Program-made: the position numbers and the translations under genes
Notes under the pieces: generated by a model
What the model saw: only the letters and a program-made list of their open reading frames with translations
Told to the model about the DNA's origin: nothing
The model's database searches: none
Shown: in pieces, positions 1-64,000 of the stretch
Numbering within the stretch: the first letter of the stretch is position 1
Layout: each line of letters opens with the position of its first letter
Assembly: GCF_030463535.1 (NCBI RefSeq)
Contig: NC_132879.1
Location: 34,702,925-34,766,924 of the forward strand
Length of the DNA: 64,000 nucleotides
From: Salminus brasiliensis
Lineage: Eukaryota > Chordata > Actinopteri > Characiformes > Bryconidae
Direction of reading: 5' to 3'

Positions 1-512
1 TATAGAGTGTTCCTCACCTCTTCTCTAGACTTTAGGTTTACATCAGCTGGCTAAGCTGAGAAATCCTGCTTTGTGAAATACTCTCCGGGGTGCCCAAGCA
101 TTTGCCGTATGAGCCCTATATGTTCGAATTACATGACTGTACGAGTCCTATATGTTTGTATTATCAATCTCCCAAGACTGTGGACGATGCCTGCCCAAAT
201 ATGGCTCAGTTACGGCACTTACGGACTTAATTTGACAGTAGGCATTTTATTGTGGTCCAGTTTTAGCAACTACATTAAAGGTTTCTAAACACTGAACCGC
301 ACAGGAGCGACAGGCATCTTATGATGGGTTACCTGAAATGATTGTGGGGTACCCTAAACCACAACTGACAGAACACAACCTGTTCAGAACGCTGCAGACA
401 GAGCACTCACTCATTCATGTAACACACAAATACCCCCTTAATTCTGTAGACTGACACAGTTAGAGGAAAGCGCCGGGTCCCCCAGCTCACCCCCACCACA
501 CCAGCTAACACT

Positions 513-899
513 TATGGCATTTAGCTGACGCTCTTATCCAGTGCAACTTATAAGGTTACTCGTATTACAGATGTGGGCCAATGTAGTGTTAGGAGTCTTG
601 CCCAATGACCCAATGACTTGCCCAATAACTCTTATTGGTATAGCACAGCATAAAGACCCAGACTGGAAATCGAACCCCAGTTTCCCACATGGTGTGGCAG
701 CTCACTGGCAGGTAACCAGCCAATAACAGATGCCTGCGCTGGCCAGAGAGAGCGCCATCTACCCACTCGGAGAGAACGCGGCCTTGTGCTCTCTTGGAGT
801 TCGGCTGCTGATGGCAAAATGGCATGGCTGGGGATTTGAACTCACAACCCCCGAGCCACAGTGGTAGCACATTATACCACTGAGCCACATGGGGAAGCT
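513..899 (-). repeat. tRNA-derived SINE-like repeat
   Basis: Read on the minus strand, 899 to 827 resembles a tRNA gene. It has an A-box-like TGGCTCAGTGGTATAATG and a B-box-like GAGTTCAAATCC, but acceptor-stem pairing is poor, so this is a SINE head and not a working tRNA. A second B-box-like GGGTTCGATTTCC lies near 670-682 on the same strand. The far end (513-540) reads GGATAAGAGCGTCAGCTAAA on the minus strand, which resembles the tail shared by many teleost LINE/SINE pairs. Family assignment is from memory only. Confidence 0.6.
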
Positions 900-1756
900 A
901 AAAATAAATGAAATAACAGCCAAAACCCAACACTGGGCCTAGGCTAAACTGGCCTAAACAAATAACTCTGCTTCTAATCTGGATTTAAAATCACATCAAA
1001 CTTATGTTCCTCAGGTTTGCTGAGATGCTTTTCTAGACTTTAGGTTTTATTAAATGTTCATCAGTGCAGAGGCAAACAGCCAGGTTTTGGAGCTGCGTCT
1101 GACCACTTTTTAATAGAAATCGCAACTGCCCACACTACAAATCCCAATGCTCAACCCTGGAACGATCTCTGGTAATTTTACTGGTAATTCTACTGGTTTT
1201 CTTCAAGTCAAATAGATAGAAAACACAAAGGTCCAAAACCACTTGAGCTACCCTCTGCTGTAGCTTTTCTTTAGCTTACACCTCTACAGGAAAGACCGGT
1301 TCAAACCAGTTCACATGTCAGAGGCTTCTGACAGTTAGTGTGTATGTGATGCAAGCCGTCAGGCTGGCCTACCAGTCCAGCTAAATGAGCGGTAGTAGAC
1401 GAGCAGTGGTCATAACTCTTCAGCCAGAGAGCAGGCGAGGGCAGCGGTGAAATCCTTACACACACACTCACACACACCTTTACCCGGCAGCAGAATATCT
1501 CACCAGCCTGCAATGGTGCCTGATCTCCTCACACACTGGTGATCTGCTCTCTTTGACCTCCTGTCCACACACGTTGCTCTGCCAACCACTCACACACCTA
1601 TACACGCACAGACACTGCCCTTTCCTCCCCCCAACACATACACACCATACTGCATACACTGAACCAATGGTAGGTGTGAGTTGTGGACATCATAGAACAA
1701 AGCTGTGTTTGGACACATTAGAGCATGTGTGTGCTTGTGTATCTGTGTGTGTGTGT
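900..1756. other. Intergenic, no gene seen
   Basis: No exon-like ORF with splice signals is visible. The stretch is ordinary AT-rich sequence turning into CA/GT-rich simple sequence from about 1450 to 1760. ORFs here are short and low in complexity. Confidence 0.5.
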
Positions 1757-1919
1757 GTGTGTATGGCCTCTGCCACACTCCCCACCATGACATGTGTGTG
1801 CATAAACAGCTGGTTACGTAAAGCCTGCATGCAGGCATCCCAATATGGTCCTCTTCCGCTTTCTCTGTACATCTACAGTACACCATAATCCCTTGCTCTT
1901 ATTAGACCTAAATATACAC
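1757..1919. repeat. Dispersed direct repeat, copy 1
   Basis: About 163 bp starting TGTGTATGGCCTCTGCCACA and ending near TAGACCTAAATATACACA. A similar copy lies at 4848-5008 in the same orientation, with scattered substitutions. No terminal inverted repeats are obvious, so the repeat class is unknown. Confidence 0.65.
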
Positions 1920-2080
1920 ATGTTTTAGCTTTTATTGAACCTACTGCAACAAGAGGTTATTCCACATTATTTAAAGTCATATCTATTTGTTCATTTTTAA
2001 TTAATAATAAAAAATACCACTGCAAATAACAGGCCCTTTAGATATCTATTATTTTCTGAGAACTGAAAAGAGCTGTTTTG

Positions 2081-3076
2081 TAGAGTTGGGCAGTATCCAC
2101 TTTTTTAAATAGGGTTATCCAGCCTCAAATATTACCACACTATACGATATTGCCGTGGCTGGTCGTATGTTTACGTGCCGTCCATACGATCTCACCCTGC
2201 CATATTTTAAGACCAAAAAATGACCAAATACAACGCTCAGTTTGCTCGTAGGGTGACAAAGTGAACACTGTGCGGGGTTAAATCGTTCAAAAAATGATAA
2301 ATCATCAGTCTGACCATCATAATTATCAAACTGCTCTGCATCAGGAGAAGTGAGGCTGGTCAACATGAGCTTAGTTAGCAGCATGACCGTCTGCTCACCA
2401 CAGAACAAATTCAATTGTCTGCCAGAAAGCCCACTTCTAGACGAGAATGACATGAGCGAGTGGTCACTAATGATGGAGTGACTGCTGTTGAAAGGACAGA
2501 AAGCTGAATTTAAAGGTTTTTCCTCATGGTTTTGTTGGATCCTTTTTGGGCCTAGCTCTCGGCTACAGCTCAGTCGAGTATCAGCTGCCCAGTGCAGCTG
2601 CTGTTGACTATCTGCTGAGCTACAGCCACAAGTGTTAAGAGAAGTCGAGCGACTGGTGTTGAGAGTAACAGAAAGTCGAAATGAGGCCGGTTCTGCCGTG
2701 TTTGGACTGGCATCTGACTGTGGAGGCTTCGCTAAATTAAGCTAAGCTAGCAGTCTAACTGTTTCAGCTAACTGAGGCTCAAATTGTGCACATTTAGAGG
2801 GCAAAACCTCATATCTGGTCTTAGAAGTGTTTTTCGACTGTTTTCAGCCATGTTTAGCAGACTGGTTCATTCAGGTTTGCTTGTCTTTGAGTCAAACGTA
2901 GCGTCACTAAATTCATGGGTGGAATGATCTTATTTGGCCAATGTTCGAGATAGACACTGAATAGAAATCGGACACAATAGACACCTCGTAATGTTGAAGT
3001 ACTGTCCTCATTTTGAGATATTTGAGATTTTCAAATACCGTAGTACATGGTATTACCGTTATACTGCCCAAGCCCA
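2081..3076. mobile_element. hAT-type non-autonomous DNA transposon
   Basis: The left end reads TAGAGTTGGGCAGTAT. The right end, reverse-complemented, reads TGGGCTTGGGCAGTAT, so the termini are inverted repeats. The element is flanked by a perfect 8-bp target duplication, CTGTTTTG, at 2073-2080 and 3077-3084; 8 bp is the length hAT transposases generate. The roughly 996-bp interior has no convincing transposase ORF (longest about 110 codons, no recognised motif), so it is probably non-autonomous. Family by TIR style: hAT superfamily. Confidence 0.75.
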
Positions 3077-3191
3077 CTGTTTTGTAACTTGTAGTTGTTC
3101 TCGTTAAGTTGTAGCTGAACTGGGCGTCTACAGACGGCTAAAAATACCTGTGGATTCGTAGCTTGAGAAGAGGTGGTACAGTGGGTCGCAA

Positions 3192-3371
3192 ATGCGTCAC
3201 AAAGCAGATGTTAATGATTGGCATAAAGGAGTGACTGCATTGGGGCGCGCCAAAGGCCATAGTGTGAAGGAAGTAGCTGAATTTGTAGGCGTATCAAACC
3301 GTACGGTCATACGGGTCTACCAGCAGTGGCAAAAAAAAGCCCATTTCCCACACATTGAACGCGGCATTCAC
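3192..3371 (+). pseudogene. Tc1-like transposase N-terminal HTH fragment
   Basis: The reading frame encodes a helix-turn-helix-like segment, including the stretch GHSVKEVAEFVGVSNRTVIR followed by VYQQWQKK. This is the layout of the paired-like DNA-binding domain at the N-terminus of Tc1-family transposases. No catalytic DDE part follows; the frame runs into unrelated sequence and stops at 3470. A truncated relic is the best reading. Another HTH-bearing transposase would also fit. Confidence 0.45.
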
Positions 3372-3825
3372 TGCACTGTATCACCTCTTCTTGACCTATG
3401 TATTCCGTCGCACACCCCGCAGGTCTTATTGATCGTTCATCCCTGTATAACACCATCTGCAGGAGTCTGAAGTTACTACCACCTTAAACACGCACGGTGA
3501 AATATTCTTTGTCTGATACAAGCTTCAAATAAAACATGAGAAATATATTTTACAAGTTTTAAATGTATCTATTTAATCTGGAACAGCCTAGATCTAGAGT
3601 CTAGTGCAGTAGTATACTCTTAGAATTCTTATTGAGGCGCAAGCAGAGATGAGCTTCATTGTAGAAGTGGTGTTTTTGACATATATAGCCCGAATATAAG
3701 GCATAGCTCTCATAATCACAGTTCACCACAGCCACCAACTGACATTTGAGGTACATGCTCAACACTTCCCTAAGTCTTCTCAAGTTGCATAAATGTGTTT
3801 ACATAGGTTTTGCAGATGCACTGTG

Positions 3826-3828
<3 letters not shown>

Positions 3829-3885
<57 letters not shown>
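3829..3885. repeat. (TA)n microsatellite
   Basis: Uninterrupted TA dinucleotides over about 57 bp. Confidence 0.95.
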
Positions 3886-3887
<2 letters not shown>

Positions 3888-4051
3888 TATGTGGCTTTTT
3901 TTGGTCATCATATGTTAAATCCCTGAAACCCTCTGTACCTTTCACTGTACAGAAAAGAAAAGTAAAACTTGGCCAGGAACTCTTTGTTATCTTAAATCAT
4001 TTCTCTTTCTCTTTCTTCCACCTGTACTCATAGATTCTATACCTGTACCTA

Positions 4052-4161
4052 CACTATTAAAAGTACAAGATCATTTTCCTTGAGGAAGGTTCCTCAAAGC
4101 ACCTGAAGAGGTTCCTCCACACTTCTAAAAGTTCCTCAAGAATTGTATACTTTTAACAGTG
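4052..4161. mobile_element. Short TIR element (MITE), ~110 bp
   Basis: Inverted termini: left CACTATTAAAAGTA, right TACTTTTAACAGTG, bracketed by TA on both sides (4050-4051 and 4162-4163). The interior contains several short GGTTCCTC/GAGGAA palindromic blocks. A TA duplication suggests a Tc1/mariner-mobilised MITE, but the superfamily is inferred. Confidence 0.5.
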
Positions 4162-4734
4162 TAGTCTACAGTTCTAGTAAATGCAAAAGAAAGTTGAGCC
4201 CACTGCACATTATTAATTTGCTATTAGCTTTACACAGCTATCCACAAGTAGCAATGTGTTTTTAAGAACATACTGGCACATGCTGGAGTGTCAGTAAAAG
4301 GTGGCTACCTAACAGCGTATCACTGACGTCAAAGCAAAATAGACTGAGATAGAGAGGAAGCGGAAGAGGTAAGAGGAAATTAGGCCACAGCGTAATGCCT
4401 GAAAGAACAATGTGTTCAAGTATGTGTAAGTATGTGAGGTGTGTGTATGTGTGTGTATGTGTGTAAGAGAAAGTGAAAGACAGAGAAAGAAAGGGCAAGA
4501 GATAAAACATTATTATGTTGTTATATAAAAACACTCCACATAGGAAAGCCACATATGACAGCTGTCACATATAGGCCTACAGGAGTTACAGGGTTTTCAT
4601 ACAGTATTACAATATGCATATAACTGCTTTGGTATATCCCTGAAAAATGTGTGAAGGAGCAATGCCACAGAGGAACAATGTGGTTTCCTAAAGAGAGGGT
4701 TACAGTCAGGACCATCTATGTTCCATCCAAGACA

Positions 4735-5540
4735 AGTCCAAGATTATGACTAGTCGAGACTCAGTCAAAGCCTAGTCAAAATCAAGAGTCCAAACAAGAG
4801 GAAGACAAAGTCCAAATAAGAGACAGAGATCAAAACAAGGCAGAATGTGTATATGGCCTCAGCCACACTCCCCACCATGACCTGTGTGTGCATAAACAGC
4901 TGGTTATGTAAAGCCTGAGTGCAGGCACCCCAAGATGATCCTCTTCCACTTTCTCCGTACATCTACAATGCACAATAATCTCTTGCTCTTGTTAGACCTA
5001 AATATACACCAGCATGTCGCAACTTTAAAAAAAGAGAAAACTGTTTATACTATTATATAAACACTATTATAGTGTAAGTCGATGTACCACAGTTTTATTT
5101 CAGATCATTTTAAAATATGCCTATTGGTCCATTTATCATGCAATTCCAGGCCTTTGGAGACCCAGACCTTTGAGAGACACTGAATTAAGATTGAGTCCAA
5201 AGGAGATAGAGGCCAAATGAAGGTCGAGTCCAAATGGAAAAGACTGAATCAAGACCAAGTTCAAATGGTCCAAATAAGATAGACGCTGAATTAAGATTGT
5301 GTCCAAAGGAGATAGAGGCCGAATCAAGGTAGAGTCCAAACGAAATAGAGGCTAAATCGAGGTAGAGTCCACATGAGATAGAGACTGAATCAAGGTTGAG
5401 TCCACAAATCAGAGAGACTGAATCCAGACCAATTCCAAATTAGAGCAACTGAATCATTCAGTCATCACATGCCAAGATCAAGAACTGGTCTAAATGAGAG
5501 AGCCCTAGTCAAGACCAAGTCCAGAGTCTTTGGTGTAGTC
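4735..5540. repeat. Degenerate minisatellite, interrupted
   Basis: Recurrent variants of the unit GAGTCCAAATGAGATAGAG plus GACTGAATCAAG occur at 4735-4840 and 5140-5540, interrupted at 4848-5008 by a copy of the repeat also at 1757-1919. Same family as the cleaner 33-bp array at 6591-6920. Confidence 0.65.
4848..5008. repeat. Dispersed direct repeat, copy 2
   Basis: Diverged direct copy of 1757-1919, about 3.09 kb downstream, sharing CACACTCCCCACCATGAC, GTGTGCATAAACAGCTGGTT and TAGACCTAAATATACAC. Confidence 0.65.
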
Positions 5541-5877
5541 TTTACCTGCTTCTAGTTCTAATTTCTGCAGAACTAGAGAGAAACAGATAAAATAAGCAAT
5601 ATGGCTAAACACTGACTACAAAAGGGGAAATACAAGGGACCAACACAACACAGCCAACATACCAAAAACTAGACCTAACAAAGACACACACTCGTCATTG
5701 TCTTCATATATTATTCTCTTTATACAGAGATTACAATAAAAATAGTTTATTTAGATTTTGTCTAGCATATTTTTATTTTGAAAAAGTGCTGCAGTCATTG
5801 TTGTCTTTTCTTCAGCACCAATGAGCCCATGAGCCAAAAACACACTGGTTACAAATTAAAGGAATTATCCAGTTATT

Positions 5878-6450
5878 AGGTGTTGGGTTTTTTTCCAAGT
5901 CATGTTTTTTCCCAGAGGTTTCTCTCAGCAAGTCATGCTGGGTACATCTCCAATTGGAGGATGCCCAAACCACCTCATCTGGCTCCTCTCAATACAATGG
6001 AGCAACAATTCAACTCCAAACCTGTCTTAGATATCAGAGCTCTTCATCCTTTCACAAAGAGTGAGCTCAGCCACCCGGATTGCATTCACAATCTCATTCT
6101 TTTGGTCATTCCCCAGAGTTCAAGGCCAGAAGAAGACATATTTCTTGGGTTTCAAAGTTGCTTAAAGTGTTTCTCCCAGCACCCAACAAAATACCTAACT
6201 GGGCACAATTTGGGCAATGTCCCTCCTGCTGCTCCTGAGATTCTACCACTGCCAAAACTGCACCCTATTTGGCCTTGCAGATCCCATCAGTGGAATCTGG
6301 AGTGCCCCAAGCCAGCCAAGCTCAGAAAGCCTCCTTCTATTATTTGACAACCTGCCTCACTGCCAGTGTCCACCAATGCGTACTTTGGTTGCCACCATAA
6401 CATCCCACCAACAAGCATTTGGCCATGGCATACTATTCTGCCAGCCCCTT
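5878..6450 (-). pseudogene. Non-LTR retrotransposon, RT C-terminal remnant
   Basis: On the minus strand around 5999-5964 the frame encodes CIERSQMRWFGH, a motif typical of the C-terminal end of reverse-transcriptase ORFs in teleost non-LTR elements. Flanking frames carry stops and shifts (for example a stop soon after SMTC), so this is dead. It lies downstream, in transcriptional sense, of the endonuclease pieces at 8135-7676 and 6590-6451. The three pieces look like one antisense LINE that has lost most of its RT domain. Confidence 0.55.
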
Positions 6451-6590
6451 TCAGTAGGCCCCCACTACTTTTTTGGGCCTACCAGGGCGGTGTGGCTGTT
6501 TTCTCTGCCACCTGATCCAATTCATTACAAGATCAGTTGACAGCTCAGCACCTCTCTCTACCTGGATGTTCAAAACATATGGCCTCAGGT
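6451..6590 (-). pseudogene. Non-LTR retrotransposon endonuclease C-terminal remnant
   Basis: The minus-strand frame contains LRPYVLNIQVERGAELSTD followed by LVMNWIRWQ and RPGRPKKVV. The RGAELSTD(HH) block corresponds to the final catalytic (SDH-type) region of APE-like endonucleases of fish non-LTR elements. Here the histidine after STD is missing, so the enzyme would be inactive. The coding match ends abruptly at 6590, where the 33-bp minisatellite begins. Confidence 0.6.
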
Positions 6591-6920
6591 GAGACAGAGG
6601 CTGAATTAATCTTGAGTCCAAATGAGACAGAGGCTGGATTAAGCTTGAGTCCAAATGAGACAGAGGCCGAATCAAGTTTGAGTCCAAATGAGATAGAGAC
6701 TGAATCAAGTTTGAGTCCAAATGAGATAGAGACTGAATCAAGGTTGAGTCCAAATGAGATAGAGACTGAATCAAAATCAAGTCCAAATGAAATGGAGGCT
6801 GAATCAATTTTAAGTCCAAATGAGATAGAGGCCTAGTCAAGGTCAAGCCCAATTTAGACAGAGGTCGAATCCAGATTGAGTCCAAATGACAAAGACTGAA
6901 TCCAGACCAAGTCCAAATAA
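6591..6920. repeat. 33-bp minisatellite array
   Basis: About nine units of 33 bp, each built on GAGTCCAAATGAGATAGAGA plus CTGAATCAAGTTT, with substitutions and some length drift at the right end. Because 33 is divisible by 3, long open frames arise on both strands (for example an 11-residue repeat SPNEIETESSL on the + strand). These are a by-product of the period; I do not regard them as genes. The same unit family recurs at 4735-5540. Confidence 0.85.
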
Positions 6921-7046
6921 GACAGCCTGAATGAAAGAGACCAACTGAATCATTGAGTCAAGTGCCAAGATCAGAACTAGTCTAAATGAGAGAGCCCTAG
7001 TCCAGACCAAGTCCAAAGGTTTTCCAGTCATTGCCCCCATGAGCAT

Positions 7047-7675
7047 TCAAGTCCCCCAGCAGAACAATGGAATAGTTTAATGCACATATGATGAGATGTA
7101 GTGTTGTGCATCTGCTCGCCTCTCTGTATTGGCCCTCTACCTCCATGTATTATCTCCTCTCTAAATCTTTGGTTCATTTACTTTCTCATCTGTCCTCTCA
7201 TCTCATGTTTATCCTTTCTCCTGTCCTCTCCTTAACGGTTCTCTTGCTTTAAGAGGTCAAACTCCGAATTAGGAAACCATGAAATAAACTTTATTAGCTA
7301 GCAAAACAACATCAGCCTCATTAAAATGCATAATTTAGCCATTTCTTCCATTGTATCCACATAATAATCATAATGGCGGCTGTTTGCAAGCTATAGCAGC
7401 AAACCAGCAAACCATTTTACTGAAGCAGGACAATGCTTATAAGTTGACCTTGGCATGCTCTTCACTTGCAAAGATTGCAGAGCTAACTGATTAGCACACC
7501 GAGGCTAATGAAAATGACACTCCTCCTTCTGCCCTCCACTCATTATGCTGCGAGAGGCTACATGTGTAGGTGTGACACACAACCGAGGGGTGAGTCAAAG
7601 TTCGCAAGGGGATGTGAAACTGGGGTTCAGTTTGCTAAAAATTTGAATGGAACATTCTGCTTAACCATTCACTGT
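7047..7675. other. Intergenic, no gene seen
   Basis: Unremarkable AT-rich sequence with a CT-rich patch at about 7110-7240. No exon-like ORF, RNA gene or clear repeat recognised. Confidence 0.45.
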
Positions 7676-8135
7676 CTAATGGAAATCTTGAGGGCTAGCT
7701 TGAGCCCCTGAATTAAAAGCCCTAAAGGCGCCCCTAGCAGGACTCTCTCCACTCACCCACTTTCTCCAGGAAGGCAGCATACTCTGAACTGCTCTTGGAC
7801 AAAGTCGTATTGAGGTCACCATCTCGTCTACCAGGCCAAACTCCAACTGGGCAACTGCCTCACTGTCAGTGTCCTCCACACCCTCCTGGCACCTATCATC
7901 CTGAGCAGCTCCCAAGCAACTTCATCCCTGGTCGAGGTGTTTGGTTCCAGAGCCTAAACTGTGGATGGAGGTGAGGCACACTATATTTAGTTGGTATCTC
8001 TCAACCTCCCACATCAGCTCAGGCTCCTTACCCTACAATGAGGTTACATTCCACATACCGGCATTCATTACCAGCAGCATTGCAGGTATAGATTTCTTTT
8101 TTAACTCAAAGCCCCCCCCAAAAAACCCAGTTCCA
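7676..8135 (-). pseudogene. Non-LTR retrotransposon endonuclease N-terminal remnant
   Basis: On the minus strand, 8060 to 7944 encodes MWNVTSL, a stop, GKEPELMWEVERYQLNIVCL and TSIHSLGSGT. This matches the start of APE-type endonuclease domains of fish non-LTR elements (W-N-V-x-S-L, then I-V-x-L-x-S/T). The internal stop shows decay. The remaining part (7915-7676) keeps an open frame of 79 codons, but I cannot place it in a domain. Together with 6451-6590 and 5878-6450 it makes an antisense LINE relic of about 2.2 kb. Confidence 0.5.
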
Positions 8136-8344
8136 ATCACCATGGTTCATGATGCCAGGGGCATTGCACCTCATCCTCTGGACCTTGCACCCAGGCCTGT
8201 TCTCCTTGGGAGACCCTTCCTGAAAACTACAGCTCCTGAAGACCTATCCTTGGAGATTATATTATACCCCTCAAGTCCTTTGATCACAACAAGGCCCCAA
8301 ACAAGGAAAGGACTAAACTTAAAGAGATGGGGGCTCTGATCCGT

Positions 8345-8645
8345 CTGATACCTGCCACTATGATTTAAGGGGGCGCTGGTTTGAATCCCGGGTCATGCTG
8401 CTTGCCACTTTCTCCCCACATCACTTTTAGCTGTTTCATCTGAACTAGGGAGCTGCGCTTTCCCTGAGCACGCTGCCTGCATAGCAAATGCTGCATCAGC
8501 ACCAGTCTGAAAGAAGGCAGTGGCTGGATACACATGTGGAGCACAAGAGGAAATGTGCTAGTCTTCACCATCTTAGTGTTTGGGGCCTTGCAAGTAATGG
8601 GGAGCAGCTCACATGAACAGGGATTGGGTAATTGGCCTTCCAAAT
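8345..8645 (-). repeat. SINE/MITE-like interspersed repeat
   Basis: Carries GGTTTGAATCCCGGG near 8370-8384, which looks like a tRNA B box on the + strand, while the rest resembles a ~300-bp fish repeat best read on the minus strand. A 92-codon open frame on the minus strand has no recognisable domain. Orientation and class are uncertain. Confidence 0.35.
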
Positions 8646-8797
8646 TGGAAATGGAAAATTAGAAATAAATCATTTTAAAAATACATAATGAAATACATAG
8701 AGAAACAAGGCACAGGCCAAACCACTGATTGGGAATAGTGGGATTAGAAAACTAGACTGGAGAAAGAAAATAAGGAAGACCTAGCCTAAGGATGAGC

Positions 8798-9952
8798 AGG
8801 CTGTTGATTGGCTGAATGAAGAGCCGTTATATGAAACAAACACATGAAAAATCGGTCAGCCTAATTAACAGTGTATTCCAGAGCACATCGGGGTCACATA
8901 GTCAGGTGTGTGCTCTCTGTCCTCTTTCTGGGGAAGATGTGCAGGCCCTGATGGAGCTGGAGTCCAGCTGTTCGCCCACACATTGCCTCTGCCTCTCTAG
9001 CTTACTCTGTTCCCCTTCTACACGCTCTCCACAGCGCTCACATCAACCCCAGAGTTAGCAACAACGCGTCAAAAGCATCAGCCGGGCGTTAGAGCAGCCA
9101 GACCGTTGAGGCTTCTGCCATGCTGACCTCCCGCTGCGTACTGTAATACACTGACCCAGTCCCTCGCTGCCCCGCTGCTTGGCCCCTGCCGAGATCCGCC
9201 AGAGGCCTGCCTCAGAGGAAGCCTTACAGAGTTCTCGCTCTTCCATAAACAAGCAGAGCGTAGAAACACGATCCTTCAGAACACACCGGCTCAGCTGATC
9301 CTGTACTGACCCTGACCTGTGCTGGTTCTTGGCCGGTTTTAGCCACCGCTTAAGGTTTCCTGCACAACCTTTCCCTCGTGGGCTGCTTACAAATGTTGCA
9401 TTAGTAGTAGATTTTTTACGTTTTTAAGGATTTCTACAGAAGTCAGTCACTGAGATGTAAACAAAGTAGTTCAGCAATTATTAGTGTTATGATTGTCCTA
9501 ACTGATTGAGCGAGTGTTCAGGAAAAGTGCATCAGATTTACAATCTACTTTCTGCAAAAATACACAGTTTTTGTTTGAAATTATATACATCACTTTTAAT
9601 TATATAATTATATAATTATATAATTATATACATCACTTTTGTCCAGTTATAGTAGAGTAGGAATTCACAAATTCACTGTGAATTCTTGCTCTACTCTAAC
9701 TGGACAAAAGTGATGTAATGTCTTCATGATCCACTGTTAAAGTAATTACATTAAAGAAGCTTCACATGACTGAAATCCAATTTTGAAAAGGGGCCGACAG
9801 TTTCGTCCAGCACCTGCATATATTGTTGGCCATGCCTGTAGCTCACATGTAATCACAGTATAATAGCATGACTGTGTGGCATAGGCTAAAGCTGCCGTCC
9901 TGAGAATTTCTGAACTCGGTGGCTGCCCTCCACTGTGAAGCTGAAGCACAAT
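8798..9952. repeat. Tandem-duplicated block, unit 1 (parts A and B)
   Basis: Part A (8798-8965) contains GCTGTTGATTGGCTGAATGA and GCAGGCCCTGATGGAG. Part B (9770-9952) contains TTTTGAAAAGGGGCCGACAG and GTTGGCCATGCCTGTAGCTC. Both parts recur in the same order and orientation in 10046-11511. Order A-B-A'-B' indicates an old tandem duplication with indels (A to A' 1.25 kb, B to B' 1.57 kb). No gene is recognised in it. Confidence 0.65.
9631..9715. repeat. Long hairpin, 39-bp arms
   Basis: Arms 9631-9669 and 9677-9715 are inverted copies matching at 36 of 39 positions around a 7-nt loop. The arms begin CATCACTTTTGTCCAGTTA. An ATTATATA-type simple repeat lies immediately left (9598-9630). A palindromic MITE or a hairpin RNA precursor are both possible; the first is more likely. 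Confidence 0.7.
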
Positions 9953-10045
9953 TTTTCTTTGAAATGATATACATTTGTGAATCTGTGAATTCCTACTCTA
10001 CCTAACTGATTCCATTGGTGGTGAATTAGGGCTGGAAGCAACAGC

Positions 10046-11511
10046 TGTTGATTGGCTGAATGAAGAGTCCATTGAGTCTATAATATAAACCAAACATGTG
10101 AAATATGTGATTCAGGGACTATTTCAGCCCAGCCTAGTTTACAGTATGTTCCAGCACACACAAGGGTCACACGGACAGGTGGGTGCGCTGTGTCTCATTT
10201 CCGAGGAAAATGTCACAGGCCCTGACGGAGTACTCAGTCTTTCAGGAAACCCAGTCCTGAGCGGTTTCGTGTGAAATGGTTCACTGTAGTAAAAAAGTCA
10301 AATTCTCTCAATTTCTTTAAAGCAGTGTTGATTGCAAATGTAGCATAAACTTGTTTTTAATGTTTATGATGGAAAAATAGTGTGACTCAGGCACTAATTT
10401 GCCTCCATGTGTTCTTGAATGTGCCTCCATGTGTTTTAAAATATATTGTCAGCCAAATGCTTCTCACGCATAATAAAACTATGTTTCTGGTATCAGGCAA
10501 CATATTTTGGGTTTTGTGTGTGTGTTTGTGTGTGTGTGTGTGTAAAACTATGGAGAAAAGTATTTAAAAAATTGACTAAATGAATTTGACTTTACATTTG
10601 TATGCTCACTTTTCAAATTATAAGCATTATAATCAAACTCTCAGACTGCAAAACCTGTTAGGCTGTCTTGTCTGATTGGTTATTCCAAGCATACTTGGAA
10701 TACAAAGTCTAGGAAGTTCCTGTTCTTTTCTGTAAAGTTTAATATGTACATAAACCTCGTCCGCACTGACCATATCAAATTTGGGCATTTTGTAGGCATG
10801 TTTCTCCAAAATGGTGACTCTACAGAATAAGGCCCAAATCTGAATGGCAGTCAGTGTAAAATGAGGGTTTATTAAGAGTATTTCTATTGGTCCAGTCATC
10901 CAGCATTAGTTGTACACACAGTGTACAGAGCAGCTACAGGGTTCAAACCATGGAGAAAACTAAGACCAGACAAAAATGGACATACATGTTTTTTACTGGA
11001 CATGTATGAGTGTGTGTATATAAGAAGAGGAGTCCATTAATCATAGTAAAGTGAGAGTGTAACACATGCTAAAGTTGGAAGTGCAATACCTTATACTACC
11101 TTCCCGTATTGGCAAAGCATTTAGCACTGGACTATGTCCACCACCCACGTGGTCAGATGTCTGGGCACTTCATGACACTGGCCTTGTAACAGAGTGCTGG
11201 GGGTCTGACACCGGGTCATGTTGTGAGTGTGACCCAAAGTTACCAAAAGTGTTGCAATACTGCGCTGTTCTTGTGGCCTTGGACAAAAATTAGGTAATGT
11301 CTTAATGATTCACTGTTAAATGAATTACGTTAAATTGAAATCCAATTTTGAAAAGGGGCCAATAATTTCGTCCAGCACCTACGTATATTGTTGGCCATGC
11401 CTGTAGCTCACATGTAATCCCAGTATAATAGCATGACTGTGTGGCGTAGGCTAAAGCTGCCATTCTGGAGGATTTCTGAACTCGATGGCTGCCCTCCACT
11501 GTGAAGCTGAA
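10046..11511. repeat. Tandem-duplicated block, unit 2 (parts A' and B')
   Basis: Part A' is 10046-10245 and part B' 11336-11511, diverged copies of 8798-8965 and 9770-9952. The interval includes a (GT)n run near 10508-10544. No gene seen. Confidence 0.65.
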
Positions 11512-11965
11512 ATGGAAAAAAGTGAACTCCTTAATCGCTTTAGAAATGCCACCACATAAAGGTCATATATTTCCTCCCAGTGTGAAGCACTGTGCCTTGA
11601 TTTCTGCACCTTGATTAAACTTAAACACTAAAATGTGCTTTTTTAAACAAATCTGCAATTATTAGTCAGCACTTTTCAGGACCATAAACTATATAAAAAT
11701 TGTGCATGTACTCCAACTTGTCCCCATGGACCCATAACCATATGGACACAATTTGGATGCATTTCAAGTCGGATTGCTACACCATTACAAAAGAGGTTGC
11801 TTCTATATAGGACCATGACAACTAAAAGCACCAGCTGAATCATCAAAGAGTTCTTAATTGATTCTTCCACAATTCTTAAAAAAGGGGTTCTTCTCAAAGG
11901 TTCTTTAATGAATGCAGTGACCATGACAACTTAAAAAAAACAACATTTGAATGCATTCAATCCAG

Positions 11966-12125
11966 TAGCCAGTCCATCACAGGGTCCCACACACGCACCC
12001 ATTCACTCTCACACCCACACTTAGGGCCAATTTTGTATAATTCTCTTAACATGTGTTTTTGGGAGATGGGAGGAAAACAGAGTTCCTGGAGAAAACCCAT
12101 GTAGACATGAGGTAAACACCTGAAT
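11966..12125. repeat. Interspersed repeat, LINE/SINE tail type
   Basis: Contains CCAGTCCATCACAGGGTCC-like text at its start and then GGGAGGAAAACAGAGTTCCT plus GGAGAAAACCCATGTAGACA. I recognise this wording as a very common teleost interspersed repeat, probably a non-LTR or SINE tail. The piece at 28400-28500 looks like the adjoining part of the same consensus. Confidence 0.45.
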
Positions 12126-12245
12126 GTCCTCACTGCTCATCCTTAGGCTGGAGATCAGAGCAAGGGCATGTTTTGTTCTATCTAGTAACTAACAGGGGTC
12201 CACTACTGTTAGGGGTCAATAAACCCTTTTTGTAAGAATGTTATA

Positions 12246-12253
<8 letters not shown>

Positions 12254-12305
<52 letters not shown>
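12254..12305. repeat. (TA)n microsatellite at Tc1 left end
   Basis: About 50 bp of TA repeats ending directly at the left TIR of the Tc1 element. A shorter TA run resumes at 13922 on its right. The element appears to have inserted inside a TA microsatellite, in keeping with TA target choice. Confidence 0.9.
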
Positions 12306-12308
<3 letters not shown>

Positions 12309-12519
12309 TCATGCCCGAAAGTATTCATACCACTGGCAAAGTTTGACTTAAATTTACTTTTATTTAACCAGAAGTTATATTTTTGCCTTGAAACGATACA
12401 GGCATCTCCCAGGAGATAACATGATGATGTACAAGAGGCATCATTGTGGGAAAAAGTATTTCTCAGCTTTTATACACATTTGAACAAAAAGTGGCATGTC
12501 CAAAATTATTCATACCCTT
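12306..12519 (+). repeat. Tc1 left terminal inverted repeat
   Basis: Pairs with 13708-13921. Outer and inner 22-bp direct repeats at 12310-12331 and 12495-12516 are the expected transposase-binding sites. Confidence 0.9.
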
Positions 12520-12683
12520 TGAAAACTGTCACAGTATATAGGAAAATCCAAAGTTCTATACCATTCCAAATAGTCCAAGCTGTTTTAAAGCATCCTAATT
12601 ACCCTGATTCATTGGGAACAGCTGTTTTAATTAACTCAACAGGAAAAAAACAGCAGCTCTCTGCAGTTGGTTTGTGGACAGTC

Positions 12684-13706
12684 ATGGCTAAGACAAAGGA
12701 GCTCACTAAGGACCTGCGGCTGTGCATTGTGGCCGCTCACAAGTCAGGAAAGGGCTATAAAGCCATATCAAAATGTTTTCAAGTTCCAGTGGCTACAGTG
12801 CAAAGTATTATTAAAAAATACAAGAAGTTCCGCACTGTGGAACATCTCAGAAGATGTGGTCGGAAGCCAAAAGTGACACCTGTGCTGGCCAGGAGAATAG
12901 TGAGAGAGGTGAAGAAAAATCCAAGGATCACCACCAAGGCCATCCTGGTGAATCTGGACTCTGCTGGTGGCGACATCTCAAGGCAGACAGTTCAACGGAC
13001 ACTGCACACTGCTGGGTTCCACGGACGCAGGCCAAGGAGGACACCACTTCTCCAGAAAAGGCACACAAAAGCCCGCTTGACCTTTGCAAATGCTCATCTG
13101 GACAAAGAAGAAGACTTCTGGTGTTCTGTTTTATGGTCAGATGAAACAAAAATTGAATTGTTTGGCCACAATGATGTGTGCACCATTTGGCGTAAAAAAG
13201 GAGAAGCCTTCAACCCTAAGAACACCATCCCCACTGTCAAACATGGTGGTGGGAACCTAATGTTTTGGGGGTGTTTTTCAGCCAATGGACCAGGGAACTT
13301 GATCGCAGTAAATGGCACCATGAAAAAAGAGCAATACATCAAGATTCTCAACAACAACATCAGGCAGTCTGCAGAGAAACTTGGCCTTGGGAACCGGTGG
13401 ACATTTCAGCACGACAACGACCCAAAACACACAGCCAAAGTAGTGAAGAAATGGTTAGCAGACAAAAACATTAATGTTTTGCAGTGGCCCAGTCAGAGTC
13501 CTGACTTGAATCCAATTGAGAATCTGTGGAGGGAGCTAAAGATCAGGGTGATGGCAAGGAGACCCTCGAACCTCAAAGAGTTGGAGCTCATCACTAAAGA
13601 TGAATGGGCAAAAATACCAGTGGAGACATGCAAAAAGCTGGTCAGCAATTACAGGAAGCGTTTGATTGCTGTAATAGCCAATAAAGGCTTTTCTTTTAAT
13701 TATTGA
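12684..13706 (+). CDS. Tc1-like DD34E transposase, intact
   Basis: A 340-aa cut-and-paste transposase, the usual length for fish Tc1 enzymes. The ORF is open from 12444, but I take the start at 12684 (MAKTKELTKD) because upstream codons lie in the TIR and the protein then has family length. Residues 1-50 form the first helix-turn-helix (GYKAISKCFQVPVATVQSII); 57-66 hold a GRPR-like basic hook (GRKPK); 67-120 the second HTH and basic nuclear-localisation stretch. The catalytic triad is D153 (LWSDETKIELFG), D244 ([10 protein letters not shown]) and E279 (NPIENLW), with 34 residues between the last two: DD34E. A glycine-rich block lies at 188-202. No frameshift or stop, so it could be functional. 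Activity is not shown by sequence alone. Confidence 0.95.
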   Translation: MAKTKELTKDLRLCIVAAHKSGKGYKAISKCFQVPVATVQSIIKKYKKFRTVEHLRRCGRKPKVTPVLARRIVREVKKNPRITTKAILVNLDSAGGDISRQTVQRTLHTAGFHGRRPRRTPLLQKRHTKARLTFANAHLDKEEDFWCSVLWSDETKIELFGHNDVCTIWRKKGEAFNPKNTIPTVKHGGGNLMFWGCFSANGPGNLIAVNGTMKKEQYIKILNNNIRQSAEKLGLGNRWTFQHDNDPKHTAKVVKKWLADKNINVLQWPSQSPDLNPIENLWRELKIRVMARRPSNLKELELITKDEWAKIPVETCKKLVSNYRKRLIAVIANKGFSFNY

Positions 13707-13707
13707 G

Positions 13708-13921
13708 AAGGGTATGAATAATTTTGGACATGCCACTTTTTGTTCAAATGTGTATAAAAGCTGAGAAATATTTTTTCCCACAATGATGCCTCTTGTACAT
13801 CATCGTGTTATCTCCTGGGATATACCTGTGTCATTTCCAGGCAAAAATATAATTTCTGGTTAAATAAAAGTAAATTTAAGTCAAACTTTGACAGGGGTAT
13901 GAATACTTTCGGGCATGACTG
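13708..13921 (-). repeat. Tc1 right terminal inverted repeat
   Basis: Starts two bases after the transposase stop (AAGGGTATGAATAATTTTGG) and ends TTCGGGCATGACTG before the flanking TA. Inverted copy of 12306-12519 with few mismatches. Confidence 0.9.
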
Positions 13922-13939
13922 TATATATATATATATATA

Positions 13940-15370
13940 ATATTTTATAGTCTTTTATAGGTATTTCAGAATAGGGATGGTTTGTGGTTTGTTAAGTGTT
14001 TGGGTTTTTTTTATCATTAGTGGCAGCTCTGGTGGTCTGGTGTTCTGGGAATGTTTCTGTACTTATGGAATTTCTAAGAATCATAAACCCAGGGCAACAG
14101 CTGTGCATTGGTTATCTATAGCAAGGCCAATGCTGAGCTCCGCTAATCAAAAAGGAACAATTCTTTCTCAGGGCAACACTGGGTAAACCAAAGCAAAGTG
14201 TGTGATGCCAAATCCAGCTCCAGTCTGGATCAGGTCTATTTATGCAGTGTATTTCTTCCCACACATGAGTTTTAATCCTAAAGTGAGGGGGTTTACTTAA
14301 TTTAAGCAAATCCACCAGAGTGAATCTTACATCAGCTCCTAAAGCTGTGGTGGAAAAAGCAGCCGGAAACACACTCTAGCTTCTTCTGCACTCTAGACTT
14401 AATCGAATGCTAGTGTGCCAATGTGCTGAGTCACTTTAATAAACAGAGCCACACATCTAACACATGTGCTACTCCTCCAGAGCGTGCTATAAAGAGCCTC
14501 GTCCTGATAAACCCATCACTGTTCAAAAGATAATACCATGTATTTTTATGGCTTGGAAACACATGCTGATGTCAGCATTACACTGTTTGCTCTGTTGACT
14601 CTGATAAGTGATGAAGGTAGGACAATCATTTCCCTGATTGCACCATCGAGGGGGCAGTGGCCGACACTGTGGAGGTGTGTGTTAACCAAAGCACACATTC
14701 AGGAAACTTCGAGAACTGGATTGTCGTTCAGCAGCAGCTGGGTCAGTGACATACCAGGACACACTTTATTAGCTAATCAACATTTACCCAACGGTGCATC
14801 AAGGCCAGACCTTTCAGGTCAGCAATTGCTGTAACAGAGTAAACGAGGCTGAACTGAAAAGAAGAGGCTTCAGATTCAGCACTATGTTTGGGATTACTTG
14901 TGGTGATCCTGTAGGTTGAAACCTTAGAGAATAGCCCAAATTTTAAATGATTATTTCATTAATAGAAGTGGAAAAAATAACATCCAATGACTGTGGGAGT
15001 CACTGCACATTCGGTTACTCAGTCAGAAAATGACCAACCGAGAGATTCCCTAAGGTTCAAGAGGTTATGCTTTCATAAACCGTTAACACGTTTTTGCGCA
15101 CAGGCCTCCTCTCGGCCAAAAGCCACTGACCCCCTCCCTTAACTTGCTTCAAATTTGCAGTAGTAATGTTAATCATCAGTACGCATCATTAGGGTCGTTT
15201 TCACAGGTTAGTGATGTTTTACTTACTGTAAAGGAAATCCAAAGTTTTCAAAGTCCCACATTGATATAAGTGAAAGTGTATTAGCCGTTTCCCTTAATGA
15301 GGTTAAGATGCTGGTTCCAGGGTTGCCACCTCAGCCCTGTAAAATGACTGTCTTGTTTTTTTTATCATAC
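13940..15370. other. Intergenic, no gene seen
   Basis: Read on both strands; no exon-like ORF, RNA gene or structured repeat recognised. Confidence 0.45.
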
Positions 15371-15460
15371 ACTTCTATTACCAAGGAATAGCCCCACCAG
15401 CTTGTGCAGAAGTCCCTGTAGTTACTGAATAACACACCTTAGCGTGTAATAAGCCATTCT
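15371..15460 (-). repeat. Inverted dispersed repeat, copy 1
   Basis: About 90 bp that, reverse-complemented, matches 19651-19740 (shared GGCTTATTACAC and CAGTAACTACAGGG). Class unknown. Confidence 0.55.
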
Positions 15461-17460
15461 GTGCTAATAGGTGTGCTAATATTAACTAAATTCCATGGCT
15501 GAGTAGCTATGCTATGGATAACAGATGTCACCCCTCCATATTGTGCCAACAGGACTCTCTGTGTTACCTGAATAAGACATTTTGCGTTACACAATGTGGC
15601 TGATTGAACGTGTGCCCAACGAACGACAAGAAAACAAGCAGTTCCTGGAACTTTTGCCATTGGCTGCTGGCATTGTCTATTTGCATCCGTCTATTTAGGA
15701 ATGTCCTCCGCACCCCTTCACTCACCGCCAGTGTGTAGCCGTTCCCTATAGGCTACCTTCTCTTAGGTATGCGGCAGTATTTTACAGTACTTTTTTCTTT
15801 TCTCATTGACTGGATGTTAGTGGATGTTTTCTGAAATGCTGAGTGTAACTATGCTGGCCGAATACTACAGTGTTCACTTGTGTATTATCAATATTTATAC
15901 TATCTTGTTTTGTTCATACTAAAACTGCATCTTAAACACAAAAACAATCATTTGCCAGACAGGAATTTTGTAGTTATCTTAACATACGTTTGCTCTCCAT
16001 ATGTCTGAGTTGGCTAAAGCGCTAAATCTTCTGAAGAATAACTATCAATGATGATCATGTTGTAGCAGCATATCCGCATATCACCAACAATGCACTTTTT
16101 CAAGACATTAAGTTAGTCTGAGTCTTTCCTTGAGACATATAATGCCAGTAAAGCACCGGTTTCTTTCATGGATCTCTGCTGAGTCACAGTGTGCCTATGC
16201 TTTCACTCTACTGTCTCTTCATACAGTTCCTCAACAGCAGGTTTACGAGACAAGAGTGGCATGGATTGTAGTGCACGTTAACCAGTTATTTGCAGCGGAA
16301 ACAAACAAGCATCAGCACTTTTCAATTACTGTGTTGCACACTGTGTATATAAACCTCACGGGACTGCCTTATTTACTAGTGTGCTGATAGCGAGCCTGAA
16401 ACCTGACACTCTCTGCTCCTCCCTGCTCAAACACAAACACACCTCATCATTAACGATGCTCACATGATCCACATAAGCATGTTACGCCGAGATGAGGCAG
16501 CAAGTCACTCACAGCAGCGAATCACTTAATAAATGCTGACTCACCCTGAGCAAGGCTAGTTCAGGCAGCTCCTCTGAGGAGACGCCACTGAGCATCCGTT
16601 TACACACTGCTGCACTCAGACTACACATGCGCCAGCTAGAACCATGGTGTGGTTGAACCATGTTTTTGTTTTTTAAGCTGGGCAGGAGCACATGGACAAG
16701 TATCTGCCAAAAAAAGTTATAGGCCAACACCTTGGTCAGCACTTATCTCTTCAGCGCTACCTAAAAGTACATGCCTGCACAGCACAGTGTATGACAGGGT
16801 GCGATGTAATGACAGGGTTTTCACAGGCTGCAGCATGTTCCACACAGCGTGTTCCTTTTACTGGAAACACCTCATCACTGCTCCTTTGCATAATCAGATA
16901 TTTGATCATTCCAATAGCACACTTTCAATGAGCGTGTACTTCTTACTAATCAGGTATTAGTAGTGTGTATCTTGTTTGTATTACAGTGCTGTGACTTATC
17001 ATCATGAATGGCTGAGATGTTTGGTGTAGTCCATGAGTCATTGTTTAGGTCAGTTACTACTCTGACTCTTAACCTAGTTGCGTAATGGAATACACCCTTC
17101 CGCTACTGATACCTGCTCTTGTAGTAACACACCTCAGTGTTAAAGCCTCCATGCCATGACCTGGTCTGAATCCTGGTCATGATACTAAGAGAGGTCAAAA
17201 AACCCCTTTCAGTGATGCCTGTGAGCTTAGGTTGGACTGGTAGAACTCCTATTAATAGCAAAGACACTGCAAAAGCTTTAAGACGAGCTGACTTTAACTG
17301 ATGCTCTATAGTTATGACTTCTAAACGCACCATGCTCAACATGCATAAACACTCTTAATACTATAATACAGGAAGAAATCGAGCCAACAACGTGACTCAC
17401 TCAAAACCACAGCCTTCAAAAACTCACACGTCTAAACAAAAGAACTAAAATATCACTTAG
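15461..17460. other. Intergenic, no gene seen
   Basis: No coding exon or RNA gene recognised. A short palindrome around ACCATGGTGTGGTTGAACCA lies at about 16641-16662. Confidence 0.45.
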
Positions 17461-18039
17461 TGTCACATTTCAATGAAGAGAAAGCTGGATGCAAATGCAG
17501 GCCTCAGGCACAGTTTCTGCTTAGCAATGTCTGACTGAGGAGAGAGTCCATATGAACCCTGCTTTCTGATGGAATGGGGCATGGCCAGTGATCAGTATTG
17601 CCAATGGAGAAGGGTTCCCTGGAGCAGATACACATGAACCTCTTGGTACTTTGAATAATACCATGCCTAGGCTAGAGGGGTCAAAAGAACCCCCCAGCAT
17701 CCAACACCTTTGGGATGAGTTGAGGACTTGGGGATCCTGACCTCATTGATACTCTTGAAACAGACATGCTAGCAATTCAAGTAGGCCCTGCTAGCAACAA
17801 GTTGTGGTATTAAGGAGAAATAGGTGTTTGGGCTCTCAATGAAGGAGGCAGAAGAAGGTAGGTTGATGCATGAGGTAAAACATGACTCACACCAAGCTGT
17901 CATGTCTGATGTGGGCCAGGATAATGTAGGGTTATGCTGCTGCAGCCAAGGTAGGCCTTACACAATAGGATGGATATGGGTTTTGTAAGCAAGTTTACAG
18001 TCTCAACAGTCTTAACAGCCCCCACAGTCTATACAGCCG

Positions 18040-18240
18040 TCATGGGTGAAGTAATGTTACTAATAGAACCTTATGGACTGGTTTACCGTCAGTGGCTTGA
18101 ATGGGAAAAGAATCAAGGGGATCCGTTGCCACCTCATCTATAAGGTTCCTGTGCTGTAGTTGGTAGGATTTCTTAGCCAATGATGGAAGCAAGGAACTTG
18201 CTCCAGTCTGTAGAGAATCATGGCTTTGGTGCATGAACAA
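18040..18240 (-). pseudogene. Retropepsin-like fragment of LTR retrotransposon
   Basis: Minus-strand frame of 66 codons with LQTGASS where active aspartic proteases have D-T/S-G-A, and a downstream IQATDGKPV resembling the flap-side block of Ty3/gypsy proteases. The catalytic aspartate is replaced by glutamine, so it would be inactive. It follows the Gag-like fragment in sense order. Assignment rests on two short motifs. Confidence 0.45.
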
Positions 18241-18529
18241 TTCTTACTGAATTGATTGGCTGGGACATTAAGCACTTCACTTATTCCTTCATTCATTTAT
18301 TTAATTTCATTTCTTTGTTTATTTTACAGGGACAGTCTTCATTAACCAAAAGACAAACTACTGTAAATGAGCCAGAGTTAGCCCTACATTTTCATCTGTA
18401 GTTCCCTCTGTGGTCAGTTTTTAAAACAGCAACCTAATGTAATAAAAAATTATGAAGAGAATTTGTCAATTAAATAACCTACACTCCCCTCTCTTGTCTT
18501 CTTCATCTCTCTATGGAGGCAAGGTGCAT

Positions 18530-18800
18530 GCTCTCAGGGAGGTCTCAGAGAGAGGATCGTTCTCACTGGATATGGTGGGAACTCCTGGCCCTCTCATTCT
18601 CTCTGAAGAGGTTGTCCAACCTAATGGATGTGTCCATGAGCTTGTCAAGCGTGAGTATATCATTTCGACAGGCCGTCTCTTCTGTGAGCCCTCTGCAGAA
18701 AGCAGTGAGGAGGGCAGGCTCATTCTACCCACTAGCAGCTGCCACAGTGTGAAATTCTAGAGCGTACTCAGCAGTGCATGACCCCTGACAGATACTGATG
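18530..18800 (-). pseudogene. Gag-like fragment of LTR retrotransposon
   Basis: Minus-strand translation reads EYALEFHTVAAASG, a stop, NEPALLTAFCRGLTEE and then LDKLMDTSIRLDNLFRE. This is the pattern of Ty3/gypsy (retrotransposon-gag) capsid regions: F-x-x-L/V-A, W/N-x-E-A-L, F-x-x-GL, D-L, I-R-L-D-N. At least two in-frame stops show decay. Confidence 0.55.
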
Positions 18801-19650
18801 AGCTACTTACTTCCCTCTTTGGCATTAGTTGTGATCAAACCTGGCCCTGAGTGTAGAAATGAATGATCAAATGTGTAAATCTCAGAACCCCATCTCTTAT
18901 AATGCAGCCCAGTCCAGAGCTCTCCAGTTCAGTGAGTAGGGGTATTACAGTGCCAATTTTGCATTGGGGTAAGCCTCCACTGCCTGAAGACTGAGGCATT
19001 GGCTACAGATGCTGCCTGTTGGGAGGTGCTGAGAGAGGGTCTGGAGGAGAGACTGTGAGTTGGTGTAGCAAATGACCAGCTTCATTAATGGCGCAGCCTA
19101 ATTTCCTCTCTCCCAGCAATTGACCTCGCTCTGTGACGGTGACTGTGATGGTGATGGCAACAGCAACGTTCACTGTATTTGATTTTTCTGCCGTATCCAT
19201 GGATGACGAAGTCTTCTGACACATTTGAATGAAGAGAGAGAGCTGGATGCAAATGCAGACAGTAGTTTAACAAGGGCTCAGGCACAATCACAAGGTCAGG
19301 ATGTTCCAGATATATTCCGGATATCTAAACACAAGGCAGACAAAAGGAATAAAGAGCAGATATAAAATCAAGGTCAAAATAACAAGCAAGGGTCAAGCAC
19401 AGAGTAGGCAAAACAGATACACACAGGAAGAACACGGCTCAGAATTTAGGTGTGCGCAAGAGACGCTCGCAATGTCTGACTCAGAGAGTCCTACTCCCAA
19501 TGCCAGTGCAGAAAGGAAAGGGGGCGTGTGCAAAAATACAGCATTTCCCCATTGTTAAAATTAGGCTACATGGGGCTACTCTTTCCATTACTTGATTTTA
19601 CTGTAAAACCACATTTGTTATCAGAACAGTTGCCTTGAAGCCCTTAACGC

Positions 19651-19740
19651 AGCAAGGCTTATTACACACTAGGGTGTATTACACAGTAACTACAGGGTCG
19701 TCTGTACAAACTGGTAAAGCTATTCTCCATAATAGAGGTT
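19651..19740 (+). repeat. Inverted dispersed repeat, copy 2
   Basis: Inverted partner of 15371-15460, 4.3 kb away. Confidence 0.55.
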
Positions 19741-19934
19741 TGGAATAACATATTTGGCCAGGGTTAAATAAAAAGGTCAGAACTTACAGTTTTAGTGTTG
19801 GCTCCATTATATTTGTTTGCATAAAGCTTAGGTTATTGAGAAAGGTCAAGCTAACATTTTCCCTCCTGCATTTTTCATTTGTGCACTAAACTAATTCAAA
19901 GCAATGAAACCTCTAAACTAATTACAAATCATAA

Positions 19935-19938
<4 letters not shown>

Positions 19939-20001
<63 letters not shown>
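19939..20001. repeat. (TA)n microsatellite
   Basis: About 60 bp of TA repeats, followed by degraded TA-rich sequence to 20032. Confidence 0.95.
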
Positions 20002-20006
<5 letters not shown>

Positions 20007-20042
20007 GACATAGATATATCTAATATATATAAATGAACTGCT

Positions 20043-20480
20043 TTGCAACTGATGCCTTACAACTCTCTGGACATAAGCTATGTTCTGTTCTCTCTACCTG
20101 AACACTGGCCACTATACTTATTCCTGTACTGTACTCTCTGTTTACCTACGAGATGCTGGTCTACCTCAGCATACACTCCTGCACTCCCTGTTTTACTCTT
20201 CCCTTCTCTACATATTTATTCCATTTACTGTTCATATAGTAACTTAGATTGGACCTTTATCACCCAGCCTTCATGCACACATCTGCACATGCACATATCT
20301 GTATTATTGCTGTTTATTGCCTTGGTACTTATTGTCTGTGCACCCTGTCTCGTGTTTTGTCTATTGACCTTGCACTATTGTATCATGTCCTACCTATTAC
20401 TGCAGCAGAGACTAAATGCCTAACAGTGTTTGGTTGTAATGTGCAAGCCTGTTTTAGGATAATGACAATGGACTGAACTG
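20043..20480 (+). repeat. Possible non-LTR retrotransposon 3' tail
   Basis: Pyrimidine-rich, low-coding sequence with recurring TGCACTATTGTAT-like phrases, ending GACTGAACTGAATTGAAT. That ending is typical of fish LINE 3' tails. A 126-codon open frame here is rich in Leu, Cys and Tyr, as CT/AT-rich DNA gives, and I do not call it a gene. Confidence 0.35.
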
Positions 20481-22176
20481 AATTGAATAGCAAAGGATAT
20501 CTAGAAGCATTTACTGGACTACTCCATAAGTAACAAACAAACAAGGTTACTTACAGAACCATCAGTTTCCCCCCATGTCAGAGAATACTTGAATATTCTT
20601 GTGCCGGTGTAATATAAAGAAGATCAGAGGCACAACCAACTGTTTCCATTATGTTGCTTACTCTAATATCATGGCTACAAGCTAAGCTGTTAAAAAGAAA
20701 ACACCCTCTTGACTTTATATAAATGCATATATTCATCAATCTTAGCATGAAGATGACCCACAATGAAAAACCCAACATCTTGAGGACTGAGAGATGAGGC
20801 AAAATTAGAAAAGTTCATCACTCAACTCAAACATGAAATGTAATAAGCAACAAGTGTGTAGGTTTAATCAGGCCGCTCGTTGTCCTGCTGTGTGTTTATT
20901 AAATGGATTAACTGTGTGCGAGCTGACAGCAGCAATCAGTATCTCCTTTAGGTCGTTTAAAATCTCAGTCTGACTGAAGCCCCGCCCCATACAGTCCCCT
21001 ACTGGCTGACACATGGGTACGCTGGCCTACACTCCATCAGAAGTTCATCTCTGGTGAACTTTTTGGTACAGAAAACAGAGCGCAATGTCGATAAGTTGCC
21101 ATGTGCTGGTTTCTGCTGTCCGTCAAAAAATCTCTCTTTACAATCGATGGTAAACCGGATGCTTTTCTCTATGTTTAGTCAACAAACTGAATTTTAGCCA
21201 GCTGTGGAGATCTTGTGGGGTTTACTTAAGCTTTCATTAGGCACTCACTTGTCTCTTACAGCTGTTACAGTGTATAAGGGATGTGAGGTATGTGACTGAG
21301 GCTTAATCCAGTCTTTAATATCGTTGTCAGATTCCAGTGTGGGAGTAAATCCTTACATAACTGTCTAGTTGAACCCTGGCCACTTAGATGGCCGGTGCCA
21401 GCGTCAAGCCAGTGCCATGCCAACGGGGAACAATCAGTCATACTCTGTCTCTTCTGGCTTTCTTTTTGTCTTTTTGCTTGTCTGGATAGTCGGGTATTAA
21501 TTCATTACAACAACAACGGTACATCTGAGAGCTGTGCAGTTTAGTGACTGCATTTGCTAACAAGCTGCTTAATATATCTATTTTTTCGTTATTGTGTGCT
21601 GTCAGCATCTTCACCAACCAGATGTACCAGTCAGTGTTGGTGCCAGCACTGCCGTTTTGAAAAGGGACAACAAATTTGCAGGTGGCCCAAATCTCAAATT
21701 TCCCTCTCAGATACAAAAAAGATGCATAAACCAGAACCCACCAAAAACTGCAGCATGAGACAGAACTCTCAGCAGTATCTCAGTATCTGAGCTTTGCCCA
21801 CAGAAGCAGTAATGACCAGCATTCATTTCATATGCTTGTGATTTCTGGCATTTACACCTTTGTTATGATTATGCTACAGTCAGATCTGGATCACTGTAGT
21901 TCCTGTTTGTCTGATCTTCTTTGGTGCCTGACTAGTTCCCATCCACTTCCTATGCTTGAATCCATCCCCACAGTTATCTCTCAAATTCTGATCATATCGT
22001 TGTAGTACACCACAAACTCATACTTCTCATACCAGCCTAATGATGTTCCGAACTTAGATCTTAGATCACTGAAAACTGCAGCTGGGTCTTTTGTCTCAGT
22101 TTGCAGTGTGTTAGTGGCTTAGGATACAGCAACGCTGATCAAACCCACTCTTATGATTCTTCATTCATCACTTAAA
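20481..22176. other. Intergenic, no gene seen
   Basis: No exon, RNA gene or clear element boundary recognised. A short stretch near 21880-21960 may be a decayed LINE reverse-transcriptase piece, too weak to call. Confidence 0.4.
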
Positions 22177-22868
22177 TTTGATTAGCTGGTGTCAAAAAAA
22201 ATTATTATGTTGTTTTTCAAAGACTTGGTGGTTGAGTACAGTCATTTTGGGTGCGGCAGTGCTGTTTGTGTTCTGCAGAAATCCATAAATAATTTCCATC
22301 ACAATAAACCCTCTCAGCGACTAGGGCGTTAAATATTTGCATTTGGAAATGGCTTACCTGGGCTCACAAGTGAGTTTTCTTCTCAACATTTTTCATCTTT
22401 ATTGACACTATTTTTATCTGGCTAAATATAAATTCCACCACTCGGAAGCTTTGTTCATAGCTTATACACTGCAGTTTAATGTAAAGTAACTGTGATGATC
22501 CAGTGCCGTTACAGCTCTAATAAATGGTCATCTTCATCAAAAATTACTTCAGTGGAGTTATGTTTTAGTGTGTATATATATATTTTATTTTATTTAACTT
22601 TTGGTAGTTTATTTATTTATTTATTTATTTTTGATGGAATATATTTTGATATGTATTATTTATGAATTTCAGCAGAACACTCACACCACACCAACACTGC
22701 CGCGCCCAAAATGACTGTACTCAAAAATACATTCAATATTAAAATGTTAAGAATAAACCAAAACACAAATGACAAAAAAAACAACATATTAAATATGTTA
22801 AATCATATTTGACACCAGCTAATCATAATTCATTACACTGCTGTTTATAAGCTATGAACAAAGCTTCT
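22177..22868. repeat. Interlaced foldback (two overlapping inverted repeats)
   Basis: Arm pair 1: about 22177-22300 with 22632-22826, sharing GATTAGCTGGTGTCAAA against TTTGACACCAGCTAATC, GAGTACAGTCATTTTGGG against CCCAAAATGACTGTACTC, and GTTCTGC...AAATAAT blocks. Arm pair 2: 22444-22481 with 22831-22868, sharing AAGCTTTGTTCATAGCTTAT. The second pair starts inside the loop of the first and ends outside it, so the two are interlaced. A run of TTTA repeats sits between them (22598-22632). No ORF. Probably remnants of a foldback or MITE cluster. Confidence 0.7.
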
Positions 22869-24562
22869 ATACGGTGCACGAAGACTGAGAACACAAAAGT
22901 GGAACCAAGGTTCACAAGCACGCGTCCAACCAGGAAAGCAAAAGCCGTAATCCATCAGCAAAGAAAGTTTGGATTTGCATGGTATTGTGGGAATTGTACA
23001 TTTACAAGCAACACTATAGTATCTGTAGTCTAGTCTCTCCCCACCCCCTCTTTTCTTTCGCTGCCATGTCTTTATAGAATGACTCGCATAGCAGGAAACC
23101 TAGGTTGTTAGTCTTATGCATGTGGAAGATTTTACCGTTTTTCGCCCACTGTACCAAACCCGAACCGAACCATGAGGTCCAAACCATGGTGCAAACTTTT
23201 GTGTACTGCTAACGTTATGCCCCGAACCATGGACTCATGTCAGAGCCATCTCACAACTGAGTAACACCACTGAATGCAAAGTGTTGGTTGAGTTTTTTTC
23301 AGCATTTCTAACACATCCTTTAAACTTCTCACTTTGAGCCACAAAATTAGAACACCTCCTACCCTTTAGTAATAGACGAGTCCTTCGCATGATGCTGACT
23401 CAGTCGTCCAGTCCAACAGGTGTCCTGTAGTGTCTTACCTATAAAAGGCTATTGTTGCAATTGGCAGCTCAGAATTCTAAAAAACGTGGACCCTGCCGCT
23501 GAGTTGCAGTAAATGGTATAAAAGCCACAGCTCTTAACAAAATGACAGTCATTCTAAATGGTATGTTATAAGGCAGAGCTACGTGGGATATTGCCGCTCT
23601 CAAATTCCGAAATGAAGCAACTAAAAGAGCCCTAATTATAGGCTGGGCGCAAACTGTGAAAAAGGAACAAAGACAATAGGGCCTATGATAGGGTAATGTG
23701 ATGCTTTAATGAAATTCATGCTGTGCGCAAGCAATAGCTCCTGTGAGAATACAGGACTGTGTGTGTTCATTTATAATCAAACAAACAGGTTGATGGATAA
23801 AAATTGTACCCCTGTCGCTATAGCCACCACAACTCTCTAGCTTTCTTCGCCCGAGAAGAACTGTGCTCTTTGCTTTTGTCTGTTTTCATCTTGCTGGTGT
23901 TTTGACCTGACACTTCCAGGAAGGCAAAGCTTCTGGACATGCAGTTAAGTTGATCCAGGTTTGTGTCAGCTCAATCACTATCAGCACAAACCTCTGATCT
24001 GGGCTTTCATGTCGTTAGCCTAAATTATTGGAGAGGGAGAGAGTGAGAGAGAGAGAGGGAGAGAGAGAGGGAAAGACGCAGAGATAGAACTGCTCCTGCT
24101 ATCCTAAATAATAGGCTTAGAGATAAGGAATGCATCGGAGTAATTTGTTCGACAAGTTTGCCTTCCAGAATTATTGGAGTGAGCAAAAAATACTAAGAAA
24201 GTGTCTGCTGCTTATCGTCTTGACTCAAAATCAAGTGAGCAACTGAGCAACTACTCAAAAATCACACACTTAATAAAAAGCACACGCTGTAAAACACATG
24301 CAAACACCTCTAGCTCTACATTTTTTAACCTCTTTAATGATTCCTTACACTCGTTTCATTATTCAAGGAGCCTTTGTGTCACTTTATTAAAAGTGCAGTG
24401 TGAAATTTTTAAATAATTTTGCCTAAAAATTTTATTTATTTTTTTTCATCTTTACCAAAGGTACCAATCATTGTGGAGGGCTTGTAAAGGCTCGAAAAGG
24501 TCAGTAGCCTGTGACGTTCTGGGACCTTGAGGATCGTCCTAATGTAAACCCAAACTGCGCTG

Positions 24563-24594
<32 letters not shown>

Positions 24595-26889
24595 AGGAAA
24601 GAAAAAAAAAGTGCTGAGAGATACGCTCTCCGTCACACTGTGAATGTGACCTTGAAAAACAGCATGACAGAGCATGGAAAGTTTCACTGCTCTGTTAAAG
24701 AGCAAGAACAAACCAGTAGAGTGGATTTGAACTGCCAGTGTTCAGTAAACCCATGTCCAGCGCAAAAGGTACACGAGAGCCCATGTGTCTTGGGCCATAT
24801 TTTGAAGTCTAGCACTGCACTGAAGTGTGTATAGTATGTTCAGCACCATCCTCCACAGACATATTTACACACTGTCAGCATGTAAAGGTCCGACCACCAC
24901 TGTAAGTAACATATTCTGATTCTGAGTTTGTTCTTCTTTGTATTTATTTTTTTAATTCTGGTTTTATTTCAACTCAAATATATGAGGAAGGTTTTCTTTT
25001 TAAGATTACTGTTGGGGACAACACCTGGACTGCTTTGCTATTGCTCACACCTCTGATTTGACCCTTTTACTAGGATCTAAAAATGGAAGGATAGAACCTA
25101 AGACACATCAGCTCCTATGCTGGTAGGTGCTGTTTTCTGCTAGAGCCGTTGAAGGACTGTGAGAACCACCTAAAGTTCCACCATGTTGTAGAACCTCTGA
25201 ACTGTCCACGGTCTCTTGGAGCAGGACAATTCTGATGAGAAAGCTTTTTGTTTACAGGAAGTAAAATCATGTCTCATCTGGTCTCATCTGGGGACGTATT
25301 TTAATAAGTGTAAACAGAATCCGGTCAAAGTAGATCTGGATACTATCTGGACACAAAACGCATCTCAATTGCAGGTGTAGGTAGACCGGGTTGGGTCCCC
25401 TAGCCACCCCTGGTGATCCACTAGTACTTTTAAAAGATGCCACAAAGCTGGTCCTGAATGCCGTCAGTTCCCTCTGAAATTGATAAAGGGCCTCTAAAGT
25501 CAGGTCAGCAGTTGTACGCTAGTATTATGTTTGAGCTACTTCTGTTCTTTCTATTCTTATTCTTCTGTTTTGGTGAGCGGGGTTACAAGTGAGCATGTCT
25601 ATACGAACAAATGAACAGAACTCCCATCCTTCTGGCATGGCAGCATTTCATTAGATGCATAGCTGGAATTCTAAAGGAATGTTATTTTTCCTGTCTGAGC
25701 TCTCGGGGTTGGCAGTGTCTCTGCAAGAGCGACATCACTTCCCCTCGCCGCTTGCTGTTGATGGTAAATGACCTTGCACAGGAAATAGCTGCCGCGCTAT
25801 AGCTGACCTCCTCTTCCTCAGACCTGGATTAGGCCATTTATTAAGGCCTGCAATAGAAGAACCATTATGGCCCCTTTAGTGTTTAGCAGCCAACATGTAT
25901 TATGGCTTTCATGTACAGACTAGTTGTGGGGAGCTTAAAAGACAGGACCTTTAAGCACTAATTCATTTCAGTACAGGTAAAAATTAAGTATCTTTTACAT
26001 ATATTTTTCTTTGGTCATCATTTCTATTACCATCACCAGGCATCAAAGCCTACTGGATGTGTTTGACTGGAAGTACGCCAGAGTACAGTATGTCTGGGGT
26101 TTTCCTGTTGAGGCTCCTGTCTGGGGGGCCTGATTACAGTGTATTTGTCTGCTTCTATCTCATCCACATTAATCCTGCTGCTCTTTAGCGGCTCAGCCCA
26201 CCACTCTGCTCCCGCGGCGCCCATTCAACTGTCCGCGATGAACCCCTCGCGCACACACAAAGTCAGTGGGTTCATTAAACACTCCGCATCCAGGCTGCCC
26301 CTCTATGAAAATCTTTCATGGAAAGTTTTGGAGAAGATCTGAGGGTGTGGCCTCCTTTCCCTCACCCTGATCTCCTCATGTGTCCGTGGCTCCTGGAATG
26401 TGGCACTAAAACCACTTTCCCACCAGTAAGCGGATTACAACCCTAAGGCTTCATATCAAAAGATGCCCGTGCCCATCTCTGTTCCCACCGGCTAACTTCA
26501 GCCCCTCGGATGGAAAATCTATGAGATCCAAGGCACCCTACAGTGAAAAAAACTGTGATACACTGATTTCGCTTGATTTAATTGTGCATATCCTTTTCAC
26601 CTGAATGAACTGTATTACATTGGCATAGTGTTGTCTTTCAGTTCAGTGTACTTTTACCAATAGTTGTGTTAGTGGGATTTCGTTTGTGTACAAAAGATGT
26701 CCACATATGAATCGAGGAAAATCGGGACATCACTTTTGCTTCCCTATTTGGATTTCACTGTTGTTAAGATTCAAAGATTCATTTTTCAGATATACAGTGC
26801 AAACTTTTAAACACTCTTTGCTAAACAATTGAGAAGCAGAAGGCCTCTAGTTAGATATCTAGTAAGATATTCTAGGGTGGTCTTGTGTG
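22869..26889. other. Intergenic with simple repeats, no gene seen
   Basis: Contains a (GA)n patch at 24029-24073 and an A-run with AAAG at about 24570-24610. ORFs crossing these are low-complexity artefacts. No splice-supported exon or RNA gene recognised. Confidence 0.45.
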
Positions 26890-27260
26890 CACAAAATTGC
26901 TAATGCCACTGTTGCCACAACCCATGCTTCACTTGGTACAGCGTTCTTTTCCCCAAAGTGTACACTTGCTGAATGTGGCCAAAGAGTTCTAGTTTGACTT
27001 CATCGGTCCACAGGACTCCAAAGCTTAAATGGCTTGTCAAGATATTCTGTAGCACACTTTAAATGTTGAGTTTTCTCAAGGTCTGCAATGCTGCACAGTG
27101 GAGCAGTGCAACCCTAGACTCCGCTTATCATGTATGCAGGTTCTTGGCAGTCATATGAGGGTTTCGATGCTGTCTTATGAGCATACAAGCAGGTCTCTCT
27201 AAAATGTTACTTCATCTTCCAGATGTCATCTGGATCTCCACAGTTCCCCTCAACAGCAAT
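26890..27260 (-). pseudogene. Decayed Tc1-like transposase (middle part)
   Basis: The minus-strand reading yields GTVEIQMTSGR, then HRNPHMTAKNL, LHCSTVQH and finally VLWTDEVKLELFGH. In Tc1 transposases the last block carries the first catalytic aspartate (WTDE). Frameshifts and stops separate the pieces and the DPKHT and NPIEN parts are absent, so it is dead. Its wording differs from the elements at 12.3 kb and 47.2 kb, so it is a third Tc1 family. Confidence 0.65.
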
Positions 27261-27522
27261 TCTATATGCTGCACTATGGAAACTGCAAGCTGAAATATGC
27301 TTGATTTAATGGTGTACATTGTGTTCACATTAATAAAGTAAACTACTGGCAAATATAAATGAAGTGAAATACAAATGTAAGTTGACGTATTGCATATTAT
27401 TCATATGAAAGTAAATAAAATGAATCCACACCCTTAAGTGACCCTTCACACAATACCGCTCATCTGTTATTACAGCTCATCTATGTCTATGCTCAATATA
27501 TAGGTTACCGGATATTTGTGTG

Positions 27523-27564
<42 letters not shown>

Positions 27565-30500
27565 ATACACATATAACTTTTTTGTGTGCAGCACTCAGTC
27601 ACTGATAGAGATCCGTGTGTGACTGACTTTCACTTCCTTTCCTTTTGCGACATGTTTGTCTTTCAGTCTGATGGTGATCCTCAGAGTACAGCGGCCACAG
27701 CAGCACCCACACCGTTTTCTCACCCGTATACTCACAGAAAACGCTCTGATGCAATTTGTCGATGTAATTGCTAAATGTCTGCTTAACGTAGCAGCATAAC
27801 CAATTACTCTTCCAACTGCCTGCTCTGTTCATAGTGAAGATTTGTCCTGACATATATGTAGTGATGACCGATGGCTATTAGACCTAGGCCTTCAGTTTGG
27901 TCCATCTAATGTCAAAATAAGTAAAAACAAATTGTCCCTATAGCACAGTATGTTAGCCCTAAGCTAATGCTGGTTGGTTGTTCTAGATTAAATTCTAAAA
28001 TGTGATGCTTGTAGAATACATTACATGTCTTCATTAAATCAGATACAGATAATAACATATATTGCCCCCTAAATATACATATTCCGTAAATTTACGGAAG
28101 TAGTACAGAGCTACTGCCGCTATTTCTATTTCTGACAACTGACTGAAACCTGGTTAGGCTACCGGTGGTATTCACAGTCCAATGTATCTAGTAGTTCCAG
28201 GAGGCCAAGAGTGTCAATTTTCTGATGAAATTATAATAATAGCTAATTCAAATCAAAATATCCTTTGTTCAGCTTACCACCACTTCCAGATATGTCAGTG
28301 AAATGGCCTCTTGGCTTTTATTAGGCCAATTTCTGTTGGGCATTTTAAGATCTAATAATGAAAATAGCACTACAATACCCTTTAAATGCTAACAATGATC
28401 CAGCCATCCATTCATCCATTTTTCTATTTGCTTCCTCCTGCTCAGGGTTGCAGTGGGTCTACAACTTACTTGGAATCATTGGGCACAAGACAGGAATACC
28501 CGATTAGGTCGTATCCTAGGTCGTAACATATGATACATTGAACTTCAATTGATTCAAATATGTGCATAATTTCCATGTTATGAAAACATCAATACAACTT
28601 TGTCTTTTGATCGACATATTTGTGTCATAGTATGTGTGCTGATGAAATGAATTTGATTCATTTAGCAAAGAATTTGTATGTTTGAATTAAGTCAATTGAA
28701 TTTAACACTTCAACCAGTGCATCTACGGACTTTGTTCTGTGGCATGCAGGGAGCACTGCTGCGACAGTACAGCGCCTGTTTCTAGTAGAGGCAACCAGCG
28801 CAACCGTCTCCATACTGACTTTGCAATCAATATGTAATCGATTTGTTCATTCTAATTCACAATATCACAAGTGGAGAGTGTGATATTGACTGAAACTCCT
28901 GTTCCCAGAAGCCACCACATAGAACTGCACATGGAAACTGTAAAGTGTCCAATAAGAAAAAAAAAGGCTTGAAATCTGTTGAGATCTGTTGACTTTTATA
29001 CTTTCCCATGACTTTAAGACCAAGGATACTTCGGATACCCCAAATTAAACGCAGGTTTGTGGAAGATTGAGTTAAAGCACACCGGTAAATACTCAGAAAG
29101 ACGGTGGGTGCGTGTTTAATTTACTGTTATTAGAGTGTAATAATGTACAGGATCTGGGACTGTGCAGAGTTCCCATGGTTCGGGTCATGGCTGTAGTTTG
29201 CAGGCCTCCTGGCCGCTGTTTGTTTAATACAGGGAGGATAGAAAAAAGGTTATATAATGTCAGGCGTGGGGCCAGAGGAAGATGAGATGCCCTGGCCCTG
29301 GCGCAGTGGGAGTCTAGGTGGAGATTCACACTCTCACAGACCTTTGGACCGGGGAAATGATTAAATACACATGGTTTCGTCACCATATTTTGTTTTTCAT
29401 GTTCAAGACAGTCTAATCGGGTTTCACTCCACCGCGTCTTTGAAATTCTAAACCGTAAGCTGTTCTGCCTTGGTTTTTACTATATGGCCTTGCCATGGCA
29501 AAAAAATGAGAAAACGGCAGATGCAATATGGTTTGAGGCGCAACTTTAGAGATCTTCACAAAAACTTTTAAGTGACATTTCAGAAATGTTATTGCTCTTC
29601 ATCCAAAAACATGCACATGCAATACAAGCCATCCAGAGCTACTTCAGTTGAGATATCTTCCATCAGGCAAACTTGTTCTGAGCTCTTGGAACCAGATATA
29701 CATTTAAATGGCATCATTAAACAAAGTCATTCAGAATGGTTTGACATGAAATGTTAAGTTCTAGAGAAACCAAGAGTCACGGTGGTGACAGGTACCAGAT
29801 GTCTGAGCTACATCATATTAAAATCATTAAAAAAATCAATTTTTTTGGACGGATTATCAGACATGAAGCCATTTCCTGTGTCTTCTGTCCTGTTGAATAG
29901 CAGTGTACCCTGGTAAAATGGTAATGCCACAAGAGAAGGCCAAAATAGCCTTAACTTCCACTGTAGGTTCATGTAAAGAGAGTTTACTTCAAGTCATTTT
30001 GGAGCATTTTAGTTGATCCATTCATCATAGAGCGTTCCCACAACATACAGCGAACAGCTGCTGTGGTCAGGTGATTGACAGCGAGGAAATGCTGAGCAAA
30101 AGCTATCGCATTGAAAACCACCTGCCAACTGTATTTAATTGGATTTTGGTGTATGAAAGCTTGTTTTATTGGAGGTTATAGAAAGGTTTGTAATCATGTC
30201 ACCACTTGGAAATACGAAGTATTATTTACCAAGCCACAAAATACAGGTTTCAATTCACTGTATATTTCAGTGTAACATAATCCTCCATTCCTTTAAGATG
30301 GTTCTTGATTTGTATTTTTCACATGATCCACTTGATCCAAAGCAACGGGTCTAAACAACATATTTTGAAATAATACAGATAATGTATTTAATTATTACAT
30401 CTACCATATTTACAGCTGTAAATAGTTTGAGTGGTTAATCTTCATCACATCATCTAACGTTTTACCTTGTGACAAAACACACAGAAAAAACAGAAATCCT

Positions 30501-30589
30501 GTATGAGACCAAAATGTACTTTTGTCTAATTTGTAGTTAAATGTTTAAATGTAGTTAAATGGTGCTCAATCCCTTAAACTCAAATTAAT
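27261..30589. other. Intergenic, no gene seen
   Basis: AT-rich. Holds a (GT)n run at about 27531-27561 and the repeat piece at 28400-28500. No exon or RNA gene recognised. Confidence 0.45.
28400..28500. repeat. Interspersed repeat piece, LINE/SINE tail type
   Basis: CCATCCATTCATCCATTTTT, then CAGGGTTGCAGTGGGTCT and TTGGGCACAAGACAGGAATA. I recognise this as a common teleost interspersed consensus; the continuation of that consensus resembles 11966-12125. Confidence 0.45.
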
Positions 30590-31185
30590 TTAATTAGTAT
30601 TAGTATTATGAATTACTTAATAACTCCTACAAATGATTCAGTGCCTATAATACATTATTCAGTATCTACTATAAATCATGCTAAACTACATACTACTGTG
30701 TACTTATTCATTTTTATTTAGTAACTATAATTATTTACTTAGTATCTACTATGAATTATTAAGTAACTATAAACTAGTCAGTAACTGCTATAAATTACTC
30801 AATATGCTATTAATTATTTAGTGACTACCATGAACTATTCAGTGTCTATTCAAATATTCAGTAACTGCAATTCAATATCTACTATAAATTATTCACTAAC
30901 TACTGTGAACTATTCAGTAGCTAGGTCTACTATAAATAGCTCAGTAACTACTATGAATTTTCAGTATCTATTATTAATTGTTTACTTTTATACTTCTATA
31001 TTATTTAGAATCAACCTGCTCTAAAAATATTCAGAACTATTTTAAATGATTCAATAACTGCTATTAATTATTCAACAGCTACTATCAAATATTTAGTAAC
31101 TACTATGACTTTTTCAGTAACTATTGTAACCTGTTCAAAAACTATTATAAATGATTCAGTAATTAATATAATATATTAAACAACT
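30590..31185. repeat. Degenerate ~21-bp AT-rich tandem repeat
   Basis: Many diverged units around ATTCAGTAACTACTATGAA (T), with local spacing near 21 bp and frequent indels. Short open frames through it have no meaning. Confidence 0.75.
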
Positions 31186-33596
31186 GTTCTGAATTGTGCA
31201 ACTGCTTATCATCATTAGGTACAGTAAAACTAAAAGACTGAAAGAGTAAATATAGTGAGAGCAAGAAAAGGAACTGCAGAACTGTCCAGATTTCATTGGA
31301 ACAGAGGTTTACAAAACACAACAGCACAGTTCAGCAAAGTCTTTATGTTAGTTAGTTCTTTCAAAACCCTGCAGCAGTAAGTGTGAATCACAAAACAAAA
31401 ATTCCCTCCAAGCTTAAAGCACTGTATGTATCCTGTTCTTAAGCCCTCACAGAATCTTGGAAGAAAGGCTTGGTAATTAACCGTGGAGTGAACCGAGCAC
31501 CTTGGTGTTTAAAACGTCTTTTAATTGTCTTTCTTTCAAACGTGTGTTTAAAACCCTACAGTGCTCTCTACCTGAGGTTTCGCTTGATCTGTAAGTCACA
31601 GTTCCTTAAAGTGATAACAGCTCGCTCTCCACCAGCTGTGGCGTTTGAAAACATTGCCTTTTAGCCCCACAGCAGCTGCACAACACTCACTTTTAGTTCC
31701 ACTTTACATGCATGATGGCTTTCTCACAGGAAGAGGTAAACGCAAGTGTATCTGTCTACCAAAACTCTGTCAATTTCCTCACACAACTCTTAAGCCCAGC
31801 AGCGTCACCATAAACGCTCTGAATGATTTTCATGTGCAGTGTTTTCTAAACATGAAGCTGGGTCCACGTGTGCAGTGAAGGGCCTTCTGTTTCAAATGTT
31901 TAACGAATGAATTAGCAAGTCAGTTTCTACTTGTGTTTACATATGTGTTTTATATTTCAGTGTAAAAGTGTGTGAAAGCCTAAAAAAATGGATCCCTATG
32001 GAGCTTTTTGTTCAGCCGTGTGTGTGTGCATGCCTGCAGGCTTTGCTGTTCCTGGATTCATAGAGCTGATGGAAATGACCCCCCTTGTGTACACCCTCAT
32101 CTTTTTACACATTTCTACTCCAAAAAAAAACTCCACAAAACTGGTTAACATCTGGAAAATCATATCAATAATTTGTAATTGATTCATAATTTGTATTAAA
32201 TAATTTAATGTAACAATAATTTGTAACTTCCTTTATGTATTTTTATTGTTAGAAACTGCACCATGTCCTGCAAACATAGCCTACTGTAATGGCACTTAGG
32301 TTTCCAGGCCTTTATTTATGTCCCATATTTACGGAAAACAAAACTTATAAAGATGGAGTTTTATGTCATTCAAAGGTAAACTATCAGCAAGTAGATTTGC
32401 AGTTCATCATCTTATCAGCTCAGACCAGATCTCAACTCTTGTCACTGACAACATTACCGATGTGTAAGATGTACACAGTGTGTATATCTTTGCCCCGTCA
32501 GGCCCATATTATGACCGCAAGTGTCAGAGATCTGTTCGCTTTCGTTCACACACTGCAGAGGCAGAAAGAAATGCGTGTGTTGATCCAGGTCTACGTATGG
32601 AGTCAGTGTGCAGCCTGGGGCCCCTGGCCCAGTTCAATAGGTCAGACATTCTCTCCCTGGCTCCTCTATTGTCCCCTGAGCCACGCTGCCCTGCCTGGCC
32701 TGTGAACTGAGGCAGGGCATGAAAGCCAGCAGTAGCCCTTAAGCCTTGTGTAATGCGGGCCTGAGCAGAGTCCCCCTCTGTGCGCCACCACTTCCATCGG
32801 GTGGATTTGGGCTCAGGCAGCGAGCGAGGTTGGCCCTCTGTCTGGAGGTGCTCACGCGCATGATACGTTTAAAGGGGAGGAAAAACAGGTCAAACTCAAC
32901 CTCGCTGACTCCCCCAGTCCGCTTCCCTCAGTAGGCCACATGCGACAAGCCGCATGTGTACACACGCCAAACACATTTAAACACACACACGTCAGAATCA
33001 GTTCGTGCACAGCCTTCTGAGGAATCTCCCAACTTCAGTCCTCACCTGATTCAGGGCTTGAGGGCTTGACGATTAGCTGATGAAATGTGTAGCGTACAGG
33101 GCAGGTGGACTGCGCTACTGCAGCTGCAACTCATTTGCTCAGCTTACACAAAACAGTGTAACAACTCCCAAATATAGACAGTCATTTTCTGTTTTGTTCT
33201 TCTTTTTTTTTATTTATTTTTTTTACTCTGGATACCTTTAGCCAAACTCATCACGATGATTCTGATTTCAGGAATTTCCTGCAGAGCGCATTCACATCCT
33301 AGTGACCCCCTCCCTTCCCTCTCTCCCTCCTATGTCTGATGAGGGTCTGACTTGTGATGGTTTAATCTGGATGTCTGACCATTCATTTCATCACGTAAGC
33401 ATTGGATTGATTACCTCAGTCATTGAGATCATGTGGGATTGGTTGTCAAAGAGAATTTCTTGATGATTTACGGGCTTTAAATGGTCCCAGGCACTGAAAA
33501 CACTCCTGTGAAACGATCAAAGGCTCCTGCTGGTGTCTAATTGTCAGTGAAGGTATTTGGAGTATTTTTCCTGGTGAGATGACCACATGTTTAGGA
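31186..33596. other. Intergenic upstream of slc38a2, no gene seen
   Basis: No exon with splice signals recognised. Becomes GC-richer from about 32.6 kb towards the promoter. Distal regulatory elements may lie here but cannot be identified by eye. Confidence 0.45.
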
Positions 33597-33625
33597 CCCC
33601 CCTCCCCCCCCCCCTCCCCCCTCCC
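33597..33625. promoter_or_regulatory. C-rich tract, possible G-quadruplex/i-motif
   Basis: Four or more C-runs of at least five, split by single T residues, about 240 bp upstream of the TATA box. On the minus strand it gives G-runs fit for a G-quadruplex. Function is inferred. Confidence 0.5.
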
Positions 33626-33797
33626 GAACGAATAATCAATGAACAAAGACACATCTGGATTTGGATCTTTGAATTTTTGGGGATGTTTTTGTTGGTGTTC
33701 GGGTCAGATTTTGGGCAGATTTCGGTGGCCGGTGAGAACACAGGGGAAAGTCGACCACTCGCCGTGTTTGTATACAAAGCTAGTTACGCGTCTCCGT

Positions 33798-33867
33798 GGG
33801 CGGGGCGTGCAGGCCGCCCCTCCCCCTCCCCCATCCCAACAGTCTGATGCAACCTCATGAATATAAA
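33798..33867 (+). promoter_or_regulatory. slc38a2: slc38a2 core promoter (GC box, CARE, TATA)
   Basis: GGGCGGGGC (33798-33806) is a canonical Sp/KLF GC box, followed by CCGCCCC/CCTCCCC runs. A C/EBP-ATF type site is at 33845-33853 and TATAAA at 33862-33867. The expected start of transcription is about 30 bp downstream, near 33892. The region is CpG-rich compared with the flanks. Transcription start inferred, not observed. Confidence 0.7.
33845..33853 (+). promoter_or_regulatory. slc38a2: C/EBP-ATF response element (CARE/AARE)
   Basis: TGATGCAAC fits the composite TGATGNAAN core bound by ATF4 with C/EBP partners in amino-acid-starvation genes. It lies 8 bp upstream of the TATA box. In mammals the SNAT2 amino-acid response element is described in intron 1 (ATTGCATCA, reverse complement TGATGCAAT). 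I found no equally good match in intron 1 here. Confidence 0.6.
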
Positions 33868-33891
33868 CCCTGAGACGGAGCCGGTTACTCA

Positions 33892-34143
33892 CCATCTCTT
33901 GACTGCGGACCGGGGAGCTCGGTGTTATTCGTCTTATTCTTTATGTAGTAGTGTAATATTTATAGTATTCGTGGTCCTCATCTCTCTCTTTGTTAGAGCT
34001 GTTTCTGTGCGTATCTGCTCCGTTCGTGTGAAGGATAAAGCCGACTGGTCTTCCGTTGATTTCTGGAACTTTCACGGTTACAGAGGAAGCGTTCAGATAT
34101 TTCACCACCGCCAAGAAAAGGCTCTTTAAAGACCGCTTCAGAG
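33892..34143 (+). other. slc38a2: slc38a2 exon 1 (5' UTR)
   Basis: Non-coding first exon. The 5' end is estimated from the TATA box; the 3' end is the donor CAGAG|GTAAGA at 34143/34144. It joins exon 2 at 35320, one base before the start codon. Intron 1 (34144-35319) is about 1.2 kb and holds an A-run near 34715-34736, a G-run near 34968-34978 and a CACGTG E-box at 35177-35182. Confidence 0.7.
33943..33948 (+). promoter_or_regulatory. slc38a2: Start-stop uORF (ATG TAG)
   Basis: The only ATG in the predicted 5' UTR is followed at once by TAG, giving a minimal upstream ORF. Such elements are known to stall ribosomes and dampen initiation downstream. Whether it lies in the mRNA depends on the inferred transcription start. 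Confidence 0.5.
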
Positions 34144-35320
34144 GTAAGATTTCATCATCTAGCCACTGCCTTTCTGGTGTCAGAAACCACAGTCTGGTTA
34201 TTTTATATTAAAAGAGACGATAAATGCAGTAAAATGTCGGGTTTTTTTCAATTTGGTGAACGACAGACTGATAAATGAGCTAACAGAGATAAGATGCTAT
34301 AGCTAGCTAATTGATCTGAAGGTGGGGGCGCATTCCTCTCTCAGACACCCCTCATTCCTCGTGGACACTATTAAAACAGAGGAAATAGCAGTGAAGGTGA
34401 CAGAAAACCGCCCTGTTTATTTTACTAGCTTGTATTTTAGGCTTTTTTACCTCAGTGCCCTTCAAACGAAACCGACCGAACCGCAGCCGGAGCGGCTCAG
34501 AGCGGCTCAGAAATGAATGAATGAATTAATCAGTGATGCCGCAGTGTCGTGACGTCCTTTACATTTGAGAGGGGAATTCAGTAAAATCTTGGTTAAAAAA
34601 AAGGAGATCTTCAGGACGGGGTCTTTAAGTGTCCTGTATTGTTTAAACGGGATTATTCGACGGTTGTGGTTTTCCTCTTTGGGCGGGGAAAGACTCAGTG
34701 ATGCTGCTGCGCCAAAAAAAAAAAAAAAAAAAAAAACAGGCCCGGCTCAGCGCAGCGCTCACACATGCCTTTGTTTCCCTAATCTCCGCATGTCACATCA
34801 CATCAACCCCTTCACTTCTTAACATCAGAACTCATTTCATCTGACAGACTCTTCCACACATATCAACTGTCTGCACTCTTAGCTCGTACCCTGAGGAGTA
34901 TTAATTGACCTCACACCAAACCAAAAAGGTGTGTAATATATATGCGTATGTATTTTCTAAACGTGTTTGGGGGGGGGGTGCGACTCTCAGAGCAGTGCTG
35001 TGTGTGAGTGGTCAGTTATTCTGAGGCACTGGGCTGATCTGTATGTATTTGGTCAGCCTGTCTGCTGTAGCCGGCTCGGAAATTTCCACTGCTCGGCTCG
35101 CGCTGCGGTGACGTAGACACCCCCCTACCTCGCTCCCTCCCTCCCTCCCTCGCTCCTCCAAACAGGCGCGGCAAACCACGTGACTTGATTCTTGAGGCAG
35201 CGCTGTGTATCGATCATGCCTCCGTCCCTCCGCCTGGGGGGCTAGACAGTGGAAGGTAATTAAAGGGGCTTTCTGTTGATGTTGATTTCCTGTGCTCTTT
35301 TCCTGCTGTGATTTCACAGA

Positions 35321-41098
<5,778 letters not shown>

Positions 41099-43000
41099 GG
41101 GGGCGTGGTTCCAGCGCAAGTGGCAGGCAGGTTGCAGCCTCTGTCCAGCCCGTCACTACTGACATCACCAAATCTGCGAACGTGAATGAAAAAAAAAAAA
41201 AAAAGTGCTCTCCTTCCAGCTCAGAGCAAAGACCTACATACCATTCTGAGAGAATGTCCTGAACTTTGTACAGTATGCTGTTAGGCCACAAAGATGGTGA
41301 TTTTTTCTTACATTTTTTGCTGTGATCAGTTTTTTTTTTTCTTTTTTCAGTTGTGCTCTTCTGCTCTTTTTTATTTTGTAGTTCTGGTGCAGTTGAAACA
41401 CATTGTTTCACGCGGTTGTTTCACAGGAACTGCGAACGTCTTGCATTTGAGATAGCAGCTCAGCGCAAGATTGCTTCACAGCATTCAGGTTTAGCTATTG
41501 TGTCTCGCAACCAAAACCCGACCAGCTCCGAGCCACATCACACGAAGCAGTGGCAACAAAAAAAAAAAACTTGCTTTACTTGAGGCTGTCAGCCTAGCTT
41601 TTGACTTGTCTTTTTACCTTTGCCAAAAACTATTTCCTACTGGTTTGTATATTTAAAAGCACTTAATATTCAGCACACATGTGAACGTTGTCAGCTCCAA
41701 CATTACTTCACTGCTTTGAAAGTATTTGTTACGATGCCATTTTGACTGTACTGCTTTAGTCGACTTGTATAAACTCGCTTAGATCTACTAATGAACAGAA
41801 AAAAAAAAGGCTCATTCATAGTAGTTCACTCGAGGTCATGGTTAGTGAAACAGCCGAACAAATTTACTGTAACGCACACTGTAATCGTGTTTGAGAACTT
41901 AGGCAACATCTTTTTAACAGCAATAACCTCTTTGCTCAAAAGGCAAGACTGAAAGTTCGATCGCTGTCCTTCTACCAGTTAGGAGGCGCCAAAAAGTTTT
42001 TCTTTAGGAAAGAATGCAATTTTATTTTAACCACATACAGTGGTTGTTCAGTATTAATGAACCGTACAATATCTTGTATGCTTTTTGATGGCAGAGCCTC
42101 ACATGGCTGAAAAGACGGTACAATAATACTTCCCAGGAGGAGTGGAGGAAGGGGAAGGGGTTTTCAGTGTTTGTACGACTTGACTTGCCATCTCATTGTT
42201 AGCCATCGGCAGCTTAATGTTATTTTGCTCGTTCACCGGGAGAGAGAAATAGAGATGGAAAAAGGCAATGAAAGGAAGGAAAAAAAAAGGACAAGAGAAC
42301 TGATAAGACATCCGTCACGTCCACTGGTCAGTCTGTCACGAGCCCGTTGAGTGAAATGGTCGCCTGTGTGCAGCCTTCACACGTACACTAGTAAAACCTC
42401 ACTGTGCTTCCAATCGCTAACCTCATATGTCATCTAAGATGTTATTGTCCAACAGTTATTTATGGAAGAACATCAATGTAATTTAATCTATTTTACTATA
42501 TTTATATATTGTAAATATGTGTATATACCAACCAGTTGAAGTGTATATATATGCGTTCTGTGTTTTTTTTTGTTTTCTTTGGTCAGTTTTGCTCAGTATG
42601 TTTCAACTATGAAATCAACTGTTGAACCGAGTAAGTCTTATACGTGTATCACCCACTGGTTTGGGGTACGGACTTTCTGTTAGATCAGTGACAGGCTTTC
42701 CTCCACCCCTGGCTGGAAGTAAGAGTGCATTCGGAGGGGTTTCCTGAAGAGAGCACAAGATTTGTCGCTCCCCCCAATCCCCAATCCCCCCCCCCCCCAC
42801 ACACACCCCAGCTCTAGCAACTTGTGGGTTGGCTGTGGCACACATTTCCGTTACACTACTACTAGATTGATGTAGTTAAACAAGAGAGGGCTAGGAGAAC
42901 GACCCTCAAGGCCAAGTCCTGCAAGTGCTACACTCTTGTTTCAATGAAACACTATGTATATCCTGTAATTAATGTTCATTAAAGTATAATGATAACCCAG
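41099..43000 (+). other. slc38a2: slc38a2 3' UTR
   Basis: Follows the TAA at 41096-41098 and runs to the predicted cleavage site near 43000, about 1.9 kb; long 3' UTRs are usual for this gene. It contains an A-run at 41189-41203, several T-runs (41330-41345, 42561-42570) and a C-rich tract at about 42771-42801. No ORF of interest. Confidence 0.7.
42978..42983 (+). terminator. slc38a2: Poly(A) signal of slc38a2 (ATTAAA)
   Basis: ATTAAA, followed about 25-50 nt later by a T/GT-rich stretch (TGCTTTTGTCTCTTTGTTTT), the usual downstream element. The best signal before sequence character changes to intergenic. Confidence 0.7.
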
Positions 43001-43145
43001 TCCGAGTCTGCTTTTGTCTCTTTGTTTTATGGAAGCTGGACAAGCTGAGATAACATGCAGTTCCTCACTGAGTAAACATTGTAAAGCCACAGTCTCAGAG
43101 CCAGATGGCTGAAGAAAGAATGCTCCCTGCAGAACGTGACTAACA

Positions 43146-43151
43146 CTAGGT

Positions 43152-43227
<76 letters not shown>
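43146..43227. repeat. Compound (CT)n-(TA)n microsatellite
   Basis: CT repeats to about 43184, then TA repeats to about 43227, just past the end of slc38a2. Confidence 0.9.
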
Positions 43228-43229
<2 letters not shown>

Positions 43230-43232
<3 letters not shown>

Positions 43233-44397
43233 TGAAAATAGCTATTTTTCCATTGTAATGCTTATTAAAAGCTGATATTGATGAAGGTACAAACCAATGC
43301 AACTCACAGTCAACCTGAATCCTTCTCAAATACAGTGTATCTGAAGTCAGTTATTAAACCTGAAACCTTTGCTTATGGCCCCAAATTCGCTAGGTCGGCC
43401 CCTGGTAACTGATTGTAGAGCACATTTGATCATCTCCCTTCCAATGTAGACTTAAGATAACAGATCAACAGATTTCTGAGTCAACTTATACGTGACTGTA
43501 TATCATCACGGCTATAGTGATCCATTAGCATGGTGCTATCTGGACGTTTAAGTCGTCCCACACTCACGCCAAACCTCAGTTTCAAACAGACATGTTTAGG
43601 TGGATTCAACATTATTATGTGGCATCTTTGGTGTGGTTTGAGGCGAGTAAGTTAGCTAGCTACTATAGCCTTACAGTGGTAGTGCAAGAGCCAAGCTGTC
43701 GCATTATTATGAGATGCTGTGTGCTTTCTGGGCCCGATTTAGCAACACAGCAAATGGAAAAAGGAACCACAGCCGTTCTAATGGGTCTTAAAAAACCTTG
43801 CACTGGAAAAGAAGCCTCAGTTCGTGTCCCTAACGCATCAGTATAAGGACACAAACTTTAGGATTCCTCCTATCACATGGGGGCGTTCATACTCTCAGAC
43901 TCCTGACAATAAAGGGCTGTGGAATTTACGCTCTCCTGTCTTTTTACAAGGAGGAGGGCAGTTAGACAGCAGGGCCACTCTAGAGCTGTGAAACCACGTA
44001 CATTCAGTATCTGTGTTTAAGAAAGAAGAGAAAGGTAGATGATGTGTCATTTCACAGCTCTACCTGCCTGCTCAAGTTCAAGTGTGAGGAGACCATAAGT
44101 TCAAAAAAAGCTCACTTTTCAAAAGCCTCCCGGTCTGAGGACATCGAGCGATGGAGGACGTTCCAACTTGCAAAAGGGAACAAACTGTAAACAAATTGGC
44201 AGAAAATACTCAATATAAAATCTGTAAAATATCAGAAATTGCAGCTGCAACACATTTACTAATGCGTTTGAGGTTTAACCCAGCATGTGTTGTTGGTCTA
44301 ACTGAGATGCAGAGCTCAAAAATTCAACTCAACTAAGATGAATGAACTTTTTACAAAATGCTGTGTAAGGACATACTCCATCATGTTAAGTCGGCCT

Positions 44398-44432
<35 letters not shown>

Positions 44433-44439
44433 GTGTATT
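43230..44439. other. Intergenic, no gene seen
   Basis: No exon or RNA gene recognised; ends in a T-run of about 30 at 44400-44429. No slc38a1-like transmembrane exons. Confidence 0.5.
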
Positions 44440-44810
44440 AGTGGAAAGGGGCCAGAGGTTACTTGAGTGGTTGACCGTTCTCAGCACAACAGTGACACCC
44501 ATATGGTGTGTTGTGCTAGCACAAGTGTATCAGGAACAGTAACACTACTGTGGTTTAACACTATGGACATTTACTGGCCACTTTATTAGTCACGCCTTGC
44601 CCCCAAATGTGACCATCAGTGGTCGGTTTTTGGAGAACATAAAATTCTCAACCCAGCCATGACCTCATGTGCACCAATGTGCTGGGTACACACGTACCAA
44701 CACAACACACATTACCGTGATGTGCTTACAGAGCTCCTCCACCCAGAAAAAGGTTATATTTGGTCAGCGGTGGTCCTGTGGTGGTCAGTTTGATTGGGGG
44801 CACCTTAAGA
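44440..44810. repeat. Interspersed repeat, class uncertain
   Basis: Phrases such as GTAACACTACTGTGGTTTAA, ATTTACTGGCCACTTTATTA and GTGGTCCTGTGGTGGTCAGT belong, from memory, to a common otophysan dispersed repeat. No open frame. Confidence 0.4.
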
Positions 44811-45586
44811 AATAGGCAGCTGACAGTAAAAAAAAAACAAAAAGGTCACTTAACCAACAAAGTGCACCTGTACGGTGGGTTTACCTGATAAAAAAAATAC
44901 AAGCATGCATTATTGTGTCCTATTCTGAATATACAGTAGATTAAAGAGAGTGTATGTGGCTGGGAAGAGGCTGCTCAGGTGCCAGATCGTTCTGGTTTCA
45001 GGCAGTGTGTGCAGAGTGAGTGTCAGCGGGGTGGGACTGTGCAGCCACTGTCACTGCTTCACTTTCGCTGCCAAACTGATTTTGTAATTCGTCACTGCGG
45101 TTAGCTCAGCCAGCCTAGACCAGGAATGGGAGACGTGATGACATTTCTGATGATGGCTTTGTAAAACCATACTAGTCTGGTCTGTTTTTTTCAGTTGCTA
45201 ATGGCCTACAGGAATGTAAACACTTCCACCATAGCAGCAGAGATGTTAGGGTGTGTTGTAGGATGATGCTGCCAGAAGGTCATTACAATTTCCGCTCTTT
45301 GAGCCTGGTTGAGTTCTGGCATGTCAACAATGTGCATGTTCCCCTAATACCTGTAAGTGTAGAGGAGATTCTCGTGAAGCCAGCCTACGTCATGTCTGAA
45401 TATTTTAGTGACGTTCTCATATAGATTTAATGGTTTTTAGCAATGCTTAATATATATATATATATATATCTTTTTATAGTAATCACTGTGTTTTTAACAC
45501 AACATGCACCACAAAGAAGAGAAGAGAGAGCATGGATACCAGGCAGCGCTAAAATGGTCATATTTGGATGTTGTTCATCCTGGCCT

Positions 45587-45631
45587 ACCTATTTCCATGT
45601 CATAGGTGACCTGACCGTAGCATGCAAGATT
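45587..45631. repeat. Identical 45-bp direct repeat, copy 1
   Basis: ACCTATTTCCATGTCATAGG followed by TGACCTGACCGTAGCATGCA and AGATT. Repeated exactly at 45973-46017. The intervening 341 bp holds A-, T- and AT-runs. Confidence 0.9.
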
Positions 45632-45863
45632 TCATATTCTTGAAGTCCTCGATTAGATAATGTAGTGTACAGAAGGTATTACAGAGTATTTTTGTTGGTA
45701 AAAAAAAAAAAAATAGAGCTGAGTCAACATGGCTTCTGCCATTTATGCTAACTCGTTTATCTAGAGTTAAACGTCATTCGTTAGCTGTATTTTTTTGTGT
45801 ATTTTTTTTTATATATAAATATGGGGTTTAGACTTGGTAGGATGATTCATTTGCGTTAAAATG

Positions 45864-45897
<34 letters not shown>

Positions 45898-45972
45898 TTT
45901 AATTGACACTTTTTTTGGTACATTTCTTACATTTTGTAACGCAAAATTATCATCTTACCAAGTTTGGCTCCA

Positions 45973-46017
45973 ACCTATTTCCATGTCATAGGTGACCTGA
46001 CCGTAGCATGCAAGATT
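45973..46017. repeat. Identical 45-bp direct repeat, copy 2
   Basis: Exact copy of 45587-45631, 386 bp downstream. Confidence 0.9.
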
Positions 46018-46308
46018 ACACTTAATTTATGCTGAAATATGGATTAAATCTCATAACTTACACTCATTTTCTTACCCCATATATATATATATATATATAC
46101 ATACACAGTAAATTATTTTTCCTATAAGAAAATGAACTAAAAACTGAACAAAACCGAGAGTCATGGGTTACAGCTCACAGCTGGTCTTTAGCAATGGGAG
46201 AAAATGAAGCTGCAAAGTATTTACATTTTACTAACCCTTACTCTGTGTAAACGCAGTGTTGGAGCAGGCTGTGTTCCTGCACTCTGAACCACAGCATTAT
46301 AGACATAA

Positions 46309-46635
46309 TTGCACGTCTGGGCTGCTCTCATAATGACTAGCAAAAAGAAAACAACAACATTTAACAAAGAAACACAGACCGAGCATTATATCTCTGCTCC
46401 TTCCTTTAGAGACATTACAAATAAAGCCAGAGGGAGGCGAGTACAGCTTCCTACACCATCAAAAGACTTCCGGGAAACCGAGGAGGTCTTACAGCCCCAA
46501 ATCCACAACAGCATCAGAGGACAAGCTTCTGAGATGTGGGTGATGTGTGGGAACTGTGAAGAGACTTGGAGCTGCAGGTTTGGCAGGTGGAGTGGCAGCG
46601 AGAAAGTCACTGCTAAGATGGCAAAACAAGAATAG
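46309..46635 (+). other. Unidentified 108-codon ORF
   Basis: Open frame with mixed, non-repetitive composition (FNKETQTEHYIS, QLPTPSKDF, WVMCGNCEETWSCRFGRW). A C-x2-C pair and a Trp/Cys-rich segment are visible, but I recognise no family. No splice, promoter or neighbour evidence; it may be a retrotransposon ORF fragment or chance. Confidence 0.2.
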
Positions 46636-46924
46636 CAGGCTTGCCCGGGCCAGTGAAGTTCTCAAACTTTAGAAGTGTAGGAGCAGAGAACGGTAGGCCT
46701 CAATCAGAGAAGAGCGGGTTCATCTAAATAAGGAGGAGGATTCATAACCACTCACTAATATATATATATTTTAAAGAACGGTTCTATGTAGCACCAAAAA
46801 ATGGTTCCACTAATTATTTCTAATAGTTTTCATGTGAGCAGCTAGCTGTTGTACTGTTTGGTTCTGTATCAGCATGCATGTCTCTATTTGTGTCCCCGGT
46901 GGTCTAGGGAACTCCTCTATTTCT

Positions 46925-47090
46925 TGGGGCAGTGGTGGCTCAGCGGTTAGAGCACTGGGCTATTGATGACAGGGTTGTGGGTTCGGGCTCGGCAAGCTGC
47001 TGGTCCCTTGAGCAAGGCCCTTCATTCTATCTGCTCCCTGGTCACACGTGATCACTAGTGTGTGTATGAGTATGTGTGTGTGTGTGTGTT
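46925..47090 (+). repeat. tRNA-derived SINE
   Basis: TGGCTCAGCGGTTAGAGCAC is a clear tRNA A-box region and GGGTTGTGGGTTCGGGCTC a B-box region about 30 nt later. CCCTTGAGCAAGGCCCTTCA, a phrase common in fish SINE bodies, follows, and the copy ends in a (GT)n tail at 47058-47090. Confidence 0.75.
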
Positions 47091-47221
47091 AAAAGTGGCT
47101 GGACTAAAGGCAGAGGCTGAATTCTATCTGTGTCCCACACACACGGTGAATATGGTTGCTATCTTGTTTGTTTATGTGTTTAAAAAAAACTCAGGGTATA
47201 TATTGGTGTGTATATATGGTA

Positions 47222-48386
47222 CAGTGGGGAAAAAGTATTTGGTCAGTCACCAATTGTGCAAGTTCTCCCACTTAAAAAAATGAGAGGCCTGTAATTGACA
47301 TCATAGGTAGACCTCAACTATGAGAGACAAAATGAGAAAAAAAAATTTCTGAAAATCACATTGTCTGATTTTTGAATTTATTTGCAAATAATGGTGGAAA
47401 ATTAGTATTTGGTCAATAACAAAAGTTCATCTCAATACTTTGTTATATATCCTTTGTTGGCAATGACAGAGGTCAAACGTTTTCTGTAAGGCTTCACAAG
47501 GTTGGCACACACCGTTGCTGGTATGTTGGCCCATTCCTCCATGCAGATCTCCTCTAGAGCAGTGATGCTTTGGGGCTGTCGGCAGGCAACACGGACTTTC
47601 AACTCCCTCCAAAGGTTTTCTATGGGGTTGAGATCTGGAGACTGGTTGGGCCACTTCAGGACCTTGAAATGCTTCTTACGAAGCCACTCCTTTGTTGCCC
47701 TGGCAGTGTGCTTGGGATCATTGTCATGCTGAAAGACCCAGCCACGTTTCATCTTCAATGCCCTTGCTGATGGAAGGAGGTTTGCACTCAAAATCTCACA
47801 ATACATGACCCCATTCATTCTTTCATGTACACGGACCAGTCGTCCTAGTCCCTTTGCAGAGAAACAGCCCAAAGCATGATGTTGCCACCCCCATGCTTCA
47901 CAGTTGGTTACACCATTTTCTGATTATTGCTCCCACAGTAGATTTCTTCACACCAAGCTGCTTGCCTATTGCAGATTCAGTCTTCCCAGTCTGGTGCAGG
48001 TCTATAATTTTGTTTCTGGTGTCCTTCGACAGCTCTTTGGTCTTCACCATAGTGGAGTTTGGAGTGTGACTGTTTGAGGTTGTGGGCAGGTCTTTTATAC
48101 TGTTAACGAGTTCAAACAGGTGCCATTAATACGGGTAATGAGTGGAGGACAGAGAAACCTCTTAAAGAAGAAATCTTGCTTGTTTGTAGGTGACCAAATA
48201 CTTATTTTCCACCATTATTTGCAAATAAATTCTTTAAAAATCAGACAATGTGATTTTCAGACTTTTTTTCTCATTTTGTCTCTCATAGTTGAGGTCTACC
48301 TATGATCTCAATTACAGGCCTCTCATCTTTTTAAGTGGGAGAACTTGCACAACTGGTGACTGACTAAATACTTTTTTTCCCCACTG
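47222..48386 (-). mobile_element. Internally deleted Tc1-like transposon
   Basis: TA-flanked (47220-47221, 48387-48388), with long inverted termini starting CAGTGGGGAAAAAGTATTTG and ending, inverted, with the same wording. Arms are about 200 bp. The 1165-bp length against about 1.6 kb for complete relatives, and the shortened transposase, show an internal deletion. Different family from 12306-13921. Confidence 0.9.
47432..48050 (-). pseudogene. Tc1-like transposase, deleted and frameshifted
   Basis: From 48050 the minus strand encodes [20 protein letters not shown] and an HTH ending in IIRKW. It then jumps, across a stop and a one-base shift, to KHGGGNIML and the C-terminal half (47872-47432: [24 protein letters not shown], ending ANKGYITKY). 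Roughly 140 residues, including the first catalytic Asp and the second HTH, are missing. The D and E of the DPKHT and NPIEN blocks remain with 34-residue spacing. Not functional. Confidence 0.9.
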
Positions 48387-50645
48387 TATATAATGGTTTT
48401 ATTGTGTGCATGCATTTATTTATGCAATTATTACTGAACCCATGAATATTTGGTAAGTTATGAAATTTCAAAACCCAATAATTAAAAGGGGGATATAGAT
48501 TCCACTACTGTTACAGTCACAGAGCCCTTTTTGCTTAGAGTGTCCTGTACGTGCTATACGATGGAAGTTGTTTGAATGAAAAAACAGTGGCCACTGTTAT
48601 TAGAAACATTTAAACTTTTAAAATACTTGGAAACGCTTGAATCAAAATTTGTCCTTTCATAGACAAAAGATGAGGAATATGAATATTATTTAAATTAATT
48701 AAGACTTATGCTAACATCAGTCTGCTGTAAACCAAAACATGATTTTGGAGAACATTCATTCTGACTGTAATTCACATTACATGTGTGTAATATAATATAA
48801 TGGAGGTTACCCCACAAATACCACATCTCAGCCTGTTTCCTGTAGAAAACTCTCTGTAAATCTGTTCAGAAAATTACAGACAAGCTGAGAGAGAGGGTCC
48901 TGCTCTTCTTTAACCTGAACATAAGAGCCCCCTGCTGGACACTGTATGTAAGACCCTCTCACAAGTCCAGAATAATGAGGATGGGGCTTTTAGATCAGTC
49001 TATACCATAAAGTCATAAGTCTGTATCTTAGTCATAATGTAGACAGGGGCAAAATGTTGTCTCCTAATTATTATTATATGTTTTGTTTACAAATAATAAA
49101 ATATATTTACAATCAACTAACTCAACGATTTTTAAAAAAATGCTAAAATATAATTTCGTCAACAGGCACATATTTTTAGACCTAATACATAAATAAATGA
49201 ATGAAATTGTGAGATTTTGTTGAATACTACTAATAACAACACAATATGTACAATTTAGGAATACAACACATAATTAAAGATTGGCCAAATTAGCCAGCAA
49301 CTAACCAACTGGTGAGGGTGATGGTGCCTTTTTGAATCGCTTCAAACTTCAACATTAAAGAATATTATTTTCTATTCAGAGAAACACTTTTTTTTTTTTT
49401 TACTTCTGTGCCATTTCTTATGTCACTTATTAGTTTTTGCACATGCTTAACTTAATATCTAATTGTCTTTAGTAAACAGAATATATGGTGTGTTCTGCAA
49501 AAGTAGGAATAAAATTCATACTTTATTGATCATTGCGTGACAGGAGCCAATCAGATGTGACTTTTATAAATCAGTGAGTGCTTTTGGTTTCACTGGTGTG
49601 GAGCCATTGTTGTGGGTGTGGCCATAATTTGAGATATGATTACTGTGAAATACTGCATATAATTGTCAATCAGAAATAAAAAGTTGAATTACTTAATAAA
49701 GTTACAAACTGGCCCACTTTTGCTAAACTAGAGTCTTAAGCCTGGACTAATTGTGTATTTTTATCTGTTTGTAGTTTTCTTTATGGTTTAAAGCCTGCAG
49801 CTGCTCTGTGTACTGTGGTAATGATTCTGGATGAATCGACCAATAGAAATGCTGTAAATTACTTGGAATAAGCTCTTATTTTACATTAGCGTCCATTTAG
49901 AGTTAAGCACGTTTTTGTCTTACTTATGTCTCCACCTTTTTGACAATTGGTATCCTGCAGTTTTTTTTACATTAACTATTACATTACATTAACTTGTCAG
50001 TGACAAGTGACTAGTTTCCTAGTATATTAATACATTATTAATGTACAATAGAGATTACAAATGTTTGAACAGTAGTTGTATATATCAACAAAAAAAGCAG
50101 CAGTAGAAGAAAGGTTACATTTCAAAGGAGAGAATTTAAAAAAGAAATAATGAAATAATATAAAGTAGTCAAGGACACATATCAGCTGTGCTTCCTTTTC
50201 GGAACAGGAAATATGCAAAATCCAGACTCCAAGGGTTTGTTTTTGGGGTTTATTTTAATATCAAGAGGGCTCATTATTCTTAGTCATTCAGTAAAATGTC
50301 ATTAAATGGTTTGTTGCTCTACATAGAATTTCACTATCAAGGTCAAATGGATAAAGAAAGATAAGGAGGCCAGACGGCCTTAGATCAAAACAAAAAGCAG
50401 GCCCCTCTGTAGCCTTTATGATTTTAGTGCAGCTGCATGGTCTGAGAATACAATGCTATGTAATGAGGTGTGTGCAAAAGTAATGGCACATTAAATATGT
50501 TGTTTTATATTTTCCATAATATATATACATTTAGTAAATAAACAGTGTCTTAACATTCGCTTAACATAACTGTTTTTTCTTTTCTTTGAGGTAATCGCTA
50601 ATATAGATCTATATCTTGCTTTAGAACACGTTTTCACAGATATAT

Positions 50646-50657
50646 ACCAGAGCAAAA

Positions 50658-50723
<66 letters not shown>

Positions 50724-50735
50724 TTTTGCTCTGGT
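50646..50735. repeat. Perfect 90-bp palindrome around (AT)n
   Basis: ACCAGAGCAAAAATC (50646-50660), then 60 bp of AT repeats, then the exact inverse GATTTTTGCTCTGGT (50721-50735). Confidence 0.95.
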
Positions 50736-51100
50736 AGATGATAAGGGCATTTGTTGCCTTGTACTTGTACTGAGTAATAACAGTATAGTCGAATCCATGG
50801 GACTAAGTGTATTAAACATTAGTTGATACATGAGTTAAACCATGTATGACAATGTATGTGAGAAATAAACTTTTAACTTAATCTTCTGTAATCTTATTTG
50901 CACATACTGTGTACAGATTCTTACAGCTTTACACATCTCTAGTCCTCAAGTCCTGCCTTCTTGCTGCCACACCTGCATCTACATCAACAACTGATCAAGC
51001 GGTTTTCCAGAGAAGAAAATGCTGTGGTTTCGTTTCGTTTGAACCATGTAGACTAACTTTCTGATAGATCCAGAAGTTTCAAATCTATAATCAAATCAAT

Positions 51101-51107
<7 letters not shown>

Positions 51108-51162
<55 letters not shown>
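51108..51162. repeat. (GA)n microsatellite
   Basis: About 55 bp of AG/GA repeats. Confidence 0.95.
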
Positions 51163-51165
<3 letters not shown>

Positions 51166-51392
51166 ACAGCCCTGTCAGCTACACCAGGAGGATGCAATAG
51201 TGTCTGGTTAAACAGTGATGTTTTATAGCAACTGGCTTTATTTAATTACTGTATTTTTTTATTACTATTTTAAAAATGGGACATAAAAGGTGGTATTAGT
51301 AGTAAAATGTTTTTCAGTTGTTTCTACATTCTGGTTATTTACTGGTCCTGGTAAATGAGTGAATGTTTATATTTTATATGTTTATATATATG

Positions 51393-51398
<6 letters not shown>

Positions 51399-51453
<55 letters not shown>
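51399..51453. repeat. (TA)n microsatellite
   Basis: About 55 bp of TA repeats, preceded by degraded TTTATATA units. Confidence 0.95.
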
Positions 51454-51458
<5 letters not shown>

Positions 51459-51690
51459 TTAAGGGGTTTAGACATATTTAAAGAAATCTGTCCTGCAACT
51501 CAGTCGTACTAAACTATCCTAACCACGATGGACGCCTGTGTGTCCCCAGTGTCAGTTAATAACCAAAATATGGTCACTCATTCATTGATGTCCGGCTGTC
51601 CTCTCTGTACTCACACACTGCCACGCAGCTTTAAGTTTAGTCAGGTAAGAAGCAGAACAACGGACAAGAAATCAGCTAGATCGTCCATTT

Positions 51691-52064
51691 CTGCTGTCCC
51701 GTCCCGTCCCGTCCCCACACTACACACTACACGCTACACACGGTGTTTACAGGCAGTCAGCGCCACACTCCCACTCCCAGGCCGCCAAAACGTAACGAGC
51801 ATAACTGTGCTGACGTGATGACGCACTGCTCTCCCATCGCCCCCCGCTGCGCCCTGCAGCGCCTCCCTGTGGCGGGGACACACACCTACAGCTACCTGAC
51901 CCACATGTGGCTAGGAAGGTTTTAAACCCGTAGCTGCTGACCGCTCGGTCCCATGCGTTCAGGCGGACACTGGTCCAGTGTAGCGGATCGTATGCTGCTG
52001 TAACCGCGGGGCCGCTGGTGGAACTGGACGCTAACCGGCGGGTCCTGAGGCGGAAGGTACCGAG
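51691..52064 (+). promoter_or_regulatory. scaf11: scaf11 CpG-rich promoter and exon 1 (5' UTR)
   Basis: CpG-rich sequence from about 51.7 kb to 52.6 kb without a TATA box at a useful place (a TTTTAAA at 51920 is weak). A CCCGTCCCGTCCCGTCCC repeat sits at about 51697-51715. A donor GGTACCGAG|GTAAGG at 52064/52065 ends the presumed non-coding first exon. Transcription start unknown. Intron 1 would run to 55437. Confidence 0.55.
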
Positions 52065-53020
52065 GTAAGGCCAAGCTGCTGCGGCTGTTGACGCGGAGGG
52101 CGCTGCTAACCCCACTGCTAGCGAGCGACTTTAAAAGTTAGCTAGCTCACTCTAACTTGGGGCAGCCGAGGCCCGCTAACAGCGGTAGCTCTCCGGGACC
52201 CTACAGTACAGCCGTGCCCGGGGTTCCTGCACGAAAACCGGGGCGTTTAATCCGCCGTGTGCTCGCTCACACCGAGTTTTTCCAGCCTAGCCGTCCACAC
52301 ACTCACAGCGACTCGACACTTACGGGCGACGCGCTTTAGCCGAATTAGCATTAGCTGCTAACATGCTCGCGACACACACACACATACACACACACTTCTG
52401 GCTTGCTTCTCGGACCTTCTGCAGTAGGAAACCGGTCTTCGGGGGTCAAAGTGTCGTTATTTGCCGCTGTTCTGCTCGCTAACGCTGGTCGAGCGCGGCA
52501 GCGGCAGCAGCAGCTGACCCAGGCTTTAGCTTTAGCTCCGGCTGAGCCTGTGGTGAGGTCTGGGCCTAGCGGCGGAGGTAAAAGGTCATGTTTATGTGGC
52601 AGGAGGTGCAAAGTTTAAACACGTCTCCTGAACCGGCCCGAACCGCAGTCCGTGTTTTAGAAATGCCCCGGCTAAGACCAGTGACCATGGGTGACCATCT
52701 CCCGACAGACAGCTTAGCTGGAGAGCCCCTGGTGTCCGCTGCGGTGTGTTGGGGTCCGGGTTTGATTCTCCACAGATCAGAAACGTTCAGCTGAAGTTCA
52801 GCTACGCGGCGCAGCTTGTCTCCGGTTCTTGAACTTTTCCTGAGCTCACATCAGAGCTGTTGGGTTGATTAGCAGACCTGGAGTCTCCAGGACTTTGTGG
52901 AGGGACAGAAGAGAGCGTGTGTTTTTATGGATGCTCTGCTGAATGTAGTAAAAAAAATAAATGTGCTTACAGATCCATGCTCATCCTCATTTGATGGGTA
53001 TTGATATCCTATGTGGCACC

Positions 53021-53334
53021 TAGGAGTGGGCGATATGTAAAATACTGTACCACAATATATCTAAGTACATTTGCACAGTACATGTAAACACAGACTAAAC
53101 ACATCAGTAGCGACAGATCCTCTCCAGTACTGAATACAGTGACGTTTACTCAACATCTGCTGCTGTTCGTCTAACTCAGCCAGTCTAATTACACTGCTTG
53201 TAATGAAACCTGCAGCTGATCAGTGTTTATTAAGCACTAAGATTATCCTTAATATGCTTAGAAAGGCATGTTGTGTATCACGGTAACAGAATTAATCACA
53301 ATACAATAAAATATCGTCATATTGCCCAGCTCTA
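53021..53334. mobile_element. hAT MITE, 314 bp, in scaf11 intron 1
   Basis: Left end TAGGAGTGGGCGATATG; right end, inverted, TAGAGCTGGGCAATATG. Flanked by a perfect 8-bp target duplication GTGGCACC at 53013-53020 and 53335-53342. No ORF. The termini resemble the 1-kb element at 2081-3076. Confidence 0.85.
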
Positions 53335-53377
53335 GTGGCACCTATATTGTTGTTGTTGTCACCATTAATCGTAGTAG

Positions 53378-53402
53378 TAGTGGTGGTGGTGGTGGTGGTG
53401 GT
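53378..53402. repeat. (GGT)n microsatellite
   Basis: Short GGT/GTA trinucleotide run in scaf11 intron 1. Confidence 0.85.
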
Positions 53403-53970
53403 ACTGCTTGTTTTGAAGGGTGAAGTATTTTATATCAGGGATTTGTTCCTGTCCATGTCTCAGGTCAATTATATGACAGTTAAATATAAATTGTGTGGTG
53501 TTAGTTTGTACATTTTGTTATACACGTCATAACTGAACAGTAAGGAAACATGACCAAAGAGCAGCGCCCCTTTACTGTACAGATAAAAAATAACGTGTGA
53601 AAAAGTTTCATGCACAATTAAGTTATATGGTTTTATAAGTTATAATGGAGCATGTTGCCCCACCAACGGACACAATAAGCCCTCCGAGCAAATCTTGCAT
53701 CTGTTCATGTTCTTCAAAAAAGCTTCAAGTCACAGAGAAACGTGTAAACATCAGTAAAATGGTTCTTAATGAAGTTTAAAATGCATGCAGCTGAATGCAT
53801 TAGTGAAAATGATGAAATACGCAAAATAGTTGCATTTAATTGATAAGTGCAAATGATGGCTTCCAGTTTGATAATTCATCTTGGACATGACTATCATGGT
53901 GTTTTAGGCTTTCGGTTGCTTTCGTGAACTGTCCCTTTAACTTCAGCAGAATGAATGTCGAACATCTGGT

Positions 53971-54995
53971 GTTTTCTGAAATCAACACAGGGTCAAAATA
54001 TACATTATTCATCAATTTAATTATCAATAAAAAAAATATTAGTTGAAATTTCCAACTTCAAAATCTTTAAACTTGCCAAGGCCTCTAAACGTCCTGTACG
54101 TGATCATGGTCGACTGCACCTGGCAGCTTTTCTGTGCCCTCATATAAAAGGGTAATTTTACAGCAATCATTGGTCTCACCAACATACAGTACAACGGGAA
54201 AGTCCAAGGAGCTCAGAGCAGATCTGAGAAGGCTCGCCATAGGATTACAGAAGTCAGGGATGTCTCTTGGAGCCATTTTTAAATCATAGCATAGTCCAGG
54301 ATCATCAGGACCTTATAGCCACCTGGGTTACCTCTGGAAGAAGACACAAACTGTCACATTCAGCTGAGAAGAAATTGGTACTGAAACAAACCACCAAGAA
54401 CCACTGTTGGCACAGGCCTGCTGTGAACTGGAAGAGGCCCCTGCTCCAAAACCGGCACCTTTTAAGGCCAACTGAAGTTTGCAGGTGTCCACATGAATCA
54501 AACATGCCTCGAGGAAGCTCAGGTTGGAAGAGTAAGGAGGGTGAGTCGTTTAACCCCAGGATCCCCACCCCGACAGTACCATCTGTTGAGTGTGGTGTTT
54601 TGGAACTGGTACAGTGCACAAAGTGGATAGACTAATGATGAAGGAGGATTCGCATCGGCATTACTGGTTATAAGCTCAAGCCATCGGCTAGATGGTTGAA
54701 ACCTGGACCTAGCTGGGTGTTTCAACAGGACAGTGAATCCAAACACACGTCAGTGGTGATTGTGGATTGGATGAAGCAGGCTAACGATAAGCTTTTCGAT
54801 TGGCCTTCACAAAATCCTGACCTCAGATATGTGAATATGAACAAGTCTGTGCCAGGAAGCCAACAAGACAGATCAAATATTTAACCAGAATTCTGCCAGG
54901 AGCTTGTTGATTGCTACACACCATGTTTGGTGAAGGTGTTACTTGCTAAGTTACGTTTAACCACATTTTTGACCCTGTTGATTTTCGAAACACAC
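53971..54995 (+). mobile_element. Decayed Tc1-like transposon in scaf11 intron 1
   Basis: Inverted pieces GAAATCAACACAGGGTCAAA (53981-54000) and TTTTTGACCCTGTTGATTTT (about 54965-54984) look like eroded TIRs around transposase remnants on the + strand. Approximate boundaries only. Confidence 0.6.
54160..54890 (+). pseudogene. Tc1-like transposase remnant
   Basis: Pieces in order: a GKSKELRADLRRLA-like start near 54197, then VQDHQDLIATWVTSGRRHKL (about 54294) and LSHSAEKKLVLKQTTKNH. The block with the first catalytic Asp is missing. Later come WVFQQDSESKHTSVVIVDWM (second Asp kept, DNDPKHT changed to DSESKHT) and LFDWPSQNPDL, after which the E-bearing NPIEN block is lost (reads RYVNMN). Several frameshifts; inactive. 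Confidence 0.7.
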
Positions 54996-55437
54996 CAAAG
55001 GTGGAAACATCTGCACCACATTCTTGTTTTATTCGCCCCAGAAAACCGGTGATCCACTGACATTACCCAACTGTTGTGTTATTCTTTCCTGAAGCTTTTC
55101 CTGGTTTTTACTGCTCATTCTTTCAGTTTCTGTTTGTTTTGTCGTCTTTCTCTACTTAGTCTTCAAGAGGTCAAATGCAAGCATAACTGGGTTAAGGTTT
55201 AGTCATTGGCCTGAACAGTCTGCAGCATTCCACAAGCTTTTTGGTTTGTGGCCATCATCCAGATGAATTATTTAGAGCAAGTTAGTCTTATAATATAATT
55301 TTATTTAGCTCTCTTGGAGATTCTTCTGGAGTTAAACATACTGGTGATGGGACTGAGATGTAATATACATGCCTGAGCTCTCTTGGTTTTAATTTCCCTG
55401 AACCTGTGGTTCATTTGCTAATTTGGTGTCATTACAG

Positions 55438-55478
55438 AGCAAACGAAGCCTGGGAGCGGCAGACACACTGAGCCAAAG
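55438..55478 (+). other. scaf11: scaf11 exon 2, 5' UTR part
   Basis: Acceptor TGTCATTACAG at 55437, then 41 nt of leader before ATG at 55479 in the context CCAAAGATGC (A at -3). Confidence 0.65.
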
Positions 55479-56752
55479 ATGCCCACAGGATCCAAAAAGG
55501 GTGAGTGTGTTTACCTTTTTGGTATGAAAGAGACGTTACCCAGCTGTATCCAAATAAGGCCGTTTTCTTGTTTAGTCTGTTTTAGTCCTTTGCCCCCTTT
55601 CACACTCCTGGTAGATTGTTGGTTATTTTTGCTGGCAATATTAGGGCTTTGTGTCGTTCAGACTTGCAGCCTTTAAACTGCACCCGTTCATACTTGTCCT
55701 GTTAAACACGGCGTGGCATCCTCAGCATGTGCGGCCAACAGCTTTTTCATTGCTGAATCATGTCATTTCTTTTATCTCTGGAAAACGGAAAACTCAACTA
55801 TGGAATTAAAGGCCCCCAGAATCATTTTGCTCCTCCAGCTGTGATGCGTTTGGCAAAAGTACAAAAATAGTCGATAAATTAGTCACATGGCATGTGTCCA
55901 TTAGAGCCGTTGTTTGACTTTTTAAACAGTTATTGTTGTTTTCCCAAAGCTGTAAAGCTGGACTGAACAGGGCTAACTGAGAACGTATTTGACGCGGTGG
56001 TGTGATTAACTCATATGTTCAGCAAGTTAAATTAATGACTGCATTTAAGACTCCGAATGGTGGGAAAATAATGAAAACATGAACTCTCAAACATTTAATG
56101 TAAAGATGGCACAACACCACTTTTCCGTTCCAATATGCTGTCCTTGCAAAAAACTTTTAAAAGGTTTAAAATAAGCCTTTTTTATTATTATTGAAGCACT
56201 TCTTTCCTTAAAAGGAGAGTCTAAAAGCATTTCTCAATGCAAACTCCAACTGCTCAAAGCCTCAACTACCCCACAGGAAGAAACACACAGCTAACCTCAC
56301 ACCACAGTGTGAATGTGTGCTGTTTCAACATAGATTTGTTACAGGATGATGGTTTTGTTTTTTTGTTTTTTGGGGGGCAGGGGTGGGGTTGCACTTTCAT
56401 TTATGTAAAATGAAAAGCTGCAAAATCAGAGTTTTAACTGTTGGAGTAACCAGCTTTCTTCTGAACATTGGCATACAAAACGTAAGCTTGTAAGCATCTG
56501 TTTTGTTTAATGAGCGCAACAAACCATTAAACTCATGTAGAAAATGAACTCCCTTCATGTTTTTGTCCTGCGAGTCTTGGCTGGTTAATAACCCAAGTAT
56601 TACATTGGTGTCTGCTTTCTTGGCGACCGTGGTGTTTTTTTTTTGTTTGTTTTTTTGTTTGATTCATTGATTTGGGATTAAATTTTAGTTTAACAGTTTG
56701 TTTATAATTATTGGCATCTATAATCAAATATTGGCAACAGCATATAACTGTA

Positions 56753-56810
<58 letters not shown>

Positions 56811-59800
56811 ATTAATTAATAAGTTGTCAGGATAGGTGGTGTCAGATGTGGCAAATTTACAAATTAAATATTAAAGAAGTGTTTGAAGGTTTGTGTTCAC
56901 CACTGCTTTGGGAGTGTTATGAATGAGATTTCCCCGTGAAACAAATGTCATGATAATCAGACTAAATGCTGCAGATGAGGAAATGAGTGGAGGTTGTGAA
57001 CATGTCGTACTCTGCATTGTTAGGTGTGCAGGGTGTAGACGATGGGTCGGAGGACGAGGAAAACCAGCGTTGCCCAATTTGTCTGAATAACCCCAGCCCT
57101 TCCGAGCGTGCTGTACCTGATGGCTGCAGCCACTTCTACTGTTTCAACTGCATCCTGCGCTGGGCTCAGGTCTGTCACTCCTACAGCATCTATTCATAAC
57201 GGTCACAAACACAAATCGCTTCTACTCTCTCTATAATTCTGGACCTACCGATAGACTGCTTTATGTGCACTGTTTGCTGATCTGTCATTGGATGCCTTAC
57301 TAAGTAACTATATATGCAACAGACTGGCCTTTTGCATTTGTTAGCTAGGTGACTAATGTTGTTCAGGTGTAAAGACCCTCTTGACATTTGTGGAAAATAC
57401 CGAAGCCAAGAATATAAATATAACTATGAAAAAATAAATGTCATTATTTTTGAATATGTTAACAAGGATTAAAGGATTAGGTCTGTTCCTAGAATGTTGT
57501 CCAACTTTAGAAAAAAAAACGTTATTCATTAAGATGAATGAATAAATAAAATTGCTTCCACTAAACGAACTAATCCAGTCTTCACAATTACACCACCACA
57601 GGTGTCATAACTAGTCCAGTATGACACGGATGTTTATTACATACAACTGGCAGGCAAATTAAGCATGTGATGTCCTGTTTACGCCTTGTACAGGCCCGTC
57701 ATAATTGGATTTATATGTAAGGATATTTTATGTAGAGTTGTAGACAAAATTTAAATGGCTACTGTTGCTGTATTGTTTTAGTGCTGGTCACAAACTAAAT
57801 TGTCACCCTTCTGCTAATCTTACTATGTCTGATGTGGCGCAGATGGTGCAAGTCTGCCCGGTGGACCGGAGGCCATTTAGCGCAATCTGCAGGCAGGACC
57901 CTTTGCTGGGTTACACCAAGGTCAGACATGGTCCTCTGTGTACATCTCTCTCACTATTAAAGGGTGTCTTCATTGGTTTAGTTCTTTTTTAATGACCTAA
58001 TGGGTCTATGCTATTTTTGCAGATTCCTGTGAAAACACCAAGCATAGCAAACACTGATGTATGCAACCATAAAGATGTTGAAACAGTGAGAGGCTTTTCA
58101 AAGTAGGTATTTTTTGTGTTGACTTGTCATATTGATTGGTACTCTTGTGTTGGGATATGTGCCCTGAATAAACACCTACAAGTGTACTTTTGCGTTTCAT
58201 ACAAGTAATGGCGCATAATATTGTTGTTGACTACAGAGAGGAGATAGCCGAAACTGGAGGAAAGGATGGGAAAAGAGCTCTTGCTGAGCCCAAATGTCAA
58301 AGATGTATGTACTTTACCAATTTCAAGCTAAGCCTTATTTTTACTTTATTTGTGAAAATGTTCTCTTAATGAAACATGCTACAAATATTCATGTGTTGCA
58401 GTTGCACTTATTATTTTTTTTTGTATATATTTATTACCAACAGGTGATGCTGATTACTCTGCCCAGAAGAAGAAAAAGGTTTGTTGTGCTCATGACACCG
58501 CTGTCAGTTTAATTTTGGCTTATGGTATCTCCATTCACAAATGCATGTTGCAACAATAACCCTGTTTAATTCCCTCTACAGGTGAGAAGAGAGACCTGCC
58601 GCTCACAGCTGCTTACTCCAAACACTCAGCTTGGGCTGTCAGCCCAGCAGGGGGAGACACTTAGTACACTGACCCAAATCGTGTAAGTGGCTCCTGGAAT
58701 GTTTTTTGTGAGCAAGAGTCAGCACAGTCTTTACATAGGCATTTTTGCCTTCATCAGTCTAGACATGTGTGTATGCTGGGAGTAATTTCATTGGCATTAA
58801 ATGAGTGGAGTGAGAGTTGGGGTGGCTTTATTTAAATTCATTTTAAGAATTTAATTAAGCAGTTGATCTAATACCAGTCTGAGGTGTATGGAAGTCATGG
58901 AAGTAACTGGGGTATCTGGAAGGAAATCTCACCCTTTGATTTCATTAGAAATATTGGACTAGGAGGTGTTTACACAATTTTCGACATATATATTTAACGT
59001 GTTTTAACTGATTTACAGACTCTGATTTACAAAACCTGAGCTCTAATTGTTACTGGTATTGTTGTGCAGCACGGGGTCGGTAGTCTGTGAGGAGGAGCCA
59101 GTAGATGAGGAATGGCGACAGTGTCGGAGAAATATGGCAGAACACCAGTGGCTGCCTGTTTCTAAATCCACTTCCCCTACACACATGACAAGGTGACTAA
59201 CCTCTCACAGCCTTTTTTGAGGGTCATTACTTTACATTACATTACTGATTGGGTAATGTACCTACCAGGGCACAGTATTACACAAATGATTGGCATGTTC
59301 CAGTAATTACAGTAATGATCAAGTAATTTTGCAGTGACCTGTTTATATGCAGTTACTTACCTGTGTATTGTTTTCTGGAATCAGCATTCTTTCCAGACAC
59401 TGCCCCCGTGCTCCTGCACTTCCTCAGCAGCCCCACTTTATACAGTCAACCTCTCCATGTCCACTAAGATCTGGATTCTCGGGTGAGTACACTGAAACCT
59501 GACCTTATGTAACACCTGCCTAACCAACACATCACCGTAGAGTAGAAGCTGGCATCTACTTTTGGTCATTGAATTGTTTTATAACATTCATGGTAACCGT
59601 TCGCTCATTTGCTTTGCATTTATCAGTCCATTATGGAAAGGCTTGTGCAGTAACGTGCCCCAAAGGTGAGGGAAGAAAGAGTACGAGAGGGTCTGGCTCA
59701 AAAACCTCTGCGAATCAAGAACAGAACCTTGCATCCCGGCGCTCATCCAGACGTAGAAAAAGTGGGAATGAGGAGCCTGTGTCCGCTCAGCCTCAGCATT

Positions 59801-60214
59801 CTGACTCCGACTCTTCCTCACCTGCTGGCAGTGCGTCAAGTGACATGCATGCTTCTACAAGCAAAGAAAGGCAGGCTGGCAAACAGAAACCTGGTAACAG
59901 AAGGAAAGGAGGTGCAAAAAAGAAGGCTACTCGACAGACACTGGTTGAGAGTGAGGAGGAGGGCAATGAGGAAGAACCGGAAGCTGGACAGAGGAGTCAG
60001 GAGGAAACGGCTGTTGATGTGGATGAGTCACAGGAATTGGGGACAGATGAGGAGGCAAAGGTAGATCAGAGTCCCTGTCAAGGAGATGCAGGTGTCGATG
60101 TAGATGTAGCTTCAAATTCCGTAGATTATGATGGAAGTGATTCTAAAATAGACACTGAAGATTTGCCCAATCCAGAAGAGTGTGAACCTGTTTCCCCTCT
60201 CCTCGAAGAACAGC

Positions 60215-60249
<35 letters not shown>

Positions 60250-63092
60250 ATGGAGGCAGATGACCCTATCAAGCCAGAGGAAAATCAGACCTGTTTTCAA
60301 GAAAAGTTGGATTGTTCTGAAGAGGAAACACCTGAGGAAGAACCAGCAGAGCGAGAACCATCTGAAAAGGAATACCCACTCTCTCCTCCCTGTGCAGAGC
60401 AGACAAATGTAGAGGGATCTGGTCACACCTCTGACGATTCTACTGCCCAGCTTCAGGATGATTTCACTACTGCAGCAGAGAGCTCTTTGGACAAGATAAC
60501 TGATGAAAAAGCAGAATCTGAAACTCCAGTTGAGCCAGATGAGTGTGAAAGTGTAACAAGTGAGGTCTCCAAACTTCCTGTGTCTAACAGCTGCTCACCT
60601 CAACACACAAGTGAAAACTCTTTGCTGAAAGACCCCGATCAAGACCTTGAAGTGACAGAGCACAGAGACCAGGAGACAAAGCCCGATGAATCTCTGGACA
60701 CCAGTGGTCATCAGGATAACACTGATTCAATTCCTATGGATTGTGATTCACCTGGCTCCGATAATGCTTCCCTTCCTTCTGAGACCGTCTCAGAGAGTAA
60801 TAGTGCTGCTCCTGCACCTCAGATCTCCTCTGTCGACCAAACTCCCAGTCAGGAGGGAGAGCAGAAGAGCAAGGAGGAGGAGCCTAGGCCTGATCCTTCA
60901 AAAGACCAGAGAGCCTCGGACAGAAAAGAGAGAAGCCAGCGCAAGTCTCGTTTTCACTCCCCGACAACCACCTGGTCTCCTAAGCGGGAATCCAGAGGGG
61001 AGAGATCATGGAGATCACGGTCGAGGGATCGCGATCGCGATCGCAGTCGCAAATCAAGCTCACCGCCCAGGAGTCGAGGTCGTGAGCACGAAGAGGAGCG
61101 TGGCAGCTCCAGGCGGAACCGCAGCAGGGACAGACGAAGCAGGAGACGTTCTCGCAGTCGTTCTAGAAGTCGCTCGAGATCGCGCTCAAGGTCCAGAAAC
61201 AGGCCAAGCCGGAGAAGTCCGTCTCCAGAACGCAATGATCAAGGGTCACAGTCACCACGGAAAAGAGACTCTTGGGGAGGCGAAAGCTGGAGAGGTGCAC
61301 GTAACTTCCGCAGCTCCAACTGGAGGAACAATTCAGATAGACAGAATCAGTTTTCATCAAGAGAGGCCAACTCCTCAGGCAATGGCAGCCTCAACGAGAC
61401 ATCGCCAGACAGAGGTCAATCCGAAAACCCACCCTGGGTGAAGGAAAGATCGTGGGGAAATGCTGATGGCAGGCAGCGTGAGCAGCGCTCGGAGGAGAAT
61501 TCTGATGACGCTCCTGCAGACTCTTGGTCTCGAGGAGGCTGGGGCTCCGAACAAGGCCGTGGCGGTGGACGTGGTCGGGCTGGGCAGCGGCCCTCCAGCA
61601 TGCAGGGGGAATCTGCGGCAGATAACTGGCGACAACAGCGTAACTCTTTCTCAGGGACGACAAATAACGCAGGGAGTGACTCCTACAGTCGCTTTAATGA
61701 AAATAGACCTGGAGGGAAGAGGAAAGAGGCTGACTCCTCTGATACACCACTGGACCGGTCAGGGTGGTCCTCCGCTTCCAGCTGGGCAGTACGCCGAACC
61801 CTCCCTGCAGATGTACAGAACTACTACTCGCGAAGAGAGCGAGGTCCTGGGCCAGGTGGCAGCATCTGGAACAGACAAGAAGATGACCAACCTGCAGCTG
61901 GTTTCTCCAAACAAACAGGTGTGTATCTTTATTTATTTATTTATTTATGTGCATTTTTCTAGGAATGGTACCGTTCATCTGATTTATTGAATTGTCATCT
62001 TTACCCAAATGTTGTGTGTGTATGTAATATCAGAAACTCTATTGTGGAGTAAAAATCATTTGGTACGAAGTGTTCAGTCAGTACCTAGAATATGCCAAGT
62101 CCGTATAACTCAATCAGGCTAGCTGTGTGTTTTGTTGTCTGTAATTTAGTGTAGGTAAACTCATGTCCACATAATTTATACCTTTTTTGACTGCAGACCT
62201 CCCACAGAGTGAGCCAAGTACCCATCTACCTAATGAAGCAGTACCAGCCCCACCTGCTGTAATGCCCCACCAGCTCAATGTACTAGGGGTCCTGCGCTAC
62301 CCGCTAGGGCCTATGGTACCCCGAGCCCCTTCTGTAGGCCCCCAGCCTGCTCTGTTTGCCATGCCCCCACAGATACCGGTACACCTGCATGCGCCAGGGC
62401 CTCCTCTCTCTATGCCCACCATGGCTGTGCAGAGTCTGCCACCACCTCCGCCACCACCTCCCCCTGTACAGCAAGGCAGCATCACTGTCCTTCCAGCTGA
62501 CAACCTCCCTCAGGTTAGTAGTCAAAGCTGTTATTGCTCCTCATATCTACATTTTGTTTTTCTTTTGTTCTTTAGTTTCAGCATCATTTGTGGTTTTGGT
62601 GGTGAAAGCGTAGTACGTGTGGTCCAGCTGGACTGAAATTAAATGGCTATTAATTGTGTAGGATTTTAAAGTGTGCATACCTTTTTTAACCAGGTCATTA
62701 CAAGTTTCCCTGTGCCAGCAAAGCCCCCCCTGAAAGTGACCCCAAACAAGGCAACACCACTGCAAGTTCATCCTACCAGCACTCCCAGTGTAGCACAGCC
62801 ATCCTCCACTACACAACCCCCTTCTCACAGCAAAGCTCATGCAGACAGCTCCAAGAAAGAGAAAGTAAGTGGCTTTTGTTGAGCTCGTCATAAACCAGGG
62901 ACCTCCTTTTTCTTTTTTCTTTACCAGATTAACACCTGGTGATCTATTAAACTGACTTTTTTATCATCTCAGAAGTTACAGATTCAGGAAAGAGCCATCA
63001 GTGAGGTAAAAGCAGCCATCAAGCCATACTACCAGAAGAAGGATATCACTAAGGATGAGTACAAGGAGATTGTACGCAAAGCTGTAGAAAAA
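55479..63092 (+). CDS. scaf11: SR-related CTD-associated factor 11 (3' end off window)
   Basis: Nuclear RS-rich protein that binds SRSF2 and aids early spliceosome assembly. Coding exons: 55479-55500, 57024-57169, 57843-57920, 58023-58102, 58237-58304, 58444-58478, 58582-58682, 59070-59192, 59385-59482, 59627-61918 (2.3 kb), 62197-62513, 62694-62864, 62973-63092. All are in frame, giving 1217 codons so far (human about 1460 aa). RING-like finger: C24, C27, C42, H44, C47, C50, C61 and D64 in place of the last Cys (CPVD, as in human). Acidic Ser-rich part about 290-690 with a ten-Asp run at 448-457; RS domain about 710-790; Gly/Arg-rich 885-910; Pro-rich linker in exon 12; conserved C-terminal helices ([20 protein letters not shown]) in the last visible exon. 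The exon 4 acceptor at 57842 was chosen because it restores RING spacing. The final exon(s) lie past 64000. Confidence 0.93.
56755..56810. repeat. (TA)n-(T)n run in scaf11 intron 2
   Basis: TA repeats followed by about 28 T residues. Confidence 0.9.
60217..60246 (+). repeat. scaf11: (GAT)10 coding microsatellite in scaf11
   Basis: Ten GAT codons give a poly-aspartate run inside the acidic region; likely length-variable between individuals. Confidence 0.9.
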
Positions 63093-63264
63093 GTAAGTGT
63101 GCAGCTGTTGTTTTTCCGAACTCTCTACATATGTCCAGGTTAGGGTTTTGATCTGAATGTTTCATGGCAGTGACTCTTTTGACTCTTAGTCAGCTCTACT
63201 ACACCACACCACCAAAGTGTATGTATGCACCGAGGGGGCCAGAGACTATCGATTTTGTCTAATC

Positions 63265-63435
63265 CAGTGTTTCTCAACCCTGACATTTTAGTGGAATCTC
63301 TGCTTTAACACACCCACTGCACCTCCGAAAGGGCTTGTTAAATAGCTGGCTAGTTGGATCAAGTGTGATGAGAGCAGGGAAAGCACTAACGTGTGCAAGG
63401 CAGAGAGCCTCCAGAACCAGGGTTGAGAAACGCCG
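63265..63435. mobile_element. hAT (Charlie-like) MITE, 171 bp, in scaf11
   Basis: Left end CAGTGTTTCTCAACCCT; right end inverted CGGCGTTTCTCAACCCT. Flanks GTCTAATC (63257-63264) and CTCTAATC (63436-63443) match at 7 of 8 positions, a near-perfect 8-bp target duplication. CAGTGTTTCTCAA termini are typical of hAT-Charlie MITEs. Confidence 0.8.
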
Positions 63436-63679
63436 CTCTAATCAACAAGGCATTTGCGTCCACAGTAAATAATCCCGATTATAAGAAAGTATTTTAATCT
63501 TTCAACAGTCATTTGAAGTGTATACTTTAAATGCTAAAGAAATTGCTATTGATTTGGATATCTGCCACCCTAGGATTGTAAAGAGGTGCACACTTTATTG
63601 CAGCGGTTTTTATAACAATAGATTGCCACGTTGATAGTATGATGGTAGTGCCACCCAATGAACATGTTATGATGTAGAT

Positions 63680-64000
63680 AGGCAGTGTGTCATCTTTGTG
63701 CATTGGCTCAGTGTGAAAACGCAAAGATGCCCAAAGTGTGCCAGACGCTCATTGTGCCAGATGATACAGTTCATGATTGTGGTACAGATCAGGCAGACCA
63801 GAGTTTTCTAGCATCATTTACTGTTCTGTGAGTGAAATGGGCAAAATGGTCAACTGTGAATGTGGCATCATGGATGTCGCTGGGCATGCCAGTTCTACCA
63901 TCTCCCAAACGGCAGTCATTCTGGGCTTTTCACACACAACCACTTGACTGAGAATAGTGTGAAACAGCCGAAATCGACCAAGAATTCAAAGAGGAATGGT
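63680..64000. repeat. Possible interspersed repeat, cut by window end
   Basis: Text such as CCAGATGATACAGTTCATGA, GATCAGGCAGACCAGAGTTT and GGCTTTTCACACACAACCAC reads like a fish dispersed repeat that I have seen in many copies. No ORF, TIR or domain can be pinned down, and it runs off the window. It lies in the scaf11 intron after 63092. Confidence 0.35.

Follow-up and report, generated by a model that had tools for sequence, protein, structure and literature searches.

A complete Tc1-like element of Sleeping Beauty-type architecture and its recently spread DD34E/Tc1 family

Introduction

Sleeping Beauty (SB), a reconstructed transposon, and the zebrafish element ZB (Tc1-8B_DR) are the closest described systems to the element reported here. 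According to PMC9777934, SB is 68% identical to SB-like elements in the DDE domain and 55% identical in the DNA-binding region, while the corresponding values for the ZB group are 58-61% and 34-38%. The same source counts more than 100 intact ZB-like copies in each of 26 species, 19 of which are ray-finned fishes; young intact Tc1 bursts comparable to that of the present family are already described there in many ray-finned fishes. ZB is reported as an element of 1597 bp with a protein of 341 aa and terminal inverted repeats (TIRs) of 201 bp (PMC7913693), against 1616 bp, 340 aa and 214 bp for the present element. Young intact copies and AT-repeat targets are shared by the two (PMC7913693, PMC9777934), as far as they can be compared by description rather than by sequence.

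The present element lies in a stretch of 64,000 nucleotides (the window), in which an earlier reading of the letters alone (the sequence-only reading) had proposed a structurally complete Tc1-like transposon. Domain order, the DD34E triad, long TIRs of the IR/DR type and the TA target are common to SB and the present family, and so is the preference for AT repeats, which PMC9777934 describes for SB. In contrast to the reconstructed SB, the copies of the present family are native. The DDE domain agrees with the SB catalytic domain 5cr4 at 139 of 225 residues (62%), and the DNA-binding region agrees with the SB pieces 2m8e and 5unk at 27 of 54 and 19 of 53 residues, which gives 46 of 107 (43%) in total. 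These identities are below those given in PMC9777934 for SB and SB-like elements and slightly above those for SB and the ZB group; compared as protein, they also fall short of the coding identity of more than 80% that this source uses for the SB clade. The element thus belongs to DD34E/Tc1 without being SB itself. No report about this family was found among the titles and abstract openings listed by the literature searches.

Results

The complete element occupies 1616 bp of the window (12306..13921, +) and has the ends CAGTCATG...CATGACTG. Its left (12306..12519, +) and right (13708..13921, -) TIRs are 214 bp each, and the left TIR matches the reverse-complemented right end at 204 of 214 positions. 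Five of the ten mismatches are left/right differences of the family majority, and the other five are departures of the window copy. Each TIR carries two direct-repeat cores at element positions 7-29 (outer) and 192-214 (inner), 185 bp apart. On the left, the outer (12312..12334, +) and inner (12497..12519, +) cores match at 18 of 23 positions; on the right, the inner core (13708..13730, -), which is also direct-repeat family D2, and the outer core (13893..13915, -) match at 19 of 23. The element therefore shows the IR/DR arrangement, i.e. TIRs of about 200 bp with two direct repeats each, and the sequence-only reading was right about both TIRs of about 214 bp and all four repeats. The TA claimed on both sides is likewise present, within a (TA)n tract whose left part (12242..12305, no strand) holds the TA target and ends in 26 perfect units, and whose right part is a (TA)9 flank (13922..13939, no strand). 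Because the window copy sits in this tract, its own duplicated TA cannot be singled out.

The transposase reading frame (12684..13706, +) is open over 340 codons plus stop, with no internal stop or frameshift. The protein begins with the helix-turn-helix domain HTH_SB (aa 1-53, 12684..12842, +; Pfam PF25787, 87.2 bits), followed by the motif GRKP (aa 59-62, 12858..12869, +), the second helix-turn-helix domain HTH_Tnp_Tc3_2 (aa 70-140, 12891..13103, +; PF01498, 86.8 bits) and the DDE_3 catalytic domain (aa 149-300, 13128..13583, +; PF13358, 63.1 bits). All three domains scored above the Pfam cut-offs. The literal letters GRPR do not occur in the 340 residues, and GRKP stands in their place as the GRPR-like hook. 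The catalytic residues D153 (13140..13142, +), D244 (13413..13415, +) and E279 (13518..13520, +) are D, D and E in 39/39 homologues (alignment A1), with a spacing of 34 residues between the last two. The bipartite N-terminal helix-turn-helix with a GRPR-like motif and the DD34E triad that mark DD34E/Tc1 transposases are thus both found here, and the sequence-only description of the frame, the triad, the two helix-turn-helix regions and the hook holds in each point. A structure model based on a 40-sequence alignment (mean pLDDT 82.4, pTM 0.58) predicted six helices ahead of residue 110 and gave 5cr4 as the best fold match, followed by Mos1. The solved structures nearest by sequence are SB pieces as well.

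The genome scanned comprised 1.07 Gb on 103 contigs. A first look yielded 1878 candidates, and the best 40 were scored, namely the window copy and 39 others, a set biased to the least diverged copies. These 39 were all full length at 99% identity among the best 40 of 1878, which supplies the many near-identical full-length copies that the sequence-only reading had proposed to look for; hence chance is ruled out as the origin of the window element. Every one of the best 40 measured exactly 1616 bp with the same ends (the last base is changed in L011), so that at least 40 copies of this length stand against 20 full-length copies reported for ZB in zebrafish, and 34 of the 40 had an open transposase. 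The median distance of the other 39 from the family majority was 3 bases, compared with 12 for the window copy. Genome-wide, the 27-base terminus was found with up to 2 mismatches at 615 forward and 613 reverse sites, while the reversed terminus, used as a control, gave 0 forward and 0 reverse sites.

A second sample consisted of 100 of these 1228 termini, the exact matches on contig C1 up to 48.8 Mb, which formed 44 pairs and 12 singletons. All 44 pairs (36 new and 8 from the earlier set) and 11 of the 12 singletons were examined. This sample is less biased than the best 40, yet it still favours copies with perfect ends. After 10 of the 36 new pairs had been dropped as members of one amplified segment, the remaining 26 independent pairs differed from the majority by 0.41% on average (median 0.37%, range 0.14-0.81%). 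The sequence-only reading had named divergence above 10% in all other copies as the outcome that would speak against recent activity, and these pairs are far below it. Together with L022, L023, L047, the amplified segment counted once and ten singletons, they make up 40 independent C1 insertions, 19 of which have both ends and an open reading frame.

The substitution rate used for ZB, 4.13e-9 per site per year with t = K/2r (PMC7913693), places the mean C1 copy at roughly 0.5 My and the window copy at roughly 0.9 My; when the factor of two is left out, the equally rough values are 1.0 My and 1.8 My. The spread of the hundreds of near-identical copies probably dates back no further than about one to two million years. 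Two derivatives were also seen. L092 holds a copy of 1236 bp (502-1737) with an internal deletion and both ends kept, a possible non-autonomous derivative, and L093 holds a rearranged derivative of 350 bp (502-851), in which 33 bases of one end adjoin 319 inverted bases from that end; it possibly arose by aberrant transposition or repair. The value of 20.58% obtained for L093 was set aside, as a global alignment does not suit a rearranged copy.

On C1, one segment is present in many copies between 40.57 and 45.06 Mb (loci L042-L046, L071-L080, L088-L090, L097 and L100-L104). When the best 40 of 87 candidates for a 600-bp piece of it were scored, the copies were spaced 48-344 kb apart, with 24 of 39 spacings at or below 101 kb. 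The units fall into two classes of about 96% and 99-100% identity; in the closer class, one and the same dead Tc1 insertion is present in 16 of the 17 units listed. These 16 copies are a single insertion with premature stops that was multiplied by segmental amplification. A 478-bp tandem satellite adjoins the amplified piece in L088.

Of the best 40, 36 have independent flanks; 35 of these 36 show TA on both sides, as expected for clean insertion into TA by the family, and L021 is the exception. Around 26 of these 36 insertions the joined flanks formed runs of at least 6 TA units, compared with 5.2% of the TA steps in the window. The family prefers (TA)n tracts as targets. Paralogous units of the C1 array that lack the element were also informative: in each of the five units fetched, the corresponding position holds a TA tract, which is perfect in L102 and L103; in L100, L101 and L104 it contains one C. 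Thus the C1 insertion, an insertion other than that of the window, entered a pre-existing TA tract with clean ends. Four of the five empty units are from the 96% class and one, L102, is from the 99-100% class; L102 may have lost the element by clean excision or by conversion with an empty unit as donor.

The window copy was then compared with the family majority. The suggestion that its completeness sets it apart did not survive, as 19 of 40 independent C1 insertions also have both ends and an open frame, and among 62 independent copies only one is more diverged than the window copy. It carries 12 substitutions relative to the majority, 11 of which occur in no other of the 62. Only two of them change the protein, N54H and I338F; both are private to the window copy, and H at residue 54 and F at residue 338 each occur in 0/39 homologues. 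Five of the 12 lie in the TIRs and affect both of them, including a private change at 12332 within the left outer repeat core and a change at element position 117 that is common to the window copy and four other independent copies. Given these private changes in protein and TIRs, the window copy itself is only a candidate for activity. When each coding change in the 62 copies is counted once, there are 90 nonsynonymous, 31 synonymous and 4 stop changes (neutral expectation 86.5, 34.0 and 4.5); counted per copy, there are 124, 33 and 7 (neutral expectation 113, 45 and 6). Judged from these counts, the coding changes look neutral, and the open frames therefore reflect youth and tell nothing about whether function was kept. 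The copies appear to drift unconstrained after insertion, and the window copy appears to have drifted further than most.

In Tc1-type excision, as in SB, CAG or CTG is expected to remain within TA tracts. For ZB, footprints of 0-3 bases are reported (PMC7913693). At 75 sites, two (TA)5 runs were found to enclose a strong-weak-strong triplet, compared with 7 sites for the backward pattern. Among the 50 sites listed of these 75, a tally by eye gave 28 CAG/CTG, 17 CAC/GTG, 3 GAG/CTC and 2 GAC/GTC. The share of CAG/CTG in the listed sites is above one quarter (P about 3e-6), but its excess over CAC/GTG is not clear (P=0.07). Within the retrieved loci, none of 13 sites with a shorter TA context was CAG/CTG. 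As a sign of excision, the CAG/CTG footprints are suggestive only, and they are not specific to this family, since the same triplet is expected from every Tc1 family whose ends are CAG.

Discussion

With high confidence, we regard the window element as a copy that looks autonomous and belongs to a young DD34E/Tc1 family of SB-type architecture, which spread by cut-and-paste and prefers (TA)n tracts. By analogy with related transposases, its two helix-turn-helix domains would bind the direct repeats, and the element ends would be paired by the transposase; the DDE triad would then make the cut, which can leave CAG or CTG at the old site, and the excised element would insert at TA. Recent transposition of the family is well supported. 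The earlier idea of recent activity holds at this level, as hundreds of termini, divergences of well under 1%, many open reading frames and paralogous empty sites all point in the same direction. Naturally intact DNA transposons of vertebrates are useful because no reconstruction is needed to study them, and so young a burst keeps a clear record of the target choice and decay of Tc1 elements.

Near-identical copies can also arise when a segment is duplicated together with its passenger, and this stays true for the C1 array itself, in which flanks of 99-100% identity and premature stops mark the 16 copies located from 40.57 to 44.93 Mb. Passengers of this sort account for 5 of the best 40 hits, and the near-identity of listed copies alone is thus not proof of transposition; in general, passengers of segmental duplications mimic recent transposition in lists of this kind. 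As the main source of the family, however, duplication is highly improbable. Among 76 copies, the array gave the only cluster with flanks more than 95% alike over 150 bases, the sole other flank-sharing pair in the best 40, L019/L039, reaches 82%, and 26 of 36 independent insertions lie in TA runs. (The L019/L039 likeness extends over about 390 bases, and the two may have inserted into copies of some other repeat.) Mis-assembly, to which young high-copy repeats are prone, might in turn have produced the intact reading frame as a consensus of collapsed copies. A collapsed copy should resemble the majority, but the window copy departs from it at 12 positions, nearly all of them its own, and other family copies retain their own stops and indels; hence we consider such an artefact extremely unlikely.

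Whether the family is still transposing today, with the window copy or its sisters live, is a separate matter, and we hold it to be possible but somewhat less probable than its opposite. Some copies differ from the majority at only 1-2 positions, L014 and L017 are identical in sequence although located on different contigs, nearly half of the independent C1 insertions (the 19 of 40 above) keep both ends and an open frame, and CAG/CTG is the commonest of the four triplet classes in the listed sites. However, those footprints are neither family-specific nor dated, CAC/GTG is also common there (17 of 50), and the shorter-context sites yielded no CAG/CTG at all. A further reading, that the family is autonomous, still jumping and recently arrived by horizontal transfer among freshwater fishes, appears unlikely. 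In its favour, the best database protein, from Prochilodus magdalenae, is identical to the family majority protein at 337 of 340 residues (99% identical to the window frame), and the next, from the catfish Hemibagrus guttatus, at 312 of 340 (92%); both were compared as protein and are labelled only 'hypothetical protein' or 'Transposase'. The best named match of a host SCAF11 coding exon (window 59524-61962, +), in contrast, was the catfish Trichomycterus rosablanca, with only 52% over 79%. Yet the host RAG1 exon has its best named match at 90% in the cyprinid Cirrhinus mrigala, so that 92% transposase identity between orders need not mean transfer. The host may also just be closely related to Prochilodus. 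The Hemibagrus RAG1 entry gave 71% over 89%, possibly owing to a faulty gene model. Prochilodus was absent from both the SCAF11 and the RAG1 match lists, perhaps through annotation and the length filter alone, and the two exons point to a host that is probably ostariophysan. Twelve stretches of viral contigs matched the search pattern, and none of the twelve encodes a relative.

Other traces of transposases were seen in the same window. At 47432-47923 (-) lies a truncated fragment of a different Tc1-like transposase, with a DDE_3 domain and 55% identity over 145 aa. The segments 54534-54950 (+) and 26921-27316 (-) gave weak matches (26-29% identity) to the transposase of the present element and are apparently old Tc1 remnants.
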